From Streptomyces antibioticus (GTDB lineage Bacteria > Actinomycetota > Actinomycetes > Streptomycetales > Streptomycetaceae): a DNA stretch of 64,000 bases. Positions 1 through 64,000 of the stretch are shown here, in pieces. The stretch's first letter is position 1, and every line of letters begins with the position of its first letter. The stretch is taken from the NCBI RefSeq assembly GCF_001514065.1, contig NZ_KQ948422.1, positions 682,001 through 746,000 of the forward strand, in the 5' to 3' direction. The notes under the pieces were generated by a model. It was not told where the DNA came from, ran no database searches, and saw only the letters and a program-made list of their open reading frames with translations. Both the position numbers and the translations under genes were made by a program.

Positions 1-2
1 TG

Positions 3-122
3 GCCCGCATGGTGCCGAACGGCAACCTGCACGTGATGGACCACACCTCCCACCACCTGGAGGAGGAGCGCCCCGAGGCGTACCACTCGGTGGTCAGCGG
101 CTTCCTCAACTCCTTCAGCTGA
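3..122 (+). CDS. alpha/beta hydrolase, C-terminal end (partial)
   Basis: The window opens inside a gene. The open frame from position 3 gives about 39 residues ending at TGA 120-122. The tail carries a His-rich stretch (DHTSHHLEEERPEAY) followed by a short amphipathic helix, which is what the end of an alpha/beta hydrolase looks like, where the catalytic His precedes the last helix. The start and the nucleophile elbow lie outside the window. It ends 37 nt before the next gene, another alpha/beta hydrolase on the same strand, so both probably belong to the same catabolic operon. The family call rests on a short fragment. Confidence 0.5.
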   Translation, partial: ARMVPNGNLHVMDHTSHHLEEERPEAYHSVVSGFLNSFS

Positions 123-159
123 AACGCCCCCCTCCCCAACCGCCCTTCGGAGGTGCCGC

Positions 160-1014
160 ATGTCCATCTGGACAGAGATCAGCCCCACCCCCTTCCGCGT
201 CGAGTACGTCGACGCCGCCGGAGTCCCCACCCGCACCCTGCGCGCCGGTGACCCGACCGCCCAGGCCGTCGTCTTCCTGCACGGAACCAGCGGTCATCTG
301 GAGGCCTTCGCGCGCAACATCACCGCGCACGCCGCCTACGACCTGCACGCCATCGACATGCTCGGCCACGGCTACACCGGCAAGCCCGACAAGCCGTACG
401 AGATCGCCGACTACGTCGCCCACCTGCTCGACTACCTGGACGCCGTCGGTGTCGACAGCGCCCACATCGTCGGTGAGTCCCTGGGCGGCTGGGTCGGCGC
501 CCGCGCCGCCATCGACCACCCCGAGCGGGTGCGCAGCCTCCAACTCCTGTGCTCCGGAGGCACGGTGGCCAACCCCGAGGTCATGGACCGCATCCGCACC
601 AGCACCAAGCAGGCCGTCACCTCCGACGACATCGAGCTGACCCGCAAGCGGATGCGGCTGCTCATGGCCGACGACGCTTCCGCGACCGAGGAACTCGTCG
701 AGGTCCGGCACGCGATCTACCACACACCGGAGTTCGTCGCGGGCGTCGACAATCTCCTCTCCCTCCAGGACATGGAACGCCGCCGACGCAACCTGCTGCG
801 CCCCGAGCACCTGGCACAGATCACCCAGCCGACGCTGGTGGTGTGGGGCCGCCAGAACCCGTTCGGCGACACACCGGAGGCGACGGCCCTGCACGAGGGC
901 ATCCCCGGCTCGCGCCTCGAACTCTTCGAGAACTGCGGGCACTGGCCGCAGCACGAGCAGGCCGAGCGCTACAACCCCCTCAGCCTGGAGTTCATCGGCA
1001 AGGCCGCCTCCTGA
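160..1014 (+). CDS. alpha/beta hydrolase, meta-cleavage-product hydrolase type
   Basis: A 284-aa cytoplasmic alpha/beta hydrolase. The oxyanion-hole motif LHGTSGH is near residue 40, the nucleophile elbow GESLGGW has Ser near residue 107, an acidic residue follows in the beta-7 region (WGRQNPFGD), and the catalytic His is in NCGHWPQHEQ near the C-terminus. The length and motif order fit C-C bond hydrolases that cleave ring-fission products (BphD, MhpC, CarC type). The start at 160 follows a GGAGG sequence (149-153). Its TGA overlaps the next ATG by one base (TGATG). With the Rieske oxygenase and LigB-type dioxygenase nearby, the likely substrate is a meta-cleavage product; ester hydrolysis cannot be excluded. 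Confidence 0.8.
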   Translation: MSIWTEISPTPFRVEYVDAAGVPTRTLRAGDPTAQAVVFLHGTSGHLEAFARNITAHAAYDLHAIDMLGHGYTGKPDKPYEIADYVAHLLDYLDAVGVDSAHIVGESLGGWVGARAAIDHPERVRSLQLLCSGGTVANPEVMDRIRTSTKQAVTSDDIELTRKRMRLLMADDASATEELVEVRHAIYHTPEFVAGVDNLLSLQDMERRRRNLLRPEHLAQITQPTLVVWGRQNPFGDTPEATALHEGIPGSRLELFENCGHWPQHEQAERYNPLSLEFIGKAAS

Positions 1015-1961
1015 TGCGGGCCGTCCGCTTCCACGGCTGGGGCGCCGCTCCGTCCCTCGACGAGGTGCCCGAGCCGGTCCGCGCTGCGGGAGAGGTTCTC
1101 GTCCAGGTCACGGCCGGCGGCGTCTCGCATCTCGATGCCACCGTCGCGTCCGGCGACTTCGAGTTCAAGCCCTCGCTTCCGTACATCGGCGGTGTCGAGG
1201 GCGCGGGCACCGTCCTGGAGGCGGACGCCGACTCCGGTCTGGCTCCCGGCACGCAGGTCGTGCTGCGGGGCGGCGGCCTGGGTCTCCTGCGTGACGGGAC
1301 GTGGGCCGAGCGGGTCAGTGTGAAGCGCAAGGCCGTCACACCGCTCGACGCGCCGCTCGACCCCGCGGTGGCGGCGAGCTTCTTCGTCCCCGCCACGACC
1401 GCGCATGTGGCTCTGTTCGACATCGCCCGGATCGGCCAGGACGAGAACGTCGTCGTGGTCGGAGCCGCCGGCGCGGTCGGCGCGATGGTGGCCCAGCAGG
1501 CCCTGGCCGCCGGCGCCCGGGTGACCGGCGTGGTCGGCCGGGAGGACCAGCTGGCCGACGTGCCGAAGGGGGTGGCGGCGCTGACGCTGGAGGATGCGGA
1601 AGGTCTAACCCGCGACCGGTCGGCCTCTCTGCTCGTCGACACACTCGGCGGTGCCGGGCTGATCGGCCGCAGCCGCTGGGTGCGCCAGGGCGGGCGCGCC
1701 GTCGTCATCGGCTACGTCGCGGGCCCGCAGGTCGAGTTCGACCTGCCGAGCTGGCTGCTCGACGAGGTGGCGCTGCTGCCGGTGAACATGATCCGCCAGG
1801 AGCGCCGGGCCCGGGCGGTCTCCGGTGACCTGGTCCGGCGACTCTCCGAGGGTGAACTGACGCTGGCGGTCGAGGAGTTCGGCCTGGCGGACGCTCCCGC
1901 TGCGCTCGACGCCCTGCGCGGCGGGCGCGTGCGGGGACGGGCCGTACTGCTGCCCGGGTGA
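1014..1961 (+). CDS. zinc-free alcohol dehydrogenase / quinone oxidoreductase-like protein (MDR family)
   Basis: A 315-aa protein of the medium-chain dehydrogenase/reductase superfamily. The N-terminal GroES-like half begins MRAVRFHGWGAAPSLDEVPEP; the Rossmann half has the NADPH-binding pattern VVVGAAGAVGAMVAQQA near residue 160, followed by VVGREDQ. No cysteine or histidine zinc ligands of the ADH type are visible, so it belongs with NADPH:quinone-reductase-like members. It starts at ATG 1014, sharing its A with the upstream TGA, which indicates translational coupling. It ends just before a long inverted repeat at 2004-2127 that faces an oppositely oriented pseudogene. The natural substrate cannot be read from the sequence. 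Confidence 0.8.
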   Translation: MRAVRFHGWGAAPSLDEVPEPVRAAGEVLVQVTAGGVSHLDATVASGDFEFKPSLPYIGGVEGAGTVLEADADSGLAPGTQVVLRGGGLGLLRDGTWAERVSVKRKAVTPLDAPLDPAVAASFFVPATTAHVALFDIARIGQDENVVVVGAAGAVGAMVAQQALAAGARVTGVVGREDQLADVPKGVAALTLEDAEGLTRDRSASLLVDTLGGAGLIGRSRWVRQGGRAVVIGYVAGPQVEFDLPSWLLDEVALLPVNMIRQERRARAVSGDLVRRLSEGELTLAVEEFGLADAPAALDALRGGRVRGRAVLLPG

Positions 1962-2003
1962 CGACTCGGTTGTGCGCGGGCACTGCCAAGTGCGCGTTGC
2001 ATG

Positions 2004-2127
2004 GTGGCTGGTCGCGCAGTTCCCCGCGCCCCTGAGATGCTGCCCCTTCGGGGCGCATCTCGCCGACGAGGGCACAGCGGCGAAGCCGCGTGCCCTCGGG
2101 GGCGCGGGGAACTGCGCGACCAGCCAC
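2004..2127. repeat. 29-bp perfect inverted repeat with two internal hairpins (Streptomyces-type dispersed palindrome)
   Basis: The arms 2004-2032 and 2099-2127 are perfectly complementary (29 bp; GTGGCTGGTCGCGCAG... pairing with ...CTGCGCGACCAGCCAC). The loop is itself folded: GAGATGC/GCATCTC enclosing GCCCC/GGGGC (about 2034-2061), and GAGGGCAC/GTGCCCTC enclosing GCGGC/GCCGC (about 2069-2097). The result is a three-way-junction structure. From general knowledge, elements with GGTCGCGCAGTTCCCCGCGCCCC arms are scattered between genes in many Streptomyces genomes. Here it lies at the 3' end of the MDR gene and abuts the decayed end of an acyl-CoA ligase remnant, so it may serve as a bidirectional terminator. 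Confidence 0.85.
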
Positions 2128-2159
2128 AACGCGACCCGCACCCGGCAACCGCACCACAC

Positions 2160-2793
2160 CTCCCGAGCTCCTAGGTAGCCGGTGGCGAAGGCATGCTCCT
2201 GATCGGTGCGCACGACCAGTTCCCGGGCGTTCCGTCCGGCACGGACGCAAGATCCGCTCCGACGACCCGTGCCTCGAAGCCGTCACGCCCCGTCCCCATG
2301 TGACCGGGACGGCAGTCCTCCGGTGCGGAGCCGATGAGGTTGGTCTCCGTGGAGCCGAACCCGTCGACGAGCCTCACACCGAACCGCTCGCGGAACACCT
2401 CCCACAGCTCACCCGGTGTGCCCGGGCCGAGCCCGCGCCAGGCCGCGTGCGCGCGGTCGGCGGACCCGGGAGGCTGCGCGAGCATCATCGGCACCATGGC
2501 GCCGAGCACATACGGAGCAGCCGTCCGTGCAGCGCCGTGTTGAGCGGGACCACGACCGCGCCGAGCCACGCACATCCCAACACCAGATCGACCAGTTCGA
2601 CGCGGTTGGAGAGCAGCGCGGCGACCCGGTCCCCCGGGCGGCAGCCGCGGGCCGCCAGCGCGCCGGCCATCGTGCCCGCGGCCGTGCGCGTCTGCGCGTG
2701 GGTGCGGCTGGTTCCGTCGAGGGTCAGGAAGGCCCATTCGCCGTGCTGAGCGGCCGCCGCGTCGACCAGGCCGGGGATCGTCATGCGGTTCAT
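2160..2793 (-). pseudogene. decayed AMP-binding acyl-CoA ligase
   Basis: Three reading frames on the minus strand carry consecutive pieces of an acyl-CoA synthetase. Frame 1 starts at 2793 (MNRMTIPGLVDAAAAQ) and covers the N-terminal domain to VVPLNTALHGRLL. After an internal deletion and frame change, the central part follows, including the signature DGFGSTETNLIG (adenylation motif YGxTE). A second frame change near 2228 gives ELVVRTDQEHAFATGYL, after which homology stops at the edge of the inverted repeat. An intact ligase has over 500 residues; here the P-loop-like motif and the whole C-terminal domain are missing. The order of fragments resembles CaiC-type carnitine/crotonobetaine-CoA ligases. 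It is not functional. Confidence 0.75.
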
Positions 2794-2954
2794 GAACCGA
2801 TGCTGTCCGTCCCCCCGTTGGCGATCAAGGTCGGTGGTTTGCTCACCGGTCCGCCGGTGCCTCGGTCCGTTCACCGGAACAGGTTCATAGGCAGGCGCAG
2901 CGCGGCGCCGGATGCTCAAGCCGCACGCCCACTGGAGCAGGAGGCCACGACGAG

Positions 2955-4202
2955 ATGACGACGAGCGAACGATCCCCCGCGGCGCGGAAGACCGCAGCGA
3001 AGGAGCCCGCCAAGGCGCAGAGCGCCTCCGCCGACAAGATCGGCCGGCAGGACTGGTCGTCCTGGCCCCACTACGACAAGGCGGCGTCCGGTTTCCGCGG
3101 CTACTGGTACCCGGTCACCTGGGCGAGCCACATCACCGGCGACCCCAAGCCGTTCACGCTCTGCGGCGAGAAGATCACCCTGATCCGCGACAACGGCAAG
3201 GTGTACGCGCTGCACAACCGCTGCCCGCACCGCGGCGTCCCGCTGTCGGAGGGCAACCAGCAGTTCCCCGGCACCGTCAGCTGCCCCTATCACGGCTGGA
3301 CCTTCGACCTGCCCACCGGCAACCTGTCCGCGGTCATCACCGACGGCCCCGGCTGCCGCCTCACGGGCAAGCTCGGCGTACGCACCTACGCCGTCGAGGA
3401 GCGCCTCGGCATGGTCTGGGTGTACATGCCGATCGCCGACGAAGAGCCGCACCCGATCGACGAGCAGCTGCCCGAGGAGCTGGTCTCGAACGCCTTCGTG
3501 ATGGGCGGCCGCTTCGATCCCCGCGGCGGCAACTGGCGCTTCGCCTGCGAGAACGGCTTCGACGAAGGACACGCCAAATACCTCCACCGCACGGCACTGT
3601 GGCGGCTGCTCAAGCCGATGCCGACGTGGAACATCACCCGGATCGTGCCGAAGGGCCGCTGGATCTACCGCGTCCAGGACGAGGTCTACTGGGAGGCCGA
3701 CTTCCCGGGCGTGGGCCGCTGGACCAACAAGCGGTGGTGGATGAAACAGCCGCCGGAGGGGACGTTCAACCTCGGCAACACCGGCGCGACCGACAAGGTC
3801 GACCCGGTGATCGAGTCCCAGGACTTCCCCGGCTTCGCGTCCCTGTCGATGCCGGGCATGCTGCGGATCGCCTACCCCAACTTCATGCACTACGAGTTCT
3901 ACGTGCCGATCGACGCCGACCACCACATGTACGTCGGCGTGATGGTCAACTTCAAGCAGGGCTGGGACACCCTGCGCTTCTACGGCAAGTACCTCGGCGC
4001 CATCCGCTGGCTGTTCCACGGCCAGTTCTCGGGCCAGGACGCCTGGATGGTCGACGTGACCGACGCGCCCCCGGAGAAGCTCTACCGCCCCGACGTGTCG
4101 CTGACCGCCTGGCGCAACCTCAGCGAGGAGGAGTACGCCAAGAAGCTCGCCGCCGCCGGCGTCACCGAACCCGGCACGGACACCACGGAAACGGAGGCCT
4201 GA
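2955..4202 (+). CDS. Rieske non-heme iron oxygenase, alpha subunit
   Basis: A 415-aa ring-hydroxylating oxygenase terminal component. The Rieske [2Fe-2S] motif is C90-x-H92 with 17 residues to C110-x2-H113 (RCPHRG ... SCPYHGW). The catalytic domain has the mononuclear iron site ENGFDEGHAKYLHR, with D203, H206 and H211 in the expected places. No beta subunit is encoded nearby, so it resembles alpha-only oxygenases (KshA, CarAa, vanillate demethylase types). Electrons probably come from the ferredoxin reductase and 7Fe ferredoxin at 7711-9043. The N-terminal 30 residues are Ala/Lys-rich and poorly defined. The ATG is preceded by GGAGG (2939-2943). It heads a tightly packed run of genes to 7531. 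The substrate is unknown. Confidence 0.9.
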   Translation: MTTSERSPAARKTAAKEPAKAQSASADKIGRQDWSSWPHYDKAASGFRGYWYPVTWASHITGDPKPFTLCGEKITLIRDNGKVYALHNRCPHRGVPLSEGNQQFPGTVSCPYHGWTFDLPTGNLSAVITDGPGCRLTGKLGVRTYAVEERLGMVWVYMPIADEEPHPIDEQLPEELVSNAFVMGGRFDPRGGNWRFACENGFDEGHAKYLHRTALWRLLKPMPTWNITRIVPKGRWIYRVQDEVYWEADFPGVGRWTNKRWWMKQPPEGTFNLGNTGATDKVDPVIESQDFPGFASLSMPGMLRIAYPNFMHYEFYVPIDADHHMYVGVMVNFKQGWDTLRFYGKYLGAIRWLFHGQFSGQDAWMVDVTDAPPEKLYRPDVSLTAWRNLSEEEYAKKLAAAGVTEPGTDTTETEA

Positions 4203-4204
4203 TC

Positions 4205-4321
4205 ATGGCCCGCACCCTGTTCAAGATCCTGCTCGGTGTCGCGGTCGCGGTGGCACTCCCCCGCGCCAAGAGGCGCATCGCGGAGACGACGTTGACCCAG
4301 GTGCACCGGGTCAATCAGTGA
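4205..4321 (+). CDS. 38-aa small protein with one hydrophobic segment
   Basis: This small ORF fills the space between the oxygenase and the M20-type gene. It starts two bases after the oxygenase stop (4200-4202), and its TGA (4319-4321) overlaps the GTG start of the next gene as GTGA. The product, MARTLFKILLGVAVAVALPR followed by a basic tail ending in HRVNQ, has a single hydrophobic stretch (about residues 5-18) and no known domain that I recognise. The tight packing on both sides argues that it is translated, either as a real micro-protein (possibly membrane-associated) or to couple translation of its neighbours. Confidence 0.5.
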   Translation: MARTLFKILLGVAVAVALPRAKRRIAETTLTQVHRVNQ

Positions 4322-5694
4322 GCGGCCACAAACCCCTCGACGAGCCCTGCGGACTCACCGGACTCGACGACCGGCGTCGCGCCTGGGTGACGGAGGCCTG
4401 GGGACATGTCACCGACGAGCGGCTGCGCGAACTGATCGTCGGCCTCGTCGCGATCGCCAGTCCGACCGGTGACGAACGGCCCCTCGCCGAACACATCGCC
4501 CAGACCCTCACCTCGGTCGGACTCCGCGCGGCCTGCCAGCCGCTCGACGCCCGCCAGGCGAACGCGTGGGCCCGGCTCGAGGGCGACGGCACCGGACCCG
4601 ATCTGATGCTGTACGCGCCCATCGACACCCTCACGGTGGGTGACGAGCGCGAGGACGTGCCGTGGATCGGGCCGAAGCTGCGCGAGGACATGCGCCCCGA
4701 GGCCACTGTCTACGACGACCTGGTGACCGGTCTCGGCGCCTCCAATCCCAAAGGCCACGCGGCCTGCGTGATGATGGCCGCCGAGGCGATCGCGCTGGCC
4801 GGAGTTCCCCTGACCGGGGATCTGGTGGCCGCGTTCGGCGCCGGCGGCATGCCGACCAACGCCCGGCCGGGCAGCGACCGGCTCAACACCGGCCAGGGGG
4901 TGGGCTGCTCGTTCCTCCTCGAACAGGGCGTCCACACCGACTACGCGGTCATCGCCAAGCCGGGATGGACCGTCTCGTGGGACGAGGTCGGCCTGGTCTG
5001 GTTCGAAGTGACGGTGCACGGCACCCACACCTACGTCGGCTCACGCCACCGGCTCCCGTACGACAACGCGATCAGCCGGGCCGGCGACGTCGTACGGCAT
5101 CTGGAGCAGTGGTTCACCGAGTACGCGAAGCGTCACACCGGCGGCACGGTCTCCCCGCAGGGCATCGTGTCGTCGGTGCGGGGCGGCTGGCCGCGCATGG
5201 CCGCGGTGACCACGGCAGCCTGCACCCTGCGGGTCGACCTGCGGATCGCACCGGAGACGACACCCCTGCAGGCCAAGCGTGAATTCACCGCGGCCGTAGC
5301 GGAGTTGAAGCGCTCGATGCCGGGTCTCGACGCCACGGTCGAGATGATCCTCGCCATCCCGGGGACCACCACCAGCCGGGAAAGCTGGGTCTTCCGCAGC
5401 GCGGTCGCCGGCTGGGAGGCCCTCGAAGGGCGTCCGCACGAGGTCGTGAACGGCAACAGCGGTGCGACCGACGCGAACATCCTGCGCGGACGCGGCATCC
5501 CGACGGTCCGCGTCGGCATGCCGAAGGTGGCCCAGGCACCCTTCGACATCGACTTCGCCCGCGGCATGAACACCGTCTCCGTACGGGAGATGCAGAAACT
5601 GACCCGCCATCTGATCCGCACGGCGATCGACACCGTGACCCGTACCCGCGCGGAGTGCGAGGCACCCGCACAGCCGGAAGGAGCATCGGCATGA
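4318..5694 (+). CDS. M20-family metallopeptidase/amidohydrolase-like protein
   Basis: A 458-aa protein of the ArgE/DapE/ACY1 group. The beginning (LRELIVGLVAIASPTGDERPLAEHI) is the standard M20 opening, and the central part with the dimerisation-domain pattern (VTVHGTHTYVGSRHR) follows. The usual metal-binding HxD of the family is hard to see: the corresponding area reads MLYAPIDTLTV, where the canonical His is replaced and Asp kept, and downstream GASNPKGHAACVMMA replaces the usual GxxDMKG. Metal binding may therefore be altered. GTG 4318 overlaps the small ORF by 4 nt, and the gene overlaps the next by ATGA. In this cluster it probably cleaves an amide or C-N bond in a pathway intermediate; that is inference. 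Confidence 0.7.
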   Translation: MSGHKPLDEPCGLTGLDDRRRAWVTEAWGHVTDERLRELIVGLVAIASPTGDERPLAEHIAQTLTSVGLRAACQPLDARQANAWARLEGDGTGPDLMLYAPIDTLTVGDEREDVPWIGPKLREDMRPEATVYDDLVTGLGASNPKGHAACVMMAAEAIALAGVPLTGDLVAAFGAGGMPTNARPGSDRLNTGQGVGCSFLLEQGVHTDYAVIAKPGWTVSWDEVGLVWFEVTVHGTHTYVGSRHRLPYDNAISRAGDVVRHLEQWFTEYAKRHTGGTVSPQGIVSSVRGGWPRMAAVTTAACTLRVDLRIAPETTPLQAKREFTAAVAELKRSMPGLDATVEMILAIPGTTTSRESWVFRSAVAGWEALEGRPHEVVNGNSGATDANILRGRGIPTVRVGMPKVAQAPFDIDFARGMNTVSVREMQKLTRHLIRTAIDTVTRTRAECEAPAQPEGASA

Positions 5695-6650
5695 GCGAGA
5701 TCGTGCTCGGCGTGGGGGCCTCCCACAGCACGCTGATGAACACGCACTGGGACGAGACCCTCCACAAGGACCGCGCCGAACGCTTCCGAGACGCACTCGG
5801 CGAGGCCCGCGAGGAACTGGCCCGCACCCGTCCCGACACCGTCGTCCTGATCGGCTCGAACCACTTCCGCGGGTTCTGGCTGGATCTGATCCCGCCGTTC
5901 ACGCTGGGTGTCGGGGAGTGCGTCGCGAGCGGCGAGTCCGGGACGCCGAAGGGACCGCAGCCGGTCGATGTGCCGCTCGCGCAGCACATCGCCGACTGTC
6001 TGGTGGAGAGCGGCCGGTTCGATCCGGCGTTCTCCGCCCGGCTCCAGATCGACCACGGGCAGTCGCACGCCATCCAGTACCTGCTCGACGGGCTCGACGT
6101 GGAGCTCGTGCCGCTGGTGGTGAACGTCTTCGCCGCTCCCCTGCCGACCCTTCAGCGGTGCGAAGAGCTGGGTCGTGCCATCCGCGATGCCGTGCTCTCC
6201 TTCCCCGGCGACCGGCGGGTCGCGGTGGTCGGCTCGGGTGGCCTCTCGCACCGGCTGCCCTGGCCGGACTGGCGTGAACCGCACGGCGAGGACGAGGAGT
6301 TCATGGTCGGCGCGTGGCTCAACGGCCGCGAGAACTGGCAGGACTACGACGCCCGCCGCCGCGAGATCATCCGGGCTGCCGAGGCCTCTCTCACCCCCGA
6401 GTTCGACCACGAGTTCCTCACCCTGCTGGAACACGGCGAGGCACACCGTCTCACCGCGTACACGAGCGAGGAACTGGAGAAGGCGGCGGGCAACGGGGCG
6501 CAGGAGCTGCGGACCTGGCTGCTGATGGCCGCCGTCCTCGATCATGCGCCCGCGCGGCGGCTGGCGTACGAGCAGATGCCCGAGTGGCTCACCGGGATGG
6601 CAGTCGCGGTCATCGACCCGGCCGCCGTGGACACCCGGCAGTCGGCATGA
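5691..6650 (+). CDS. LigB-type (class III) extradiol ring-cleavage dioxygenase
   Basis: A 319-aa protein of the protocatechuate 4,5-dioxygenase beta / MhpB superfamily. Conserved histidines sit at the expected positions: GASHSTLM (H12), SNHFRGF (about H58), IDHGQSHAI in the middle (the catalytic acid/base region) and GGLSHRLP. The enzyme would open a catechol-like ring with Fe(II) and O2. The ATG (5691) overlaps the upstream TGA as ATGA and is preceded by GGAAGGAG (5675-5682), a strong ribosome binding site. The stop overlaps the next start in the same way. Together with the Rieske oxygenase and a C-C hydrolase it makes a complete upper pathway for an aromatic compound. The small alpha subunit of two-component LigAB enzymes is absent. 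Confidence 0.85.
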   Translation: MSEIVLGVGASHSTLMNTHWDETLHKDRAERFRDALGEAREELARTRPDTVVLIGSNHFRGFWLDLIPPFTLGVGECVASGESGTPKGPQPVDVPLAQHIADCLVESGRFDPAFSARLQIDHGQSHAIQYLLDGLDVELVPLVVNVFAAPLPTLQRCEELGRAIRDAVLSFPGDRRVAVVGSGGLSHRLPWPDWREPHGEDEEFMVGAWLNGRENWQDYDARRREIIRAAEASLTPEFDHEFLTLLEHGEAHRLTAYTSEELEKAAGNGAQELRTWLLMAAVLDHAPARRLAYEQMPEWLTGMAVAVIDPAAVDTRQSA

Positions 6651-7531
6651 AAGCGCCGGCCGACGCGGCGCCGGCCACCCACCACCCCCTCGCGGCCCCG
6701 GCACCGCAGGGCTTCGTCCTCTCCAGGCATCCCGCGCCGCCGGTGTCCGAGGCCGACATGGGGGGAACGCCTGCGGCTGCATCCGAACCGACCGGTGCCG
6801 ACCCCATGAACTCCGTTCTGGGCAAGGTCCGTCCGATCCTGGAGGCCTTCACCTCCGACGACGCCGCCCTCTCGCTCGCCGAGCTGGTGCGCCGGTCGGG
6901 GGCGGCCAAGGCCACGGTGCACCGGCTGGCCCAAGAGCTGGTGACCTGGGGGCTGTTGGAGCGAGAAGGGTGCGACTACCGGCTCGGACTGCGTCTGTTC
7001 GAGCTGGGGCAGCGGGTGCACCGGCAGCGCATCCTGCGCGAGGCCGTGCAGCCGTACATGGAGGACCTCCTCCTGATCACCCGGGAGACCATCCACTTCG
7101 CCATCCACGACAGCCTGGACGTCGTCTACCTGGACAAGATCTTCCCGCACCGCGGGCTGAACGCCGAGTCCCGGGTGGCGGGCCGGCTGCCCCTGTACTG
7201 CACGGGCACCGGCAAGGCGATCCTCGCCTTCTCCCCGCCGTCGCTCTTCGTCGACGTGGTCCGGGGCGGCCTCAAGCCGATCACCCGGCACACGGTGGTC
7301 TCGCCGGGCCGCCTGCGCGCCCAGCTCGACCGGATCCGGGACGAGGGCATCGTCCTGGAGTCCGAGGAGATCCGGCTCGGTTACGCGAGCCTGGCCGTTC
7401 CGGTGTTCGCCGGGGGCACGACACTGGTGGGCGCACTGTCCATCACGGCGCCCACCTATCGGATGGACGCGACGGGGTACGCGACGGCACTGCGGACCGC
7501 CGCACTGGGCATCGGCCGGTCGCTCGCCTAG
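6647..7531 (+). CDS. IclR-family transcriptional regulator
   Basis: The N-terminal winged HTH (LSLAELVRRSGAAKATVHRLAQEL) is followed by the IclR effector domain (SRVAGRLPLYCTGTGKAILAF, and near the end LAVPVFAGGTTLVGALSI). Three in-frame starts exist: 6647, which overlaps the upstream stop as ATGA; 6758, with GAGG a few bases upstream; and 6806, right before SVLGKVRPILEAF, which gives the family-typical length (241 aa). I give the coupled start, but the extra 53 residues are Pro/Ala-rich and may not be translated. Being last in the catabolic run, it is the probable pathway regulator. A perfect hairpin terminator follows at 7557-7580. Confidence 0.85.
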   Translation: MKAPADAAPATHHPLAAPAPQGFVLSRHPAPPVSEADMGGTPAAASEPTGADPMNSVLGKVRPILEAFTSDDAALSLAELVRRSGAAKATVHRLAQELVTWGLLEREGCDYRLGLRLFELGQRVHRQRILREAVQPYMEDLLLITRETIHFAIHDSLDVVYLDKIFPHRGLNAESRVAGRLPLYCTGTGKAILAFSPPSLFVDVVRGGLKPITRHTVVSPGRLRAQLDRIRDEGIVLESEEIRLGYASLAVPVFAGGTTLVGALSITAPTYRMDATGYATALRTAALGIGRSLA

Positions 7532-7556
7532 CCGCACCTCATCGCACGAGCACGAG

Positions 7557-7580
7557 AGGGCCCGCCGTCCGGCGGGCCCT
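7557..7580 (+). terminator. intrinsic-type terminator after the IclR gene
   Basis: A perfect 10-bp stem (AGGGCCCGCC, 7557-7566, with GGCGGGCCCT, 7571-7580) encloses the 4-nt loop GTCC and is followed by a T-containing tail (TCGTCTCGTTCGTCT). It begins 25 nt after the stop of the IclR gene. Confidence 0.8.
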
Positions 7581-7643
7581 TCGTCTCGTTCGTCTACAAG
7601 GGTGATGCACGGCGGGCCTGTACGGCGCCCACGGCTCATGTGC

Positions 7644-7710
7644 CGGAGCCGTCCTGCTCACCGGAACGACTCCGTAGGGAGAACCACCGCCTCGTTCCTA
7701 CGCTCACCGC
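7644..7710 (+). promoter_or_regulatory. promoter region of the ferredoxin-reductase operon (probable leaderless start, imperfect operator)
   Basis: TACGCT at 7699-7704 resembles a -10 hexamer 6 nt before the ATG at 7711, and no purine-rich ribosome binding site precedes the ATG, so a leaderless transcript is likely. Upstream, CGGAGCCGT (7644-7652) and ACGACTCCG (7666-7674) form a 9-bp inverted repeat with one mismatch and a 13-nt spacer, a possible site for the adjacent IclR regulator. Both are read from the sequence; binding is inferred. Confidence 0.35.
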
Positions 7711-8715
7711 ATGAGCCAACTCACCGACGACACCGACGTCCTGGTCACCGACGTCCTGATCATCGGCGCCGGTCCGGCGGGCCTGTACGGCGCCTACTAC
7801 GCCGGGTTCCGCGGCCTGACCGTCACCGTCATGGACGTCCTGCCGCAACTCGGCGGGCAGATCAGCGCCATGTACCCCGAGAAGCCGATCTTCGACATCG
7901 CCGGCTTCCTCTCCGTGCGGGGCCGCGACCTGGTGGACGGTCTCGTGGCCCAGGCGGAGTCGTACTCCCCGCGCTATCTCCTGGGCCACCGGGCCGCCGA
8001 GCTGACCTACGGCGCCGACGGCCTGCCCGTCGTCCGCAGCGACCAGGGGGCGACGGTACGCGCCCGGGCCGTCGTCATCACGGGCGGTGTGGGGACGTTC
8101 ACCCCGCGCCCGCTGCCCGCCGGCGAGGAGTTCCTCGGGCGCGGACTCGAGTACTTCGTGCCGGACCCGTCCGTGCACGCGGACCGGGACGTGGTGGTCG
8201 TCGGCGGCGGCGACAGCGCCTTCGACTGGGCAGCCCTACTCGCTCCGATCGCCCGCTCGGTGACCCTGGTGCACCGCACCGCCCGCTTCCGCGCCCACGC
8301 GGCGTCCGTCGAGAAGGTCCTCAGCCTCGGAGTGGAGATCGTCACCGACTGCGAGGTGAGCCGGCTCACCGGCGCCGACAGGGTGGAGCAGGCGGAGATA
8401 CGGCACCGCGTCACCAAGGAGACGCGACTCGTCCCGGCCGGAACCGTGGTCGCCGCGCTGGGCTTCATCGCCGACCTCGGCCCGCTCCAGCACTGGGGGC
8501 TGGACCTCCAGGCCCGGAAGATCACCGTCGACACCCATATGGCGACCAACCTGCCCCGGGTGTTCGCCGCGGGCGACATCACCGACTACCCCGGCAAGGT
8601 CCGCCTCATCTCGGTCGGCTTCGGCGAGGCCGCCACCGCCGTCAACAACGCGGCCACCGTCATCGACCCGGAAGCCGCCCTGTTCCCCGGGCACTCCACC
8701 GAGAAGGAGCACTGA
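7711..8715 (+). CDS. ferredoxin--NADP reductase, thioredoxin-reductase-like type
   Basis: A 334-aa flavoprotein with two dinucleotide-binding sites: the FAD motif VLIIGAGPAGLYGAYYAG near residue 15 and the NADPH motif VVVVGGGDSAFDWA near residue 160. A C-terminal FAD contact follows (FAAGDITDYPGKVRLISVGFGEAA). There is no redox CxxC as in true thioredoxin reductases, and the IGGQ-like LGGQISAMYPEK segment is typical of type 2 ferredoxin-NADP reductases (YumC group). It lies 7 nt upstream of a 7Fe ferredoxin, so the two form an electron-transfer pair that would feed the Rieske oxygenase. Confidence 0.88.
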   Translation: MSQLTDDTDVLVTDVLIIGAGPAGLYGAYYAGFRGLTVTVMDVLPQLGGQISAMYPEKPIFDIAGFLSVRGRDLVDGLVAQAESYSPRYLLGHRAAELTYGADGLPVVRSDQGATVRARAVVITGGVGTFTPRPLPAGEEFLGRGLEYFVPDPSVHADRDVVVVGGGDSAFDWAALLAPIARSVTLVHRTARFRAHAASVEKVLSLGVEIVTDCEVSRLTGADRVEQAEIRHRVTKETRLVPAGTVVAALGFIADLGPLQHWGLDLQARKITVDTHMATNLPRVFAAGDITDYPGKVRLISVGFGEAATAVNNAATVIDPEAALFPGHSTEKEH

Positions 8716-8722
8716 ACACACC

Positions 8723-9043
8723 ATGGCGTACGTCATCGGCGCGTCCTGCGTCGACATCATGGACCGGTCCTGCATGGAGGAGTGCCCGGTCGACTGCATC
8801 TACGAAGGCGAGCGCAAGCTCTACATCAACCCCATGGAATGCATCGACTGCGGAGCCTGCGAAGTCGCCTGCCCTGAGCAGGCCATCACGGTGGACCGCA
8901 AGGCCGACCCCGACTTCCGCGAGGACAACCGGAACTTCTTCACGGAGATCCTGCCGGGCCGCGACAGCGCGCTGGGCTCCCCCGGCGGGGCGACGCCCCT
9001 CGGCCCGCTGGGTGTCGACACCCCCATGGTGAGCTCCCGATAA
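8723..9043 (+). CDS. 7Fe ferredoxin ([3Fe-4S][4Fe-4S])
   Basis: A 106-aa ferredoxin. Cysteines are at 9, 17, 21 and 25 (C-x7-C-x3-C-P-x2-C) and at 40, 43, 46 and 50 (C-x2-C-x2-C-x3-C-P). The C-x7-C spacing in the first half marks a [3Fe-4S] cluster and the second half binds [4Fe-4S], as in FdxA-type actinobacterial ferredoxins. The C-terminal 30 residues (Gly/Pro-rich, ending TPMVSSR) extend beyond the fold. ATG 8723 lies 7 nt after the reductase stop. It is the presumed electron carrier between the reductase and the Rieske oxygenase of this cluster. Confidence 0.9.
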   Translation: MAYVIGASCVDIMDRSCMEECPVDCIYEGERKLYINPMECIDCGACEVACPEQAITVDRKADPDFREDNRNFFTEILPGRDSALGSPGGATPLGPLGVDTPMVSSR

Positions 9044-9174
9044 GCCCCACCAAGGCGACAAAGGCGGCCGACGAACCGCCGAACGCCGAGCACACGGGCG
9101 GGACCCGCCCACCGACCTCATCGACCCCGTCGGCGCCCCGGTGCTGCCGGCTCTGCGACGAAAGCGACGCACCC

Positions 9175-10008
9175 ATGACGGACGCACCCGACACGACGCG
9201 CACGAACGCGCTGCGCAGGGGCTACGTGCCCAGCCGCTTCGGCCAGCTGCACTACGTGGAATCCGGCGCCGGAGAGCCCGTGCTGATGCTCCACCAGACA
9301 CCTCGCTCCTGGACGGAGTACCTCGACGTGCTCCCCCTGGTCGGTGCCCGCTATCGGGCGATCGCCATGGACACGCTGGGCTACGGGGCCTCCGCGAAGC
9401 CCGAGGGCCCGCATCGCGTGGAACGGTTCGCGGACGCGGTGGGCGAACTGATCGAGGCACTCGGTCTCGACCGGTTCCACCTCGTCGGCCATCACACCGG
9501 CGGGGTGATAGCCGTCGAGGTCGCGGCGCGCTTCCAGGACCGTGTGGCGAGCCTGATGCTGTCGGCGACCGCGTTCGTCGACGACGACAAACGCGCCGGC
9601 CGGAACGCCCACGGCCGTGTCGACCACGTCGACCCCCAGGCCGACGGCTCGCACCTCCAGCAGCTGTGGAACAAGCGGCGCGGCTTCTACCGGCCGGGCG
9701 AGGAGGCGGCCCTCACCCGGTACGTCATCGACGCCCTCACCGTCCTCGACCGGGTCGAGGAAGGCCACGAGTCGCTGCGCCGCTACCTCATGGAACCCCG
9801 CCTGCCGCACATCACCGCACCCACACTCGCCGTCTGCGCGCCTGACGACCACTTCTCCCTTCCCTCCCTCGCGAAGTTCGCCACCGCGCTCGGCTGCGAG
9901 ACCCGTGTGCTGTCCGACGGGCATGTAGCGGCCCCTGAGCAGGTGCCGGCGGAATTCGCCCGGACCGTTTTGGCATGGGTGGACCGTCACCACGGCCCCG
10001 AGGGCTGA
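9175..10008 (+). CDS. alpha/beta hydrolase with an atypical nucleophile elbow (GHHTG)
   Basis: A 277-aa alpha/beta-fold protein. The oxyanion region reads LMLHQTPRSWTEY and the cap domain and C-terminal part are normal: an acidic residue in CAPDDHFS and a His in SDGHVAAPEQ. At the elbow, where G-x-Ser/Asp/Cys-x-G is expected, the sequence is LVGHHTGGV, placing His (or the neighbouring Thr) at the nucleophile position. The protein may be a non-hydrolytic member, use water directly, or act as a lyase-like enzyme. It lies 131 nt behind the ferredoxin, with a small GC hairpin (9106-9120) between, and ends before a convergent STAS gene. Confidence 0.8.
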   Translation: MTDAPDTTRTNALRRGYVPSRFGQLHYVESGAGEPVLMLHQTPRSWTEYLDVLPLVGARYRAIAMDTLGYGASAKPEGPHRVERFADAVGELIEALGLDRFHLVGHHTGGVIAVEVAARFQDRVASLMLSATAFVDDDKRAGRNAHGRVDHVDPQADGSHLQQLWNKRRGFYRPGEEAALTRYVIDALTVLDRVEEGHESLRRYLMEPRLPHITAPTLAVCAPDDHFSLPSLAKFATALGCETRVLSDGHVAAPEQVPAEFARTVLAWVDRHHGPEG

Positions 10009-10063
10009 GGAGGCCTCCCGGCACGTGCAAGGGGCAGGCGTAAGGTCCCTGGCCTGGTCGTCG

Positions 10064-10078
10064 GACGGCCCGGCCGTC
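10064..10078. terminator. short GC hairpin between convergent genes
   Basis: GACGGCC (10064-10070) and GGCCGTC (10072-10078) are perfectly complementary around one base. The hairpin lies between the stop of the hydrolase (10008) and the stop of the convergent STAS gene (10077-10079), so it could end transcription from either side. No T-run is present. Confidence 0.4.
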
Positions 10079-10472
10079 AGGGCTGCGCCTGCTGCTGTGG
10101 GTGATCGACCAGTTCCAGTGCCTGCTCGACGCTCTCCGACACCGGGACCGTGATGCTCACGCCGGTGAGATCCAGAATCCGGCGCACGGCGGGCTGCGGC
10201 GCGATGATGTGCACGCTGCCGGGCAGGTTCCGGGCTTCCTGGTAGACGCGGAGAATGATGTTCATGCCGGACGAGTCCATGAACGGCACGTCCGTGAGGT
10301 CGAGCAGGAAGTGGCGTCGACCGTGGTGCAGTTGGTTGGCCAGATGGTGCTGGAACTCGGTCGCGGTGTCGACGTCCAAATAGCCCTGCACCGTGATCAG
10401 GGCCACATCGTCACGCAACAGGGCGACCTCGACGGACAGGGGGTTCTGGGCAACGGACACGAGTGCCTCCAA
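10077..10472 (-). CDS. STAS-domain anti-anti-sigma factor
   Basis: A 131-aa protein that is almost entirely one STAS domain. The phosphorylation loop reads DVPFMDSSGMNIIL, with the canonical Asp-Ser-Ser-Gly, so the Ser can be phosphorylated by an RsbW-type kinase. The start includes the typical LITVQGYLDVDTATEF. When unphosphorylated, such antagonists bind the HATPase anti-sigma factor and free the sigma factor. A candidate SigB-type promoter lies about 70 nt upstream (10543-10567). It opens the signalling island of this window and is a single gene, divergent from another STAS gene. Confidence 0.88.
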   Translation of the reverse strand: MEALVSVAQNPLSVEVALLRDDVALITVQGYLDVDTATEFQHHLANQLHHGRRHFLLDLTDVPFMDSSGMNIILRVYQEARNLPGSVHIIAPQPAVRRILDLTGVSITVPVSESVEQALELVDHPQQQAQP

Positions 10473-10542
10473 CGACGTGTACTAAGGCCGGATCTGATGA
10501 CGCACTGGCCTGCGGGTCGCGGCGGATGCCGCGCATGCGCGC

Positions 10543-10567
10543 CTACCCCTCGACGCACACCTCATTC
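10543..10567 (-). promoter_or_regulatory. candidate SigB-type promoter
   Basis: Read on the minus strand: GAAT (10567-10564), 15 nt, GGGTAG (10548-10543). This fits the GNNT-N14..16-GGGTA pattern known for Streptomyces SigB-group promoters, with a G in the last position. It is oriented towards the STAS gene starting at 10472. Confidence 0.5.
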
Positions 10568-10672
10568 CCCCTGCGCAACAGGCCGTTCGACGTTCCCGGC
10601 GATACGTGACACGGTGGGAGGAGCCCAGCGGCCGTTCCCGGCCGCCAACCCCCAGGGAAGGGGGCCCGCACC

Positions 10673-11008
10673 ATGGGCACTCACCTCACCGTGAGCCCCG
10701 GCGGATACGCCGCCACGCTGACCGTGCACGACGACATCGACGACCGGGCGCGACCCGCCATCGAAAGCGCAGCGAGCGGACTGCCGTCTTCCGTGCAGCG
10801 GCTCACCCTCGACCTCGCCGGCGTCGGCTTCACGGACTCGGCGCTCCTGCACCTCCTCCTCACGGTCGACGGCTGTGTGGCGCGCCGCGGCGGCCTGCTC
10901 AGGATCGTCGGTCTGCGCCCCCAGCCGCGCCGTCTGCTCGCTCTCGCCGCCGATGTGCGCCCTGAGCCCCATTGGGAGGTGTACCTGCGCTCCCCGGGCC
11001 CGAACTGA
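10673..11008 (+). CDS. STAS-like protein with variant phosphorylation loop
   Basis: A 111-aa STAS-fold protein. The loop that normally reads DSSG is VGFTDSALLHLLL, so the Asp-Ser pair is kept but the following Ser-Gly is replaced by Ala-Leu. Phosphorylation is still conceivable on the remaining Ser. The strand-helix pattern (RLTLDLAGVGFTDS ... LLRIVGLRPQPRRLLAL) is that of anti-anti-sigma factors. A purine-rich sequence (AGGGAAGGGGG, about 10657-10667) precedes the ATG. It is divergent from the canonical STAS gene at 10077 and followed by an HATPase gene. Confidence 0.75.
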   Translation: MGTHLTVSPGGYAATLTVHDDIDDRARPAIESAASGLPSSVQRLTLDLAGVGFTDSALLHLLLTVDGCVARRGGLLRIVGLRPQPRRLLALAADVRPEPHWEVYLRSPGPN

Positions 11009-11063
11009 CATTTGCACGATGTCGCAGCGGGGGCCCTGCCCGTGTGCGGAGCGAAGCCGGCCC

Positions 11064-11088
11064 GCATGCACGAGAGCGAGCCGGGTAT
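11064..11088 (+). promoter_or_regulatory. candidate SigB-type promoter
   Basis: GCAT (11064-11067), 15 nt, GGGTAT (11083-11088). It matches the GNNT-N15-GGGTAT consensus exactly and points to the HATPase gene at 11448, leaving a leader of about 350 nt that holds a possible small ORF. Confidence 0.5.
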
Positions 11089-11367
11089 CAGCTGATGTGG
11101 GCACACCGCAGCGGCTCGCCACGGTTCGCTGCGCACCGCACGCCGGAGCACCCGGGACACCGTCCGGCAGCGGCGCGCCCCGGTACGCCTGGGTACTGGA
11201 CGCGACGCCGAAAGGCACAACCTTGGGGCGCACTCGTCGGTCTCTCCACTGGGACACCGGCCGCCTCCGCCATGCTGCGCAGGCCGCGCGCAGCGCAGTG
11301 CACGCCGCAGCGGCGCCCCGTGACGGTGGCAGGCCCGTTCAACGAAGGCATCGAAAGGCTGTCCGAA

Positions 11368-11451
11368 ATGACAGGAAACGCAAGGTACTTCGCCCTCGGC
11401 CAGGACCGACGGCCGACTGTGGAGGAGCTCCGGGCAGTGGTCCAGCGGTGA
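11368..11451 (+). CDS. possible 27-aa upstream ORF coupled to the HATPase gene
   Basis: ATG 11368 is preceded by GAAAGG (11353-11358) and opens a 27-codon frame ending in the peptide EELRAVVQR; its TGA (11449-11451) overlaps the GTG start of the HATPase gene as GTGA. The same frame stays open upstream to ATG 11095, directly at the expected start point of the SigB-type promoter, but that part has the Arg/Pro-rich composition of non-coding frames. It may be a coupling leader peptide; evidence is weak. Confidence 0.25.
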   Translation: MTGNARYFALGQDRRPTVEELRAVVQR

Positions 11452-11861
11452 GCCGGTCGGACCGCACGGCCGTGGTGACGACCGCGGCGGCGGCACGGGA
11501 GTACGCGCGGACGGTCGTACGGGAGCAGTGGGACACGGAATCCCGCACGGCGCGGGAAGAGGACGTCGTCGACCTGCTGCTCGTCGTCTCCGAACTCGTC
11601 AGCAACGCCCTACGGCACGGCGAGGGACTCGCCGCCTTCGAGGCCACCGCCACCCACGACGGAATCCAGCTGACCGTCCAGGACCACAGCGATGTCCTTC
11701 CCGACGTCGTCCACGGTTCCGGCGCTCTCCCCCAGGCGGGGCAAGGACAGGGTTACGGCTGGCCGATCATCATGCGCCTGGCGCGTGACATCCGCATGGA
11801 GCGGCGCCCCGGCGGCGGAAAGGCGATCAGCGTGCTGGTCCCGCTGCGCGGCCGGCCCTAG
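11448..11861 (+). CDS. HATPase-domain anti-sigma factor / serine kinase (RsbW-like)
   Basis: A 137-aa GHKL-type ATPase. The N box reads DLLLVVSELVSNALRHG; the G1 region (TVQDHSDVLPDV) is degenerate compared with DxGxG; the G2 region is GQGQGYGWPIIMRLA. Proteins of this size and pattern bind a sigma factor and phosphorylate a STAS antagonist. GTG 11448 is chosen because it gives the family length and overlaps an upstream stop; the ribosome binding site is weak (GGAGGAG is 20 nt away). It converges with a second HATPase gene whose stop lies 5 nt downstream. A SigB-type promoter candidate lies upstream. Confidence 0.8.
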   Translation: MSRSDRTAVVTTAAAAREYARTVVREQWDTESRTAREEDVVDLLLVVSELVSNALRHGEGLAAFEATATHDGIQLTVQDHSDVLPDVVHGSGALPQAGQGQGYGWPIIMRLARDIRMERRPGGGKAISVLVPLRGRP

Positions 11862-11866
11862 CCTCC

Positions 11867-12298
11867 TCACCAGGGCAGAAAGACGTGGATCTCCTTGCCG
11901 TCCGGCTGTGTGACGACACTGACCTGGCTGCACAGCGACTGGATCAGATACCAGCCGACCCCGCCGCCTCCGTCGCGATGGAAGGGGCGCGGGGCCGGCG
12001 GCGTGTCGCTCGTGTCGTGGACGACGACGTGGACTCCGTCGAAGGTCCTGCGCAGCCGGACCTCGAACGGCCCCGGCGCGTACTGGACCGCGTTCGCGGT
12101 CAGCTCGGCGACGACCAGGAGGATGTCGTCGTGGTGTTCCGGCGCGGTCGGCGGCGCCACCCGCGCGAGATCGTCGAGGAAGCGCTCGGTGTCCAGTCGG
12201 GCGTCGGTCACGTCATGCAACTCGCCCCGGTAGCGCATGGCCTGCTCCGGTTCCTTGCCGGACGCCCCACTTCCCTGCCAACGGTGATCAGTCGCCAT
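11867..12298 (-). CDS. HATPase-domain anti-sigma factor / serine kinase (RsbW-like)
   Basis: A 143-aa single-domain ATPase. The N box is DDILLVVAELTANAVQYAPG, the G1-like loop HDTSDTPPAP and the G2 loop GGGGVGWYLIQSL. It ends with a short FLPW tail. The ATG at 12298 has GGGAAGG 5-10 nt upstream on the coding strand; a second ATG (12238, MRYRGEL) is also possible. It is convergent with the HATPase gene at 11448. The target sigma factor and the STAS partner cannot be read from the sequence, but both types occur in this island. Confidence 0.82.
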   Translation of the reverse strand: MATDHRWQGSGASGKEPEQAMRYRGELHDVTDARLDTERFLDDLARVAPPTAPEHHDDILLVVAELTANAVQYAPGPFEVRLRRTFDGVHVVVHDTSDTPPAPRPFHRDGGGGVGWYLIQSLCSQVSVVTQPDGKEIHVFLPW

Positions 12299-12533
12299 CT
12301 CGCCTTCCCACCAGAAGCCGCGCCCCACCGGCCCGACTCGCTCGTCCCTGCGATTGCCTGTCTTCCCGAAGGCGACGAGGCTACTCGTACGGAAGCCGAC
12401 CGGTCCGCGTCGGCAACTGCACGTGAACAAGAACTCACCCACAGCCGCGACGCGGCACAGTTCCTGCACTGAAGCGGAACGCGACGCCCACATCCGACCC
12501 CGCACGACGAACTTCTCGACCTCCGTACGAGCC

Positions 12534-13376
12534 CTACTCGCCTGTCTCGCGCTCCGAACGATCCAAGGCCGACGGCTCGTTGTAGGTGATGACAACCGGC
12601 GCCTCTGCCTCCGCCCGTGCGCGGTCCGTCGCCGTCGCGATCTCCTCGTAGGTCCATTCCCTGTGCAGGCGCTCCCCGTGGGCGTCGGTGATGTCGATGA
12701 CCACACCGGTCCACTCCTCGGCGGGCCATTCGGGGACGAGCCCCAACTCGTATGCAGCGTCCCGGAGGAGGGATTCAGTGACGCAGATGCCGGTGAGTCT
12801 CTCGGCCAGCGCGAGGACTGCCGCCTTCCGGTCGACGTCCGGGGCGCTCTCGTCGTCCCCTCCCTCGCACGTCAGAGGGAACCCGACCTCCCTCATCAGA
12901 GGGACCAGTTCATCGGGAGTCCTGCCGTCGCGCGACGAGGCGCTCTCGAACGTCGTACGGAGCTCACCGTCCTCGAACCAGTGGAAGAGGTGGATGGGCA
13001 TGCCGCCGTTGGTCGAGTGCGCCACGGCCCGGCCGCCCTTCGACAGTGTCTCGACGCACGGCGACGCGATCCCCAGGCCACCGTCGAAGCCGAGGACGAG
13101 TGTCCAGTCGCCGTTCTCGCCCGGAACGCTGAAGGCGCCCGCGACATAGGACTCGTCCCAGTAGTCGCCACCCCCCTCGGCGTGGTGAGCGTCATTCGCC
13201 TCGATGAGCCCGGCCGTTCCCTCCCCGGTGCCGCGTGGTTTCGCCCCCATCGCACGCAGCACCTCGCGCGGTGTCCGCCCCCGTATCAGGGTCAGGGTGT
13301 ACCCGCTCTCCCTCATGTGGCGGAAGAGCGGCGAAGTGCGGATCCAGGCGTAGTCGTGCGCGGTCACCGAGTTCAT
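12534..13376 (-). CDS. DUF6461-like protein
   Basis: A protein of about 280 aa that I recognise as similar to actinobacterial DUF6461 proteins: the opening AHDYAWIRTSPLF, the GYTLTLIRGRTPREVLRAMGA segment and the central WTLVLGFDGGLGI are characteristic. No catalytic motif, signal peptide or membrane segment is visible. An upstream in-frame start at 13409 exists; 13376 (MNSVTAHDY) is closer to the domain and is preferred. It is followed on the same strand by HATPase genes but separated by 235 nt, so it is probably its own unit. Its function is unknown. Confidence 0.7.
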   Translation of the reverse strand: MNSVTAHDYAWIRTSPLFRHMRESGYTLTLIRGRTPREVLRAMGAKPRGTGEGTAGLIEANDAHHAEGGGDYWDESYVAGAFSVPGENGDWTLVLGFDGGLGIASPCVETLSKGGRAVAHSTNGGMPIHLFHWFEDGELRTTFESASSRDGRTPDELVPLMREVGFPLTCEGGDDESAPDVDRKAAVLALAERLTGICVTESLLRDAAYELGLVPEWPAEEWTGVVIDITDAHGERLHREWTYEEIATATDRARAEAEAPVVITYNEPSALDRSERETGE

Positions 13377-13420
13377 AGGGCGCAGTGTGCCCGACGCCTC
13401 TGACATCAACGTCCGGCGCG

Positions 13421-13620
13421 CTATGCGGATGACGTCGCGTTGAACAACTTCCAGTGCCCTTCGGAGACCACTTCGACCGTTCCGTCGGTCACCTTGATGG
13501 CGGTCTGCTCGTCAATCGCGTACGCCGGACCTGCGATCGCGGCTGCCCGTCGCCCGCGGTGGGAATACACAGAGCGCTGGACTCGGCAATCGGCTTGCCC
13601 AGGAGGTCGGCCACCGACGG
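13421..13620 (-). pseudogene. remnant of peptidase E (S51 family)
   Basis: Minus-strand reading gives VADLLGKPIAESSALCIPTAG, the typical N-terminal segment of peptidase E-like proteins, followed after an internal deletion and frame change by YAIDEQTAIKVTDGTVEVVS and EGHWKLFN, the typical C-terminal segment, then TAG (13421-13423). The middle of the protein, including the catalytic Ser, is gone. It is squeezed between the DUF6461 gene and the SMI1/KNR4 gene. Identification is from memory of the family pattern. Confidence 0.6.
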
Positions 13621-13627
13621 GCGTCGT

Positions 13628-14410
13628 TCAGTGGCTCCACTCAGGCGGCTCCACCCGGTCTGGCTCGGAGCTGAGTGACTCGGGGTATCCCAGGGACCAC
13701 CGTGCCGGAACGATCTCGCAGAGCGCATCCAGATCGGCGCGTGTCCGGCCCCGGACGTGAAGCCAACTGTGGACGCCCAGGCCGTCTTGGCGCAGCAGCT
13801 TGCCCGGGGCGGAGAACCAACGCACGGGAAAGTCTTCCGGACCGGTCCACATCGGGTAGTCCGGCAGTTGGACCCGCTGAAAGTGTTCGGGCACCACATC
13901 AAGCAGGTCTCCCGGCAGCTCGCACGCGTTGTACAGCCGTCCCCCGCCGCCGAACAGCGCCTCGCTCAGCACCAGTTCGACGCAGGCCGAGGACACCCGG
14001 TCCATGAACGGCACCCAGTCGTGCCGCGCCTGGACGAGCACGGGGGGATCGTCCTGGGCAAGGTCGGTAAGGCGTACGCCCCAGAAGGCGCAGCCCTGGT
14101 TCTCGCTGCGGAACACGAGGACACCGCCGCACTCGTCATGCACGAACATCTCGTGAGGCGGCAGCAGGGGGTCCTGATGGGCGACGAGGTCGGTCCGGGC
14201 TCCGGCGAGCGTATGGAATTCGTGCAGTGCGGTCGGCAGCGAGCAGCCGAGAACCGCCTCCGCCTGCGCCAGTTCCGCACCGGGCGTGCCGTCGTCCTCG
14301 GTCAGCGGATCACCCCAAGCACCAGCAAAACCGCGGATGAATGCCCAGGCCCGCTCCCGATCGGATATCCCGCCGTCCAGAGCCTCGGCCACATCGAAGC
14401 TGCCACTCAT
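13628..14410 (-). CDS. SMI1/KNR4 (SUKH)-family protein
   Basis: A 260-aa protein. The middle holds the SUKH-type pattern: a Leu/Pro motif (LGCSLPTALHEFHTLAG), then VFRSENQGCAFWGVRL and later pieces with conserved Trp. SUKH proteins are often immunity proteins for contact-dependent toxins or partners in polymorphic toxin loci, but they also occur as stand-alone proteins in Streptomyces. No toxin gene is next to it. ATG 14410 (MSGSFDV) is preferred over the further upstream 14464. A second, broken SUKH-like copy lies at 33601-33835. Confidence 0.6.
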   Translation of the reverse strand: MSGSFDVAEALDGGISDRERAWAFIRGFAGAWGDPLTEDDGTPGAELAQAEAVLGCSLPTALHEFHTLAGARTDLVAHQDPLLPPHEMFVHDECGGVLVFRSENQGCAFWGVRLTDLAQDDPPVLVQARHDWVPFMDRVSSACVELVLSEALFGGGGRLYNACELPGDLLDVVPEHFQRVQLPDYPMWTGPEDFPVRWFSAPGKLLRQDGLGVHSWLHVRGRTRADLDALCEIVPARWSLGYPESLSSEPDRVEPPEWSH

Positions 14411-14599
14411 GCCACGCAAGGTATCGGAAGCCCGATCCGCAACACCAAGAAGCCATCGGGCCACCCAGGGGACGGCGACGCTCCAAGAACTCTCGGCAGC
14501 TCACCGGAGCGGCCGGCCTGGATTCGAAGATCGCCATCCCTCGATGACAAAGCCGAATAGGCTGCGCCGACAGGCTGAGGCGGACCGGCAGGGGACCAC

Positions 14600-15476
14600 G
14601 TGGATGTCATGGAGCGCGAGCTGACCCATCCGTGGGAAGGCGTTCTGATCGCTCCTGCCGGCGGCAGCTGCATCGGTGTTCTGGTTCTGGCGGGTTCCAG
14701 CGGGCGCATCGAACGGGAGAGAGCACGCATCCTCGCCGAGCAGGGCATGACGGCCTTGTCGATCCGCTGGTTCGGCGGGCCGGGGCAGCCCCCGGGAATC
14801 TGCGAGATCCCCCTGGAGACCTTCACCACCGCCGTCGGCTTCCTCCAAGCGAACGGGGCAGAACGCCTCGGCATCCTGGGCACCTCGAAGGGGGCTGAGG
14901 CAGCTCTGCTCACGGCAGTGCACGATCCGCGCGTGGACGTGGTCGTCGCCCTGTCGCCCACGTCCCGCGTCCCGCGTCTGGTGCAACGTCGGACCAGGCC
15001 GTGACGGCGCGCAGCTCCCGTATCGATCGTCCTGGACCTGGCGAGAGCAGGCGCTGCCTTTCCTCCCGATGGATGATGCCTGGACACCGGCAGAGCCGGA
15101 CAGCGGCCCGGTCGCCATCCGCGGATGGTACGAACGCAGCGAGCTGACCTCCGCGCACCTGCTCCCTGCCGCGGAGATCCCCGTGGAGGAGGCCCGGGCC
15201 GATCTCCTGCTGGTCGCCGGCGGCGACGACGCGATGTGGCCGTCGCTTCCGTTCGCCGAACAACTGGCCGTGCGCCGAAGCTCAGCCGGGACCACCGTGC
15301 GCCTGATCGCCCGCCCCGATGCCGGCCACCGCCCGCGGCTTCCCGGCGAGCGCCCCGCACCGGCATCCTCGCAGTTCCTGTACGGAGGCACGCCCGAAGC
15401 GGACGCTCTCCTGGGAGCAGCAGCCTGGCCCCACATCGTCGACACACTGCGCAGCGCCGACGGGCCCCAACGCTGA
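14600..15476 (+). pseudogene. acyl-CoA thioesterase (BAAT)/dienelactone-hydrolase-like protein, frameshifted
   Basis: Two frames together make one alpha/beta hydrolase of the bile-acid-CoA thioesterase C-terminal type: the first (GTG 14600) has the nucleophile elbow ILGTSKGAEAALL, the second resumes with NVGPGRDGAQLPYRSSWTW and ends with the His region DAGHRPRLPGE. The break is at a tandem duplication of CGTCCCG (14961-14967 and 14968-14974); removing one 7-bp copy restores a continuous frame (SPTSRVWCNVGPG). The gene is therefore either recently inactivated, reversibly switchable by slippage, or affected by a sequencing error. Confidence 0.75.
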
Positions 15477-15508
15477 GAAGCCATCAACAACGCTCACGGT
15501 CAGGACAT

Positions 15509-18025
15509 CTAGGTCACCCGGATGCCCACGACACAGGTGTCGTCGTCCGTGTCCGACCTGCTGTGGGTGAGCAGGCGGTCCAACTGCTGTTCGAGCACGG
15601 GCTGAAGGGTGCGTGCCGTGGTCAGAAGGTGGGTCAGTGACTCTTCCACGGAACGGTCACGCCGTTCGATCAGACCGTCCGTGTACATCAGCAGGGTGTC
15701 GTCGACGGCCAGTTGCATCTCCTGCTCCTCGTACACCGCCTCCGGTACGGCACCCAGCAGCATCCCCTTGACCAGCGGCAGCGGAGTCGCCTCGGTGCCG
15801 CGCACCAGGACCGGCGGCAGATGGCCCGCCCGGGCCCAGCGCAGGCTGCGGCGCTCGGGATCGTACAGACCGCAGACCGCTGTGGCGGTGACGGCCCCGG
15901 TCAGATGGTGGGCCACCATGTTGAGCCAGGACAGCAGTTGGCCCGGTCCGGCACCGGTGACGGCGAGGCCGCGCAGCGCGTTGCGCAGCACGACCATGCT
16001 GGTGGCGGCCTCGATCCCGTGTCCGGCCACGTCCCCCACGCACAGCAGGACCAGCCCGGCGGGCAGGACGACGGCGTCGTACCAGTCGCCGCCGACCAAC
16101 TGCTCGGTCTCGGCCGGTCGGTAGCGCACCGCCACCCGTAGTCCGGGCGCCTCCAGAGGGGCTTGGGCCGGCGGCATGATGGCGTGCTGCAACTGGAGTG
16201 TCAGCCGGTGACGTTCACTGGCCTGCTGCTCGGTGTGGGCGAGTTGGTCGCGGGTGGCGGCGAGCGCCACCTCCGTCCAGTGGTGGGCCGAGATGTCCTG
16301 GTAGGCGCCCCGTAGGAGGTGCAGTCGGCCGTCGGAGTCGAGCACCGGCTCGGCGGCCACGCGCAGATGCCGGGTGACTCCGTCGGGCCGTTGCAGACGG
16401 AAGGCCGTGGCAGCCGGCCGGTGGTGGTGCAGCAGGGTACGCAGGAAGCGGCCGATGGCGACCGCGTCGTCCGTGTGGGCATGGGCCGGCAGGTCCTCCA
16501 GCGGGACCGGGCCCAGGGAGGTCGGCTGGCCGTAGAGGTGGTAGAGCTGACCGTTCCAGGTGATCTCGCCGGTCAGGAGGTTCTCCTCGAAACCGCCGAT
16601 GCGGCCCAGGCGCTGGGCGTGCTGGAGCAGATGGGCCAGGCGTGCCGTCTCGTCCTCTATGCGCCAGATGAGCAGCACGCTGCCGCCGTGGCGGCTGACG
16701 CTGATGTCGGCGACCGCGGCCAGCGGCACATCGCCGACCAGCGCGGTGAGCCGCATGCGCTGGGCGCGGAACGGCTCTCCCGTGGCGTGCACGCGTTCGA
16801 CCTGCTCGAACAGTCCGCCGTCGCCCGCGGCCATCGGGTACGCCTCCAGCAGCAGCGCACCGTTGACGACGCCTCGGGGCCGGCCTGCGGGGTCCTGGAA
16901 GCGGGCGTTGACGTGGTGGATCCGGAAGTCGACGAGTTCGCCTCCCGCGTCGACGTGCGGGACGAGGACCAGAGCGGGGTCGTGGAGTCCGTCGGCCAGG
17001 TCCATCAGCTCGGCGGCGTCGGGCAGGATGCGGGGGCTTCCGTCGGGCCGGTGGAGGGCGTACGTCTCCAGGGTGTGTGCGCACAGTTCGGCCAGCGCCT
17101 CGATCTGACGTTTGATCTGCGGGGGCTGGGGCTCCAGCGGGGCCTGCCAGACGATCTCGAGGACTCCGTGGATGCGGCCCGCGGCGCCGGCAGGCATGGC
17201 GACCCGGCCGCCGTGCGGGAACTGGTGCTGGCCGACGGAGGGCAGAGCGGTCTCGGACAGGGAGGCGATCCACTGACCGGTGCGGGCGGTCAGACCGCGG
17301 CGCGCCACGGTGGTCACGCCCGGCGGTACGTGCCGCCAGCGCCCCGCTTCCGCGCTGGAGAACCCGGCGCTGCCCGCGAGGGTGAGCGAACCGTCGGCGC
17401 CCAGGGCCCAGATGGCGACGGCGACCGCGCCCAGCGGGGTCAGCGCGTGCGCCAGCAAGGAGTCGGCGACGGTCTGTGCGTCCTGGGCGGCCAGGGCGGC
17501 GCTCTCCGCGGAACGCAGTCCGACGGCGGACGGACCCTGCCCCGCCGAGCCGGGCCCCTGGTGCTGTCCCGTCGTGGCCGCGAGGAAGGCGGCCGTCACC
17601 TCGGAGAGCCGGTCGCGCGAGGCCTGGTTGATCACCTCGACGGCGAACTCCAGCGGTGTCACACCCGCTTGTTCGGTGAGCTCGGCCAGTTGGCGGGCGG
17701 CCTGTGCCGGACCGCACCCCAGGCGTTCGACGAGGATGCCCTTGGCCAGCTCGATCAGGGCCCGCCCGTCCGCTTCCGCCTGGGCGTCGCGTACCTCGCG
17801 CCGCAGGCGCTCCACGGTCGACGCGAGCCGTCCGACGGGAGAGATCCGGTCGGCCGCGTCCCCGTCGTCGCCCGGGGCCGGCGCCGCGTCCTGTCCGCTG
17901 CGTGCGGCGGGCAGCGCGGCGGCCACCCGCCCGAGGGCCGGCTCCCCGGCGGTCGCGGGACCGTCGGCGGGCTGCTCGCCCGTACCGGCGCTCGCGGGGT
18001 CGGGGGGCTGCTGGGGTCGGCTCAC
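15509..18025 (-). CDS. ANTAR-GAF-PAS-SpoIIE (PP2C) serine phosphatase
   Basis: An 838-aa cytoplasmic regulator. After a Pro/Ala-rich start, an ANTAR-like segment lies at about residues 68-135 (ALIELAKGILVERLGCGPAQAA), followed by a GAF-like domain, PAS-like domains (around RIEDETARLAHLLQHAQRLGRIGGFEENLLTGEI) and a C-terminal SpoIIE phosphatase (about 660-838). All metal-binding motifs are intact: GGDWYDAV, CVGDVAGHG, YTDGLIERR and DTDDDTCVV. It should dephosphorylate a STAS antagonist. ANTAR domains normally bind RNA, so this fusion may also affect transcription antitermination. The GTG start at 18025 lies 76 nt downstream of the histidine-kinase stop on the same strand, so co-transcription is likely. 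Confidence 0.88.
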   Translation of the reverse strand: MSRPQQPPDPASAGTGEQPADGPATAGEPALGRVAAALPAARSGQDAAPAPGDDGDAADRISPVGRLASTVERLRREVRDAQAEADGRALIELAKGILVERLGCGPAQAARQLAELTEQAGVTPLEFAVEVINQASRDRLSEVTAAFLAATTGQHQGPGSAGQGPSAVGLRSAESAALAAQDAQTVADSLLAHALTPLGAVAVAIWALGADGSLTLAGSAGFSSAEAGRWRHVPPGVTTVARRGLTARTGQWIASLSETALPSVGQHQFPHGGRVAMPAGAAGRIHGVLEIVWQAPLEPQPPQIKRQIEALAELCAHTLETYALHRPDGSPRILPDAAELMDLADGLHDPALVLVPHVDAGGELVDFRIHHVNARFQDPAGRPRGVVNGALLLEAYPMAAGDGGLFEQVERVHATGEPFRAQRMRLTALVGDVPLAAVADISVSRHGGSVLLIWRIEDETARLAHLLQHAQRLGRIGGFEENLLTGEITWNGQLYHLYGQPTSLGPVPLEDLPAHAHTDDAVAIGRFLRTLLHHHRPAATAFRLQRPDGVTRHLRVAAEPVLDSDGRLHLLRGAYQDISAHHWTEVALAATRDQLAHTEQQASERHRLTLQLQHAIMPPAQAPLEAPGLRVAVRYRPAETEQLVGGDWYDAVVLPAGLVLLCVGDVAGHGIEAATSMVVLRNALRGLAVTGAGPGQLLSWLNMVAHHLTGAVTATAVCGLYDPERRSLRWARAGHLPPVLVRGTEATPLPLVKGMLLGAVPEAVYEEQEMQLAVDDTLLMYTDGLIERRDRSVEESLTHLLTTARTLQPVLEQQLDRLLTHSRSDTDDDTCVVGIRVT

Positions 18026-18101
18026 GATGAGGCTGTTCCTCGTTTCGAACGTCCGGGGAGGGCGGAGGGCCCGCGGGGGCCCGCGGCGGTGCGGTCCTTC
18101 C

Positions 18102-22358
<4,257 letters not shown>

Positions 22359-22558
22359 CCTCGTTCCGCTCCCCAGGAGCCCTCACGCCGAGGACTCGGA
22401 ACCGCGCCGGGCCGTGACCGGCCCCGCCACCGCCCGCATTTCCGCTCTTCACCCACGCGCACGATGAAGAAATCCGGTGAAGGTTAACTCAGTTGTCGCG
22501 CGACAACAAAAGCCGGCCTGGAGACTCCCGAGTGCCCGCATCCTGTGCCACGGAAACG

Positions 22559-22583
22559 GCATGACCACGCCTTATCTGGGTAC
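22559..22583 (+). promoter_or_regulatory. possible SigB-type promoter antisense to the STAS gene
   Basis: GCAT (22559-22562), 15 nt, GGGTAC (22578-22583) on the plus strand. It would read antisense through the minus-strand STAS gene 22614-22979 and towards the HATPase gene at 23136. It could be a chance match, because the GGGTACCC core is palindromic and no plus-strand gene starts close by. Confidence 0.25.
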
Positions 22584-22613
22584 CCGATCCGGTTGGGCTC
22601 CACGGTAGACGCA

Positions 22614-22979
22614 TCATTCGGCAAGAGCATCGTCGAGGTTCGGGTGACAGGTGACGATGAGATCGAGCCCGACCAACTGCACCGTACGCAGCACCGCACC
22701 CCGAACGCCGACGAGCCGCAGCCAGCCCCGCGCCACCAGGGTGGCCTGATGGGCGGCGATCAGGGCGTTGACCCCACTGGAGTCCATGAACGCCACCCGG
22801 GTCAGATCCACGACGACCCGTGGTGCGGTGCTGGCGTCCACCGGCGGCAGGGCCCTGCTCAGGGCGCCCACGCTGTGGTGGTCCACCTCGCCGTCCAGGC
22901 TGAGCACCGTCACCCCGTCGGCGTCGGTCCTGGTCACGGACAGACCGCCGTGACCCGCTGCTTTCTGGTTGTCTGCCAC
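22614..22979 (-). CDS. STAS-domain anti-anti-sigma factor
   Basis: A 121-aa single STAS domain with the canonical phosphorylation loop VAFMDSSGVNALI. The opening GVTVLSLDGEVDHHSVGAL is typical of SpoIIAA/RsbV proteins. The GTG at 22979 is chosen because AGGGG lies 6-10 nt upstream; an ATG at 22994 is in frame but has no good ribosome binding site. The gene is divergent from an HATPase anti-sigma gene at 23136, a natural switch pair, and 255 nt upstream of the multi-HAMP kinase on the same strand. Confidence 0.87.
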   Translation of the reverse strand: MADNQKAAGHGGLSVTRTDADGVTVLSLDGEVDHHSVGALSRALPPVDASTAPRVVVDLTRVAFMDSSGVNALIAAHQATLVARGWLRLVGVRGAVLRTVQLVGLDLIVTCHPNLDDALAE

Positions 22980-23100
22980 TCGCGTCCCCTGCATGCTCGA
23001 TCGGGCCGGGCCACGCCTTCGCAGCCAACGCTGCCCCGTCACCGGGCGCACGATGCCTGTCGGCGGACACGTTCGTGAACGTACAGCAGGCCCGGCACAG

Positions 23101-23125
23101 GACTGAGACGGGAAATCAGGGGTAG
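23101..23125 (+). promoter_or_regulatory. candidate SigB-type promoter
   Basis: GACT (23101-23104), 15 nt, GGGTAG (23120-23125). The predicted start point is only a few bases before the ATG at 23136, so either a nearly leaderless message or use of the internal ATG at 23196, which has AAGGAG upstream, is implied. The flank GGGGTAGGCGCGC also occurs in the promoter at 10543-10567. Confidence 0.55.
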
Positions 23126-23135
23126 GCGCGCGCTC

Positions 23136-23630
23136 ATGAACGGGGTACCGCATGCCACCGTCCTGGAGCCCGTCCCGCGCAAGGAGTGTTCCTGGATGCC
23201 GGAAGAAGCGCCGGTCGAGACGGCCCTGGCCCTGGACGGGGCGGTGGGTTGCATCGCCGACGCGAGGGCCAGGACGGTTGAGTTCCTGGCACGGGCAGAC
23301 GCCGAGCACGGTCTGCCGGTGTCGGCACGCGCCCGTGAGCTGGCGCAGCTGGTGGTCAGCGAGCTGGTCACCAACGCCCTGAAGTACGCGCCCGGGCCGG
23401 TCATGCTGGAGCTGCGCGCCGCCGGAGACTGGCTGGAGATCACGGTGTGGGACACCGAACCGGCTCTTCCGACGGCACGCAGGACCGATGCCGGGAGAGT
23501 GGGGCAGCACGGACTGGAGATCGTCATGGCCGTGACCGACGGCTTCGAGGCGCATCGGGAGCCCGTCGGCAAACGGATCACCGCACGGCTCACCCTGCTC
23601 GACCCTCCGGTGCCGGGCCTCGGCGGCTGA
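23136..23630 (+). CDS. HATPase-domain anti-sigma factor / serine kinase (RsbW-like)
   Basis: A 164-aa single-domain ATPase: N box AQLVVSELVTNALKYAPGP, G1-like loop VWDTEPALPTAR, G2 loop GQHGLEIVMAV. The first 20 residues are not part of the domain; ATG 23196 (MPEEAPVETALAL) with AAGGAG upstream is a good alternative that fits the SigB-type promoter at 23101-23125. It is divergent from the STAS gene at 22614 and followed by a MarR gene. It probably binds a sigma factor or phosphorylates a STAS protein of this island. Confidence 0.82.
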   Translation: MNGVPHATVLEPVPRKECSWMPEEAPVETALALDGAVGCIADARARTVEFLARADAEHGLPVSARARELAQLVVSELVTNALKYAPGPVMLELRAAGDWLEITVWDTEPALPTARRTDAGRVGQHGLEIVMAVTDGFEAHREPVGKRITARLTLLDPPVPGLGG

Positions 23631-23733
23631 CGCGGCTGCCAAGCCCTGGCCGACCGGGTTCCGCAGGGTGAACGCTGCCGGGCGGGACCATTCGCGGGCC
23701 CGGCAGGCGTCCCTACGATGGCTGGGGTGCGGT

Positions 23734-23758
23734 GCTTGGCAGGCGACGCTTCGGGTAC
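23734..23758 (+). promoter_or_regulatory. candidate SigB-type promoter
   Basis: GCTT (23734-23737), 15 nt, GGGTAC (23753-23758), an exact fit to GNNT-N15-GGGTAC. It lies about 60 nt upstream of the GTG start of the MarR gene at 23817. Confidence 0.55.
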
Positions 23759-23816
23759 CGCGTTGGGATGAGGGTGGTATGCGTATGCGCAGGCGCTTGC
23801 TGAAGGCCATGGGGTC

Positions 23817-24314
23817 GTGAGTCGGCTCGGCGGCTTCGGGCACGACCGGCCGGTCGGCCCGGGTGACAAGGCTCTTTCCCTGGCACGGGAGATGTCCGAT
23901 GCCGTGGACGGGCTGACGCACCTGTGGTCGACGGCCGGGCAGGGGGCGAGCATGCGGCTGTCGGCGCACCAGCTGCGGGCCCTGCGCATTCTGGAGTCGG
24001 GCCCGGGCCTCAACCTCACCGCCCTGGCGGAGGGCATGGAGATAGGGCTGCCGACCGCGAGCCGGCTGTGCGACCGGCTGGAGGCGGCCGGTCTGCTGGA
24101 GCGTGTGCTGCACCCGCACAAGCGGCGCGAGGTCCAGCTCCACCTCACCCATCACGGCCGGCAGGTCCTGGTCGAGGTGGCCGTGCACAGGTCGCACGCG
24201 CTCGCCGTGGTCCTCGCGGCGATGGAACCGGCCGAACGCGAGGCGTTGCTCCGGGGCATGCGCGCCTTCCTGTCGGCGCAAGAAGGCCGACGGGGCGGCA
24301 CCGCCGACTCCTGA
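23817..24314 (+). CDS. MarR-family transcriptional regulator
   Basis: A 165-aa winged-helix protein. The recognition part is LTALAEGMEIGLPTASRLCDRLEAAGLLERV followed by the wing RREVQLHLTHHGRQVL. It is clearly paralogous to the MarR gene at 31614 (same TASRLCDRL/TSRLCDRL motif and same RREVxLHL wing). Each copy is next to one of the two related GAF-PP2C phosphatase genes, here convergent (24342-25520). The GTG start at 23817 overlaps the end of no upstream gene. A SigB-type promoter candidate precedes it, so it may respond to general stress. Confidence 0.85.
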   Translation: MSRLGGFGHDRPVGPGDKALSLAREMSDAVDGLTHLWSTAGQGASMRLSAHQLRALRILESGPGLNLTALAEGMEIGLPTASRLCDRLEAAGLLERVLHPHKRREVQLHLTHHGRQVLVEVAVHRSHALAVVLAAMEPAEREALLRGMRAFLSAQEGRRGGTADS

Positions 24315-24341
24315 GGCCCCGGCACCGGCCTGCGGGGCGGG

Positions 24342-25520
24342 TCAGCCGGGTCGGCCGTGCCAGTCCAGGCAGACGACAGCCGCGTCGGCCGTCAGCTCGC
24401 TGCTGCCGTGGTGCTCGATCAGCCCGGCGACGACCGCGCGGGCGGCCTCGTGCGCCTCAGCGGTACGGGTCGCGCTCAGGATCTGGCGCAGCACCCGCTC
24501 ACCGAAGACATCGCCCGCGGCGGAGCGGGTGGCGTGCACACCCGTGCTGACCACGATGAGACGGTCGCCGGGCTCGACGTGGAACGTCTGCTCCGCGTAG
24601 ACGCTCTCCTCGAACATCCCCAGGGGGAGCTGTGCCTCCAGTTCGACCCGCTCGGTGTGCCCGGCGCGCTGGCGGAACAGCTGGGGCGATCCCGCGTCCA
24701 CCGCATGGACCGTGCCGGTGGCCAGGTCGAACTCCAGCAGCAGGGTGGAGGCGTACTTCTTCCCGCCGTACTGGGCGTACACGGCTTGGTCGGCCAGGCT
24801 CGCCTGGTCGGCGAGCGACACGCCGGCGCGGCGGGCGTTGCGCAGGGCGGCGACCGTGAGGCTGGTGAGCAGCGATGCCTCGATGCCGTGCCCGGTGCCG
24901 TCGGTCACGGTGAGGACCAGCTGGTCGGCGCCCGCGGACCAGTCGAAGTTGTCGCCGCCGATGGTGTATGCGGGTTCCAGGTGGGCGCTGAGGGTGAACT
25001 CCTCGCGGGTGCAGCCGCGCCCGGGCAGGAGTTGCCACTGCATCTCGGCCGCCAGCGTGAGGCGGCGGGTGCGGCGGGCCAGGAGGAAGAGGTCGGTGTC
25101 CCGCCCGGCGGTGGCGACCTCGTGGCCGAGTCCCGTCGCGAAGTCGGCGAGTTGAAGCACGGTGTCCGGGGTGGCGGCGTCCGCCGGCAGGCGGACGGTC
25201 AGGACGCCGACGCGGTCTCCTCGCACGGTGACTGGCAGATGCACCTGATGGCCGGCCGACGCGTCGACGACTTCGAGCACCGGGCTCTGTTCGAGGAAGG
25301 CCCTGCCTTGCGGGCCGTCGTGGGCGGAGACCGGAGCGCCGGTGTCCGGCAGGTGGGACACCGGCTGCAGCACGGACAGGCCGTAGTCGGCGAGGAGCAG
25401 GGTCACGTCCCGGGCTCCCACCCGCTCGGCGAGGACCCGGCGAGCGGTGGCGACCAGCCGGTGCGGAGCAGCCTCGCGCAGCCGGGCCTCCACCGAAGGA
25501 AGGGGTTCAGAGGCATTCAC
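24342..25520 (-). CDS. GAF-PP2C (SpoIIE-like) protein with lost metal-binding residues
   Basis: A 392-aa protein: GAF-like domain (about residues 40-165) followed by a SpoIIE/PP2C fold. The first two metal motifs are present (GGDNFDW and TVTDGTGHGIEA), but the third, normally TDGLxE, reads VVSTGVHATR (Asp lost) and the last, normally DDxTLL, reads TADAAVVCLDW (first Asp lost). It is probably a weak or inactive phosphatase. Its paralogue at 30273-31478 has kept these two and lost the second motif instead. Both share the segment GIEAxLLTxLxxxALRNARRAG. It is convergent with a MarR gene. Confidence 0.82.
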   Translation of the reverse strand: MNASEPLPSVEARLREAAPHRLVATARRVLAERVGARDVTLLLADYGLSVLQPVSHLPDTGAPVSAHDGPQGRAFLEQSPVLEVVDASAGHQVHLPVTVRGDRVGVLTVRLPADAATPDTVLQLADFATGLGHEVATAGRDTDLFLLARRTRRLTLAAEMQWQLLPGRGCTREEFTLSAHLEPAYTIGGDNFDWSAGADQLVLTVTDGTGHGIEASLLTSLTVAALRNARRAGVSLADQASLADQAVYAQYGGKKYASTLLLEFDLATGTVHAVDAGSPQLFRQRAGHTERVELEAQLPLGMFEESVYAEQTFHVEPGDRLIVVSTGVHATRSAAGDVFGERVLRQILSATRTAEAHEAARAVVAGLIEHHGSSELTADAAVVCLDWHGRPG

Positions 25521-25618
25521 GGCAGCCGCCCTCTCGCCTGGTGGCCTTCACGCTACCTGAGGGCTCGGTCCGCAGCAGGCTCACTGGGGGAAGGGCCGGC
25601 TGCCCGTCTGTCCGCGCC

Positions 25619-27361
25619 TCACTGCCCGGCCGGTGGCACGGTGTGGCACAGCAGCAGGCAGATGTCGTCGTCGCGTTCGGAGTCGTGCAGCAGCGGCTTG
25701 AGCAGGGCGTCCGCCGCGGCCTGCGGGTCCTGCTGCAGTTCCGGACCGCTCAGGGCGCCCAGCGCCTGGCCGAGGCGTGCTATTCCGGCGTCGATGCCGA
25801 GCGCCCGCCGCTCGACCAGGCCGTCGGTGTACAGCACGAGGGAGGACCCGCCGGGCAGGTCGACGCGATGGTCGGTGTACACGAAGGGCATGGGGATGCC
25901 CAGCATCACGCCGGGCCGGGTCTCCAGGACCCGCACCGACCCGTCCGTGCCGCGCACCACGGCCGGGGGGTGTCCGGCCGAGGCCCAGACGACTTCCGGA
26001 TCGCCCGGCCGGAACCGGGCGATCATCGCGGTGGCGTACAGCTCCGGTTGCAGGTGGCCCAGCATGCGGTGCAGGCGCGTGAGGATCTCCGCGGGGCTGT
26101 CGGTCTCCACCGCGTAGGCGCGCAGCGCGGTGCGCAGCTGGCCCATGACGACGGCGGCGTGCAGTCCGTGGCCGGTGACGTCGCCGATGACGGCCAGCAG
26201 GCTGCCGTCGGGCTGCAGGAAGGCGTCGTACCAGTCCCCGCCGATGTTCAGGCCCTGGGTGGCGGGCAGGTAGCGGGCGGCCAGCAGCAGACCGGGCAGA
26301 GTGGGCAGTTGGGTGAGCTGGGCGCGCTGGAGGGCCTCCGCGGTGTCGCGGTACTGCTCGTAGCGGCGGGCGTTGTCCAGGGCGATGCTGACCCGGCGGG
26401 CGAGTTCGACCAGCATCACGCTGGTGTCCGGGTCGAATCGGCGGCCGGGTGCGGCGGTGAGGGTGAGGACGCCCAGCAGGCGTCGGGCCGTGAGCGGGAT
26501 GGCCAGCAGCGGCCGGTCCGGGGCCAGCGCGGACGGCGGGAGGTCGTCCACGCCGGGCAGCGTGCCGGGATGGGCGGCGGCGTGCTGCGGTCTGCCGGTG
26601 CGGGCCGCGGTGACCGCGGCCGCCGCGTGGTGCGCTACCGGCTGTGGACGGTCGTCGTCGGTGGGATCCTGCTCGTCGTCGAAGAGCCAGACGTCGAGGT
26701 GTTCCGCGTAGTCCGGTACGAGCAGGTCGGCCAGGCTGCGCAGGATGGCGGCCGGATTGAGGGACGCCGTGATGGCGGCGCTGGCGTCCGTGAGGAAGGT
26801 CAGCAGGCGCCGGGCCCGTTCGGCTTCGGCGCGGGCGGCTCGCTCGGCGTCGAGGAGCTCGCGCTGGACCCGGGAAGCGGCTTCCAGGTCGGCGTGCAGG
26901 GCCAGGACGCCCTGGTTGGTCTGGTGCAGCTCCTCGCGGTGCAGGTGCAGCAGGCGTTCCTGTTCGTCGAGGAGGTTCAGGACGGCCGCGGTGTGTTCGT
27001 CGGCGTGCAGCAGGGCCGCCGTGAGCGGTGCGCCCGCGCCGAGGGTGGGCTCGGCCGGCCGGGGCAGCGGGCAGGACAGGGCGGGCTCGTCCGCGGGGTG
27101 CGCTGCCATGGAGCCGACCGGCCGCGCGGTGATGTCGATCCGTCCGGCCTCCTCCTCGGTGGCCTGCCGGATGCGGGGCAGGAGTTCCCAGTCGTCGTGC
27201 CGTTCGAGGCAGCGGCGCAGCAGCGCCGTGAGCGAGGTGAGAAAGCGGGCCCGGTCCAGGGGCGGGACTTCGGCGGCGGTGACGAGGCGGTCGAGGGCGG
27301 CCCGGGTCTCGGCCGCGTCGGCGACCGAGGTGATCTTCCAGGCGTCTGGGGTCGCGGTCAT
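25619..27361 (-). CDS. GAF-SpoIIE (PP2C) serine phosphatase, end of the stressosome operon
   Basis: A 580-aa protein: a poorly defined N-terminal region (with a histidine-rich coiled-coil like segment LLHLHREELHQTNQGVLALHADLEAASRVQ), a GAF domain (about residues 185-350) and a C-terminal SpoIIE phosphatase with intact motifs GGDWYDAF, VIGDVTGHG, YTDGLVERR and RDDDICLLL. ATG 27361 overlaps the stop of the upstream rsbT/rsbX-like gene as ATGA; the open frame continues upstream but the coupled start is preferred. It would act on phosphorylated STAS antagonists downstream of RsbRST, like RsbU. Confidence 0.88.
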   Translation of the reverse strand: MTATPDAWKITSVADAAETRAALDRLVTAAEVPPLDRARFLTSLTALLRRCLERHDDWELLPRIRQATEEEAGRIDITARPVGSMAAHPADEPALSCPLPRPAEPTLGAGAPLTAALLHADEHTAAVLNLLDEQERLLHLHREELHQTNQGVLALHADLEAASRVQRELLDAERAARAEAERARRLLTFLTDASAAITASLNPAAILRSLADLLVPDYAEHLDVWLFDDEQDPTDDDRPQPVAHHAAAAVTAARTGRPQHAAAHPGTLPGVDDLPPSALAPDRPLLAIPLTARRLLGVLTLTAAPGRRFDPDTSVMLVELARRVSIALDNARRYEQYRDTAEALQRAQLTQLPTLPGLLLAARYLPATQGLNIGGDWYDAFLQPDGSLLAVIGDVTGHGLHAAVVMGQLRTALRAYAVETDSPAEILTRLHRMLGHLQPELYATAMIARFRPGDPEVVWASAGHPPAVVRGTDGSVRVLETRPGVMLGIPMPFVYTDHRVDLPGGSSLVLYTDGLVERRALGIDAGIARLGQALGALSGPELQQDPQAAADALLKPLLHDSERDDDICLLLCHTVPPAGQ

Positions 27362-28428
27362 GGACGTCCGTCCGGGTCGGGCGCCAGTACGGCCACGGAG
27401 GTGTCGTCGCGCAGCGGTCGCGCGGCGCTGCTGCCGTCGCGCAGGACGACGGCGGCCGTGACGGCGGGGTCGTGGCCGAGCAGGCGGGCGTCCTGCGGGG
27501 GGATCCAGCGGCTGGGGAGTCCGTCGCTGTGCAGGATGAGCAGGCTGTCGGGCCGCCAGGCCGAGGCGTGGCGCGGGACCGTCGCGGGGAAGTGGGCGCC
27601 GACGATGCCGGGGTGCGAGACGAGGGGCCGCCATGCGCCGTCGGCCTGGAGCCGGGCGCCGATGTTGCCCACTCCGGCGAACGACAGCTGCTGTGTGTCC
27701 TCGTCGAGCTGGGCGATGCCGACGGCCGCGCCGCGGGTGTGGCGCAGGGCGGAGTGCAGGTGCCGCAGGATCTCGGCGGGCGGCAGGTCGGCTCGCCGGT
27801 GCAGTTCCGTCACGGCGGCGCCGGACGCCTCGGCGGCCTTGGCTCCGTGGCCGAGTCCGTCCGCGAGCATCAGGGTGGTCAGGGGGCCGGAGCGCACCCA
27901 GGTGAAGGCATCGCCGGAGTACTCGGCGTGGGCGAGGGGGGCGTTGATGCCGCCGGCCCGGATACCCGTGCCCGCGGGGGCCCGTCGTCGCCGGGACGGC
28001 TCACGTGCAGCGGCCGGGCCGAGCCGCGCCACGGCGACGGTGCCCTGCCCCAGGCGGCTGTGCAGGTCGAAGTCGTCGGCCAGACGGCGGCAGGTTCCCA
28101 GGCCCGCGCCCAGGGAGGAGGCGACGCTGGTGTAGCCGTCGCGCAGCGCCGCCGGAACGTCGGCGATGCCCGGCCCGTGGTCGAGCGACGTGATCTGCAC
28201 ACGGACCGCGGGATCGGCGAGGGTGGCCGCGGGCCCGGTCAGGTTGATCACGATGCGGCCGCCGCTGGCGTGCTTGACGAGGTTGGTCGCCAGTTCGGTG
28301 GCCACCAGCGCCGCGGCGGCCGTGGAGCGGGCGTCCAGTCCGGCCATGGCGCAAGCACTCTCGGCCGCGACGCGGACGTCGCGGACCCGGGTGGTTTCGG
28401 GGACGGGGACGTCCCAGACCCTGCTCAC
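27358..28428 (-). CDS. RsbT-like kinase fused to an RsbX-like SpoIIE phosphatase
   Basis: A 356-aa protein with two opposing activities. Residues 1-140 are a HATPase domain (N box AAALVATELATNLVKHASGG; G1 LDHGPGIADVP; G2 SLGAGLGTCRRLADDF). Residues about 165-356 are a SpoIIE-type phosphatase with intact metal motifs (SGDAFTW, LADGLGHG, HSDGLPSRW, RDDTSVAVL) and no sensory domain, as in RsbX. GTG 28428 overlaps the upstream rsbT-like stop as GTGA, and its own stop overlaps the next ATG. In Bacillus, RsbT phosphorylates RsbS/RsbR and RsbX reverses this; here both sit in one chain, suggesting a bifunctional reset enzyme for the stressosome. Confidence 0.85.
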   Translation of the reverse strand: MSRVWDVPVPETTRVRDVRVAAESACAMAGLDARSTAAAALVATELATNLVKHASGGRIVINLTGPAATLADPAVRVQITSLDHGPGIADVPAALRDGYTSVASSLGAGLGTCRRLADDFDLHSRLGQGTVAVARLGPAAAREPSRRRRAPAGTGIRAGGINAPLAHAEYSGDAFTWVRSGPLTTLMLADGLGHGAKAAEASGAAVTELHRRADLPPAEILRHLHSALRHTRGAAVGIAQLDEDTQQLSFAGVGNIGARLQADGAWRPLVSHPGIVGAHFPATVPRHASAWRPDSLLILHSDGLPSRWIPPQDARLLGHDPAVTAAVVLRDGSSAARPLRDDTSVAVLAPDPDGRP

Positions 28429-28871
28429 CGCGCGCCCGGGCGGGGCGCCGGAAAGCCGGAGACCCATTCGGTGATGGTGACGGTGGTGCCCAGGCCCGGA
28501 CGGGTGTCCAGAACGAAGTCCTGGACGAGCCGCTTGGCACCGCTCAGCCCCATGCCCAGCCCTCCGCCGGTGGTGTAGCCGTCGGTCAGGGCCAGGTCGA
28601 CGTCGCGGATGCCCGGGCCGCTGTCGACGAAGGACAGCCGCAGTCCGCGGCGCGCACCGTCCGTCGGCGTCGTGATCTCCACATGCCCTCCGCCGCCGTG
28701 GACGAGGGTGTTGCGGGCCAGCTCGCTGGCTGCCGTGACCAGCTTCGTCTGCTGGACGAGGCCGAAGCCGAGGTCTGCGGCGCACTGCCGTACATGCTGA
28801 CGCAGCCAGGCGAGGTCGGCGTCCGAACCGATGGGCAACCGTGCGGTCGGAGTGAGGGGAGCATGCATCAC
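28425..28871 (-). CDS. rsbT: RsbT-like serine/threonine kinase of the stressosome
   Basis: A 148-aa HATPase protein. N box KLVTAASELARNTLVHGGGG, G1 VDSGPGIRDVDLAL with complete DxGPG, G2 TGGGLGMGLSGAKRL, and the end RPGLGTTVTITEW. This complete set of motifs is typical of RsbT, which leaves the stressosome after phosphorylating RsbS and RsbR and then activates an RsbU-type phosphatase. GTG 28871 overlaps the rsbS stop as GTGA; ATG 28868 is an alternative. It is the third gene of the overlapping operon. Confidence 0.87.
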   Translation of the reverse strand: MMHAPLTPTARLPIGSDADLAWLRQHVRQCAADLGFGLVQQTKLVTAASELARNTLVHGGGGHVEITTPTDGARRGLRLSFVDSGPGIRDVDLALTDGYTTGGGLGMGLSGAKRLVQDFVLDTRPGLGTTVTITEWVSGFPAPRPGAR

Positions 28872-29269
28872 GCACCCCCTTCCACCGAGGGAGCGCGGTG
28901 CAACATGGCCAGGGCCCTGTCGACGTCCAGTGCCGTGGCCAGGCCGGGCAGGGTCAGGCCCAGCTCCACCAGCGTGATGGCCACGGCCGGGCGCATGCCG
29001 GCCAGGATGGTCCGGGTGGCCAACAGACGGGCGCTCGCGGCGATCTCGGCCAGGATGCGGCCGAGGAAGGAGTCGACGATCTCCACACCCGACAGGTCGA
29101 TCACGACACCGCCCACCGGTACCGGGCTGTTCGCGATGCGCTGGGTGATGTCGTACTGGAGTTGTTCGGCCGCTCCGTCGTACAGGTCTCCCCGCAGGGT
29201 GACCAGGAGGATGTCTCCCAGCGCCAGGACCGGCACGGGCTCCGGGTGGACGGCGGGGAAGTCCGTCAC
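28868..29269 (-). CDS. rsbS: RsbS-like STAS protein of the stressosome
   Basis: A 133-aa single STAS domain. The loop VEIVDSFLGRILAEIA corresponds to the RsbS phosphorylation site (Ser in DSF), and ILLVTLRGDLYDGAAEQLQYDI is the typical RsbS opening. RsbS with RsbR forms the stressosome core that sequesters RsbT. GTG 29269 overlaps the rsbR stop as GTGA. The gene order rsbR-rsbS-rsbT matches the conserved stressosome module. Confidence 0.88.
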   Translation of the reverse strand: MTDFPAVHPEPVPVLALGDILLVTLRGDLYDGAAEQLQYDITQRIANSPVPVGGVVIDLSGVEIVDSFLGRILAEIAASARLLATRTILAGMRPAVAITLVELGLTLPGLATALDVDRALAMLHRAPSVEGGA

Positions 29270-30156
29270 CGCGAATCCGCTCCGGCGGTCGGGCGGGCTG
29301 AGACGGCGATGCCCTGCTGGGTGAGCGCGTAGGCCAGGGCGTCGGCGAGCCCGGCCCGGGTGAGGATCGAGCCGAGATCGATGCCGAGATGGACGATGGT
29401 CTGCGCGATCGCGGGACGGATACCGGAGACGATGCACTCCGCGCCCATCAGCCGGGCCGCGGCGACCGTCTTCATCAGGTGCTGGGCGACGAGCGAGTCG
29501 ACGGTCGGCACGCCGGTGATGTCGAGGATGGCGTACCGGGCCCGCCGCTCCACGATCGCCTCCAGCAGGCTCTCCATGACGACCTGGCTGCGGGAGCTGT
29601 CCAGGGTGCCGATCAGCGGTACGGCGACGACGCCTTCCCACAGTTCGATGACCGGGGTGGCCACCTCCAGCAGCTGCTGACGCTGCCGGGCGATCAGTTC
29701 CTCGCCGGCGTTGATCGTCGTCTCCAGGACGACCAGGCGGAGCGTGCCCATCAGGACCGTCAGTTCCAGCAGGCAGGCATGCATGCGCTCGTCGGCGGGG
29801 TCGTCGAACTCGGCCCGCAGCAGCGCGGCGACGGGGGCGCGCAGTCCGGCCACCTCGCGGGCGATCTGCGTGGGGGTGTACCCGGACTGGGTGCGGGCGC
29901 TGGTCATGCGGCCCAGCTGGTCCCTGACGGTGTCGAAGCCGGGGGCCTCGATGTCCTCCAGCCGGCCGGAGCGAGCCACGTCGGCCAGGGCCTCCGCCAC
30001 GGCCCGGCCCGCCTCGACGGCCTCGTCCCGGGAGACGGTGAAGACGTTGCTGAACAGGGCGGCGTCCGCCCATCGGTGGGCGATCTGCTCACGGCGTCGC
30101 TTGAGGAACTCACTGAGCTGCTCTGCCACCTCGGGGGCCGTGTCGTGCTGCACCAC
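29266..30156 (-). CDS. rsbR: RsbR-like stressosome sensor (N-terminal non-heme-globin-like domain plus STAS)
   Basis: A protein of about 296 aa. The N-terminal half (about residues 1-150) is all-helical as in RsbR paralogues; the C-terminal STAS domain carries both phosphorylation segments: VPLIGTLDSSRSQVV (Thr171-like) and GVPTVDSLVAQHL (Thr205-like). GTG 30156 is preferred because GGAAGAAG lies about 7-14 nt upstream; the open frame reaches 30276. It is the first gene of a five-gene operon on the minus strand in which all successive genes overlap by 4 nt. A repeated palindrome lies directly upstream (30193-30232). Confidence 0.87.
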   Translation of the reverse strand: MVQHDTAPEVAEQLSEFLKRRREQIAHRWADAALFSNVFTVSRDEAVEAGRAVAEALADVARSGRLEDIEAPGFDTVRDQLGRMTSARTQSGYTPTQIAREVAGLRAPVAALLRAEFDDPADERMHACLLELTVLMGTLRLVVLETTINAGEELIARQRQQLLEVATPVIELWEGVVAVPLIGTLDSSRSQVVMESLLEAIVERRARYAILDITGVPTVDSLVAQHLMKTVAAARLMGAECIVSGIRPAIAQTIVHLGIDLGSILTRAGLADALAYALTQQGIAVSARPTAGADSR

Positions 30157-30192
30157 GTAGTTCTTCTTCCTGTCGAGCGCCCCTGCGGCCGA

Positions 30193-30232
30193 CCGTACGG
30201 CAAGCCACCAGAGAATTATTGCCGTACGGCAA
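30193..30232 (-). promoter_or_regulatory. repeated palindromic box upstream of rsbR
   Basis: CCGTACGGCAA occurs twice (30193-30203 and 30222-30232), 29 bp apart, each containing the palindrome CCGTACGG. The AT-rich segment between them (GAGAATTATT) stands out in this GC-rich DNA. The arrangement, in front of the rsbR start, looks like two operator sites on the same face of the helix. No SigB-type promoter is seen here. Confidence 0.4.
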
Positions 30233-30272
30233 ACGTTAACGCGGGGGGCGCGGGGCCAACAACACACGATCG

Positions 30273-31478
30273 TCACAAGGAAAGTCCGGGACCTCCTCCC
30301 CCGGCGGGCCGTCCGCGCCAGTCCAGGCAGACGACGAGAGCGTCGTCGTCCGCCGCGGCCTCACCGCGGTGGCCGGTCAGCTCCCGCAGGATCGCGCGCG
30401 GCACCTCGGCGGCGGGCAGCAGCCGGGTGGAGAGGATGGCGCGGGCCAGGGCCGCCTCGCCGTACGCCTCCCCCTTGGGCGAGGCCACGGCGTGGACGCC
30501 GTCGCTGACGAAGACCAGTCGGTCACCGGGCTCGACGTGGAAGTCCTGCGCCACGTAGTCGGTCTCCTCGAACATGCCCAGGGGCAGCTGGGCGTCGAAG
30601 GCGATGCGCTCCACGGTGCCGCCGCGCAACCGCAGCAGTTGCGGGGAGCCCGCGTCCACGACAATGGCCCGTCCGGTGGACAGGTCGAAGTCGAACATGA
30701 GGACCGACAGATAGCAGCGCCCCCGGTAGTGGGCGTACACGGCCTGGTCCGCCAGGGCGGCCTGGTCGGCGATGGGGATCCCGGCCCGCCGGGCGTTGCG
30801 CAGGGCGTTGATGGCCAGGTTGGTCAGCAGAGCCGCCTCTATCCCCTCACCCATGCCGTTGGTGACGTACAGCGTCAGCCGCTCGGCCGTGGCGGCCCAG
30901 TCGAAGTTGTCGCCGAAGATGGCGTAGGCGGGCTCCAGCTGAGCGCCCAGGGCGAATTCCGGGCGGGTGCAGGCACAGCCCGGCAGCAGCTGCCACTGCA
31001 TCTCGGCGGCCAGCGTGAGCCGGTCCTTGCGCCGGGCCTGCAAGTACAGATCGGTGTCCCGTTCGGCCACGAGCACCTCGCGCCCCAGCACGTCGGCGAT
31101 CTCCAGCAGTTCGGTCTCGCACTGCCGCGTGACCTCGCCCCCGTCGAGCGTCACCGACAGCACACCGACCCGGTCGCCCCGCACGCTGACCGGCAGATGC
31201 AGACGCGTCCGGCCCTCCCGCAGCTCCTCGTGGTACGGCCGCTGCGAACCGAAGGCCCGGCCGACCGGGCTGTTGTAGACCGACACCGGTTCCAGGACGT
31301 GCGGCAGCACCGACACGGGTTGCAGCACGGTCAGTCCGTAGTCGGCCATGAACAGCTCGACATCCTCCGCGCCGTACTGTTCGAGCAGTGCGGCGCGGAG
31401 AGCGTCGAGCAACGCATGGGGCGCCGCCGTGCGCAGTGCGCGCTCAGCGGCCACAAATCTGTTCACGATGGAAAACAC
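30273..31478 (-). CDS. GAF-PP2C (SpoIIE-like) protein with altered metal-binding motif
   Basis: A 401-aa paralogue of 24342-25520: GAF-like N-terminal half and SpoIIE/PP2C C-terminal half. The first Asp motif (FGDNFDW), the TDG-like motif (VFVSDGVHAVAS) and the final Asp pair (AADDDALVVCLDW) are present, but the central GDxxGHG motif reads YVTNGMGEGIEA, with the metal-binding Asp changed to Asn and His to Glu. Activity is doubtful. It lies 116 nt upstream of rsbR on the plus-strand side, separately transcribed or ahead of the stressosome operon, and is divergent from a MarR gene whose paralogue accompanies the other phosphatase copy. Confidence 0.83.
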   Translation of the reverse strand: MFSIVNRFVAAERALRTAAPHALLDALRAALLEQYGAEDVELFMADYGLTVLQPVSVLPHVLEPVSVYNSPVGRAFGSQRPYHEELREGRTRLHLPVSVRGDRVGVLSVTLDGGEVTRQCETELLEIADVLGREVLVAERDTDLYLQARRKDRLTLAAEMQWQLLPGCACTRPEFALGAQLEPAYAIFGDNFDWAATAERLTLYVTNGMGEGIEAALLTNLAINALRNARRAGIPIADQAALADQAVYAHYRGRCYLSVLMFDFDLSTGRAIVVDAGSPQLLRLRGGTVERIAFDAQLPLGMFEETDYVAQDFHVEPGDRLVFVSDGVHAVASPKGEAYGEAALARAILSTRLLPAAEVPRAILRELTGHRGEAAADDDALVVCLDWRGRPAGGGGPGLSL

Positions 31479-31613
31479 ACCTATCTGTTGCCGGAGGCCG
31501 CGGGTTCCACAGGACAGCGACCTCGCTCGTCCCGGCCTCGACCGTCGCTCAATGCCTCAATGGCCCGTCCGCGCACCTAGTACGCTGACGGGCATCCCAG
31601 TGCCTGCGAAAGT

Positions 31614-32099
31614 GTGACTGTGACTGCCTTCCGCCCCCGCCCGGAGCCCGACGAGGTCGCCCGTATGACCTCCACGGCCGGCGAACTGCTGGAAGTGCTG
31701 TGGGGCCGCGCCTCGACCGCCCCCGCTTCCGCGTCCCAACTGCGCGTGCTGTTCGTCCTGGAACACAACGACGGCATCAACCTGCGCACCCTCACCGACC
31801 ACCTCGCCTCCACACCGCCCTCGACCAGTCGCCTGTGCGACCGACTGCAGGCCGCGGGCTTCGTGGAGCGCGTGGTGAGTCCGGCCAACCGGCGGGAGGT
31901 GCGGTTGCACCTCAGCAGTCGGGGGCGGGCCTTCCTCGTCGACCTGCGCGCTCGCCGGGAGCAGGTGCTGCGGGCGGTCCTCGACCAGATGCCCGCCGCC
32001 AAACGGACCGCACTGATGGAGGGGCTGGACGCGTTCTGCGAAGCCGCGGCCCTGCAGATGCACGACGACGCCGAGTCGTCCGACAGCCGGACCGCCTGA
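31614..32099 (+). CDS. MarR-family transcriptional regulator
   Basis: A 161-aa winged-helix protein (NLRTLTDHLASTPPSTSRLCDRLQAAGFVERV; wing RREVRLHLSSRGRAFL). It is paralogous to the MarR protein at 23817. It is divergent from the GAF-PP2C gene ending at 31478, with 135 nt between the starts, where a direct repeat CTCAATG occurs twice (CTCAATGCCTCAATGG, about 31549-31564). It may regulate the phosphatase gene and the sigma-factor gene 450 nt downstream. The GTG at 31614 gives the longest frame; another GTG lies two codons further. Confidence 0.82.
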   Translation: MTVTAFRPRPEPDEVARMTSTAGELLEVLWGRASTAPASASQLRVLFVLEHNDGINLRTLTDHLASTPPSTSRLCDRLQAAGFVERVVSPANRREVRLHLSSRGRAFLVDLRARREQVLRAVLDQMPAAKRTALMEGLDAFCEAAALQMHDDAESSDSRTA

Positions 32100-32552
32100 G
32101 CGATCCGCCGTGGCACCGGGCCTCGCGTCGCACACGGGTCCCGAGGATCAGTGCACGGAGCTTCCCCCGCCCACCGGAACATTCAAGATCCTTCCCCATG
32201 CGCGTCCGACACCGCTACTTTGTTGCCTGCCGACTATAGTTGTCAAATGGCAAGTGTCGGTCGCTGGTCTGCCTTCATCGGAGTTCTGTCTTGCCATGCG
32301 GACCGAGTACCCCGACCGCCGCGACCTAGGGCTGTGGCGAAGGTCTCGTGAAGACCACGTTCACCCTCCGCACACCGCCCGCCCCGCGCCTCACCCGGCA
32401 AAATGTGGCCCCCTCACGGCAGTTGGCTTCCGGCCTGTTCGGCCCATGGGGACGACGAGGGACATGAAGCGCCGAAAGCCGGGTAAGCGCGCCCCGACAA
32501 GACGTCCTGCCCGAACGGGGGCAGGCTGGGCGACCAGGGAAGGCTGACAACT
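32100..32552 (+). promoter_or_regulatory. long upstream region of the sigma-factor gene with a -10-like hexamer and MarR-like box
   Basis: No gene is seen in this 453-nt stretch. TATAGT (32235-32240) resembles a vegetative -10 element and overlaps TTGTCAAATGGCAA (32240-32253), an imperfect palindrome of MarR-operator style (TTG[T/C]CA half-sites). If this is the promoter, the leader is about 300 nt. GGGTAA at 32481-32486 resembles a SigB -10 but lacks the matching GNNT upstream. GGAAGG just before the GTG at 32553 is a good ribosome binding site. Confidence 0.35.
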
Positions 32553-33395
32553 GTGACGACACGCGTGGATGTGACGACGGAAGCTGTCGCGGAGCTGCCG
32601 CACATCACCGAGCCGCGAAAGGTCGCCCCGCAGGACGCACGAGAACTGACCAGGCTCTTCCTCGACCAACTGGCGACACTGGAAGAGGGAACCCCCGAGC
32701 ACCAGTACGCCCGCAACACCCTCATCGAGATGAACATGTCGCTGGTGCGCTACGCGGCCAAGCGCTTCCGCAGCAGCGGCCAGGACATGGAAGACATCAT
32801 CCAGGTCGGCACCATCGGACTGATCAAGGCCATCGACCGGTTCGAGGTCTCCCGCGACGTGCAGTTCACCAGTTTCTCGGTCCCCTACATCGTCGGGGAG
32901 ATAAAGCGGTTCTTCCGGGACACCTCCTGGTCGGTCCATGTGCCCCGCCGACTCCAGGAGGCCCGCTCCGAACTCACCAGGGCCGTCGACGAACTCGGGT
33001 CGCGTCTGGGCCGCGCCCCCAAGGTCTCCGAACTCGCCGAGCTGATGTGCCTGACGGAGGACGAGGTCATCGAGGCCCAGATCGCGGCCAACGGCTACAC
33101 GTCCGCGTCCCTCGACGCCGCCGTGGGCAACGACTCAGACGAAGAGAACGCGACGCTCGCCCACTTCGTCGGCCAGGAGGAGCCCGACTTCGCTCTCGTC
33201 GAGGACTTCCACGCCCTCGCGCCCCTCATCACCGACCTCAGTGAGCGGGACCGCCGCATCCTCCATCTGCGCTTCGTCGAGGAACTCACCCAGGCGCAGA
33301 TCGGTGAACGCCTGAACATCTCCCAGATGCACGTCTCCCGCCTGATCTCACGCATCCTGACCGGCCTGCGCACACAGATGCTCGACACCGACTGA
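32553..33395 (+). CDS. SigB/SigF-group RNA polymerase sigma factor
   Basis: A 280-aa sigma-70 family protein of the actinobacterial SigB/F/G group. Region 2 is RYAAKRFRSSGQDMEDIIQV followed by GLIKAIDRFEVSRDVQFTSF and the -10 recognition segment; region 3 (SWSVHVPRRLQEARSEL, LGRAPKVSELAELM) and region 4 (LSERDRRILHLRFVEELTQAQIGERLNISQMHVSRLIS) follow. Such factors direct general-stress and differentiation genes from GNNT-N14..16-GGGTA promoters and are controlled by HATPase anti-sigma and STAS proteins, many of which are encoded in this window. GTG 32553 has GGAAGG upstream. A hairpin terminator follows. Confidence 0.93.
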   Translation: MTTRVDVTTEAVAELPHITEPRKVAPQDARELTRLFLDQLATLEEGTPEHQYARNTLIEMNMSLVRYAAKRFRSSGQDMEDIIQVGTIGLIKAIDRFEVSRDVQFTSFSVPYIVGEIKRFFRDTSWSVHVPRRLQEARSELTRAVDELGSRLGRAPKVSELAELMCLTEDEVIEAQIAANGYTSASLDAAVGNDSDEENATLAHFVGQEEPDFALVEDFHALAPLITDLSERDRRILHLRFVEELTQAQIGERLNISQMHVSRLISRILTGLRTQMLDTD

Positions 33396-33422
33396 CACCC
33401 CAGCGGGACAACGCGGCCCGAC

Positions 33423-33469
33423 GGCCTCGCGCACGGCACCGCTCACGGTGGCGCCTGGTGCGCGAGGCC
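33423..33469 (+). terminator. terminator hairpin after the sigma-factor gene
   Basis: GGCCTCGCGCAC (33423-33434) pairs perfectly with GTGCGCGAGGCC (33458-33469). The loop contains a second small hairpin (CACCG/CGGTG). It begins 27 nt after the stop codon at 33395. Confidence 0.7.
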
Positions 33470-33479
33470 CCGCCAAGGA

Positions 33480-33600
33480 TCAGGAACCGAGATGATGCTC
33501 ATGCAGCATCTTCAACTCACCGTTCCTCCACTCCACACGAACGTAGTCTCGATCGCGGATCGAATCTCGGCGATGAACGGCCCGACCTGTGAGACGTCGG
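33480..33600 (-). pseudogene. unidentified gene remnant (C-terminal end)
   Basis: On the minus strand VGPFIAEIRSAIETTFVW is followed, after a frame change, by EWRNGELKMLHEHHLGS and TGA (33480-33482). This looks like the C-terminus of a small protein with one indel. I do not recognise the family. It directly abuts the broken SUKH-like fragment on the other strand. Confidence 0.35.
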
Positions 33601-33835
33601 GTAGGAGCTTGGTGGATACCGGCTGCCCGACTCCTACATCGCGCTGATGACCGCGCACAACGGCGGCGCTCCGACCCGGACCCGGTCGTACGGCCACGCC
33701 ATGCTCGCCCTCGACTACCGCGGGTACGGCAGGCACGGCGAGCCGACCGTGGTGCACGTCAACCAGGAGAACGGCTTGGTGATCACCCTGGTCGGGAGCA
33801 CTTCGAGGCGTTCGTCAGGACACCTCCACAACACG
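33601..33835 (+). pseudogene. broken SMI1/KNR4 (SUKH)-like gene
   Basis: Plus-strand reading gives LGGYRLPDSYIALMTAHNGG, the typical SUKH opening (LPxxYxxLMxxxNGG), joined after an apparent internal deletion to SYGHAMLALDYRGYG and GEPTVVHVNQENGLVITLV, and after a further frame change EHFEAFVR, the normal C-terminal motif. There is no usable start codon, and two disruptions are visible. Confidence 0.6.
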
Positions 33836-33869
33836 AGCGTTCCTGCACGCTGCCGAACTACGCGGGCAT

Positions 33870-34140
33870 GATCGCCGGCTTCGGCTGGACGAACTCGCCA
33901 CCGTGGCCGGGGAAGGCGGGTAGCCGCACTCGCCAGGGCGACGGTGTATCCCGCAGTCTGCCGGCTCCAGGGCGCTGCCCTGGCGACGGTCTCCAAGCTC
34001 GTCGAGGCCGTCCAGTCCCGATGGCGAGCCATCAACACACCCCGGCTCGAACGCGGTGCTCTTCGCCGAGCAACCGGCTCTTCCCGACGGCGGGTGGTCC
34101 TCCGTAATCAAATAGGTAGTTCTACGGATCTCACGACCGG
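33870..34140 (+). pseudogene. transposase-like remnant
   Basis: Pieces in two frames (RLDELATVAGEGG, then LARATVYPAVCRLQGAALAT and VSKLVEAVQSRWRAIN) resemble the C-terminal part of a Streptomyces transposase. No inverted repeats or target duplications were found. Identification is from general resemblance only. Together with 33480-33835 it marks a small zone of gene decay between the stress island and the next region. Between 34140 and the membrane-protein gene nothing further is seen. Confidence 0.3.
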
Positions 34141-34280
34141 TCGAGTGCACAACGCTGTACCGGAACACCGGCCGCTCCGCGGGGCGGTGAGCTGCTTGTT
34201 TTGGGGCCCCTCGCGGCTGCCGCAAGTAGCTGCGAGTTGAGCGACGGCGCGACCGCAGCGGCACGAGAACAGGGGTGGGG

Positions 34281-35090
34281 ATGAGACAGGCGCGTGCGCG
34301 ACGTCCGATTGCAGTGCCGCCGCCGAGAAGGCAGCCCAGCCTGGCCCCTGTACCTGTCGTGCATACCGTGCCCCGAGCGCAGCGCAGTGTCCTTTGGTGG
34401 CTGGGCTGGCTGGTGCCGGTGATCGCCGCGCACCGGTTGTGCACACCCACCCGCGAGGACCGGGTCGTGGACCCTGTCGTGGAAAGGATCCAGTTCTGGC
34501 GTGCCGCACTCGGTCTTGTCTTGACCATCAGCGCCTGGCTCGCCTTCGGACTGGTGCCCCTGCGGGATATCCCCCGCCAATTCCAGCAGAACTTCGCCTG
34601 GGGCTTCAGCAGCCTTCAGCTGATCTTCTACGCGGCCTGGATCGCGATCGCGATGACGCCTCGTGGCCGCCGGCGGGCCGCGGCGGCACGGTGGCGCGGG
34701 CCGGTCCTCGCCTTCCTCCTCACATTCACGGCTTTCATCATCTTCATGCAAACCAGCCTCTCCCGCTGGCCGCCGGACTCGCCTGCGTCGGCCGTGAGCG
34801 GCCTGTGGCTGTGTCTCTTCGGTGGATACGGGGGCTTCCTGCTCATCCTCAACGGAGGGCGTACCGCCGACATCAACGACGGGCTGCCGACCGTCCTGCC
34901 CGTCTTCTCCATCCTGTGCATCACCCTCCCGTCGCTCGCAGATCCCATGTACGACAAGGTGCCTGTGCTGGTACGCCTGTTGCTGGGATTGACCGGTCCG
35001 GTGACGCTGCTGCTCCTGACCCGCTGGCAGCTGCGGCGCTTGCACACGCTTCACGGCGTACGTCTGTCTGACATGTGGCGCCGGATCTAG
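34281..35090 (+). CDS. integral membrane protein of unknown function
   Basis: A 269-aa protein (or 271 aa from GTG 34275). After a basic, Pro-rich N-terminus there are six to seven hydrophobic segments: SVLWWLGWLVPVIAAH, ALGLVLTISAWLAFGLV, LQLIFYAAWIAIAM, VLAFLLTFTAFIIFM, GLWLCLFGGYGGFLLIL, VFSILCITLPSLA and LLLGLTGPVTLLLL. No conserved transporter or enzyme motif is recognised. Its neighbours are pseudogene debris upstream and a LuxR-type regulator 554 nt downstream, so context does not suggest a role. Confidence 0.65.
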   Translation: MRQARARRPIAVPPPRRQPSLAPVPVVHTVPRAQRSVLWWLGWLVPVIAAHRLCTPTREDRVVDPVVERIQFWRAALGLVLTISAWLAFGLVPLRDIPRQFQQNFAWGFSSLQLIFYAAWIAIAMTPRGRRRAAAARWRGPVLAFLLTFTAFIIFMQTSLSRWPPDSPASAVSGLWLCLFGGYGGFLLILNGGRTADINDGLPTVLPVFSILCITLPSLADPMYDKVPVLVRLLLGLTGPVTLLLLTRWQLRRLHTLHGVRLSDMWRRI

Positions 35091-35644
35091 GGACCTCGCT
35101 GCCGACCATCACGGACGTGGTCGGCGCTGAGCACTCGGCACGGCTCCCCTCCCTCGCCTGTCGCAGTTACAAGGCGCTGACCAGGCCCTTGCTGTGGGCT
35201 TCAACTTCTCGGCGGACAAGGGCTGACAGGGCGCAGGCGGCACGGTCCGCCTCCCGTACCGCGGCAGGTGGGACCGCCACTCGGTCGGTCAGCAGGCCGT
35301 CAACCGAGCCTGGTCGAACAGGCCGTCGCCACCAGCACGAACCACGTGGTGGCGAAGTGACTGCGAGGACCGTCGCGACCGGGACCGTCGACGCCTTGGG
35401 AGCAGCCGCTGAGCGGGCGCACCGGCCCGGTCACCACCGTCCAGGTGAACCAGTCGAGCGGACGCACGCTGGATCTCCGGCGGCGAGGACGGCTGCCCCT
35501 CGCGAGCATGCGGCGGGTCGACGCTCCCCAGCAGCGGAACCAGCACGTGAGACGACCAGTCCACGCATTGGCGAATGCGTGAAGATATGACTTCGCCCTG
35601 TTTGCTGAGGTGGGAGACCCGCTGGTGCCAGGAAGGGGACGGCG
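35091..35644. other. 554-nt non-coding stretch
   Basis: No convincing gene is seen. Open frames on the minus strand here have biased, low-quality composition. The last bases (AGGAAGGGGA, about 35630-35639) are the ribosome binding site of the LuxR-type gene. No repeat or clear promoter was recognised. Confidence 0.5.
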
Positions 35645-38506
35645 ATGACGCTGGTCGGCAGAGCCGAGGAACTCGATCGGCTCAGCTCGGTGCTCGGCCG
35701 TTTGGGGCAGGACGGCGTCCCCGCCGTCGTCGACTTCGCCGGCGACGCCGGCATGGGCAAGAGCCGGCTGCTGAGCGAGGTCTGTGCGCGGGCGCAGCGG
35801 CTCGGGCTGGCCGTGGTCCGCGGCAGGGCCACGGAGTACGAGCGGCACACTCCGTTCCAGGCCTTCACAGACGCGTTCGCCGACGTCGACCGTGCCTTTC
35901 TGGACTCGGGTGCCGTACCCGATGCGGCGGCGCCCGTGCTGCGGGGCGTCGACGGTGCGCAGGGCGCGGACAGCCGCGACCGGTTCGGTCTTTACCGTGC
36001 TGTGGCAGAGGTGCTGACCGGGCTCGGCGAACGCGGCGGGCTGGTGATGGCCCTGGACGACCTCCACTGGGCTGATCCCGCCTCTCTGGAGCTGTTGGAC
36101 CACCTGGTACGGCACCCGGTGAGCGGCCGGGTGCTTCTGCTCGTCGCTCGTCGGCGGCGTCAGACGCCGCCCTCTCTCGCCGCTGCCCTCACGCGCGGCG
36201 TCGACACCGGAGCCGTACTGCCGATGGTTCTGCGGCCGCTGCCCGAGCGGGACTCGATCGAGGCGTTCGCCCCTGACCTGCCGCCGGCCGTCGCGAAGCA
36301 GATCTACGCATCCAGCGAGGGCAACCCGCTCTACCTCCGATCCCTGCTGCACGCCTACAGGCGCGGTGCCTCATCGCCCGGCACCACCGCCCAGGGCCAC
36401 GACGCCACAGCGTCCGGCGTGTCGAGCGGCCTTGCATCCCTGCTGTTGGACGAGCTGAGCGCGCTGACCGAGGCACAGCGCCACGCCCTCGAAGCGGTGG
36501 CGGTCCTCGGAGACCACACCACACCCGCCATGCTGACCCTGACGGTCCCGCACACCACGGCGGACGAACTCGACGACTGCCTGGACGCGCTGGCCAGGCG
36601 TGACCTGTTGCGCATGGGATCCGACGGCCGCTGGACGCTGCGCCACCCGCTACTGCGTGCTCTGGTCTACGAGAACACCGCCGCAGGGCGCCGCCTGTCG
36701 ATCCACCGCGGCGCGGCGGACGCACTGGCGCGGGCCGGAGCGTCAGCCGCCGAGCGCGCTCATCACGTCGAGCGGTCGCTGCACGACTGGGATCCCGCGG
36801 GGGCGGCCGTACTGACCGAGGCGGCCGCCCACTTTGCCCATACGGCGCCCGCGACCGCTGCCCATCTGCTGGACGTCGCACTCCGGCTCATGCCGTCCAC
36901 GCCCGTATACGCAGAGCACCGTGGGGAGTTGACGCTGGCCCGCGCCCGCGCTCTCGCCGTGGGAGGCAGTCTGCGGGAGAGCCGCGACCTGTTGCACACG
37001 CTCATCAGTGGATCCGGGCAGGACCACACATCGCTGCGCGGGGACGCCATCGCGCTGTACGCCGCGCTGGAACGGCACCTCGGTCACTCTCCGGAGGCGA
37101 CCGCACTATTGCGACGCGAGTTGGCCGGCGACCCTCTTCCCGGGCCCCGCCAAGTGGTCTCCCTCGGGCTCGCGCTGGGCATGGCCGCCCTGAACACCGT
37201 GTCCTATCCTGACGTACGCCACGTCATCGAGCAGACGCTCGCAGTGGCACGCTCCCACGGCGACCTGACAGGAGAGCTGGGAGCTCTGGCACTGGGGGCC
37301 TTGGGAGAGGCCTACGAAGGCGAGACGGCAGCCGCCCGAGTGTTCGCCGACGCCGCCGCCGCGATCGCGGACAGTCTGACCGGCCCCAACCTCACAGAAC
37401 TGGGGGAAGCGCTGGTGTGGCTGGCCTGGGCGGAAGCCCTGCTGGAGCGCTACGCCGACGCGGAACGCCATGCCGGCCGCGGTCTGGACATCGCCCGTCG
37501 CGGCGGCCAAGTCCACGTTCTGCCGCACCTTTTGAGCAGCAAGGCCTTCGTGCACCTCAACACCTGCGAGCTGTCGGCCGCCCTGGAGTCGGCCGAGGAG
37601 GCGGAGTCCGTCGCTCGCGCGATCGGCAGCAGCGACCTCCTCGCCTTCACCTTGTGCTTCAAGGCCCTGATTCTGCTTGTGCATTGTCCCCTGGGTGACA
37701 CCAGGGCACTGGAGACCGCAGAGGAGGCCGTGGCCACGGCCGGCCGAAGCAGCCACTGGTGGGCTTCGCTGGCCAGGTGCATGCTCGGCCACACGGCGCT
37801 CGTGAACGGTGATCCGCACCGAGCGCAGGAGTCGATCCTGAAGGCTGGCGGCCCCGGACTTCTCCGACTGCAGCCTTCGATACGCCCCGGCCAGCTGGAC
37901 ACCCTCGTCAGCACCGCGCTCGCGACTGGTGACTCGGAGCAGGCCGCGCGCTGGGCCGCATTGGCCGTCGAGGAAGCCGACCGGATGGGACTGAGCGGGC
38001 AGCACGGGGCTGCGCTGCGCGCGGAGGCCGCGCTGGCCCAGCATCACGGCGACCACCGCGCGGCCGCGGACCTCTTCGCGCGAGCCGCGCAGGCGTACGT
38101 AACCACCGGCGCGACACTCTGGGAGGCGTACTCCCTGCTGTTGGCGACCTCCCAGGCGCAAGCCGCGGGCGACGGTCCCCGCGCCCTCGTGATGTGGGAA
38201 CGGGCCAGCCGCATCGCCGGCCAAGGCGGCGCACGCCTGCTGTCCGACCTGGCCGCACTCGTCCGCCCCCAACCCGAAAAGCTTCAACCGACACCCACCG
38301 AACTCGACCAACTGACCACACGAGAAAGGGAGGTAGCCGAACTCGTCGCCGAAGGACTGAGCAACCAGGCCATCGCGACGAAGCTGTACCTCAGCCGCCG
38401 TACCGTAGAGACCCACCTCTCAGCCATCTACCGGAAGACCTCCGTACCGTCCCGATCAGCGCTGGCAGGCCTCATAACACGTACCGCCCTCGATCGACGC
38501 GCATGA
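35645..38506 (+). CDS. large ATP-binding LuxR-family regulator (LAL type)
   Basis: A 953-aa protein. The N-terminal AAA/STAND ATPase has the Walker A motif GDAGMGKS (residues 33-40) and Walker B LVMALDDLHWAD (about 130-141). The middle is a helical, TPR-like region with many Ala/Leu repeats. The C-terminal LuxR HTH is LTTREREVAELVAEGLSNQAIATKLYLSRRTVETHL (about 890-945). LAL regulators control catabolic or secondary-metabolite genes in response to ATP and an inducer. The ATG has AGGAAGG upstream. The target is unknown; it converges with the LacI gene of the sugar operon, 154 nt away, so they are separate units. Confidence 0.9.
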   Translation: MTLVGRAEELDRLSSVLGRLGQDGVPAVVDFAGDAGMGKSRLLSEVCARAQRLGLAVVRGRATEYERHTPFQAFTDAFADVDRAFLDSGAVPDAAAPVLRGVDGAQGADSRDRFGLYRAVAEVLTGLGERGGLVMALDDLHWADPASLELLDHLVRHPVSGRVLLLVARRRRQTPPSLAAALTRGVDTGAVLPMVLRPLPERDSIEAFAPDLPPAVAKQIYASSEGNPLYLRSLLHAYRRGASSPGTTAQGHDATASGVSSGLASLLLDELSALTEAQRHALEAVAVLGDHTTPAMLTLTVPHTTADELDDCLDALARRDLLRMGSDGRWTLRHPLLRALVYENTAAGRRLSIHRGAADALARAGASAAERAHHVERSLHDWDPAGAAVLTEAAAHFAHTAPATAAHLLDVALRLMPSTPVYAEHRGELTLARARALAVGGSLRESRDLLHTLISGSGQDHTSLRGDAIALYAALERHLGHSPEATALLRRELAGDPLPGPRQVVSLGLALGMAALNTVSYPDVRHVIEQTLAVARSHGDLTGELGALALGALGEAYEGETAAARVFADAAAAIADSLTGPNLTELGEALVWLAWAEALLERYADAERHAGRGLDIARRGGQVHVLPHLLSSKAFVHLNTCELSAALESAEEAESVARAIGSSDLLAFTLCFKALILLVHCPLGDTRALETAEEAVATAGRSSHWWASLARCMLGHTALVNGDPHRAQESILKAGGPGLLRLQPSIRPGQLDTLVSTALATGDSEQAARWAALAVEEADRMGLSGQHGAALRAEAALAQHHGDHRAAADLFARAAQAYVTTGATLWEAYSLLLATSQAQAAGDGPRALVMWERASRIAGQGGARLLSDLAALVRPQPEKLQPTPTELDQLTTREREVAELVAEGLSNQAIATKLYLSRRTVETHLSAIYRKTSVPSRSALAGLITRTALDRRA

Positions 38507-38660
38507 ACAGCGCGACTCAGCGTGTCCTCTTGCGTGGTCGCCCGGGCGGAGAGGGTAGAGGGCTGGCCAACGGTTCCGGTGTTGGCGACGACGCGCCGCT
38601 GTGCGAGTCGGTGTCCGGCGGTGTCAACAGCGAGAGCGGTGCGGGACGAGGCACAACTGA

Positions 38661-39782
38661 CTACGACCTTGAGGCTGGTGAGGAATCGAGGCGGGACCGG
38701 TTCGTACGCGCCGGACTCGGCGGGCCGGGGGTACTGGAGCGACCCTTGGCGGAGCTCTCGGTGGTGTCGTCCAGCGGTAGTTCCCCCGAACCCCGCACGA
38801 TCAAGCGTGTCGGCACGGTCACCGTACGGGACCGGGTACGGTCACCGTCCATACGTGCCAAGGCCGTGGCCGCCGCCGCCCGGCCGATCTCCTCGGGGTC
38901 CTGGGCGACGACGGTCAGGGCGGGGTCGAGGGCCCCGGCCAGTTCCACGTCGTCGAAGGCGACGAGCGCCACATCCTTGCGCTTGCTGCGGGCGAGCTCG
39001 CCGACTATCCCCAGCGCCACGATGTTGTTCCCGGCGAAGAGCGCGGTCGGCGGATCCGGCAGAGCCAGGAGCTGGGCCGTCGCCGCCGAAGCGGCGTGCC
39101 GGTCATGGGCGTTGGCAATCAGGGCACGGTCGGCGGGCAGCCCCGCTTCCTGCAGGGCCTCGCGGTAGCCGGCCAGGCGCTCGCGGCGGGTGTACAGCTT
39201 GACGGGCAGGTCGCCGACGAAGCCGATGCGGCGGTGTCCGTGGGCGACGAGGTGGGCGACGCCCTCACGGGCACCGACGCGGTTGGAGCTCACCACGCTG
39301 TCCGTAGCCAGGCCCACACCGGGGCGGTCGAGGAAGACGACGGGCAGGCCCGTGGTGCGGTGGGTCTTGAGATGGGAGTGGTCGGCGCCCACGGAGGGTA
39401 CGACCATCAGGGCGCTCACCCGGCGAGCGAGGAACTTGTCGGTCAGGGCGCGCTCCCGGTCGGGGTCGTCCGCGGAGGAGCCCATCAGCAGGGTCAGCCC
39501 GCGGTCGCGGACGGTGTCCTCGATGCTCCTGGCCACGGCCCCGAAGAAGGGGTTTGCCAGATCGGGGATGACCAGCCCGATGGTGGTGTCGGGCCCCCCG
39601 ACACGGATGTTGCGAGCCATCAGGTTCGGCTGGAAGCCCAGCTTGGCGACGGCGGCGAGGACCTGTTTCCTGGTCTCGGCGGAGGCAGGGCCGTCCTCGT
39701 TGAGGACACGGGAGACGGTCTTGGCGCTGACCCCTACCTCGCGGGCGACGTCGGCCAGGGTGGGGCGGCGGCTGGCTGCCAT
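38661..39782 (-). CDS. LacI-family transcriptional regulator
   Basis: A 373-aa repressor. The N-terminal HTH is PTLADVAREVGVSAKTVSRVLNEDG with the hinge NLMARNIR; the periplasmic-binding-like sensor domain follows (IGLVIPDLANPFFGAVARSIED, VAFDDVELAGAL). The last 30 residues (SSAKGRSSTPGPPSPART...) extend beyond the family end and are Ser/Pro/Arg-rich. It is the last gene of the minus-strand ABC operon, 67 nt after the ATPase gene, and GGAGACCGTTTCCTCC lies before the ATG. It probably binds the two tandem TGTCATCGTTGACA boxes at 42818-42847. Confidence 0.9.
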   Translation of the reverse strand: MAASRRPTLADVAREVGVSAKTVSRVLNEDGPASAETRKQVLAAVAKLGFQPNLMARNIRVGGPDTTIGLVIPDLANPFFGAVARSIEDTVRDRGLTLLMGSSADDPDRERALTDKFLARRVSALMVVPSVGADHSHLKTHRTTGLPVVFLDRPGVGLATDSVVSSNRVGAREGVAHLVAHGHRRIGFVGDLPVKLYTRRERLAGYREALQEAGLPADRALIANAHDRHAASAATAQLLALPDPPTALFAGNNIVALGIVGELARSKRKDVALVAFDDVELAGALDPALTVVAQDPEEIGRAAAATALARMDGDRTRSRTVTVPTRLIVRGSGELPLDDTTESSAKGRSSTPGPPSPARTNRSRLDSSPASRS

Positions 39783-39849
39783 GGAGGAAACGGTCTCCTG
39801 TGCTCGTCGGGTCCGGCCGCGGCCTCGGCCGGAACCTGTGAGTGTGTCG

Positions 39850-40682
<833 letters not shown>

Positions 40683-40686
<4 letters not shown>

Positions 40687-41696
40687 CGGGCCTTCTTCCG
40701 GGAGATCTGGTCGACGGTCACCGCGAGGATCACCAGGACGCCGGTGATCAGCGTCTGGTAGATCGAGGCGACGCCCATCAGCTGGAGCCCGTTGCGGAAC
40801 ACCCCGACGATGAGGACACCGATGAAGGTGCCGAGCACCGAGCCGCGGCCGCCGAAGAGGCTGGTGCCGCCCAGCACCACCGCGGTGATGCTGTCGAGGT
40901 TGTCGGTCTGGCCGGCCTGCGGATCGCCCACTCCGGTGCGGGAGATGAGCAACAGGGCGGCGATGCCGTAGAGCAGGCCCGCCACGGTGTAGATGCCGAT
41001 GGTCAGCCGGGAGGTGCGGATTCCGTTGAGGCGCGCGGCCTCCTGGCTGTTGCCCAGCGCGTAGACGTGCCGGCCCCAGCCCGTGCTGCTCAGCGCGTAC
41101 GCCAGCAGCAGGAACAGGGCGATGGTGACCAGCGAGCCGTAGGTGATGTCGGTGTGACCGAGCGGGAAGGTCTCGCCGAGGGCCGTCAGCGGGCCGGGCA
41201 GGTTGGTGACCGTCTGCTCCGCGGAGTAGATGTGGGTCAGCGCGAACGCCACGTTGAGCATGCCGAGCGTGACGATGAACGGGGGCAGCGGGATCTTCTG
41301 CACCAGCAGCCCGTTCACCAGCCCGAAGCCCGCGCAGACGACGATGCCCAGGGCGATGGCGAGCAGCGGCGGCAGCGTGCCCTGCGCCGCCATCTTGGCG
41401 ATCACGATGCTGCCGAAGGCCATCACCGCACCGCAGGACAGATCGATGCCCGCGGTCAGGATGATCAGCGTCTGCCCGATGGCGAGTGTGCCCACCACCA
41501 TGACCTGCTGCACGATCAGCGAGAAGTTTCCGCCGGTCAGGAACTGGTCGGTGGAGAGGGAGAAGTAGGCGCAGGCCAGCAGCAGGGCGGCCAGCGGCCC
41601 GGTGGTCGGTGCCGTGAGCAGCCTGCGGGCCGTGGTCGGCGCCTTGAGTTCGGCGTACGGCGATGAGGTGCCCGGTGGCGTGGTCGTGGCGGTCAT
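40683..41696 (-). CDS. sugar ABC transporter permease (RbsC/FrcC-like)
   Basis: A 337-aa membrane protein with about eight to ten hydrophobic segments (for example TGPLAALLLACAYFSL, MVVGTLAIGQTLIILTAGIDLS, LLAIALGIVVCAGFGLVNGLLV). The motif TAGIDLSCGAVMAF and the GTSLFGGRGSVLGT loop are characteristic of ribose/fructose/xylose permeases of the BPD_transp_2 family. It lies 44 nt after the binding-protein stop and overlaps the ATPase gene by 4 nt. The protein probably acts as a homodimer. Confidence 0.92.
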
Positions 41697-41740
41697 GCTG
41701 AGTCCTTGTCGGAAGACTGTCGTACGGTCACGGCGGCGGC

Positions 41741-42757
41741 TCAGCCCCAGCAGTTCTGCAGACCGAAACCGGTGTCCTTCGAGGTGACCCCGGCCTGCGG
41801 CTTGTCGGTGATGAGGTTGACGCCGGTGTCGGTGTAACCGGACGCCTTCTTGCCGTTCTTGGCGTAGTCCACGACGGCCTGGACGCCCTCGGAGGCCATC
41901 TTCAGCGGGTACTGCTGCGAAGTGGCGGCGATCTTGCCGTCCTTGACGGCCTGGGTGCCGGTGCAGCCGCCGTCGACGGAGACGATCAGCACGTCCTTCT
42001 CCCGGCCCTTGGCCTTGAGCGCGGTGTACGCGCCGAGCGCGGCCGGTTCGTTGATCGTGTAGACGAGGTTGATGTCGGGGTTCTTCTGGAGGCAGTTCTC
42101 CATCGCCGTCTGGCCCTTGGCCTGGTCACCGCCGGTGTCCTGGGCGCAGGCGACGTCCTTGTCGGTGGCGCCGAAGCCCTCCAGGAAACCGTTGTGCCGT
42201 TGCACGCCCACCGAGACGCCGGGCGCCAGGTCGAGGGCGGCTATCTTCGCCGTCTTGCCCTTCATGGCGGCCTTGGCGTACTGGCCGATCAGCTTGCCGG
42301 CGTTCAGGTTGTTGGTGGCGAAGAGGGCGTCGACGGCGCTCTGCGGCTCGGTCGGCGTGTCCAGGGCGATGACCAGGACGCCCTTGGCGCGGGCCTTGGC
42401 GATCGCCGGCACGATGGCCTTGGAGTCGCTCGGGGTGATCAGGATGCCCTTCACACCGGAGGCGACCATGTTCTCGATCGCGGTGACCTGACCGGCGTTG
42501 TCGCCGTCGAACTTGCCGGCGGCGGTGACCAGTTGCGCGCCATCCGCCTTGGCGGCCTTCTCCGCGCCCTCCTTCATCTTCACGAAGAACGGGTTGGTGT
42601 CGGTCTTGGTGATCAGACCGACCTTGATGCTGCCCGAACCGGCGCTGGTGGAACTCGATCCGGAACCGGACCCGCAGGCGGTCAGCGTGAGCGCGGCGAC
42701 ACCCGTGCACGCGGCGACTCTGAGGAGGGAGACGGGCAGACGAGAAGTGCGAGACAT
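41741..42757 (-). CDS. sugar ABC transporter substrate-binding lipoprotein
   Basis: A 338-aa protein. The signal peptide ends in the lipobox LTAC with Cys28, so it is a membrane-anchored lipoprotein; a Gly/Ser linker follows. The mature part is a type I periplasmic-binding fold similar to FrcB/RbsB ([56 protein letters not shown]). ATG 42757 has AGGAG at a 6-nt spacing. It is the first gene of the operon binding protein-permease-ATPase-LacI. Two LacI-type operators lie upstream. Fructose is a reasonable guess for the sugar, given the PfkB kinase divergent to it. Confidence 0.92.
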
Positions 42758-42817
42758 GAACGGCTCCTGGCGGGATTGCGAGCGACGCGGCCGGCATCGG
42801 GGGATGCCGTCCCGAGG

Positions 42818-42847
42818 TGTCATCGTTGACATATGTCATCGTTGACA
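42818..42847. promoter_or_regulatory. two tandem LacI-type operators
   Basis: TGTCATCGTTGACA occurs twice, at 42818-42831 and 42834-42847, separated by two bases. Each copy is an imperfect palindrome (TGTCA/TGACA half-sites). They lie in the divergent promoter between the binding-protein gene (start 42757) and the PfkB gene (start 42962), the natural place for the LacI repressor to control both. Confidence 0.75.
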
Positions 42848-42961
42848 CCGCATGGCGAGGATGATGGACTCCGGTTCCCGGCAACGTCAATGCCTTGCGC
42901 CAGTCACAAATCGGCAACGCGCGGCCGGAGCGCCCGTAGGCCCGTCAGAGAAGAGCAGCCC

Positions 42962-43924
42962 ATGAGCCCGCCCCGGATCACCGTCCTCGGAGAGTGCGTC
43001 GCGGACGCCTTCGTCGATCCCGTGAGCAGGTCGGGTGAGCTCGCCCTGCGCGTCCTGCCGGGCGGCGGCCCCGCGAACACGGCGGTCTCCCTGGCCCGGC
43101 TCGGCACCCCGGCGCGCTTCCTCGCGCGCCTGTCCGACGACGTCTTCGGCCGCCTCTTCCGCGCCCACCTGGAGGCATCCGGAGTGGATCTGGCGTCCGC
43201 CGTCCGGGCCGCCGAGCCCAGCACGCTGGCCGTCGCGGAGCTGGACGAACGAGGCCAGGCGGCGTTCTCCTTCCACGCCCAGAACACCGCCGACTGGCAG
43301 TGGACAGCCGGTGAGCTGGCCGGGGTCGACCTGTCCGAAAACGTTTGCCTGCACACCGGTTCCCTGGCTCTGGTCCGGGAGCCCGGCGCGGCGGTGGTGG
43401 AGGACTTCCTGGCCGAGGCCGCGCCTCGGGCGACGATCAGCATCGACCCCAACGTCCGGCCCCTGCTCGTGGACCTCGGGGTCTACCGGGCCCGCCTCGC
43501 CCACTGGTGCGGCCTCGCCGACGTGCTGCGGCTCAGCGAGGACGACCTGGAGCTGCTGCTCCCGGGCACCCCGCCCGAGGAGGCGTGCGACCGCTGGCAC
43601 GCCGCCGGAGCCCGGCTCGTGGTGATCACGCGGGGCGAAAACGGCGTCCTGGCCTCGCTCGACGGCGAACGGGTGCGCCTGCCGGCCGTGCCGACGGACG
43701 TGGTCGACACCGTCGGTGCGGGAGACTCCTTCACCGCCGGGCTGCTCCACCACCTCGGCACCCGCGGCCTGCTCGGCGGCCGACTGCCCGACCTCCGCCT
43801 CGACGACGTCGCCGAAGCCTGTCTCTTCGGCACCCGGGTCGCGGCCCTGACCTGCGCGGTCCCCGGCCCCAACCCGCCCTGGGGGCACCAGCTGACCCCG
43901 CTCAGCAGCGCCGACCACGCCTGA
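42962..43924 (+). CDS. PfkB-family carbohydrate kinase (fructokinase-like)
   Basis: A 320-aa kinase. The N-terminal signature ITVLGECVADAF and the Gly-rich LPGGGPANTAVSLARLG are typical; the catalytic C-terminal signature DVVDTVGAGDSFTAGLLHHL holds the catalytic Asp. ATG 42962 is chosen because the fold begins directly after it and GAGAAGAG lies upstream; the frame is open to 42833 but would run through the operators. It would phosphorylate the imported sugar. It is divergent from the ABC operon under the same operators. Confidence 0.88.
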   Translation: MSPPRITVLGECVADAFVDPVSRSGELALRVLPGGGPANTAVSLARLGTPARFLARLSDDVFGRLFRAHLEASGVDLASAVRAAEPSTLAVAELDERGQAAFSFHAQNTADWQWTAGELAGVDLSENVCLHTGSLALVREPGAAVVEDFLAEAAPRATISIDPNVRPLLVDLGVYRARLAHWCGLADVLRLSEDDLELLLPGTPPEEACDRWHAAGARLVVITRGENGVLASLDGERVRLPAVPTDVVDTVGAGDSFTAGLLHHLGTRGLLGGRLPDLRLDDVAEACLFGTRVAALTCAVPGPNPPWGHQLTPLSSADHA

Positions 43925-43999
43925 CGGCCCCGACAGGGCCCCACGGACCCCGACCGACTCGACCGACACGACCGACACGACGACGAAGGACACACCACC

Positions 44000-44293
44000 A
44001 TGCCCAAGACCCTGCTCGCCGAGTTCACTGCCCGCGAGGGGGCGGAGGACGAGGTCGCCCAGCTGATCCTCGACTACGCCGAGAAGGTGCGCGAGGAGGA
44101 GGGCAACCTCGTCTTCGACGTCCTGACCAAGGAAGCGAATCCGCGCGCCTTCTGGATCTACGAGGTCTACCGGGACGAGGACGCCTTCCAGGCGCACCTC
44201 AGGGCTCCTTACGGCGGCCCGTTCAACGCCGTGCTCGCCCCTCTCATCGAGGAGGACGCCTCGGTACTGACCTTCCTCGTCCCGGTCGGCTGA
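44000..44293 (+). CDS. antibiotic-biosynthesis-monooxygenase (ABM) domain protein
   Basis: A 97-aa single ABM domain: LLAEFTAREGAEDEVAQLIL, then REEEGNLVFDVL and FWIYEVYRDEDAFQAHL, the standard YgiN/HmoA-like pattern. Proteins of this type are small dimeric quinol monooxygenases or heme-related enzymes, and in sugar operons sometimes enzymes of unknown role. GAAGGA lies 12 nt before the ATG. It follows the PfkB gene by 75 nt and probably belongs to the same transcript. Confidence 0.82.
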   Translation: MPKTLLAEFTAREGAEDEVAQLILDYAEKVREEEGNLVFDVLTKEANPRAFWIYEVYRDEDAFQAHLRAPYGGPFNAVLAPLIEEDASVLTFLVPVG

Positions 44294-44311
44294 CCTTCAC
44301 CGGCTCAGCCG
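44287..44311 (+). terminator. stem-loop overlapping the ABM stop codon
   Basis: CGGCTGA (44287-44293, including the stop TGA) pairs with TCAGCCG (44305-44311) around an 11-nt loop. It ends the plus-strand unit before the convergent acyltransferase gene. Confidence 0.5.
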
Positions 44312-44380
44312 TCGATACGGCGAGTGCTCCAGAAGGGGAACCGCACCCCGTCCGGCGCATCCAGTGGGAGTAGTGGGAGA

Positions 44381-45061
44381 TCACCTGGTGGGCTGACCTG
44401 GGTCGGAACGGGCGGCGAGGGCGGGCCGTTGGTGTACGGCTTGCCGCCAGGCGTGCTGGACGGCGGCGTGCAGGTGTGCGGTAGCGCTGGGGAGGTCGCC
44501 GGTGAGATGGATGGGGTCGGCCACGTGGACGTGCAGGGCTGGGCGGCGTAGCGGCGCGGTGAGCAGGCCGCCCACCTGCTTCGGCACGCTGCCGGAGATG
44601 ATCCGGCGGGCCCCGGCATGCCCCAGCGGAACGACGGGGGCGCCGGTGACGAGAGCGAGGCGGGCGACGCCGGTACGCAAGGATTCAGGGGCCCGGTCGG
44701 CGGAGTCCCGACGCCGTGGGATGCGGCCCTCGGGGTAGATCACCACGACCCGGCCGGCGGCGAGTGCCTGGGCCGCGAGATCGAGTGCCGCGGCTGCCTG
44801 CCGGCTACCGCGATGAACCGGTATGTGCCCTTCTCGGGTGAGGACGTGCCCCAGGACCGGAACCCTCCAAAGTCCGGCGGCGGCAAGGACTACAGGCTCG
44901 GTGCCAAGGCCGCGCAATGCGGCCAGGACGACGCCGGGATCGATCAGCGCCGTGTGGTTGGGTGCTACCACGCTGCCGGGGGCGATCGCGCCGACCTCAC
45001 CCGTGGTCACGGACAACCGGCCGAGTACGGGGACCACGATGCGGGCGAGTGTGGTGAGCAT
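44381..45061 (-). CDS. PlsC-like 1-acylglycerol-3-phosphate acyltransferase
   Basis: A protein of about 226 aa. The catalytic NHxxxxD motif is APNHTALIDPG, and the second conserved block is VVIYPEGRIPRR (EGR). It would transfer an acyl chain to lysophosphatidate or a related lipid at the membrane. The ATG at 45061 (MLTTLARIVVPVLG) is preferred because AAGGAA lies about 10 nt upstream and the hydrophobic start fits the family; an upstream ATG (45172) would add 37 atypical residues. It is an isolated gene between the sugar operon and the WD40 gene. Confidence 0.83.
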   Translation of the reverse strand: MLTTLARIVVPVLGRLSVTTGEVGAIAPGSVVAPNHTALIDPGVVLAALRGLGTEPVVLAAAGLWRVPVLGHVLTREGHIPVHRGSRQAAAALDLAAQALAAGRVVVIYPEGRIPRRRDSADRAPESLRTGVARLALVTGAPVVPLGHAGARRIISGSVPKQVGGLLTAPLRRPALHVHVADPIHLTGDLPSATAHLHAAVQHAWRQAVHQRPALAARSDPGQPTR

Positions 45062-45155
45062 GAACTGCCATTCCTTCGGTGTCTCGAAAGCCGGATGTGC
45101 TGCCTGCCAGTCGTGCAGGTGCCCGTCATCGTCACATCCGAGATGCCGGGCCGCA

Positions 45156-45171
45156 TGAGTACGTGTACTCA
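45156..45171. promoter_or_regulatory. 16-bp palindrome upstream of the acyltransferase gene
   Basis: TGAGTACGTGTACTCA has 7-bp perfect arms (TGAGTAC and GTACTCA) around GT. It lies about 95 nt upstream of the preferred acyltransferase start and may be a repressor site; nothing else links it to a regulator in this window. Confidence 0.35.
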
Positions 45172-45626
45172 CGGAGGGCGAACTCCGATGTGCCTGGCGG
45201 CGATGCTCATGTGCGCCTCTCGTCGGAAGGTGCTTTCTCGGGATCTCGACACCGGACGCCGTCCGTGGCGGCTACGTAGTTTTACCGATGCGGTGACCTC
45301 CGCAGCCGCCTACGTTGGCCGGTCACGAAGCAAACGGCACGGTGTCCGTACCAACGATTCCCGGGAGGGTCGCCCCGCCGCCGATGCGTTCCTTTGAGAG
45401 ACCCTTGGCCGAACCTGCCCGACACCGCTATGCCAAAGGCGTCGACCGCGTCTCGATGGGCGCTCCAGGACCCTCGACATGCGTGCTGGACGTGGTCGCG
45501 AGAACCGCCGTCCAAGGCGTGGCCCTGCCCCGATCTGCGGGCGGGGCGGCAGGCGGAGATCGTCGGAGAGCTGTGGCAGTTACCCCCCTGCCCCTTTGCG
45601 CCGGCGCTGATTGTGAGACTCACTGC
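45172..45626. other. 455-nt stretch without a recognised gene
   Basis: A plus-strand frame ending at 45630 contains ALQDPRHACWTWSR and AEIVGELWQLPPCPFAPAL, which look like fragments of a real protein, but there is no full domain and I do not recognise the family. The frame of the WD40 gene is also open through here, without any domain. It may be a transposon or gene remnant. Confidence 0.3.
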
Positions 45627-47660
45627 ATGATTCCCAAGTTGTCCTTGCACAGCCCTCGTTGGCTCGACTTCGATGGGGTGACAGCCGAGGAGGTGAAAGC
45701 GCTCCAGGAGCAGATGGCATCCACAGCTGGCACCGGCACCGGCGATGAATGGCGGCAGGCCTGGACGTACATGGCCGAAGGCCTGATGGATGACGGCGTC
45801 GTGTCCGAAGGGGCCTACGCGGCCCTGCCACATCTCGTCGAAACGGCAGCGGCTCTGCCGCCGGAACGGTCCGTGGATTTCTGGGTGGACCTGGGATTCA
45901 TTGTGACCGCGGATTACAGGCCTCCCGTCCCGGGGGATCTCGAGGCGGGGTTCAACGCCGCACTGCATCTGGCGGGGCGGGCGGCCTTGCAAAGCCTCTT
46001 TGCCGCGAACGCTCCCCCGGAGGTCTGCGCCCACCTCGCGCTCTCCTGCGTGGCCTTCGCCGGCCACCACATGGGCGAAGCGCTGAGGCGGCTTGTCGAA
46101 CCCAAGGAGAGCGGCCTCCTGCTGATCTGTCCCGGGTGCGAGAGTGACACCGAGATCCCCGACTTCTTTGTGGACCCGGTGTGTCCGGCTTTCGACGCCC
46201 CGGATCCTTTTGAGCCCATCCATGTCCGCCAGGGAGATCACCCGTGGGGCGAGGTGGCTGCTGCATTGCGGGAGGAGGCGCTCGGGCAGGGGTGGGAGCC
46301 GTTCGTACGGGTGGCACGCCGAGTCGCGGAGGCGGGACTACCCTCGGAAGCACCGGGCCAGGCCGTTCTGTGCTTGGCCGCCGGTACGGTCGCGATCACG
46401 GCCAGCCCGCCACAAGCGGGGAGAGAATGGGCCCGCGAACTGATGATGCTCACCGGGTACTTCCGCTGCTGGGACTGCGAGCGGACATGGACGATCGCAG
46501 ACGGGCTGGCAGTGAACCCCGCTGGAGCGCACCCCCAGAGCCACGTAACGACAACGGCTGCGGACTCCGACGGGCCGACTGCCACGCTGGCCTCTGCGGC
46601 GGCCGACCAACCGCATGAAGCGGCGCCCCGGTTCCGACAGGACGGCAACGCTCTGCCCGCGGGCGACGGCTCCTCCTGGGGCCACCTCTCGGTGTTCTCG
46701 AATTCCGAGGTCGGCGCGGCCGGGGGTGTCGACGCCCTGACGGTGGTGCCCCGCCCGGGTCAGCCAACCCTCGTGGCGGGAGGCGGAGACAGGGGCGTGG
46801 TGTGCCTGTGGAGCGTGGCCGACGGCCGACTCGTCCATGAACCACTGCTGGGGCATCATGACCGCATCCGCTCGATGACCGCTCTGACCCTGCGCGATGG
46901 CAGCACCCTTCTGGCGAGCGGAGGCGACAGCGGGACCATCGCCCTGTGGAATCCGCTCACAGGGCAGCCGGTTCGCGAACCGGCAGGCAACTGGCCCGGC
47001 GGAGTCACCGGAATGTGTACGGTGACCGTCCCCAGCGGTCGGATCCTGCTCGTCACCGCCACCCCCCGCGGCGCAGTCCGGTTGTGGGACCCACTCACCG
47101 GTGATCCCGTCGGACGCCTCAACCCTTATGGCAGTCCGATCCAGTCGATCACCGCTGTCCCGATCTCCGCCGACCACACGCTGATCGCGGCCGCCGACAT
47201 GGGGGGCCGCGTTCACGTGTGGGATCCGGCCGTCGACGATCCCTGGGAACGAGGCGCGGCCGTCCAGTTGAACGCACCATCACTCAAAGGCGCCGACCAT
47301 CGTGTGACAACTGTGGCGGCCGTTCCCACACCTCACGGAGCGGTTCTGGCCACCGGAGACAACCTCGGCATGGTCATGCTGTGGGACCTTGCCACCGGTG
47401 CCCCGATCGGCGAGCGTCTGCCGGCCTCGACAGGCACCGCCGGCCTACCGGTCATCACCGGCGCCACCCTGCCCGACGGCCGCACGGTCCTGGTCACCGG
47501 CAGCAAGAGCGGGCACAGACTGCGGATATGGGAACCAGAATCCGGAGCGGTGCGGCTCATCGCCCTGGACGCGACGCTGACCTGCCTGGCCACGGCAGGC
47601 ACAGAACTGATCGTCGGACATGACCGCGGAGTCCTCAAACTCCCGCTCGCCAGACAATGA
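45627..47660 (+). CDS. WD40-repeat protein with a Cys-containing N-terminal domain
   Basis: A 677-aa protein. Residues about 1-300 form an unrecognised helical domain with two CxxC pairs: LLLICPGCESDTEI and YFRCWDCERTW, which may bind one zinc. A low-complexity linker follows (TTTAADSDGPTATLASAAAD). Residues about 350-677 contain WD40-like blades (VVCLWSVADGRLV, TIALWNPLTGQPV, AVRLWDPLTGDPV, RVHVWDPAVDD, MVMLWDLATGAPI, RLRIWEPESGAV). ATG 45627 is chosen because the domain begins there; the frame is open to 45315. It is a single gene ending at a strong hairpin. The role is unknown, probably a protein-interaction scaffold. Confidence 0.8.
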   Translation: MIPKLSLHSPRWLDFDGVTAEEVKALQEQMASTAGTGTGDEWRQAWTYMAEGLMDDGVVSEGAYAALPHLVETAAALPPERSVDFWVDLGFIVTADYRPPVPGDLEAGFNAALHLAGRAALQSLFAANAPPEVCAHLALSCVAFAGHHMGEALRRLVEPKESGLLLICPGCESDTEIPDFFVDPVCPAFDAPDPFEPIHVRQGDHPWGEVAAALREEALGQGWEPFVRVARRVAEAGLPSEAPGQAVLCLAAGTVAITASPPQAGREWARELMMLTGYFRCWDCERTWTIADGLAVNPAGAHPQSHVTTTAADSDGPTATLASAAADQPHEAAPRFRQDGNALPAGDGSSWGHLSVFSNSEVGAAGGVDALTVVPRPGQPTLVAGGGDRGVVCLWSVADGRLVHEPLLGHHDRIRSMTALTLRDGSTLLASGGDSGTIALWNPLTGQPVREPAGNWPGGVTGMCTVTVPSGRILLVTATPRGAVRLWDPLTGDPVGRLNPYGSPIQSITAVPISADHTLIAAADMGGRVHVWDPAVDDPWERGAAVQLNAPSLKGADHRVTTVAAVPTPHGAVLATGDNLGMVMLWDLATGAPIGERLPASTGTAGLPVITGATLPDGRTVLVTGSKSGHRLRIWEPESGAVRLIALDATLTCLATAGTELIVGHDRGVLKLPLARQ

Positions 47661-47781
47661 AGTGTTCGGCGGATCTCATCGTCGTGGTAAGCGCACAGGA
47701 ACGCTGGTGCGTCGGCTTCTTCCCAGGGGCGCAGCAGCAAGCCCCCACCGGCGGGGAGCAGCCGCACACGTCAACACCGCG

Positions 47782-47824
47782 GACAGGGATGCCGGCGCCC
47801 CGGGGCAGCGTCGGCATCCCTGTC
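47782..47824. terminator. bidirectional terminator hairpin
   Basis: GACAGGGATGCCG (47782-47794) pairs perfectly with CGGCATCCCTGTC (47812-47824) around a 17-nt loop that itself holds GCCCCGGGGC. It lies between the convergent WD40 gene (stop 47660) and GH43 gene (stop 47834). Confidence 0.75.
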
Positions 47825-47833
47825 GCTGTGGGG

Positions 47834-49264
47834 TCAGTCCGTCACGCGGAAGGTGGCGTCACTGCGGGCTGTCGCGGTGGTGATCGGGTCGAGGCGCAGT
47901 TGGTAGGCGTAGTGGCGGATGTAGCGGTCGGGGAAGTTGTACGACTGGAACGACGACCAGGTGGCGTCGGCGAGGCCGTCGACCTTGCGGAAGGTTGCGT
48001 CCGCGGCGAACCGGCTGCTGCCGTCGTTGCGGACGAGCTGGAAGTCGTAGTTGGCGTGGCGCAGGAAGTAGCCGGGGTAGTTCACCGACTCGAAGGAGAC
48101 GGTGCCGGTGCCCACCAGGCCGGGCCTGATGCGGAACTTGGCGTCGTCGCTGGTGACGTTCTGGTCGATGCGCACGTCGAAGTCGGCGTGCCGCACGTAC
48201 CGGTCCTGGAAGTTGAACGACTGGAGCCGCTGGGCGGGGGTGTTGACGTACCGGGCGAGGACCCGGGCTTCCTCGGCTGCGGTGAGGTTCAGGATCGAGC
48301 CGTGACGCTTCTTGTCGACGCCCATGTTGTAGCTGCCCGATGCCGGGAGCTGGTAGGTGCCGACGGCGGCGGGGTTGGTCGTCCTGACCGGCATGTACCC
48401 GCGCCCTGTGGCGTACTGGTCGAGGTACAGGGTCCACTCGTCACGGTCGCGGAACTTCATCCACATCGGGCCCTCCACCTGGGCGCCGGTCAGACCGATG
48501 CCGGAGAGGTTGCCGAGGGTCGTCCAGGTACCGAGGATCGAGTTGCTGCCCTCGAGGGTGATCTGCCCGTCACCGGAGGCGCGTACGTAGCGGTAGTCGC
48601 CGACTCCGGAGGGCACCTCGACGATCTGCGTGTCGATGAGTTCCTGGGCGCCCGGGCGGTCGATGTAGATCTGCGGGGTGGTGATGGTGCGGAAGTCGCT
48701 GGTGCGGGCGTAGAAGACGCGGTGCTTCGTCTTGCCGTTGAGGGGCACGTTCGTCGACCAGTACAGGACGTAGTCGTTGGTCTCGGGGTTCCAGATCGCC
48801 TCCGGCGCCCAGGCGTTGCGTCCGTCGGGGATCGCGCCGGCGACGTTGAGCAGCCACGGCTCCGACCAGCTGACGAGGTCCGTGGATTCCCACACCACGA
48901 TGTTGCGGCTGCCGTTGTTGATGGAGGCGTTCCAGTCCTGCCCGCAGCTGATGCACAGGTCGGTCGCGATGATCCAGTACTTGCTGCCGTCGGGCGAGCG
49001 CACCAGTGCGGGGTCGCGCACCCCCTTCGTGCCGATCGTGGAGCGCAGGATCGGAGCTCCGCCGTTGAGGTCGTTCCAGTGCAGGCCGTCCGCGCTGTGC
49101 GCGAGGTACATCTGCTGACCGCCGGACCCCTCACCGGTGAAGTGCAGCATCAGATAGCCCGGGTCGGCGGCGGCCGCCCGCTGAGGTGCGGCCAGGGACT
49201 GGGAGGTGAAGAAAAGGCCGACGGCGAGGAATATCGCCGCGAGCCGGGTGAGCAGTCTTGCCAT
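47834..49264 (-). CDS. secreted GH43-type glycoside hydrolase with C-terminal AbfB domain
   Basis: A 476-aa secreted enzyme. The N-terminus MARLLTRLAAIFLAVGLFF up to AAAADP is a Sec signal peptide. The five-bladed GH43-like domain includes GVRDPALVRSPDG, AWAPEAIWNPETNDYVLYWS and QVEGPMWMKF, which hold the Asp/Glu residues of the family. The C-terminal 150 residues are an AbfB (CBM42-type) arabinofuranose-binding domain with the repeated pattern SFNFQDRYVRHADFDVRID, SVNYPGYFLRHANYDFQLV and SYNFPDRYIRHYAYQLRLD. It probably releases arabinose or related sugars from plant arabinan/arabinoxylan. It is divergent from the sigma/AbfB fusion gene, which carries the same binding domain. Confidence 0.88.
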   Translation of the reverse strand: MARLLTRLAAIFLAVGLFFTSQSLAAPQRAAAADPGYLMLHFTGEGSGGQQMYLAHSADGLHWNDLNGGAPILRSTIGTKGVRDPALVRSPDGSKYWIIATDLCISCGQDWNASINNGSRNIVVWESTDLVSWSEPWLLNVAGAIPDGRNAWAPEAIWNPETNDYVLYWSTNVPLNGKTKHRVFYARTSDFRTITTPQIYIDRPGAQELIDTQIVEVPSGVGDYRYVRASGDGQITLEGSNSILGTWTTLGNLSGIGLTGAQVEGPMWMKFRDRDEWTLYLDQYATGRGYMPVRTTNPAAVGTYQLPASGSYNMGVDKKRHGSILNLTAAEEARVLARYVNTPAQRLQSFNFQDRYVRHADFDVRIDQNVTSDDAKFRIRPGLVGTGTVSFESVNYPGYFLRHANYDFQLVRNDGSSRFAADATFRKVDGLADATWSSFQSYNFPDRYIRHYAYQLRLDPITTATARSDATFRVTD

Positions 49265-49865
49265 GTGCGTGTCCTGTCTCTGTTGCGGGTGCCGGGACGG
49301 GGGGAAGCGGGGTGCGGGACACGTGACCACGAAAGCCACGGGGGACAGCCGCGGATTCAGCAGCGTGGTGGTGGCTGACTGCGCGACGGCAGTGGCCTTC
49401 CCCGTCGTGGCCGTCGCGCCGCCGGAAAGGACGGTGCGTGCCTTCGTCTCGGCGAAGGGCCGGCGGACGATCGGTGCACGCCGGCGGAGGCGGGAGCAGC
49501 GCTCATGACAGAGACATCCTTGTTTCACGTCGCGGAGCGGAAGCGGGTCGTCAAGAGGGGGCCAGCAGGGCCTAATTGTTCGGTCTGTCGGACATCGTTC
49601 GTGAATTCGGCCAAAAGTTAGAGCTGGGTAAAAGCGAGTGTCAAGAGGGGCGAAAGCAGCAAAGCAGTGGTGCCTCCCTTCCGTGCTCGGGACGGGGCCG
49701 TGCGCATCAGGAGACGCGTCGGCGCGTCGCGCATAACGAAAAACCCGGGACGGACGAAAACGCGGGGCAGCCTCCGGGCCGCGACCCGACACGCGTCCTC
49801 CGGACTCGCTCCTGGCACACTGTCGCCTCGACACATCGGCAGGACCACGGAACGGGTGGGCAGGG
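49265..49865. promoter_or_regulatory. 601-nt divergent promoter region between GH43-AbfB and sigma-AbfB genes
   Basis: No gene is seen. This stretch must hold the promoters of both genes. An AT-richer part lies around 49560-49660, containing TTCGGTCTGTCGGACATCG and GAATTCGGCC. I could not identify a convincing ECF-type -35/-10 pair by eye. A minus-strand ORF here has poor coding quality. Motif comparison with other AbfB/GH43 promoters would be needed. Confidence 0.4.
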
Positions 49866-51455
49866 GTGCGCTCGCGGAACAGGCAGGAACAACCGGACGT
49901 CGCCGTCGTCGAGGCGGCGCGGACCGGGGACGCGCAGGCCGCGGAACAGCTGGTACGGGACTGCCTGCCGTTGGTCTACAACATCGTCGGACGGGCGCTG
50001 GACGGGCACAGCGATGTCGACGACGTGGTCCAGGAGACGATGGTGCGGGTCCTGGACGGATTGCCCGGACTGGAGCGACCGGACCGGTTCCGGTCCTGGC
50101 TCGTCGCCATCACCGTGCGACAGATCCGTGACCGGTGGCGCAGAGGGCGCACCCAGGTCGCCGCGGACCCCCTGGAGGAGAACGCCCATCAAGCGGACCC
50201 ACAGGCCGACTTCGCCGATCTGGCGATCCTTCGGCTCGCGCTGTCGGGCCAGCGGCGCGAAGCGGTGGAGGCCGCCCGCTGGCTGGAGGACGAGGAACGC
50301 GAAGTACTCGCACTGTGGTGGATGGAGAGCGCGGGCGAACTGACCCGCGGCGAACTCTCGACCGCCTGCGACCTCACACCGCAGCACGCGGCGGTCCGGG
50401 TCCAACGGGTCAAGGAGCGGTTGGAGACGGCGCGCACCGTCGTACGGGCCGTGACGGCCTCGCCGCGCTGCCCCGACCTGGCCGTCGTCCTCGCCTCATG
50501 GGACGGGCGCCCGTCCGGACTGTGGCGCAAGCGGCTGGCCCGCCATGTCCGCGACTGTCCGCAGTGCCTGTCCAACTCCTCCGACCTGATACCGGCGGAG
50601 GGGCTCTTGGCCGACCTCGCACTGGTGCCGGTGCCGGTCGCCCTGACCGGCCTGGTGCTGGCCAGGACGCTGGGGCAAGGCTCCGCAGGAGCAACCACAA
50701 GCGCGAGCACGAGCACGCATACGGCGAGTGGTGCGAGCCGTGCGGCGCGGACGCTCGGCAAGCTGGCCGCCAAGCCCGCGGCGGCCGCAGCCGCAGGGGC
50801 CGTCACGCTGGCGGCTGCCGGTACGGCCTGGTATGCCGCCACGGCATCGCACGAGCAGACCGCACCGCCCGCCGCCGTGGCCCCGCCGGCGCCCACCCCC
50901 TCGTCCGTGCCACCGAAACCGTCCGCCTCCCCCACGGCAAGTCCGACACCGGTGTCGACACCGACACCGACCTCCACATCGACGCCGACAGCATCCCCGG
51001 CGACGACCGCCGACGCACGGATTTCGGGGCGGCACGCCCTGCGTTCCGTCGACAGCCCGGGCGCCTACGTGAGCCAGTCCGCCTCACTGGGCGTCCTCGG
51101 CCCGGTCGGCGCCGACAGCTCCGCGTCCACCCGCCAGGCGGCCACCTTCACCTTCGTCCCCGGCCTGGCCGACCCCCGCTGCTACTCCCTCAGGGACGCC
51201 ACGGGCAGGTACCTGCGGCACTACGCCTTCCGCATCCGGCTGGACCTCAACGACGGATCCGCCATCTTCCGCAAGGACACCACCTTCTGCCCCCGTTCCG
51301 GTTCCACGGCCGGTTCGGTCGCCCTGGAGTCGTACAACTACCCCGGCCGTTACCTCCGCCACCGGGACAACCTCCAACTGTGGCTCGACCGTTCAGGGAA
51401 CACGGCCTCCGACCGGGCCAGCCGCTCCTTCGTCGTCGTGGCGCCCTGGACCTGA
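49866..51455 (+). CDS. ECF sigma factor fused to anti-sigma zinc motif, membrane segment and external AbfB domain
   Basis: A 529-aa chain of four parts. Residues 28-95 are sigma region 2 (LVRDCLPLVYNIVGRALDG, RPDRFRSWLVAITVRQIRDRW) and 128-195 region 4 (ELTRGELSTACDLTPQHAAV). H227-x3-C231-x2-C234 (RHVRDCPQC) is the zinc motif of anti-sigma (ZAS) domains. An Ala-rich hydrophobic stretch at about 304-325 is the likely membrane anchor, followed by a Pro/Ser/Thr linker (331-383) as in surface proteins. Residues 388-525 are an AbfB domain (DATGRYLRHYAFRIRLDLND, YNYPGRYLRHRDNLQLW). The topology puts the sigma part inside and the sugar-binding part outside. The gene is divergent from the secreted GH43-AbfB enzyme. 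Sigma/anti-sigma fusions are known in Actinobacteria; release of sigma (proteolysis or conformational change) is inferred. GTG 49866 follows GGTGGGCAGGG. Confidence 0.85.
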   Translation: MRSRNRQEQPDVAVVEAARTGDAQAAEQLVRDCLPLVYNIVGRALDGHSDVDDVVQETMVRVLDGLPGLERPDRFRSWLVAITVRQIRDRWRRGRTQVAADPLEENAHQADPQADFADLAILRLALSGQRREAVEAARWLEDEEREVLALWWMESAGELTRGELSTACDLTPQHAAVRVQRVKERLETARTVVRAVTASPRCPDLAVVLASWDGRPSGLWRKRLARHVRDCPQCLSNSSDLIPAEGLLADLALVPVPVALTGLVLARTLGQGSAGATTSASTSTHTASGASRAARTLGKLAAKPAAAAAAGAVTLAAAGTAWYAATASHEQTAPPAAVAPPAPTPSSVPPKPSASPTASPTPVSTPTPTSTSTPTASPATTADARISGRHALRSVDSPGAYVSQSASLGVLGPVGADSSASTRQAATFTFVPGLADPRCYSLRDATGRYLRHYAFRIRLDLNDGSAIFRKDTTFCPRSGSTAGSVALESYNYPGRYLRHRDNLQLWLDRSGNTASDRASRSFVVVAPWT

Positions 51456-51496
51456 CACCGCGGGGCCGGTCGATGCGTTACGGGTGGGTGAGCCGG

Positions 51497-51880
51497 TCAT
51501 CCCTCGTCGCGACAGAGGCAGAAGGGGTGGCCGGCGGGGTCGAGGAGCACCCGGACGTTTTCTTGCGGCTGCACCTCTGCCACCGTGGCGCCCAGGGCGA
51601 CGGCCTCTGCGACCGCTGAGTCCAGATCGCCGACCTGGAAGTCGAAGTGCATCATGGGACGCTGTTCGCCCTCGACCGGTGGCCAGACCGGAGCCCGGTA
51701 GCCTTCGGCCTGCTGGAAGACGAAGAAGGGCCCTTGCGGTGAGGCGGCGACGACGGCGGTTCCGGGTTCCTCGTGTCCGATGTGCCAGCCGAGGAGTTCG
51801 GCGTAGAACCTCGCCAAGCCGCCGGGGTCCGGCGCCTCGATCGCGGTTCCCCACCACATGCCATCAGTACGAGATTTCAT
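51497..51880 (-). CDS. VOC/glyoxalase-family protein
   Basis: A 127-aa protein with the two halves of the vicinal-oxygen-chelate fold: TAIEAPDPGGLARFYAELLGW in the first and PMMHFDFQVGDLDSAVAEAVALGA, followed by VLLDPAGHPFCLCRD, in the second. Conserved His (MHFDF) and Glu/Asp positions could bind a metal, but many such proteins are resistance or binding proteins rather than enzymes. ATG 51880 (MKSRTDGMWWG) gives the family length. It is convergent with the sigma/AbfB gene and separate from the LRV gene. The substrate is unknown. Confidence 0.82.
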   Translation of the reverse strand: MKSRTDGMWWGTAIEAPDPGGLARFYAELLGWHIGHEEPGTAVVAASPQGPFFVFQQAEGYRAPVWPPVEGEQRPMMHFDFQVGDLDSAVAEAVALGATVAEVQPQENVRVLLDPAGHPFCLCRDEG

Positions 51881-51970
51881 TCCGGCAGCCTGCCTCACGA
51901 TCCCGTACTTGTCGCGGATGAGGTGCGGTGAGACAGCGGTTCCTGCCGGACGCGTCACCTCGTACGGCCG

Positions 51971-53338
51971 TCAGAGGCGGGCCTCGGTGAGGATGCGGTC
52001 CATCTGGGCCCGCGGCAGCATGGGGTTGGCCGCTGCGTCGTCGGCGACCTTGGGTTCCGGATCCGTCAGCAGCCGCTCCAGCAGTTCCGCGGTGACGTTG
52101 GGATGACGGGCGGCACCGGCACGCAGGAACCCCTCCTCGAAGTCCGCGAACCGCCGGAGCACCGACACGGGCAGCTCGGGGTCCTTCAGAGCGAGGACGC
52201 GCACCTGCGGGTCCGGCTGGTCCACGAAGCCGCGCAGTACCTGGCGCGGGAAGTTGGGGTGGTCCACCAGCAGTGGCCGGATGTGGGAAACATCGCCATG
52301 GGCGCGGAGCAGCCGGACCAGGACCTGCGGCGGCGTGCCGGGGCGGCGGGCAGCGGCACGGCGCACGGACACGTCCGGGTCGTCGTCCAGGCGCTGCCAT
52401 GCCTCGTCCGGCAGGTCCCGGCCGGCTGCCAGAACTCGGCGGAACACGGCGTGCGGGCTGTCGAGGTAGGTCAACCGCTCGGCGAGCGGAGCGTCCCGGA
52501 GCCAGTCCGGCTCGTAGGAGGGCCAGTCAAGGGCGACATAGGCGTCGACGCTGCCGGCTGCTTTCTCGGCCTCGACCAGTGCGAGCAGCCGGTCGCGGGT
52601 CTCGGCGGTGACGTGGCGGCTGAAGGCCACCGCGAAGCGCACGGACGGATCCGCACAGTCCTGCAGCTGAACCACCATGTCGGCGGTCAGGTGCGGGTTG
52701 CGAGCCACTGCCTGCAGCACGGCTTTGTCCTCGGTCTTCAACAGCCGGGCGAACTGATCCGACGTCAAGGGGAGAAAACATGCGACGTTGGCCTGGACGG
52801 CCGGATCGGCGAGGCAGTGCGCATAGAGCTCAGGGGGAACCCCAGGATGCTTGGCCCTGGTGGCCGCGGCCCGCACCCCCGGGTCCGGATCGTGGAGCAG
52901 CGCCACCTGCACAGCCATCGGCCGGTCCCGCCAGGCCTCCGCGACAATCGCGCGCAGCTTGGGATCCGAGGCGACAGCAAGTTCCGCCGGTGGCCGGCCA
53001 TAGGCCTCGACCAGATTCTCGATACCAGTCGACACCCCGCGCTCCACCATGGTCCGGATGAAGTCGGCATGGGCGTCGCGGATCGCCGGGTCGGGATGCT
53101 CGGCGATCCGGTGGCGCATCGCCGGGGAGATTCGGCCTCCGCGCAGGAGGACCGCCGAATCACTGCCGCCGTGCGTCAGGAGGGCCTCGACCACTACGTC
53201 CGGCAGCTGCCCCTTGCGCGTCTCCAGCCCGTGACGGCCAGCCCTGTGCGTGGCCAGTCGCACCAGGACGTCCAGCGGGGCGGCCGGGTTACGCCCCAGC
53301 CCGGACAGCCGCGGCTGCTTGAGATGGACCATGCGCAA
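51971..53338 (-). CDS. LRV (leucine-rich repeat variant) protein
   Basis: A 455-aa all-helical repeat protein. Units of about 24 residues recur, with patterns such as RNPAAPLDVLVRLA, ARNPHLTADMVVQLQDCADPSVRFAVAF, RRPGTPPQVLVRLL, DHPNFPRQVLRGFVDQPDPQVRVLAL and RHPNVTAELLERLLTDPEPKVADDAAANPMLP. This is the LRV/HEAT-like repeat seen in many Streptomyces proteins of unknown function. There is no signal peptide, enzyme motif or metal cluster motif. It is a single gene, probably a binding scaffold. Its 5' end lies close to a frameshifted small gene on the same strand. Confidence 0.83.
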   Translation of the reverse strand: MRMVHLKQPRLSGLGRNPAAPLDVLVRLATHRAGRHGLETRKGQLPDVVVEALLTHGGSDSAVLLRGGRISPAMRHRIAEHPDPAIRDAHADFIRTMVERGVSTGIENLVEAYGRPPAELAVASDPKLRAIVAEAWRDRPMAVQVALLHDPDPGVRAAATRAKHPGVPPELYAHCLADPAVQANVACFLPLTSDQFARLLKTEDKAVLQAVARNPHLTADMVVQLQDCADPSVRFAVAFSRHVTAETRDRLLALVEAEKAAGSVDAYVALDWPSYEPDWLRDAPLAERLTYLDSPHAVFRRVLAAGRDLPDEAWQRLDDDPDVSVRRAAARRPGTPPQVLVRLLRAHGDVSHIRPLLVDHPNFPRQVLRGFVDQPDPQVRVLALKDPELPVSVLRRFADFEEGFLRAGAARHPNVTAELLERLLTDPEPKVADDAAANPMLPRAQMDRILTEARL

Positions 53339-53432
53339 ACGCTAGCCGAGCCACGGCAACGCCCCTCGCCAGGCCTACGCTGACGTCACGTCAACCGCCC
53401 CGACAGAGAACGACCGATGCGCAGGGGTGCGC

Positions 53433-53749
53433 TCACACCTGTTCCTGGTAGATCCTGATTTCCGTGGGATGGCAGCTGCGGATGGTCGTCCAGAAGTCGT
53501 GAAGCCTGAGGCCGTCGGCCCAGCCGTCGAGTTCTTCGAGACAGGTGGCCCCTCGGAGGCGTGGATCCCGTACTGGCAGAGCCGAGCATCCGCGTCGGGC
53601 GTGTTCGCTGCGTCGAAGCGTTGCGAGCCAAAGCGCACGAACCTCAGCCACACCTCGTCCACGCCCAGCTCGGCGAGAGGCTGTTGCCCAGGGCTCAGCT
53701 CAAGTCGTAGCCGCTCCTGGGCCTGCTCTATGGGCAGTCTCTTCGACAT
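53433..53749 (-). pseudogene. frameshifted small hypothetical gene
   Basis: The frame from ATG 53749 (MSKRLPIEQAQERLRLEL, then VDEVWLRFVRFGSQRFDAAN) is lost near 53560, where the continuation CLEELDGWADGLRLHDFWTT, ending at 53433, is in another frame. The two parts together would make a protein of about 105 residues of unknown family. It has either been inactivated by a single indel or is affected by a sequencing error. Confidence 0.5.
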
Positions 53750-54117
53750 TCCTGTCCGTCTGGGTCGCGAGGAAGTCTGACGTCTGACGTCGATCTTCTC
53801 AGCCCACCGCGGCCGCTGCCGTGGCCAGGGTTTATTGCAGAGCCGCGGTTCCGTGAGCGAAGCCGGTCGTCCCCGGCAGCCGTACGGCGCCGACGTTGCC
53901 GATCCACCGCGGCATCGTGGCATCGTGGCATCCGCACCGGCCACCAGAGGTGCTACCCCCGCCCGCGACCGTCCGCTACGACCATCTGAGCCCCCCTCGG
54001 TGATCAGACCCCCCGTCAGCACGCCTCAGTCGGGAGCTGGCTCTCCATCTCGCTGACACGGCGTCACCTTCGTGGCAAGGTCGGCAGTGATCGATTCGGC
54101 AGGCAGAGGGGCTTCCC
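53750..54117. other. 368-nt non-coding stretch with short tandem repeats
   Basis: No gene is seen. Two microsatellite-like repeats occur: GTCTGAC twice near 53777, and GGCATCGT repeated almost three times (53911-53932). Otherwise nothing stands out. Confidence 0.5.
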
Positions 54118-54690
54118 GTGGAACCACAGATGTGGGACGCACTGGTCAGCGTGGCCAAGAAGGCATACACCGCCGGGCTGGGCGAGGGCACCGTCCCGCG
54201 ACCGCTCATCATGCCGCTGGTACGCGGCGAGTTGGTCGGGATGGTCTGGGCCCGCCCACTGAAGGTGGGCCAGGACGCACTCACCGGAATCGCAGAACTC
54301 GCGAACATCGCCGCCGCGGCCGGCGCGGACGAGGTGGTCCTGGTCTGGGAGACCCACGACGTCGCCACCGCCTGCGAGCTGCCCATCGTCAGTCCGGCCC
54401 CGTGCCTGAACATGGTGCACGCCACCCGGGACGGGCACGTCCTGCATCAGTTCCCCTACGCCGAGCAGCTTCTGTCCCGCAGCGCCGAGGGCTGGGCGTC
54501 GATCGCCCCGGATTGGATGCCGGCCCCCGCGCCGCAGCCGGGCGGTGAACTGGCGCCGCCGATCCAGGCTGCGGTGGCCTACTCCTTCATCCCGATCGAG
54601 ATCGACCACCCCTCTCCGTTCGGGGTCACCGTCGTACTGATGGAAGAGGACGGCTACCGGGTGAGCCTCACCGAAGCGTTCGCCCTCTGA
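54118..54690 (+). CDS. hypothetical protein
   Basis: A 190-aa protein with good coding quality starting at GTG 54118, preceded by GAGGGG. I do not recognise the family. It has a strand-rich pattern (LVGMVWARPLKVGQDAL, ADEVVLVWETHDVATAC, AYSFIPIEIDHPSPFGVTVVLM), no signal peptide, no membrane segment and no evident catalytic motif. Its neighbours are a frameshifted gene and a TetR/epoxide-hydrolase pair that belong to other units. Confidence 0.6.
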   Translation: MEPQMWDALVSVAKKAYTAGLGEGTVPRPLIMPLVRGELVGMVWARPLKVGQDALTGIAELANIAAAAGADEVVLVWETHDVATACELPIVSPAPCLNMVHATRDGHVLHQFPYAEQLLSRSAEGWASIAPDWMPAPAPQPGGELAPPIQAAVAYSFIPIEIDHPSPFGVTVVLMEEDGYRVSLTEAFAL

Positions 54691-54823
54691 GCCGCGGCAC
54701 GGGTTTGCAACGACGACGCGCCTTCCCGCATCCGAGCCAAGGAAATCCTGAAGCTGGAGCTCGACCTTGCCCGTGTGCGATCGGTCGGCCGTGTGTGGGC
54801 GGCGGCCTGGGTGGTCGCCGGTG

Positions 54824-55423
54824 TCAGGGCTGGTCGCCCACGAGAGCGATGGCGCGTGTCTCGGGAACTCCCAGCATCAGCAGGCTCGTGATCGTCGCCG
54901 CTCGGGCGCCGGGGGTGCCGTTCGACCGGTCGCTGTCCGCGATGGCGAACACCACTCCGTAGGCGATCTGGCTGAGGGTGTCCGCCGGCAGGTGCTGTGC
55001 GAACACGGTGGTGTCCTGGCCCCGTTTCACGAGGTCGGCGAGGAGTTCGTCGACTGGTCCGAGAAGGGCGTGGATGGCTTCGCCGTACTCGCCCCGGCGC
55101 AGCGCCAGCAGCACGCGGTACCGGTGCGCGACCGGCCAGACGCGGGCGATGAATGCGACCCACGCCGCGTCCGCTGCCGCGCCGGAGGCGTTGACTTCGT
55201 TGAGCACGGCCGTCATCTCGGCGACGGCTCGTTCCGTGAGTGTCCGGATCAGGTCGAGGCGCGAAGGGAAATGGTCATAGACCGTGCGGCGGACGACGCC
55301 GGCAGCGGAGGCGATCTCGCCCATTCCAGCGTCGGGGTTCTCGCCGAGCAGATCGAGGGCGACGTCGAGGATGCGATCGCGTGTCTCGAGCATCGAGCGG
55401 ACACGGGAGGACTCGGTGGACAC
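54824..55423 (-). CDS. TetR-family transcriptional regulator
   Basis: A 199-aa repressor. The N-terminal HTH is ETRDRILDVALDLLGENP, followed by MGEIASAAGVVRRTVYDHFPSRLDLI; the C-terminal ligand domain is helical and not conserved. GTG 55423 (VSTESSRVRS) is preferred over the upstream 55468, because the perfect inverted repeat at 55435-55477 lies directly before it. It is divergent from the epoxide-hydrolase gene, so it probably represses both itself and that gene and responds to an epoxide or related compound. Confidence 0.85.
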   Translation of the reverse strand: MSTESSRVRSMLETRDRILDVALDLLGENPDAGMGEIASAAGVVRRTVYDHFPSRLDLIRTLTERAVAEMTAVLNEVNASGAAADAAWVAFIARVWPVAHRYRVLLALRRGEYGEAIHALLGPVDELLADLVKRGQDTTVFAQHLPADTLSQIAYGVVFAIADSDRSNGTPGARAATITSLLMLGVPETRAIALVGDQP

Positions 55424-55434
55424 CTCAGCAGTAT

Positions 55435-55477
55435 TGCACACGGGTGTACAGTGAGACTGACTGTACACCCGTGTGCA
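55435..55477. promoter_or_regulatory. TetR operator with perfect 18-bp arms
   Basis: TGCACACGGGTGTACAGT (55435-55452) and ACTGTACACCCGTGTGCA (55460-55477) are perfect inverted copies around 7 nt. Each arm is itself close to palindromic (TGCACACG/GGTGTACA), so two TetR dimers could bind. The site lies between the divergent starts of tetR and the epoxide hydrolase gene. Confidence 0.8.
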
Positions 55478-55525
55478 GTGAAGAGTTGTGCCGTGCCTCG
55501 AAGCTCAGGAGATGAGAAGAAGGCC

Positions 55526-56689
55526 ATGACCGCACCCACACCGCCTGCCCCGCCCCCCGTCCGCCCGTTCACCGTCTCGATCCCGCAATCGGAGATCGAC
55601 GACGTCAAGCAGCGACTGGCCAGAACCCGGTGGCCGGATCCGGAAACGGTGGGCGACTGGTCGCAAGGGGTCCGCGTAGAGAACGCCAAGTCTCTGGTCC
55701 ACTACTGGGAGCGTGGCTACGACTGGCGGCGCTTGGAGTCCGAGCTCAATCGCCATCCCCAGTTTCTGACCGAGATAGACGGGCTGGACATCCACTTCAT
55801 CCAAGTCAGGTCCAAGAACCCCCACGCGATGCCGCTGATCCTCACGCACGGATGGCCGGGCTCGAACCTCGACTTCCTCAAGCTGATCGGCCCGTTGACC
55901 GACCCGGTCTCGTACGGAGGCGACGCCGCCGACTCATTCGACGTCGTCCTCCCGTCACTGCCCGGCTTCGGGTTCTCCCAGAAGCCCACGCAGGCCGGGT
56001 GGACCGTCTCGCGCATCGCCGACGCATGGGCGGAGCTGATGAAGCGTCTCGGCTACGCGAAATGGGCCGCGCAAGGCGGCGACTGGGGGGCCGTCGTCAC
56101 CACCGCCCTCGGGGCCATGCAACCTGCGGGGCTTCTCGGAATTCACCTCAACACCCAGTACGCCTTTCCCGCACGCATACCCGACACCCTGACGCCAGAA
56201 CAGCGCGACGCCATCGACGCTCTCGCCCTCTACACCGGCGAGCTCGGCGGATCGAACCACCTTCAGGGCACGAAGCCGCAGACCGTCGGATTCGCCCTGG
56301 CCGACTCCCCCGCCGGCCAAGCCGCCTGGATCTACGAGAAGTTCCAGTCCAAGACCGACAACCGCGGACTCGCCGAGGACGCCCTCGCCGTCGACGACAT
56401 GCTCGACGCGATCTCCCTCTACTGGTTCACCAACAGCGCGGCTTCGTCCGGCCGCATCTACTGGGAGAACAGAACACTCACCTTCGCCGGCCCGAAGGTG
56501 ACCCTCCCGGTCGCGGTGACCGTGTTCCCGAAGGACATCCCACGCGTGCCACGCAGCTGGATCGAAGACACCTACAGCAACCTGATCCACTACGCCGAGG
56601 CCGACAAGGGCGGCCACTTCGCGGCGCTGGAACAGCCCGAGACCTTCGTCAGCGAAATCCGCACCGGCCTGCGCACCCTTCGTTCCTGA
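55526..56689 (+). CDS. epoxide hydrolase (EHN-domain type)
   Basis: A 387-aa alpha/beta hydrolase with the N-terminal EHN domain (FTVSIPQSEIDDVKQRLARTRWPD). The oxyanion motif is LTHGWPGSNLDFL (HGxP), the nucleophile Asp lies in AAQGGDWGAVVTT, and the catalytic His in DKGGHFAALEQPE. These are the features of microsomal-type epoxide hydrolases, which open epoxides to diols. ATG 55526 is preceded by GAGAAGAAGG. It is divergent from the TetR gene, with a perfect operator in between, so expression is probably induced by its substrate or a related molecule. Confidence 0.88.
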   Translation: MTAPTPPAPPPVRPFTVSIPQSEIDDVKQRLARTRWPDPETVGDWSQGVRVENAKSLVHYWERGYDWRRLESELNRHPQFLTEIDGLDIHFIQVRSKNPHAMPLILTHGWPGSNLDFLKLIGPLTDPVSYGGDAADSFDVVLPSLPGFGFSQKPTQAGWTVSRIADAWAELMKRLGYAKWAAQGGDWGAVVTTALGAMQPAGLLGIHLNTQYAFPARIPDTLTPEQRDAIDALALYTGELGGSNHLQGTKPQTVGFALADSPAGQAAWIYEKFQSKTDNRGLAEDALAVDDMLDAISLYWFTNSAASSGRIYWENRTLTFAGPKVTLPVAVTVFPKDIPRVPRSWIEDTYSNLIHYAEADKGGHFAALEQPETFVSEIRTGLRTLRS

Positions 56690-57212
56690 CGCCAACGCGC
56701 GAGCCCGGCGGCAATGAACGAGCCTTCCACCTTTGTGCCTGTCGGTCTGGATCAGGCAGTCAGCTCCTTCGGGGCGAGCGGAGCAACGTGGCTGGCCCCG
56801 GACGCCGCAGCCGTCAGCGCGGCTCGCTCGCTGCCCAACCGCGCGCTGACGGGGCCTCCGTTTCCACTGTCCGTGGTCCATGGGTCGCCGACAGCCGGCA
56901 CTGTTCTCCGCTGCTTGGAGCAGTAGTGCGCTACGGCGGCCGGGGAGACGTTGGCATCAGCCGTCCAGGTCAGCTTGAGAAACGCGTGGCGAAGGCGGTG
57001 GCGGCCGGAGAGCCGAACCGAACTGAACGCTGTGACAGCAGGTTCGGGGCCGGCGCGTCACGGATGCCAAGTGCGCTCGGCCTCGACGACTGCGCTGTGC
57101 GTGTCCGCACAGCAGGACCGGTTGCTACGAGGCCGCGGCCAACTCGGGACGATGGATGGCCTGGCCCGCTGCCAGGTCTTGACTGCCTCTGCCCCACTGC
57201 GAGGCAGCGTGT
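56690..57212. other. 523-nt stretch without a clear gene
   Basis: A plus-strand ORF of 70 codons (56714-56926, starting MNEPSTFVPVGLDQ) is open, but there is no recognisable domain or ribosome binding site. No repeat, terminator or RNA gene was recognised. It lies between the epoxide-hydrolase gene and the end of the MerR gene. Confidence 0.4.
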
Positions 57213-57563
57213 TCAGGCGGAGTCGGACTCGACACGGTCCGCCGATGCACCAGCGGCACGGCGGTACTCGGCATTGATGCGCTGCGCTTCCTCGAGCTGG
57301 TCCTCCAGGATGACGATGCGGCACGCTGCCTCGATCGGAGTTCCCTTGTCGACGAGCTCCCGGGCGCGCGCGGCGATCCGCAGTTGGTAGCGGGAGTACC
57401 GGCGGTGTCCTCCCTCCGAGCGGAGCGGAGTGATCAGACGAGCCTCACCGAGGGCTCGCAGGAAGGCCGGGGTGGCGCCGAGCATCTCGGCCGCCCGGCC
57501 CATCGTGTAGGCGGGGTAGTCGTCGTCGTCCAGACGATCGTCCAGGGGGTTGTCCGATGCCAT
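57213..57563 (-). CDS. MerR-like HTH regulator
   Basis: A 116-aa protein. The HTH YTMGRAAEMLGATPAFLRALGEARLITPLRSEGGHRRYSRYQLRIA is a MerR-type DNA-binding domain, followed by a short helix (PIEAACRIVILEDQLEEAQRIN) for dimerisation. There is no ligand-binding C-terminal domain with Cys residues, so it does not look like a metal sensor. It is preceded by an acidic N-terminus. A perfect 32-bp palindrome lies about 27 nt upstream of the ATG at 57563, a likely operator or structure in its leader. Confidence 0.83.
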   Translation of the reverse strand: MASDNPLDDRLDDDDYPAYTMGRAAEMLGATPAFLRALGEARLITPLRSEGGHRRYSRYQLRIAARARELVDKGTPIEAACRIVILEDQLEEAQRINAEYRRAAGASADRVESDSA

Positions 57564-57589
57564 GCCACCTCACTGCTGAAACGTGTCGA

Positions 57590-57621
57590 GGGGCCCTGGT
57601 GCCGTACGGCACCAGGGCCCC
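57590..57621. repeat. perfect 32-bp palindrome upstream of the MerR gene
   Basis: Positions 57590-57605 and 57606-57621 are perfect inverted copies of each other without any spacer (half-site GGGGCCCTGGTGCCGT). It lies 27 nt upstream of the MerR-like gene. It may be the binding site of that protein (MerR sites are long palindromes between promoter elements), a cruciform, or a leader hairpin. Confidence 0.75.
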
Positions 57622-58192
57622 GAAGGAAATTGAACACCATCTGTCGGCCCTACTGCGGTGCCGACCTTCTGTGTCCGCTACCCGGCTCGGCAGAGGGGGG
57701 TGCGGGGGGATCGCAGCTGCTTGACCGGGGACCACCATCCATTCCGGGGTCTTGCGGTACCCGGGCCGAGTACTGCTCGGACCGGGCGATCCTGATGGCG
57801 TCTGCTCCTTCCCTTGCTCTCTGAACCAACCACTGATGGAACTGGTACTGCTGCGGGCGGCTGGCCGCCCGTGCCGCTCCCAGTCCCGTAGCCGTCTGTG
57901 GCAAACACTCCGGCGCCGGGACGCGAGAGCCGCACTGACCTATCTACTTCGGCTTCGCATTCAGCCACCCGCCAGTTCGTGTCTGGCGGGTCTCGTCGAC
58001 CTTGTGTACTGCAAGAAGCATACCCACACCAGGAGCAAAAATCTACTTCCGCAAGGGCAACTTTCACTCCATCGGCGAAGAAGAATCGTGCCGCGACCGA
58101 CCCTCACCGGCAGCCTGAAGCTCTGTCCGCCGTGCGCGCAGCCACATCCCCAGCTATGTCAGGTACGGGTGGGCCGCATAAGCTCTGCTGTC
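57622..58192. other. 571-nt non-coding stretch
   Basis: No gene is seen on either strand. A short piece near 58030-58075 (GCAAAAATCTACTTCCG onward) is AT-richer than its surroundings. TAAGCT (58179-58184) lies 9 nt before the ATG at 58193 and could be a -10 element of a nearly leaderless transcript. Confidence 0.4.
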
Positions 58193-58567
58193 ATGTCGAA
58201 CCCTGATGAACTGCTCGTCGCCCTCTCCACAGCGGTGGAGATGGGGGGAAGCAACCAGATGTCGCTGACCGTGGTCGTCGGCGGCGCCGTCATCACCGGC
58301 CGGCTGGCTCCCGAGGCTGTCTGGAGGGAGCGGGTGGCGGAGGTCCTCAAGGACTCCGACCGTCTCGGCCCCTTCGCGGACGTCTTCGCGCACAAAGCCC
58401 GAGGAAACCACTCCGGCCGCACCGAGGCGCCCACGCACCTGCACTTCCATCTCGCCCGGATCTTGCAGGGCACCCTTGGGCTTCCGGAGACGGGCGGCAT
58501 GTACCGCGTCGCGATCGAAGACATCAGCGCATGGTCCATCGGAGACCTCATCCACTCCAACCCATGA
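58193..58567 (+). CDS. GvpU-like gas-vesicle accessory protein homologue
   Basis: A 124-aa protein. The opening (LTVVVGGAVITGRLAPEAVW) and the end (THLHFHLARILQGTLGLP, GGMYRVAIEDISAWSIGDL) resemble the GvpU family, in which an early VGGxxVSG strand is followed by IHLKDARI and a final VxxWSLGxL. No other gvp genes are in the window, so it may be a stand-alone homologue with another role. There is no ribosome binding site before the ATG at 58193; TAAGCT 9 nt upstream suggests a very short leader. Family assignment is from memory. Confidence 0.5.
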   Translation: MSNPDELLVALSTAVEMGGSNQMSLTVVVGGAVITGRLAPEAVWRERVAEVLKDSDRLGPFADVFAHKARGNHSGRTEAPTHLHFHLARILQGTLGLPETGGMYRVAIEDISAWSIGDLIHSNP

Positions 58568-58944
58568 GGTACCCCTCCCACACCGCCACGTCCTGAGACG
58601 TCGTCAGGGCCGGTAAGGTAAGGGCCTGCCACAGCGTGGTCCGGCGATGGACGAGTACGAGGGGGCCGCGAGCGGAGCGCTCCCCGCACCCGCGGAGACG
58701 TTCCCCGGGGCCCTAACGAGGAGAACGGCAGATCATCTGTCCCCGCGCCCGCGGACAGGTCCCCGGACCGGCATCCGCAGAGCCGGGGCAGGTGATTTCC
58801 GAGAGGCGCGTGATCTCCCGCTCCTTCCCCCGCCCGCCGCAGCCTCCGCCTGCGCGTCATCGGACGTCGCGCTCCGCGTTTCAGGTTGAGCAAGGACGTC
58901 TGTCGATCCGTCATGCCCGGACGACCATCCCCGGCCCTCCGGCA
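58568..58944. other. 377-nt non-coding stretch with two CRISPR-like repeat units
   Basis: No gene is seen. Two related units at 58677-58705 and 58736-58764 resemble the stem part of type I-E CRISPR repeats of Streptomyces (described in the next entry). The rest holds no recognisable element. Confidence 0.45.
58677..58764. repeat. pair of CRISPR-like degenerate repeats
   Basis: TCCCCGCACCCGCGGAGACG (58681-58700) and TCCCCGCGCCCGCGGACAGG (58740-58759) are related units 59 nt apart, each inside a 29-nt stretch ending in CCC. Streptomyces type I-E repeats have the same layout (CTCCCCGCxxxxGCGGGGATGGTCCC), though the stem here is altered to CTCC/GGAG in one copy and TGTCC/GGACA in the other. There are no cas genes and no further copies. 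It may be the end of a decayed array or just two hairpins. Confidence 0.3.
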
Positions 58945-59325
58945 CTACACAGGCGTGTGGCCCTCCAGATAGACCCGCACCGTCTCCGAAAAGCCCGCAG
59001 CGACCGCTTCCGCAAGCGAGGACCAGCGGACCTGATCCGCTGCGAGCCGCGCGTTGTCCGACGGGGTCTCGCTCAGCAGTTGGCACACCACGGCCCTTCG
59101 CGCGCCTGCCGAATCCGCGCCCTGCTGCGGCAGGGGCGTCGAGCCGTCGACGAGGTAGCCGGTTAGCTCGTACACCGCACGCGCCGCGGTGGCCGACGCA
59201 GATTCGGCGAGTTCGGGATCACCTGAGGGCAAGGTCCAGCGGTCCCCTGCGTTCACCAACAGCACCTTGCCGTCGTAGAGCACGACCGCGTCCACCGCGT
59301 CCTCAGTGGTCTGCTCCATCGTCAT
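58945..59325 (-). CDS. Nudix-fold protein with degenerate Nudix box
   Basis: A 126-aa protein. The segment DAVVLYDGKVLLVNAGDRW, then LPSGDPELAESASATAARAVYELTGYLVDG, has the layout of a Nudix hydrolase, but the box G-x5-E-x7-REUxEExGU is incomplete: the REUxEE core reads RAVYEL, lacking two of the metal-binding Glu residues. Hydrolytic activity is therefore doubtful. ATG 59325 fits the family start. It is an isolated gene with no cotranscribed neighbour. Confidence 0.7.
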   Translation of the reverse strand: MTMEQTTEDAVDAVVLYDGKVLLVNAGDRWTLPSGDPELAESASATAARAVYELTGYLVDGSTPLPQQGADSAGARRAVVCQLLSETPSDNARLAADQVRWSSLAEAVAAGFSETVRVYLEGHTPV

Positions 59326-59531
59326 GACCCGCCCACCTCTTCCCAGTTCATCTGTCGGCCGGCCCTCCGTGGCACAGGGCGTCGTCGTGGATCCTTACCG
59401 CCCTGCGCAGGGTCATGTACGGCTCCTGATCGGCGGGGAGCCTCTGCGCGATGGCGCGTTCGCGTTCCCATTCTGCGTTGAGCCCGGCTGCCGGCAGAAG
59501 AGCGAGGTCACGGCCGTAGCCGCGATGGCCG

Positions 59532-60161
59532 TCAGCCGCTGACGAGTCCCACCACGAGGTTGATGGCGGTGGCGAGGATGCTGGTGCCGAAGACGTACGA
59601 CAGCAGAGTGTGCCGCAGCACGATGGCGCGGATCTCCGAGCTCGACACGGCGGTGTCCGACACCTGATAGGTCATGCCGAGGTTGTAGCTGAAATAGAAG
59701 AAGTCCCGGTACGCCGGCGGATCGTCCGCGTTGAAGTCGATTCCGCCGCCGGCCGCGTAGTACACGTAGGCGTAGCGGGCCGCGTACATCAGATGGAGCG
59801 CAGCCCACGCCGCGAAGACCCCGCACAGGGCGGTCGCCGCCGCAGCGTGACCGCTGTCGGACCTGCCGCGCAGGAGCAGCAGCACGATGGCGACCAGTCC
59901 GCACAGCGCCACCGCCACCACCACGAGTTCATCGAGCAGAGGCCGGAGATCCTCTCGCCGCGCATTGCGGTGGGTCCCCGCGGCGTCCATCGGCCACAGC
60001 ACCGCCCAGCCCGTCAGCACGAAGCTCAGTTCCATGGCGGCGATGGCGGCCAGAGCGCCCAGGCCCGGGTCCGTCGGGATGCCGACGCCCACGCCGACCG
60101 CGGCACCGAGGACCACCGAGCCGGCAAGACGGGGCACGGCATCCAGAAACCAGCTCCCCAT
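59532..60161 (-). CDS. DUF1345 family integral membrane protein
   Basis: A 209-aa membrane protein with five to six hydrophobic segments ([98 protein letters not shown]). The motif [31 protein letters not shown] is the signature of DUF1345 proteins, whose function is unknown. It is divergent from a truncated AraC-type gene. The intergenic stretch 59326-59531 holds nothing recognised. Confidence 0.85.
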
Positions 60162-60186
60162 ACGCCCTCACAGTAGTCCCGCCGTC

Positions 60187-60882
60187 GTGGCCGGCTCGCA
60201 GTGCGCATACGGCACACCACCCCGGGACGCCACGACCCACTGGGCGTTCGCCGAGGAACTGGCGCGCCGCCACCCGAAGGTTCGGGTGGATGCCTCACGC
60301 ATGGTGGTCGACGGCGTCGACATCATGACGGCCGCGGGGATTCTGGCGTGGGTCGATCTGGGCCTCACCCTCGTCGACCGGATGCTCGGTCCCAGCGTCA
60401 TGCTGCACACGGCACGCTTCGTCCTCGCCGACCCGCCGCGTCGACGGCAGTCCCTCTACCAGGAGTTCACGCCCCGGCTCCAGCACGGCGACCCCGAGAT
60501 CCGCGAGGTGCAGACCCGGCTCCACGCCGGCCTCCACGAGCCCCACTCCGTCGAGCACCTCGCGCAGTCCGTGGCCATGCACCCGCGCACCTTCCAACGA
60601 CGGTTCAAGGAGGCGACGGGCCTGACGGCGACGGAATACATCCAGGCGGCGCGCATCGCGAAGGCACGCGAGTCGCTGGAGCTGACCAACGAGCCGGTCG
60701 CCCACATCTCCCGCAGCGTCGGCTACCTGGACGTGTCGAACTTCCGCCGGCTCTTCCAGCGCGCCACGGGCGTCACGCCGTCCGAGTACCGGAGCCGGTT
60801 CGGCATCGCGGCACGAGGCAGCCGGCAGGAGGAGCTGTCGGCGGGTCAGCCGGCAAGGATGCGCTCCACTCCCTCCCGGTAG
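60187..60882 (+). pseudogene. truncated GlxA/AraC-type regulator (N-terminal part missing)
   Basis: The frame (GTG 60187) begins in the middle of a DJ-1/PfpI-like domain: RDATTHWAFAEELARRHPKV, RMVVDGVDIMTAAGILAWVDLG are the parts that normally follow the conserved Cys about 110 residues into GlxA-family regulators. The C-terminal AraC HTH is complete (SVEHLAQSVAMHPRTFQRRFKEATG, HISRSVGYLDVSNFRRLFQRATG). The first third of the gene is missing, directly at the edge of the DUF1345 promoter region. DNA binding could survive, ligand sensing probably not. Its last 37 nt overlap the 3' end of the convergent epimerase gene. Confidence 0.7.
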
Positions 60883-61766
60883 CTCGTGACCTGGAAGCCG
60901 GGGAAGCGGGCGGCGAACTTCGAGCTGTCGAAGATGTTGTCGTCCCGGTAGCGGACCAGCAGTTCGTACATCTCGTCGAGCGGCTTGACGAAGCGGCGCC
61001 CGAGGCGGAAGGCGAGCATCGGCAGCACCGTGTAGCCGGTCTTGCGGCCGGTGGTCTCGCCGGCGATGTCGATGAGCCGGGCGTAGGACTGCCGGTCCGG
61101 GTCGACCGGCAGGTGCCACGTCTGGCCGTAGGCGTCCGGCGTGTTGCCGAGCAGGGCGAGGGCGCGGCTCGCGTCCGGGGTCCAGATCAGGGACCGCTTG
61201 GCATGGGCATCGATGGGGACGAACGGCCGCTTGCCTGCCTTGATCCGGTCGAACACCAGCGAGTTGGTGTAGCTCTTCGTCCGGCCGGGACCGTAGAACT
61301 CGGGCGCTCGGCCGATCAGCGCTTCGACGCGGCCGGCCCGCATGGCCTCCAGCAGCATGGTGGCGATCTGTGCGCGAACGTGTCCCTTGCGCCCGCCCGG
61401 CGCGAATGCCGTCGACTCGGTCTGGGGCGTCGACGTTCCCGGGTACATGTAGGTGTTGTCGAAGAAGACGAGCTTCGTGCCGTGTTCGGCGCAGGCGTCG
61501 ATGACGTTGCGCATGATGACGGGGAACTGTCGCTCCCACAGCTCCGAGTCCAGGGGCAGGCCGACGGTGAGGTAGGCGATGTCGCTGCCCGCGACGGCAC
61601 GGCTGGTGGCGTCGGCGTCGGTGAGGTCCGCGGCCATGAGCTCGTCGGTGTCGTGCACCCTCGACGGCTTGCGGCTGACGAGCCGGATGTCCTTGGTGTG
61701 GTTGCGGTGGAGCTCGTTCACGAGCTCGTCGGCGATCGGCCCGCCGGCGCCGAGAACGGTCTGCAT
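60846..61766 (-). CDS. NAD-dependent epimerase/dehydratase-like protein (SDR fold)
   Basis: A 306-aa extended SDR-type protein. The nucleotide-binding start is TVLGAGGPIADELVNELH, with VSRKPS ending the second strand, and the FFDNTYMYPGTS region corresponds to the active-site strand. The canonical YxxxK catalytic pair is not clearly present. AAGGAG lies at ideal spacing before the ATG at 61766. It is divergent from the TetR gene at 61999, with a 15-bp operator in between (61959-61973), so it is a likely target of that repressor. The substrate is unknown. Confidence 0.82.
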   Translation of the reverse strand: MQTVLGAGGPIADELVNELHRNHTKDIRLVSRKPSRVHDTDELMAADLTDADATSRAVAGSDIAYLTVGLPLDSELWERQFPVIMRNVIDACAEHGTKLVFFDNTYMYPGTSTPQTESTAFAPGGRKGHVRAQIATMLLEAMRAGRVEALIGRAPEFYGPGRTKSYTNSLVFDRIKAGKRPFVPIDAHAKRSLIWTPDASRALALLGNTPDAYGQTWHLPVDPDRQSYARLIDIAGETTGRKTGYTVLPMLAFRLGRRFVKPLDEMYELLVRYRDDNIFDSSKFAARFPGFQVTSYREGVERILAG

Positions 61767-61958
61767 GGAGTCTCCTTGAGATGGCTGGTGAGGGTGCCCG
61801 CCCAGCCGATGCGGTCGTCGGTCGAGGCTTCGGGCGCCTGGTCGCCGGTGTGGTGCCGGCGTGTCGCCGAGGTGCACGCGAAGGGGCGGGGGCGGTCGGC
61901 CGGTGAGCACCGCGCGCGCCCGTTCCCCCGGGTGTCGGGTCCTTCGGACGTACACTAT

Positions 61959-61973
61959 GTTTACGGTGCTAAC
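61959..61973. promoter_or_regulatory. TetR operator copy 1
   Basis: GTTTACGGTGCTAAC lies between the divergent epimerase and TetR genes, 26 nt before the TetR ATG. The same 15-bp box recurs at 62615 and 62650 (GTTNACGSTGCTNAC). Confidence 0.65.
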
Positions 61974-61998
61974 ACAGCATAGGAGGGCGAAGTAAGCA

Positions 61999-62574
61999 AT
62001 GTCAACATCAGAGAAGAGCGGCTACCACCACGGCGACCTGCGGGCGGCGCTGCTGTCGACCGCGATGGAGATGCTGGAGGGTGGCGAGCCCTTCTCGCTG
62101 CGCGCCGTCGCACGCCGGGCGGGCGTGTCGCCGACCGCGCCGTATCGCCACTTCAAGGACCGCGACGCCCTGGAGTCCGCGCTGGCCGTCGAGGGCTTCC
62201 GGGACCTGCTGGCCGACCTGGACGACGAGCGCGGTCTGCCCGCCTCACTCCCGGACCTGGCCGAGTTCGCCGTCGCCTATGTCGCCTTCGCGCTGCGGCG
62301 CCCGGCCCTGTTCCGCGTGATGTTCGGCAAGCCGTGCGACGACGCCGACGACGAGCGGGTCAAGGCCGCCGACGCCCTGCACGAGTTGCTGGCCGACGCT
62401 CTCGATCGCGTCTTCCCCCACGCCGACGCCACGGCCCTGGCCTCGGCCGGCTGGGGGCTGGCCCACGGGCTGGCCTGCCTGTACCTCGACGGCAAGATGC
62501 ACGCCACGTCGGACGAGGAGGTCGCCGCCCGGGTGCGCGGCGCCTTCCTCGCCATCACGTCGGTCGGCTCCTGA
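61999..62574 (+). CDS. TetR-family transcriptional regulator (WHG domain)
   Basis: A 191-aa repressor. The HTH (EPFSLRAVARRAGVSPTAPYRHFKDRDAL) is typical of TetR proteins with a C-terminal WHG domain; the latter is seen in SAGWGLAHGLACLYLDGKM. AGGAGGG lies about 11 nt before the ATG. The gene sits between two target units: the divergent epimerase gene and the acetoacetate-decarboxylase-like gene downstream. Three copies of the box GTTNACGSTGCTNAC flank it, so it probably controls itself and both neighbours. Confidence 0.88.
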   Translation: MSTSEKSGYHHGDLRAALLSTAMEMLEGGEPFSLRAVARRAGVSPTAPYRHFKDRDALESALAVEGFRDLLADLDDERGLPASLPDLAEFAVAYVAFALRRPALFRVMFGKPCDDADDERVKAADALHELLADALDRVFPHADATALASAGWGLAHGLACLYLDGKMHATSDEEVAARVRGAFLAITSVGS

Positions 62575-62614
62575 GACGCACCGTTCGACCGTAACGCGCC
62601 TCACATCATCCATT

Positions 62615-62664
62615 GTTGACGGTGCTCACATCCCGGTGCCATGCTCGGTGTTAACGCTGCTTAC
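62615..62664 (+). promoter_or_regulatory. two TetR operators in the decarboxylase promoter
   Basis: GTTGACGGTGCTCAC (62615-62629) and GTTAACGCTGCTTAC (62650-62664) match the box before the TetR gene. They are 35 bp apart, and the second ends 17 nt before the ATG at 62682, so binding would block the promoter. Confidence 0.65.
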
Positions 62665-62681
62665 ATTAGAGGAGAGCGTCC

Positions 62682-63620
62682 ATGGCATCGACCACCAAGC
62701 CGACCGACCGGACCGTAGAGGTCGATCTCGGGGGGCGTCTCGTCGCCGTCCCGGAAGGCGGCCTCTATGACCGGTTCCGCATGGACACCGACCTCGACGA
62801 GGTAGAGCGGGACCCGCGGGTCAGCAGCGTCGACTTCTTCCGCCGGATGCCGAAGAACCGCGTGGACTCCCGCATCGGGCCCACGCTGACACCGAACTTC
62901 TACTACCGCATCGCCACGACCCGGCTCACGATGCTCGCGCCGACCAAGGCGATCCGGACCCGCCTGCCCCGGGAGCTCGACCCGCTCGAGATCGCCCCGG
63001 GGCTCGGGATCGTCTCCGTGATGGCCTTCCGGTACGACGTGTGCGACATCGACTTCTACACCGAGGCCGCGGTGGGCGTCGCCGTGAAACCCGCGCGGCA
63101 CGGTGGGCTGGGCCTGCTCGACCTGGTCACCGGGCTCAAGAACGACTCCCTGCACTCCTACGTGCTCTCCCTGCCGGTCAACACCGAGATCGCGCAGGTG
63201 CGCGGCCACGACGGCTACGGGTTTCCCAAGTGGGTCACCGAACTCGACGTCGACATCGACACCGAGCGCACCTCCGTCACCGTCGCCAACGACCAGGGCG
63301 GCCTCGACCTCACCCTGTCGGCTGCCACCCCGAAGCAGACCGCCCGGCCCACCGGCGCACACGTCTCGACCCTGACGTCCTACACCACGATCGACGGCGC
63401 CTGGCACTCCACGACCAGCCAGATCAACATGCTCTCCTCGGGCACCACACGACTCCCCCGCGGCCTGGAACTGCGGCTCGGTCAGGGCCGGATGAGCGAC
63501 GACCTGCGCTCGCTCAAGCCGGTCCGGACGATCCAACTCGACGTCACCACCGAGGGCCAGCTGGCGCTGCACATGCCCGTGCCCACCTCCATCCAGGACC
63601 GGAGCCGAGGCCCGCGATGA
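62682..63620 (+). CDS. acetoacetate-decarboxylase-family protein
   Basis: A 312-aa protein of the ADC superfamily. The catalytic Lys segment is GHDGYGFPKWVTELDV, and the middle contains LEIAPGLGIVSVMAFRY and the substrate-pocket strands. Many members are not true acetoacetate decarboxylases but act as aldolase-dehydratases or on other keto acids. AGAGGAG lies before the ATG. The gene overlaps the following aldehyde-dehydrogenase gene as ATGA and carries two TetR operators in its promoter. Confidence 0.82.
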   Translation: MASTTKPTDRTVEVDLGGRLVAVPEGGLYDRFRMDTDLDEVERDPRVSSVDFFRRMPKNRVDSRIGPTLTPNFYYRIATTRLTMLAPTKAIRTRLPRELDPLEIAPGLGIVSVMAFRYDVCDIDFYTEAAVGVAVKPARHGGLGLLDLVTGLKNDSLHSYVLSLPVNTEIAQVRGHDGYGFPKWVTELDVDIDTERTSVTVANDQGGLDLTLSAATPKQTARPTGAHVSTLTSYTTIDGAWHSTTSQINMLSSGTTRLPRGLELRLGQGRMSDDLRSLKPVRTIQLDVTTEGQLALHMPVPTSIQDRSRGPR

Positions 63621-64000
63621 CCACCACGCACACCGCTCCCGCCCAGGCCGCCCTCCCGGCCTGGCTGACACCGGCCCGGGTCGCCCGCCTCGCCGCCCTG
63701 GTGGCCGCAGGCGCCCGCGCCCAGCGAACCGCCACGACCGCGCCGTACGCCGGCGCACCGCTCGCGGACCTGCCGGTCTCCACCCCCGGCGACGTCGTGG
63801 ATGCCTTCGCCCGGGCACGCGCCGCCCAGGCCGGCTGGGCAGCAACCCCGGTGGCCGCCCGCAAGCGCATCATGCTGCGCTTCCACGACCTCGTCCTCCA
63901 GCGGCAGGAGGAAGCCCTCGACCTGATGCAGGCCGAGAGCGGCAAGACCCGTCGCGACGCGTTCCTCGAGGTGAGCGACATCGCGATCACCGCCCGCTAC
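63617..64000 (+). CDS. aldehyde dehydrogenase, N-terminal part (partial)
   Basis: The window ends inside this gene; 128 residues are seen. ARVARLAALVAAGARAQRT and FARARAAQAGWAATPVAARKRIMLRFHDL, followed by QEEALDLMQAESGKTRRDAF, are the typical N-terminal part of NAD(P)-dependent aldehyde dehydrogenases of the succinate-semialdehyde type. The cofactor-binding and catalytic Cys parts lie outside. ATG 63617 overlaps the decarboxylase stop as ATGA. It would oxidise an aldehyde produced in the same pathway. Confidence 0.85.
   Translation, partial: MTTTHTAPAQAALPAWLTPARVARLAALVAAGARAQRTATTAPYAGAPLADLPVSTPGDVVDAFARARAAQAGWAATPVAARKRIMLRFHDLVLQRQEEALDLMQAESGKTRRDAFLEVSDIAITARY

What the first reader, a model, noticed from the sequence alone, without database searches (positions are those of the whole stretch)
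47834..51455. One-chain sigma factor / anti-sigma / membrane anchor / AbfB sugar sensor, divergent from a secreted GH43-AbfB enzyme
The protein at 49866-51455 joins ECF sigma regions 2 and 4, a ZAS-type H-x3-C-x2-C motif, a membrane segment, a Pro/Ser/Thr linker and an external AbfB domain. The neighbouring secreted glycosidase has the same binding domain. The simplest model: the AbfB domain senses arabinofuranosyl polymer outside, and the sigma part, held at the membrane, is activated to transcribe the enzyme gene and itself. Sigma/anti-sigma fusions are known in Actinobacteria, but I know of no described mechanism for this AbfB arrangement. Domain order is seen in the sequence, function is inference.
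Basis: partly seen in the sequence, partly recalled or inferred. Interest (0 to 1): 0.85.

Follow-up and report, generated by a model that had tools for sequence, protein, structure and literature searches.

The report
One-protein sugar sensor and gene switch
A soil bacterium's membrane protein appears to carry an arabinose-polymer binding domain outside and a gene-activating factor inside; a shared promoter signature in many relatives suggests that it switches on genes for enzymes that digest arabinose-rich plant polymers, though none of this has been tested in the laboratory.

Summary
49866-51455 (+) encodes one chain: ECF sigma-2/sigma-4, an invariant C-x24-H-x3-C-x2-C motif, a predicted membrane helix, a Pro/Ser/Thr linker and an AbfB domain. 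It is divergent from a secreted GH43-like/AbfB enzyme. This general build is published (ECF52/ECF53), and an AbfB/CBM42 sensor on a separate anti-sigma factor is known (RsgI5): a new variant of a known kind.

What is added: (1) the sigma-to-membrane part carries different outer domains (CAP, AbfB, a GH core, beta-helix, Lcl_C). AbfB forms, unlike CAP forms, often lie beside glycan-degrading genes (21 of 33 loci versus 2 of 109). (2) A promoter-like motif, GTTAT-N15/16-(C)GTCTCC, precedes the sigma gene in most CAP members. In the Streptomyces AbfB branch it points away from the sigma gene, mostly at the divergent enzyme, and recurs before unlinked glycan genes. The window's genome has two exact sites, one before this GH43-like gene and one in a GH127/GH43-like/GH54 cluster. 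(3) Sensor AbfB domains keep one sugar pocket (35 of 35); the second pocket's Asp is kept in 2 of 35, versus 21 of 22 enzyme domains.

Self-activation is not supported. Ligand, proteolytic release and transcription are inference.

The parts
49866..51455 (+). gene of the sigma / zinc anti-sigma-like / membrane / AbfB protein (529 aa)
49950..50150 (+). sigma-70 region 2 (residues 29-95)
   Evidence: Pfam PF04542 5e-15
50211..50456 (+). sigma-4 region (about residues 116-197)
   Evidence: TIGR02937 covers 25-188; predicted helices; several PDB ECF sigma hits of the family profile reach residue 186-188
50469..50567 (+). C202-x24-H227-x3-C231-x2-C234 zinc-type motif, anti-sigma-like
   Evidence: all four residues invariant in 50 sequences; that it binds zinc is inferred
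50775..50852 (+). predicted single membrane helix (about residues 304-329)
   Evidence: AlphaFold helix 304-329, modest confidence; positive-inside pattern in most family members; hydropathy 1.41 in this protein
51039..51437 (+). outer AbfB domain (residues 392-524): beta pocket His/Asp kept, gamma Asp replaced by Ser
   Evidence: PF05270 3e-42; PDB AbfB/CBM42 relatives including RsgI5
47834..49264 (-). divergent secreted GH43-like enzyme with C-terminal AbfB (476 aa), called GH43L here
47843..48229 (-). AbfB domain of GH43L
   Evidence: PF05270 6e-46
49710..49738 (-). family promoter-like motif CGTTAT-N16-CGTCTCC pointing at GH43L (445 bp before its ATG)
49615..49644 (-). housekeeping-like promoter TTGACA-N18-TAACTT pointing at GH43L, found in 11 of 12 aligned intergenic regions
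   Evidence: likeness to the housekeeping consensus is recalled
49577..49608 (-). operator-like repeat after the housekeeping-like -10; a similar sequence precedes LamG-bearing genes downstream of the sigma gene in L157, L159, L163 and L176
49809..49841 (+). conserved block just before the sigma gene, seen in Streptomyces AbfB members with or without GH43L; function unknown

Best explanation
This is a one-protein glycan-sensing sigma switch. The AbfB domain outside the cell binds arabinofuranosyl residues of plant arabinan, arabinoxylan or arabinogalactan. The zinc anti-sigma-like segment in the same chain keeps the sigma part inactive at the membrane. A ligand-dependent event, most likely regulated proteolysis as proposed for other fused membrane sigma factors, frees the sigma part. 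It then directs RNA polymerase to promoters of the form GTTAT-N15/16-(C)GTCTCC. In the window's genome these are the divergent GH43-like/AbfB gene and a second arabinan locus (GH127/GH43-like/GH54). Shown in sequence: domain order, zinc-type motif, motif conservation, genome-wide sites, linkage. Inferred: membrane insertion and topology, ligand, inhibition by the fused segment, proteolysis, and recognition of the motif by this sigma.
For: Domain anatomy. Linkage: homologues of 27 chosen glycan-related neighbours, counted only when the match came from another locus, lie within three genes in 21 of 33 AbfB loci versus 2 of 109 CAP loci. By annotation, 19 of 33 have an arabinosyl-type or AbfB enzyme and 26 of 33 any glycan-related enzyme within three genes (my tally). 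Motif: exact GTTA[TC]-N15..17-CGTCT has 43 hits in the 400 bp before the sigma gene of 169 unique loci and 5 elsewhere in 5.17 Mb of strand, all 5 just before and in the sense of glycan-degrading genes (names). A weight matrix from 26 non-AbfB sites exceeds the 99th percentile of 938 random windows in 95 of 108 CAP members toward the sigma gene (21 were training sites) and in 15 of 34 AbfB members pointing away from it: 12 toward GH43L or its fragment, 1 toward an alginate-lyase-family gene (L170), 2 with no GH43L left (L161, L174). Pattern search: 20 hits in 8 AbfB-carrier genomes, reversed control 0; 7 hits in 20 genomes without the family (control 2), none with TGTTATC; 17 hits in 20 genomes with one non-AbfB member (control 4), 14 immediately before that member. 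The strict form occurs in 6 of 392 Streptomyces genomes; each of the 6 has an AbfB-branch sigma gene beside it (sigma part 81-86% identical to the window's). Own genome: exactly 2 pattern hits, this locus and one beside a GH127 gene in an AbfB-rich cluster. In L155 the motif, but not the housekeeping-like promoter, remains between the two genes.
Against: No binding, proteolysis or transcription data. GH43L also has a conserved housekeeping-like promoter and operator-like repeat. The motif ends 445 bp before the GH43L start codon in the window. Nineteen of 34 AbfB members have no scoring site pointing away from the sigma gene within 250 bp (one of them, L175, has it at 313 bp), and 7 of 33 lack any recognised glycan neighbour. 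Sixteen of 108 CAP members also score in the opposite direction, most of them with no site in their own direction, and their divergent genes do not look like glycan enzymes by eye; so a motif pointing away from the sigma gene is not peculiar to sugar-sensing members. The window's genome lacks the strict form of the motif, and two other AbfB carriers (G189, G379) have no motif at their sigma locus. Genomes can hold other family members that may read the same motif; the window's has a second one. The 27 query enzymes in the linkage test were picked from AbfB loci, which favours AbfB loci; loci are related, so counts are not independent. One of the 20 carrier hits lies before a transporter-like gene (L266), and seven lie before a ~700-aa secreted protein of unknown function, not a proven enzyme. 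The membrane helix has low hydropathy in this protein.
Confidence: 0.6

Rival explanations
1. GH43L is controlled by the housekeeping-like promoter and a repressor at the operator-like repeat; the AbfB sigma serves other genes and sits beside GH43L by shared inheritance or hitch-hiking within glycan islands.
For: Conserved TTGAC[AT]-N17/18-TAACTT and operator-like repeat before GH43L and a similar repeat before LamG-bearing genes; AbfB members without GH43L exist, among them L154.
Against: The family motif stays next to GH43L even when that gene is 4.6 or 7.6 kb from the sigma gene (L162, L171) and before second GH43L copies away from any sigma gene in the fetched stretch (L232, L233, L243); L155 keeps only the motif; its distance to the housekeeping-like promoter varies from 14 to 76 bp in 9 loci.
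Confidence: 0.2
2. The AbfB domain only tethers the protein or cell to plant polymer; the sigma part is controlled by another input such as phosphorylation or redox loss of zinc.
For: SCO4117, an ECF52 protein of similar build, is reported phosphorylated (passages of PMC5826349); zinc motifs can be redox sensors (recalled); sensor AbfB has one intact pocket, so binding may be weak.
Against: Outer domains are exchanged with neighbours that fit: GH catalytic core beside thaumatin-family genes in L054 and L150, Pel9A-like beta-helix beside pectate lyase and pectinesterase in L152, which favours a sensing role.
Confidence: 0.14
3. The motif is read by another sigma factor or by a transcription activator that happens to occur in the same genomes.
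For: Motif recognition was inferred only from co-occurrence; other family members share the motif, and some CAP members have it on the other strand.
Against: Fourteen of 17 hits in the 20 genomes with one non-AbfB member sit immediately before that member; 0 of 7 hits in family-free genomes have the TGTTATC half; two short boxes at fixed spacing with a CGTC-type -10 resemble ECF promoters (recalled).
Confidence: 0.12

Closest known systems
ECF52 sigma factors (SCO4117, Streptomyces coelicolor)
   Same: One chain: ECF sigma, zinc finger, membrane helix, Pro-rich stretch, outer carbohydrate-binding domain; proteolytic activation proposed (abstract and passages of PMC5826349, passages of PMC8999054).
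   Different: SCO4117 has a smart00776 module, affects development and secondary metabolism, and has a proposed motif CSGYN-17bps-SRHA; here AbfB, glycan enzyme neighbours and GTTAT-N15/16-(C)GTCTCC.
ECF53 sigma factors
   Same: Actinobacterial fusions with zinc finger and membrane helix; some ECF52/ECF53 members predicted to carry glycosyl hydrolase or carbohydrate-binding domains (passages of PMC8999054, PMC10766802). Probably the group of this family.
   Different: No reference ECF53 sequence could be compared here, and the three classification papers looked up were not held; no AbfB, neighbour or promoter data for ECF53 appeared in the passages seen.
SigI/RsgI, especially RsgI5 of Clostridium thermocellum
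   Same: An AbfB/CBM42 domain outside, anti-sigma inside; SigI factors serve polysaccharide-degrading genes (RsgI5 listed as RsgI_N-UNK-CBM42 in passages of PMC4711584; PDB 9fnk matches the window's AbfB at 1.4e-16).
   Different: Two proteins, SigI-type sigma and RsgI_N domain, autoproteolysis (a title in a reference list) and RseP cleavage (start of the abstract of PMC12203970); here one ECF-type chain with a zinc-type motif.
IutY (Pseudomonas putida, ECF243)
   Same: Sigma and anti-sigma fused in one membrane protein, freed by Prc and RseP (passage of PMC8999054).
   Different: Iron-siderophore signal; no sugar-binding domain is mentioned in the passage.

Membership tests
ECF sigma factor | sigma-2 and sigma-4 only | tested here: met
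   PF04542, TIGR02937 above its cut-off, PDB ECF hits, model
zinc anti-sigma (ZAS) domain | H-x3-C-x2-C with a fourth ligand about 25 residues before | tested here: met
   C-x24-H-x3-C-x2-C invariant in 50 sequences; first ligand is Cys. No Pfam anti-sigma hit; definition recalled
ZAS domain | inhibits the sigma and binds zinc | not testable with these tools
   pTM 0.49, so the domain arrangement is unsure
ECF53 | sequence match to the ECF53 group model | not testable with these tools
   no group model or reference sequence held; architecture agrees with the passages read
ECF52 | smart00776-type outer module, atrA-linked gene | tested here: not met
   outer domain is AbfB; the called neighbours of the window gene show no atrA-like gene by eye. 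The sigma part was not compared with SCO4117
AbfB / CBM42 domain | PF05270 above cut-off; arabinose-pocket His and Asp | tested here: met
   144 bits vs 22.8; beta pocket met, gamma Asp lost (residue roles recalled)
SigI/RsgI system | separate SigI and RsgI_N proteins | tested here: not met
   single chain, no RsgI_N hit in Pfam
Glycoside hydrolase 43 (neighbour) | PF04616 above gathering score | tested here: inconclusive
   20.3 vs 32.2 bits; NF052546 212 vs 500

The most novel reading that the evidence does not exclude
A whole actinobacterial family of one-chain sigma switches has evolved by exchanging the outer glycan-reading domain on a constant sigma/zinc/membrane core. In the sugar-reading branches the family's promoter has moved from the sigma gene to the enzymes for that glycan. 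Thus the ligand and regulon of an unknown member could be read from its outer domain plus the GTTAT-N15/16-GTCTCC sites of its genome.
Probability: 0.42. Interest if true: 0.8.

Novelty: new variant of a known kind. Interest (0 to 1): 0.62.

Why it matters
[quoted passage not shown] A promoter motif tied to the family, with one to four exact sites in each of the 8 AbfB-carrier genomes searched and most of them before glycan-related genes, makes ligand, promoter and regulon directly testable. It also gives a compact single-gene candidate for a polysaccharide-responsive switch and a way to predict what uncharacterised members sense.

Tried and rejected
Self-activation of the window's sigma gene by the family motif: rejected, score -4.2 in its own direction. 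The conserved block 1 (49809-49841) as a family promoter: no match to the motif; left unexplained. A relaxed pattern CGTTAT-N15..17-CGTCTC in 199 Streptomyces genomes hit 45 of them; most hits had no likeness in the spacer and were not followed. A first tblastn of GH43L used a frame-shifted translation; it was redone in the right frame and only those counts are used. One clade for AbfB members: the quick tree of 78 chosen proteins needs 3 changes, but starred branches force only 1, so single or repeated gain of AbfB is undecided. Fold comparison: best hits are ECF sigma factors with poor global fit; nothing on the zinc domain. A paper search with the motif letters listed 10 papers, none on this subject by title. 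Rows dropped before the linkage count: L166 (duplicate of L134), L164 (short contig), L177 and L172 (truncated sigma gene), L179b (split gene), leaving 33 of 38 loci. Single Pfam scans of AbfB neighbours covered 31 chosen proteins; all 129 neighbours within two genes were scanned, but that output shows only the 25 commonest families, so some tallies rest on likeness to a scanned member. The CAP control was 33 of 108 unique CAP loci and has the same 25-family limit. L134's third downstream gene looked GH36-like by eye and was not scanned or counted.
Full report
WHAT IS THERE. The gene at 49866-51455 (+) encodes 529 aa: sigma-2 (Pfam, residues 29-95), ECF sigma coverage to residue 188, and an AbfB domain at 392-524. 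In 50 relatives C202, H227, C231 and C234 are invariant, a C-x24-H-x3-C-x2-C zinc-type motif. AlphaFold (50 sequences, mean pLDDT 78.8, pTM 0.49) gives confident helices for sigma-2, most of sigma-4 and the segment to about residue 240, a weak stretch at about 250-310 and a helix at 304-329. That helix is the likely membrane anchor: the second hydrophobic segment has more Lys/Arg before than after it in 29 of 35 AbfB, 99 of 116 CAP, 6 of 7 hydrolase-core and 8 of 15 other members, but its hydropathy in the window protein is only 1.41. A first segment (247-265, 2.16, containing prolines) is more hydrophobic; I take it as part of the anti-sigma-like region, by inference. The divergent gene most likely starts at 49264 and ends at 47834: a secreted GH43-like enzyme with AbfB (here GH43L), GH43 score below cut-off.

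A FAMILY WITH EXCHANGEABLE OUTER DOMAINS. The sigma-to-membrane part (residues 1-330) has matches at E <= 1e-20 in 147 of 199 Streptomyces genomes and 36 of 394 genomes of the class, in 8 of 137 genera. From these searches and one capped scan of named genomes I collected 182 family proteins. Among 174 with a long tail, clusters of the outer part were: 116 CAP, 35 AbfB, 7 with a glycosyl-hydrolase catalytic core (PF11790), 6 of one unknown type and 10 singles, including two Pel9A-like beta-helices, one Lcl_C and the split AbfB gene L179b (duplicates included; clusters named from one or two scanned members, AbfB from a BLAST of all). AbfB members occur in Streptomyces, Catellatospora, Kineosporia, Hamadaea and Dactylosporangium. 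On a tree of 78 chosen proteins AbfB members need 3 changes, but one origin is not excluded. The window's own genome has one close paralogue (50% identity), with the hydrolase core, divergent from a thaumatin-family gene.

NEIGHBOURS FIT THE OUTER DOMAIN. GH43L orthologues lie within the fetched flank of 17 of 38 AbfB-type loci (counting the window, a fragment in L164 and copies near the truncated genes L172 and L177); in 12 they are divergent with a measurable intergenic region, though my gene caller put a short ORF between in L157 and L159. Other AbfB loci have different arabinosyl enzymes nearby: GH62 (L160, L180, L182), GH54 (L187, L205), GH51-like (L162, L173), GH127 (L176), a second GH43-AbfB gene (L157, L159, L163; a shortened one in L055), or pectin and other glycan genes (L168, L169, L170, L178, L181, L183). 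My tally within three genes is 19 of 33 with an arabinosyl-type or AbfB enzyme and 26 of 33 with any glycan-related enzyme; the 26 include loose cases (L156, a weak GH39 hit with ricin domain; L183, an esterase with CBM2). Seven of 33 have none (L154, L161, L056, L174, L134, L165, L194). As a control without annotation, homologues of 27 listed neighbours, counted only from other loci, occur within three genes in 21 of 33 AbfB loci and 2 of 109 CAP loci (Fisher 1e-14, not corrected for kinship; the 27 were picked from AbfB loci, which favours them). Pfam scans of 132 neighbours of 33 CAP loci showed no glycoside hydrolase family among the 25 commonest families, which reach down to 2 members; ricin-type domains were in 3. 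Among other members, hydrolase-core ones lie beside thaumatin genes in two genera (L054, L150; not seen for the others), and one of the two beta-helix members (L152) beside pectate lyase and pectinesterase.

A PROMOTER-LIKE MOTIF. Aligning 12 intergenic regions showed a block conserved in the GH43L direction, a housekeeping-like TTGACA-N18-TAACTT promoter followed by an operator-like repeat, and a separate block close to the sigma gene. The first block, CGTTATG-N15-CGTCTCC, proved to be a version of a family-wide motif. Exact GTTA[TC]-N15..17-CGTCT occurs 43 times in the 400 bp before the sigma gene of 169 unique loci, and 5 times in the remaining 5.17 Mb of strand; reversed sequence gave 4 in 5.30 Mb. 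So the 5 remote hits are at chance frequency in number, but all 5 lie 40-175 bp before, and in the sense of, a glycan-degrading gene: two GH43L, three of the alginate-lyase family. A matrix from 26 non-AbfB sites (TGTTATC and GTCTCC boxes; 21 CAP, 2 hydrolase-core, 3 others) exceeds the 99th percentile of 938 random windows in 95 of 108 CAP members toward the sigma gene. Among AbfB members it does so in 0 of 34 toward the sigma gene and 15 of 34 pointing away: 12 toward GH43L or its fragment, one toward an alginate-lyase-family gene (L170), and two in loci without GH43L (L161, L174). Hydrolase-core members score in 4 of 6 each way; two of the forward ones are training sites and the opposite hit of L149 is a simple repeat. 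Against a clean picture, 16 of 108 CAP members also score in the opposite direction, mostly a subgroup without a forward site whose divergent genes do not look like glycan enzymes by eye. My reading: ordinary members are self-activating, whereas the Streptomyces AbfB branch has kept the promoter only for the enzyme. L155 keeps the motif but not the housekeeping-like promoter.

GENOME-WIDE. YGTTATN-N14..16-GTCTCC gave 20 hits in 8 AbfB-carrier genomes (reversed control 0): 8 before GH43L copies, 1 before a GH43-ricin gene, 1 on the GH127 side of the window genome's second arabinan cluster (about 500 bp from the gene), 2 before alginate-lyase-type genes (one scanned, one by likeness), 7 before a ~700-aa secreted protein of unknown function (two scanned) that lies beside GH43-type genes where the contig allows, and 1 before a transporter-like gene. 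The GH43L sites led to the motif, so the independent set is the other 12. Twenty genomes without a family match had 7 hits (control 2), none with TGTTATC. Twenty genomes with a single family member (19 CAP, one with a broken tail) had 17 hits (control 4): 14 immediately before that member, one about 1 kb before it, two elsewhere. The strict form GTTATG-N14..16-CGTCTCCTGT occurs in 6 of 392 Streptomyces genomes, each with an AbfB-branch sigma gene beside it; the window's genome and the carriers G189 and G379 lack it. G379, where one search found one family member only, the AbfB type and without GH43L in the fetched flank, still has the motif before the ~700-aa gene.

THE SENSOR DOMAIN DIFFERS FROM THE ENZYME DOMAIN. 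AbfB has two arabinose pockets each using a His and an Asp (roles recalled from the Aspergillus enzyme). Sensor domains keep the beta pair in 35 of 35; the gamma Asp is kept in 2 of 35 (L161, L182; two more have Glu) and the gamma His in 27 of 35. AbfB domains of neighbouring enzymes keep the gamma His in 22 of 22 and the gamma Asp in 21 of 22, the last being cut by a contig end; 17 of these 22 are GH43L orthologues. The loss is seen in Streptomyces and in Micromonosporaceae members, so sensors may bind one residue at a time.

KNOWN OR NEW. One-chain sigma/zinc/membrane/sugar-domain proteins are published as ECF52 and ECF53, with proteolytic activation proposed (passages of PMC8999054, PMC5826349, PMC10766802). 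RsgI5 carries the same kind of outer domain on a separate anti-sigma factor (passages of PMC4711584; PDB 9fnk). Three classification papers I looked up are not held, so the ECF53 assignment and any published ECF53 motif could not be checked. Paper searches naming AbfB or CBM42 with sigma factors and the motif letters listed no description of this arrangement that I could see in titles and abstract starts; they cover only the held open-access library, and only the top of the list. I therefore file it as a new variant of a known kind: the AbfB version, its enzyme pairing, the family motif and the apparent loss of self-activation are what this work adds.

LIMITS. Counts come from related genomes and are not independent. 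Which family member reads which motif site is unresolved where several occur. Ligand, topology, inhibition, proteolysis and transcription are untested.

Noticed in passing
window genome C11:159168-159725 (L003:1267-2115): A 282-aa protein with one hydrophobic segment, linker and AbfB domain but no sigma part; perhaps a membrane-anchored AbfB protein, role unknown.
   Followed up: no
49577-49608 (-) and upstream of LamG-bearing genes in L157, L159, L163, L176: Conserved operator-like repeat (around GTTCGAnnTnTCGGACATTGTTCG) beside housekeeping-like promoters of different enzyme genes; the regulator is unknown.
   Followed up: partly
L265:6930-9047, L267:7113-9191 and orthologues: A ~700-aa secreted protein with only a weak PATR-repeat hit has the family motif immediately before it in 7 of 8 AbfB-carrier genomes searched.
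   Followed up: partly
L173:6535-8451 (-): A second family member with an Lcl_C outer domain lies divergent from a sigma-AbfB gene, with GH51-type and LacI-like genes nearby; L178 has a shorter Lcl_C-type gene in the same place.
   Followed up: no
L150:4088-8231: Two family members with hydrolase-core sensors in tandem, divergent from a thaumatin-family gene.
   Followed up: no
L131, L096, L123: Family members with an outer domain that matched no Pfam family (L131 scanned); L131 and L096 lie beside alginate-lyase-family genes preceded by the family motif.
   Followed up: partly
L215, L225, L227, L069, L074, L105 and relatives: A CAP subgroup has the motif (weaker form, ending GGTCAAC) on the strand away from the sigma gene and none toward it; the divergent genes were not scanned.
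   Followed up: partly
45627-47657 (+): WD40-repeat protein with a long N-terminal part, unrelated to the finding.
   Followed up: no
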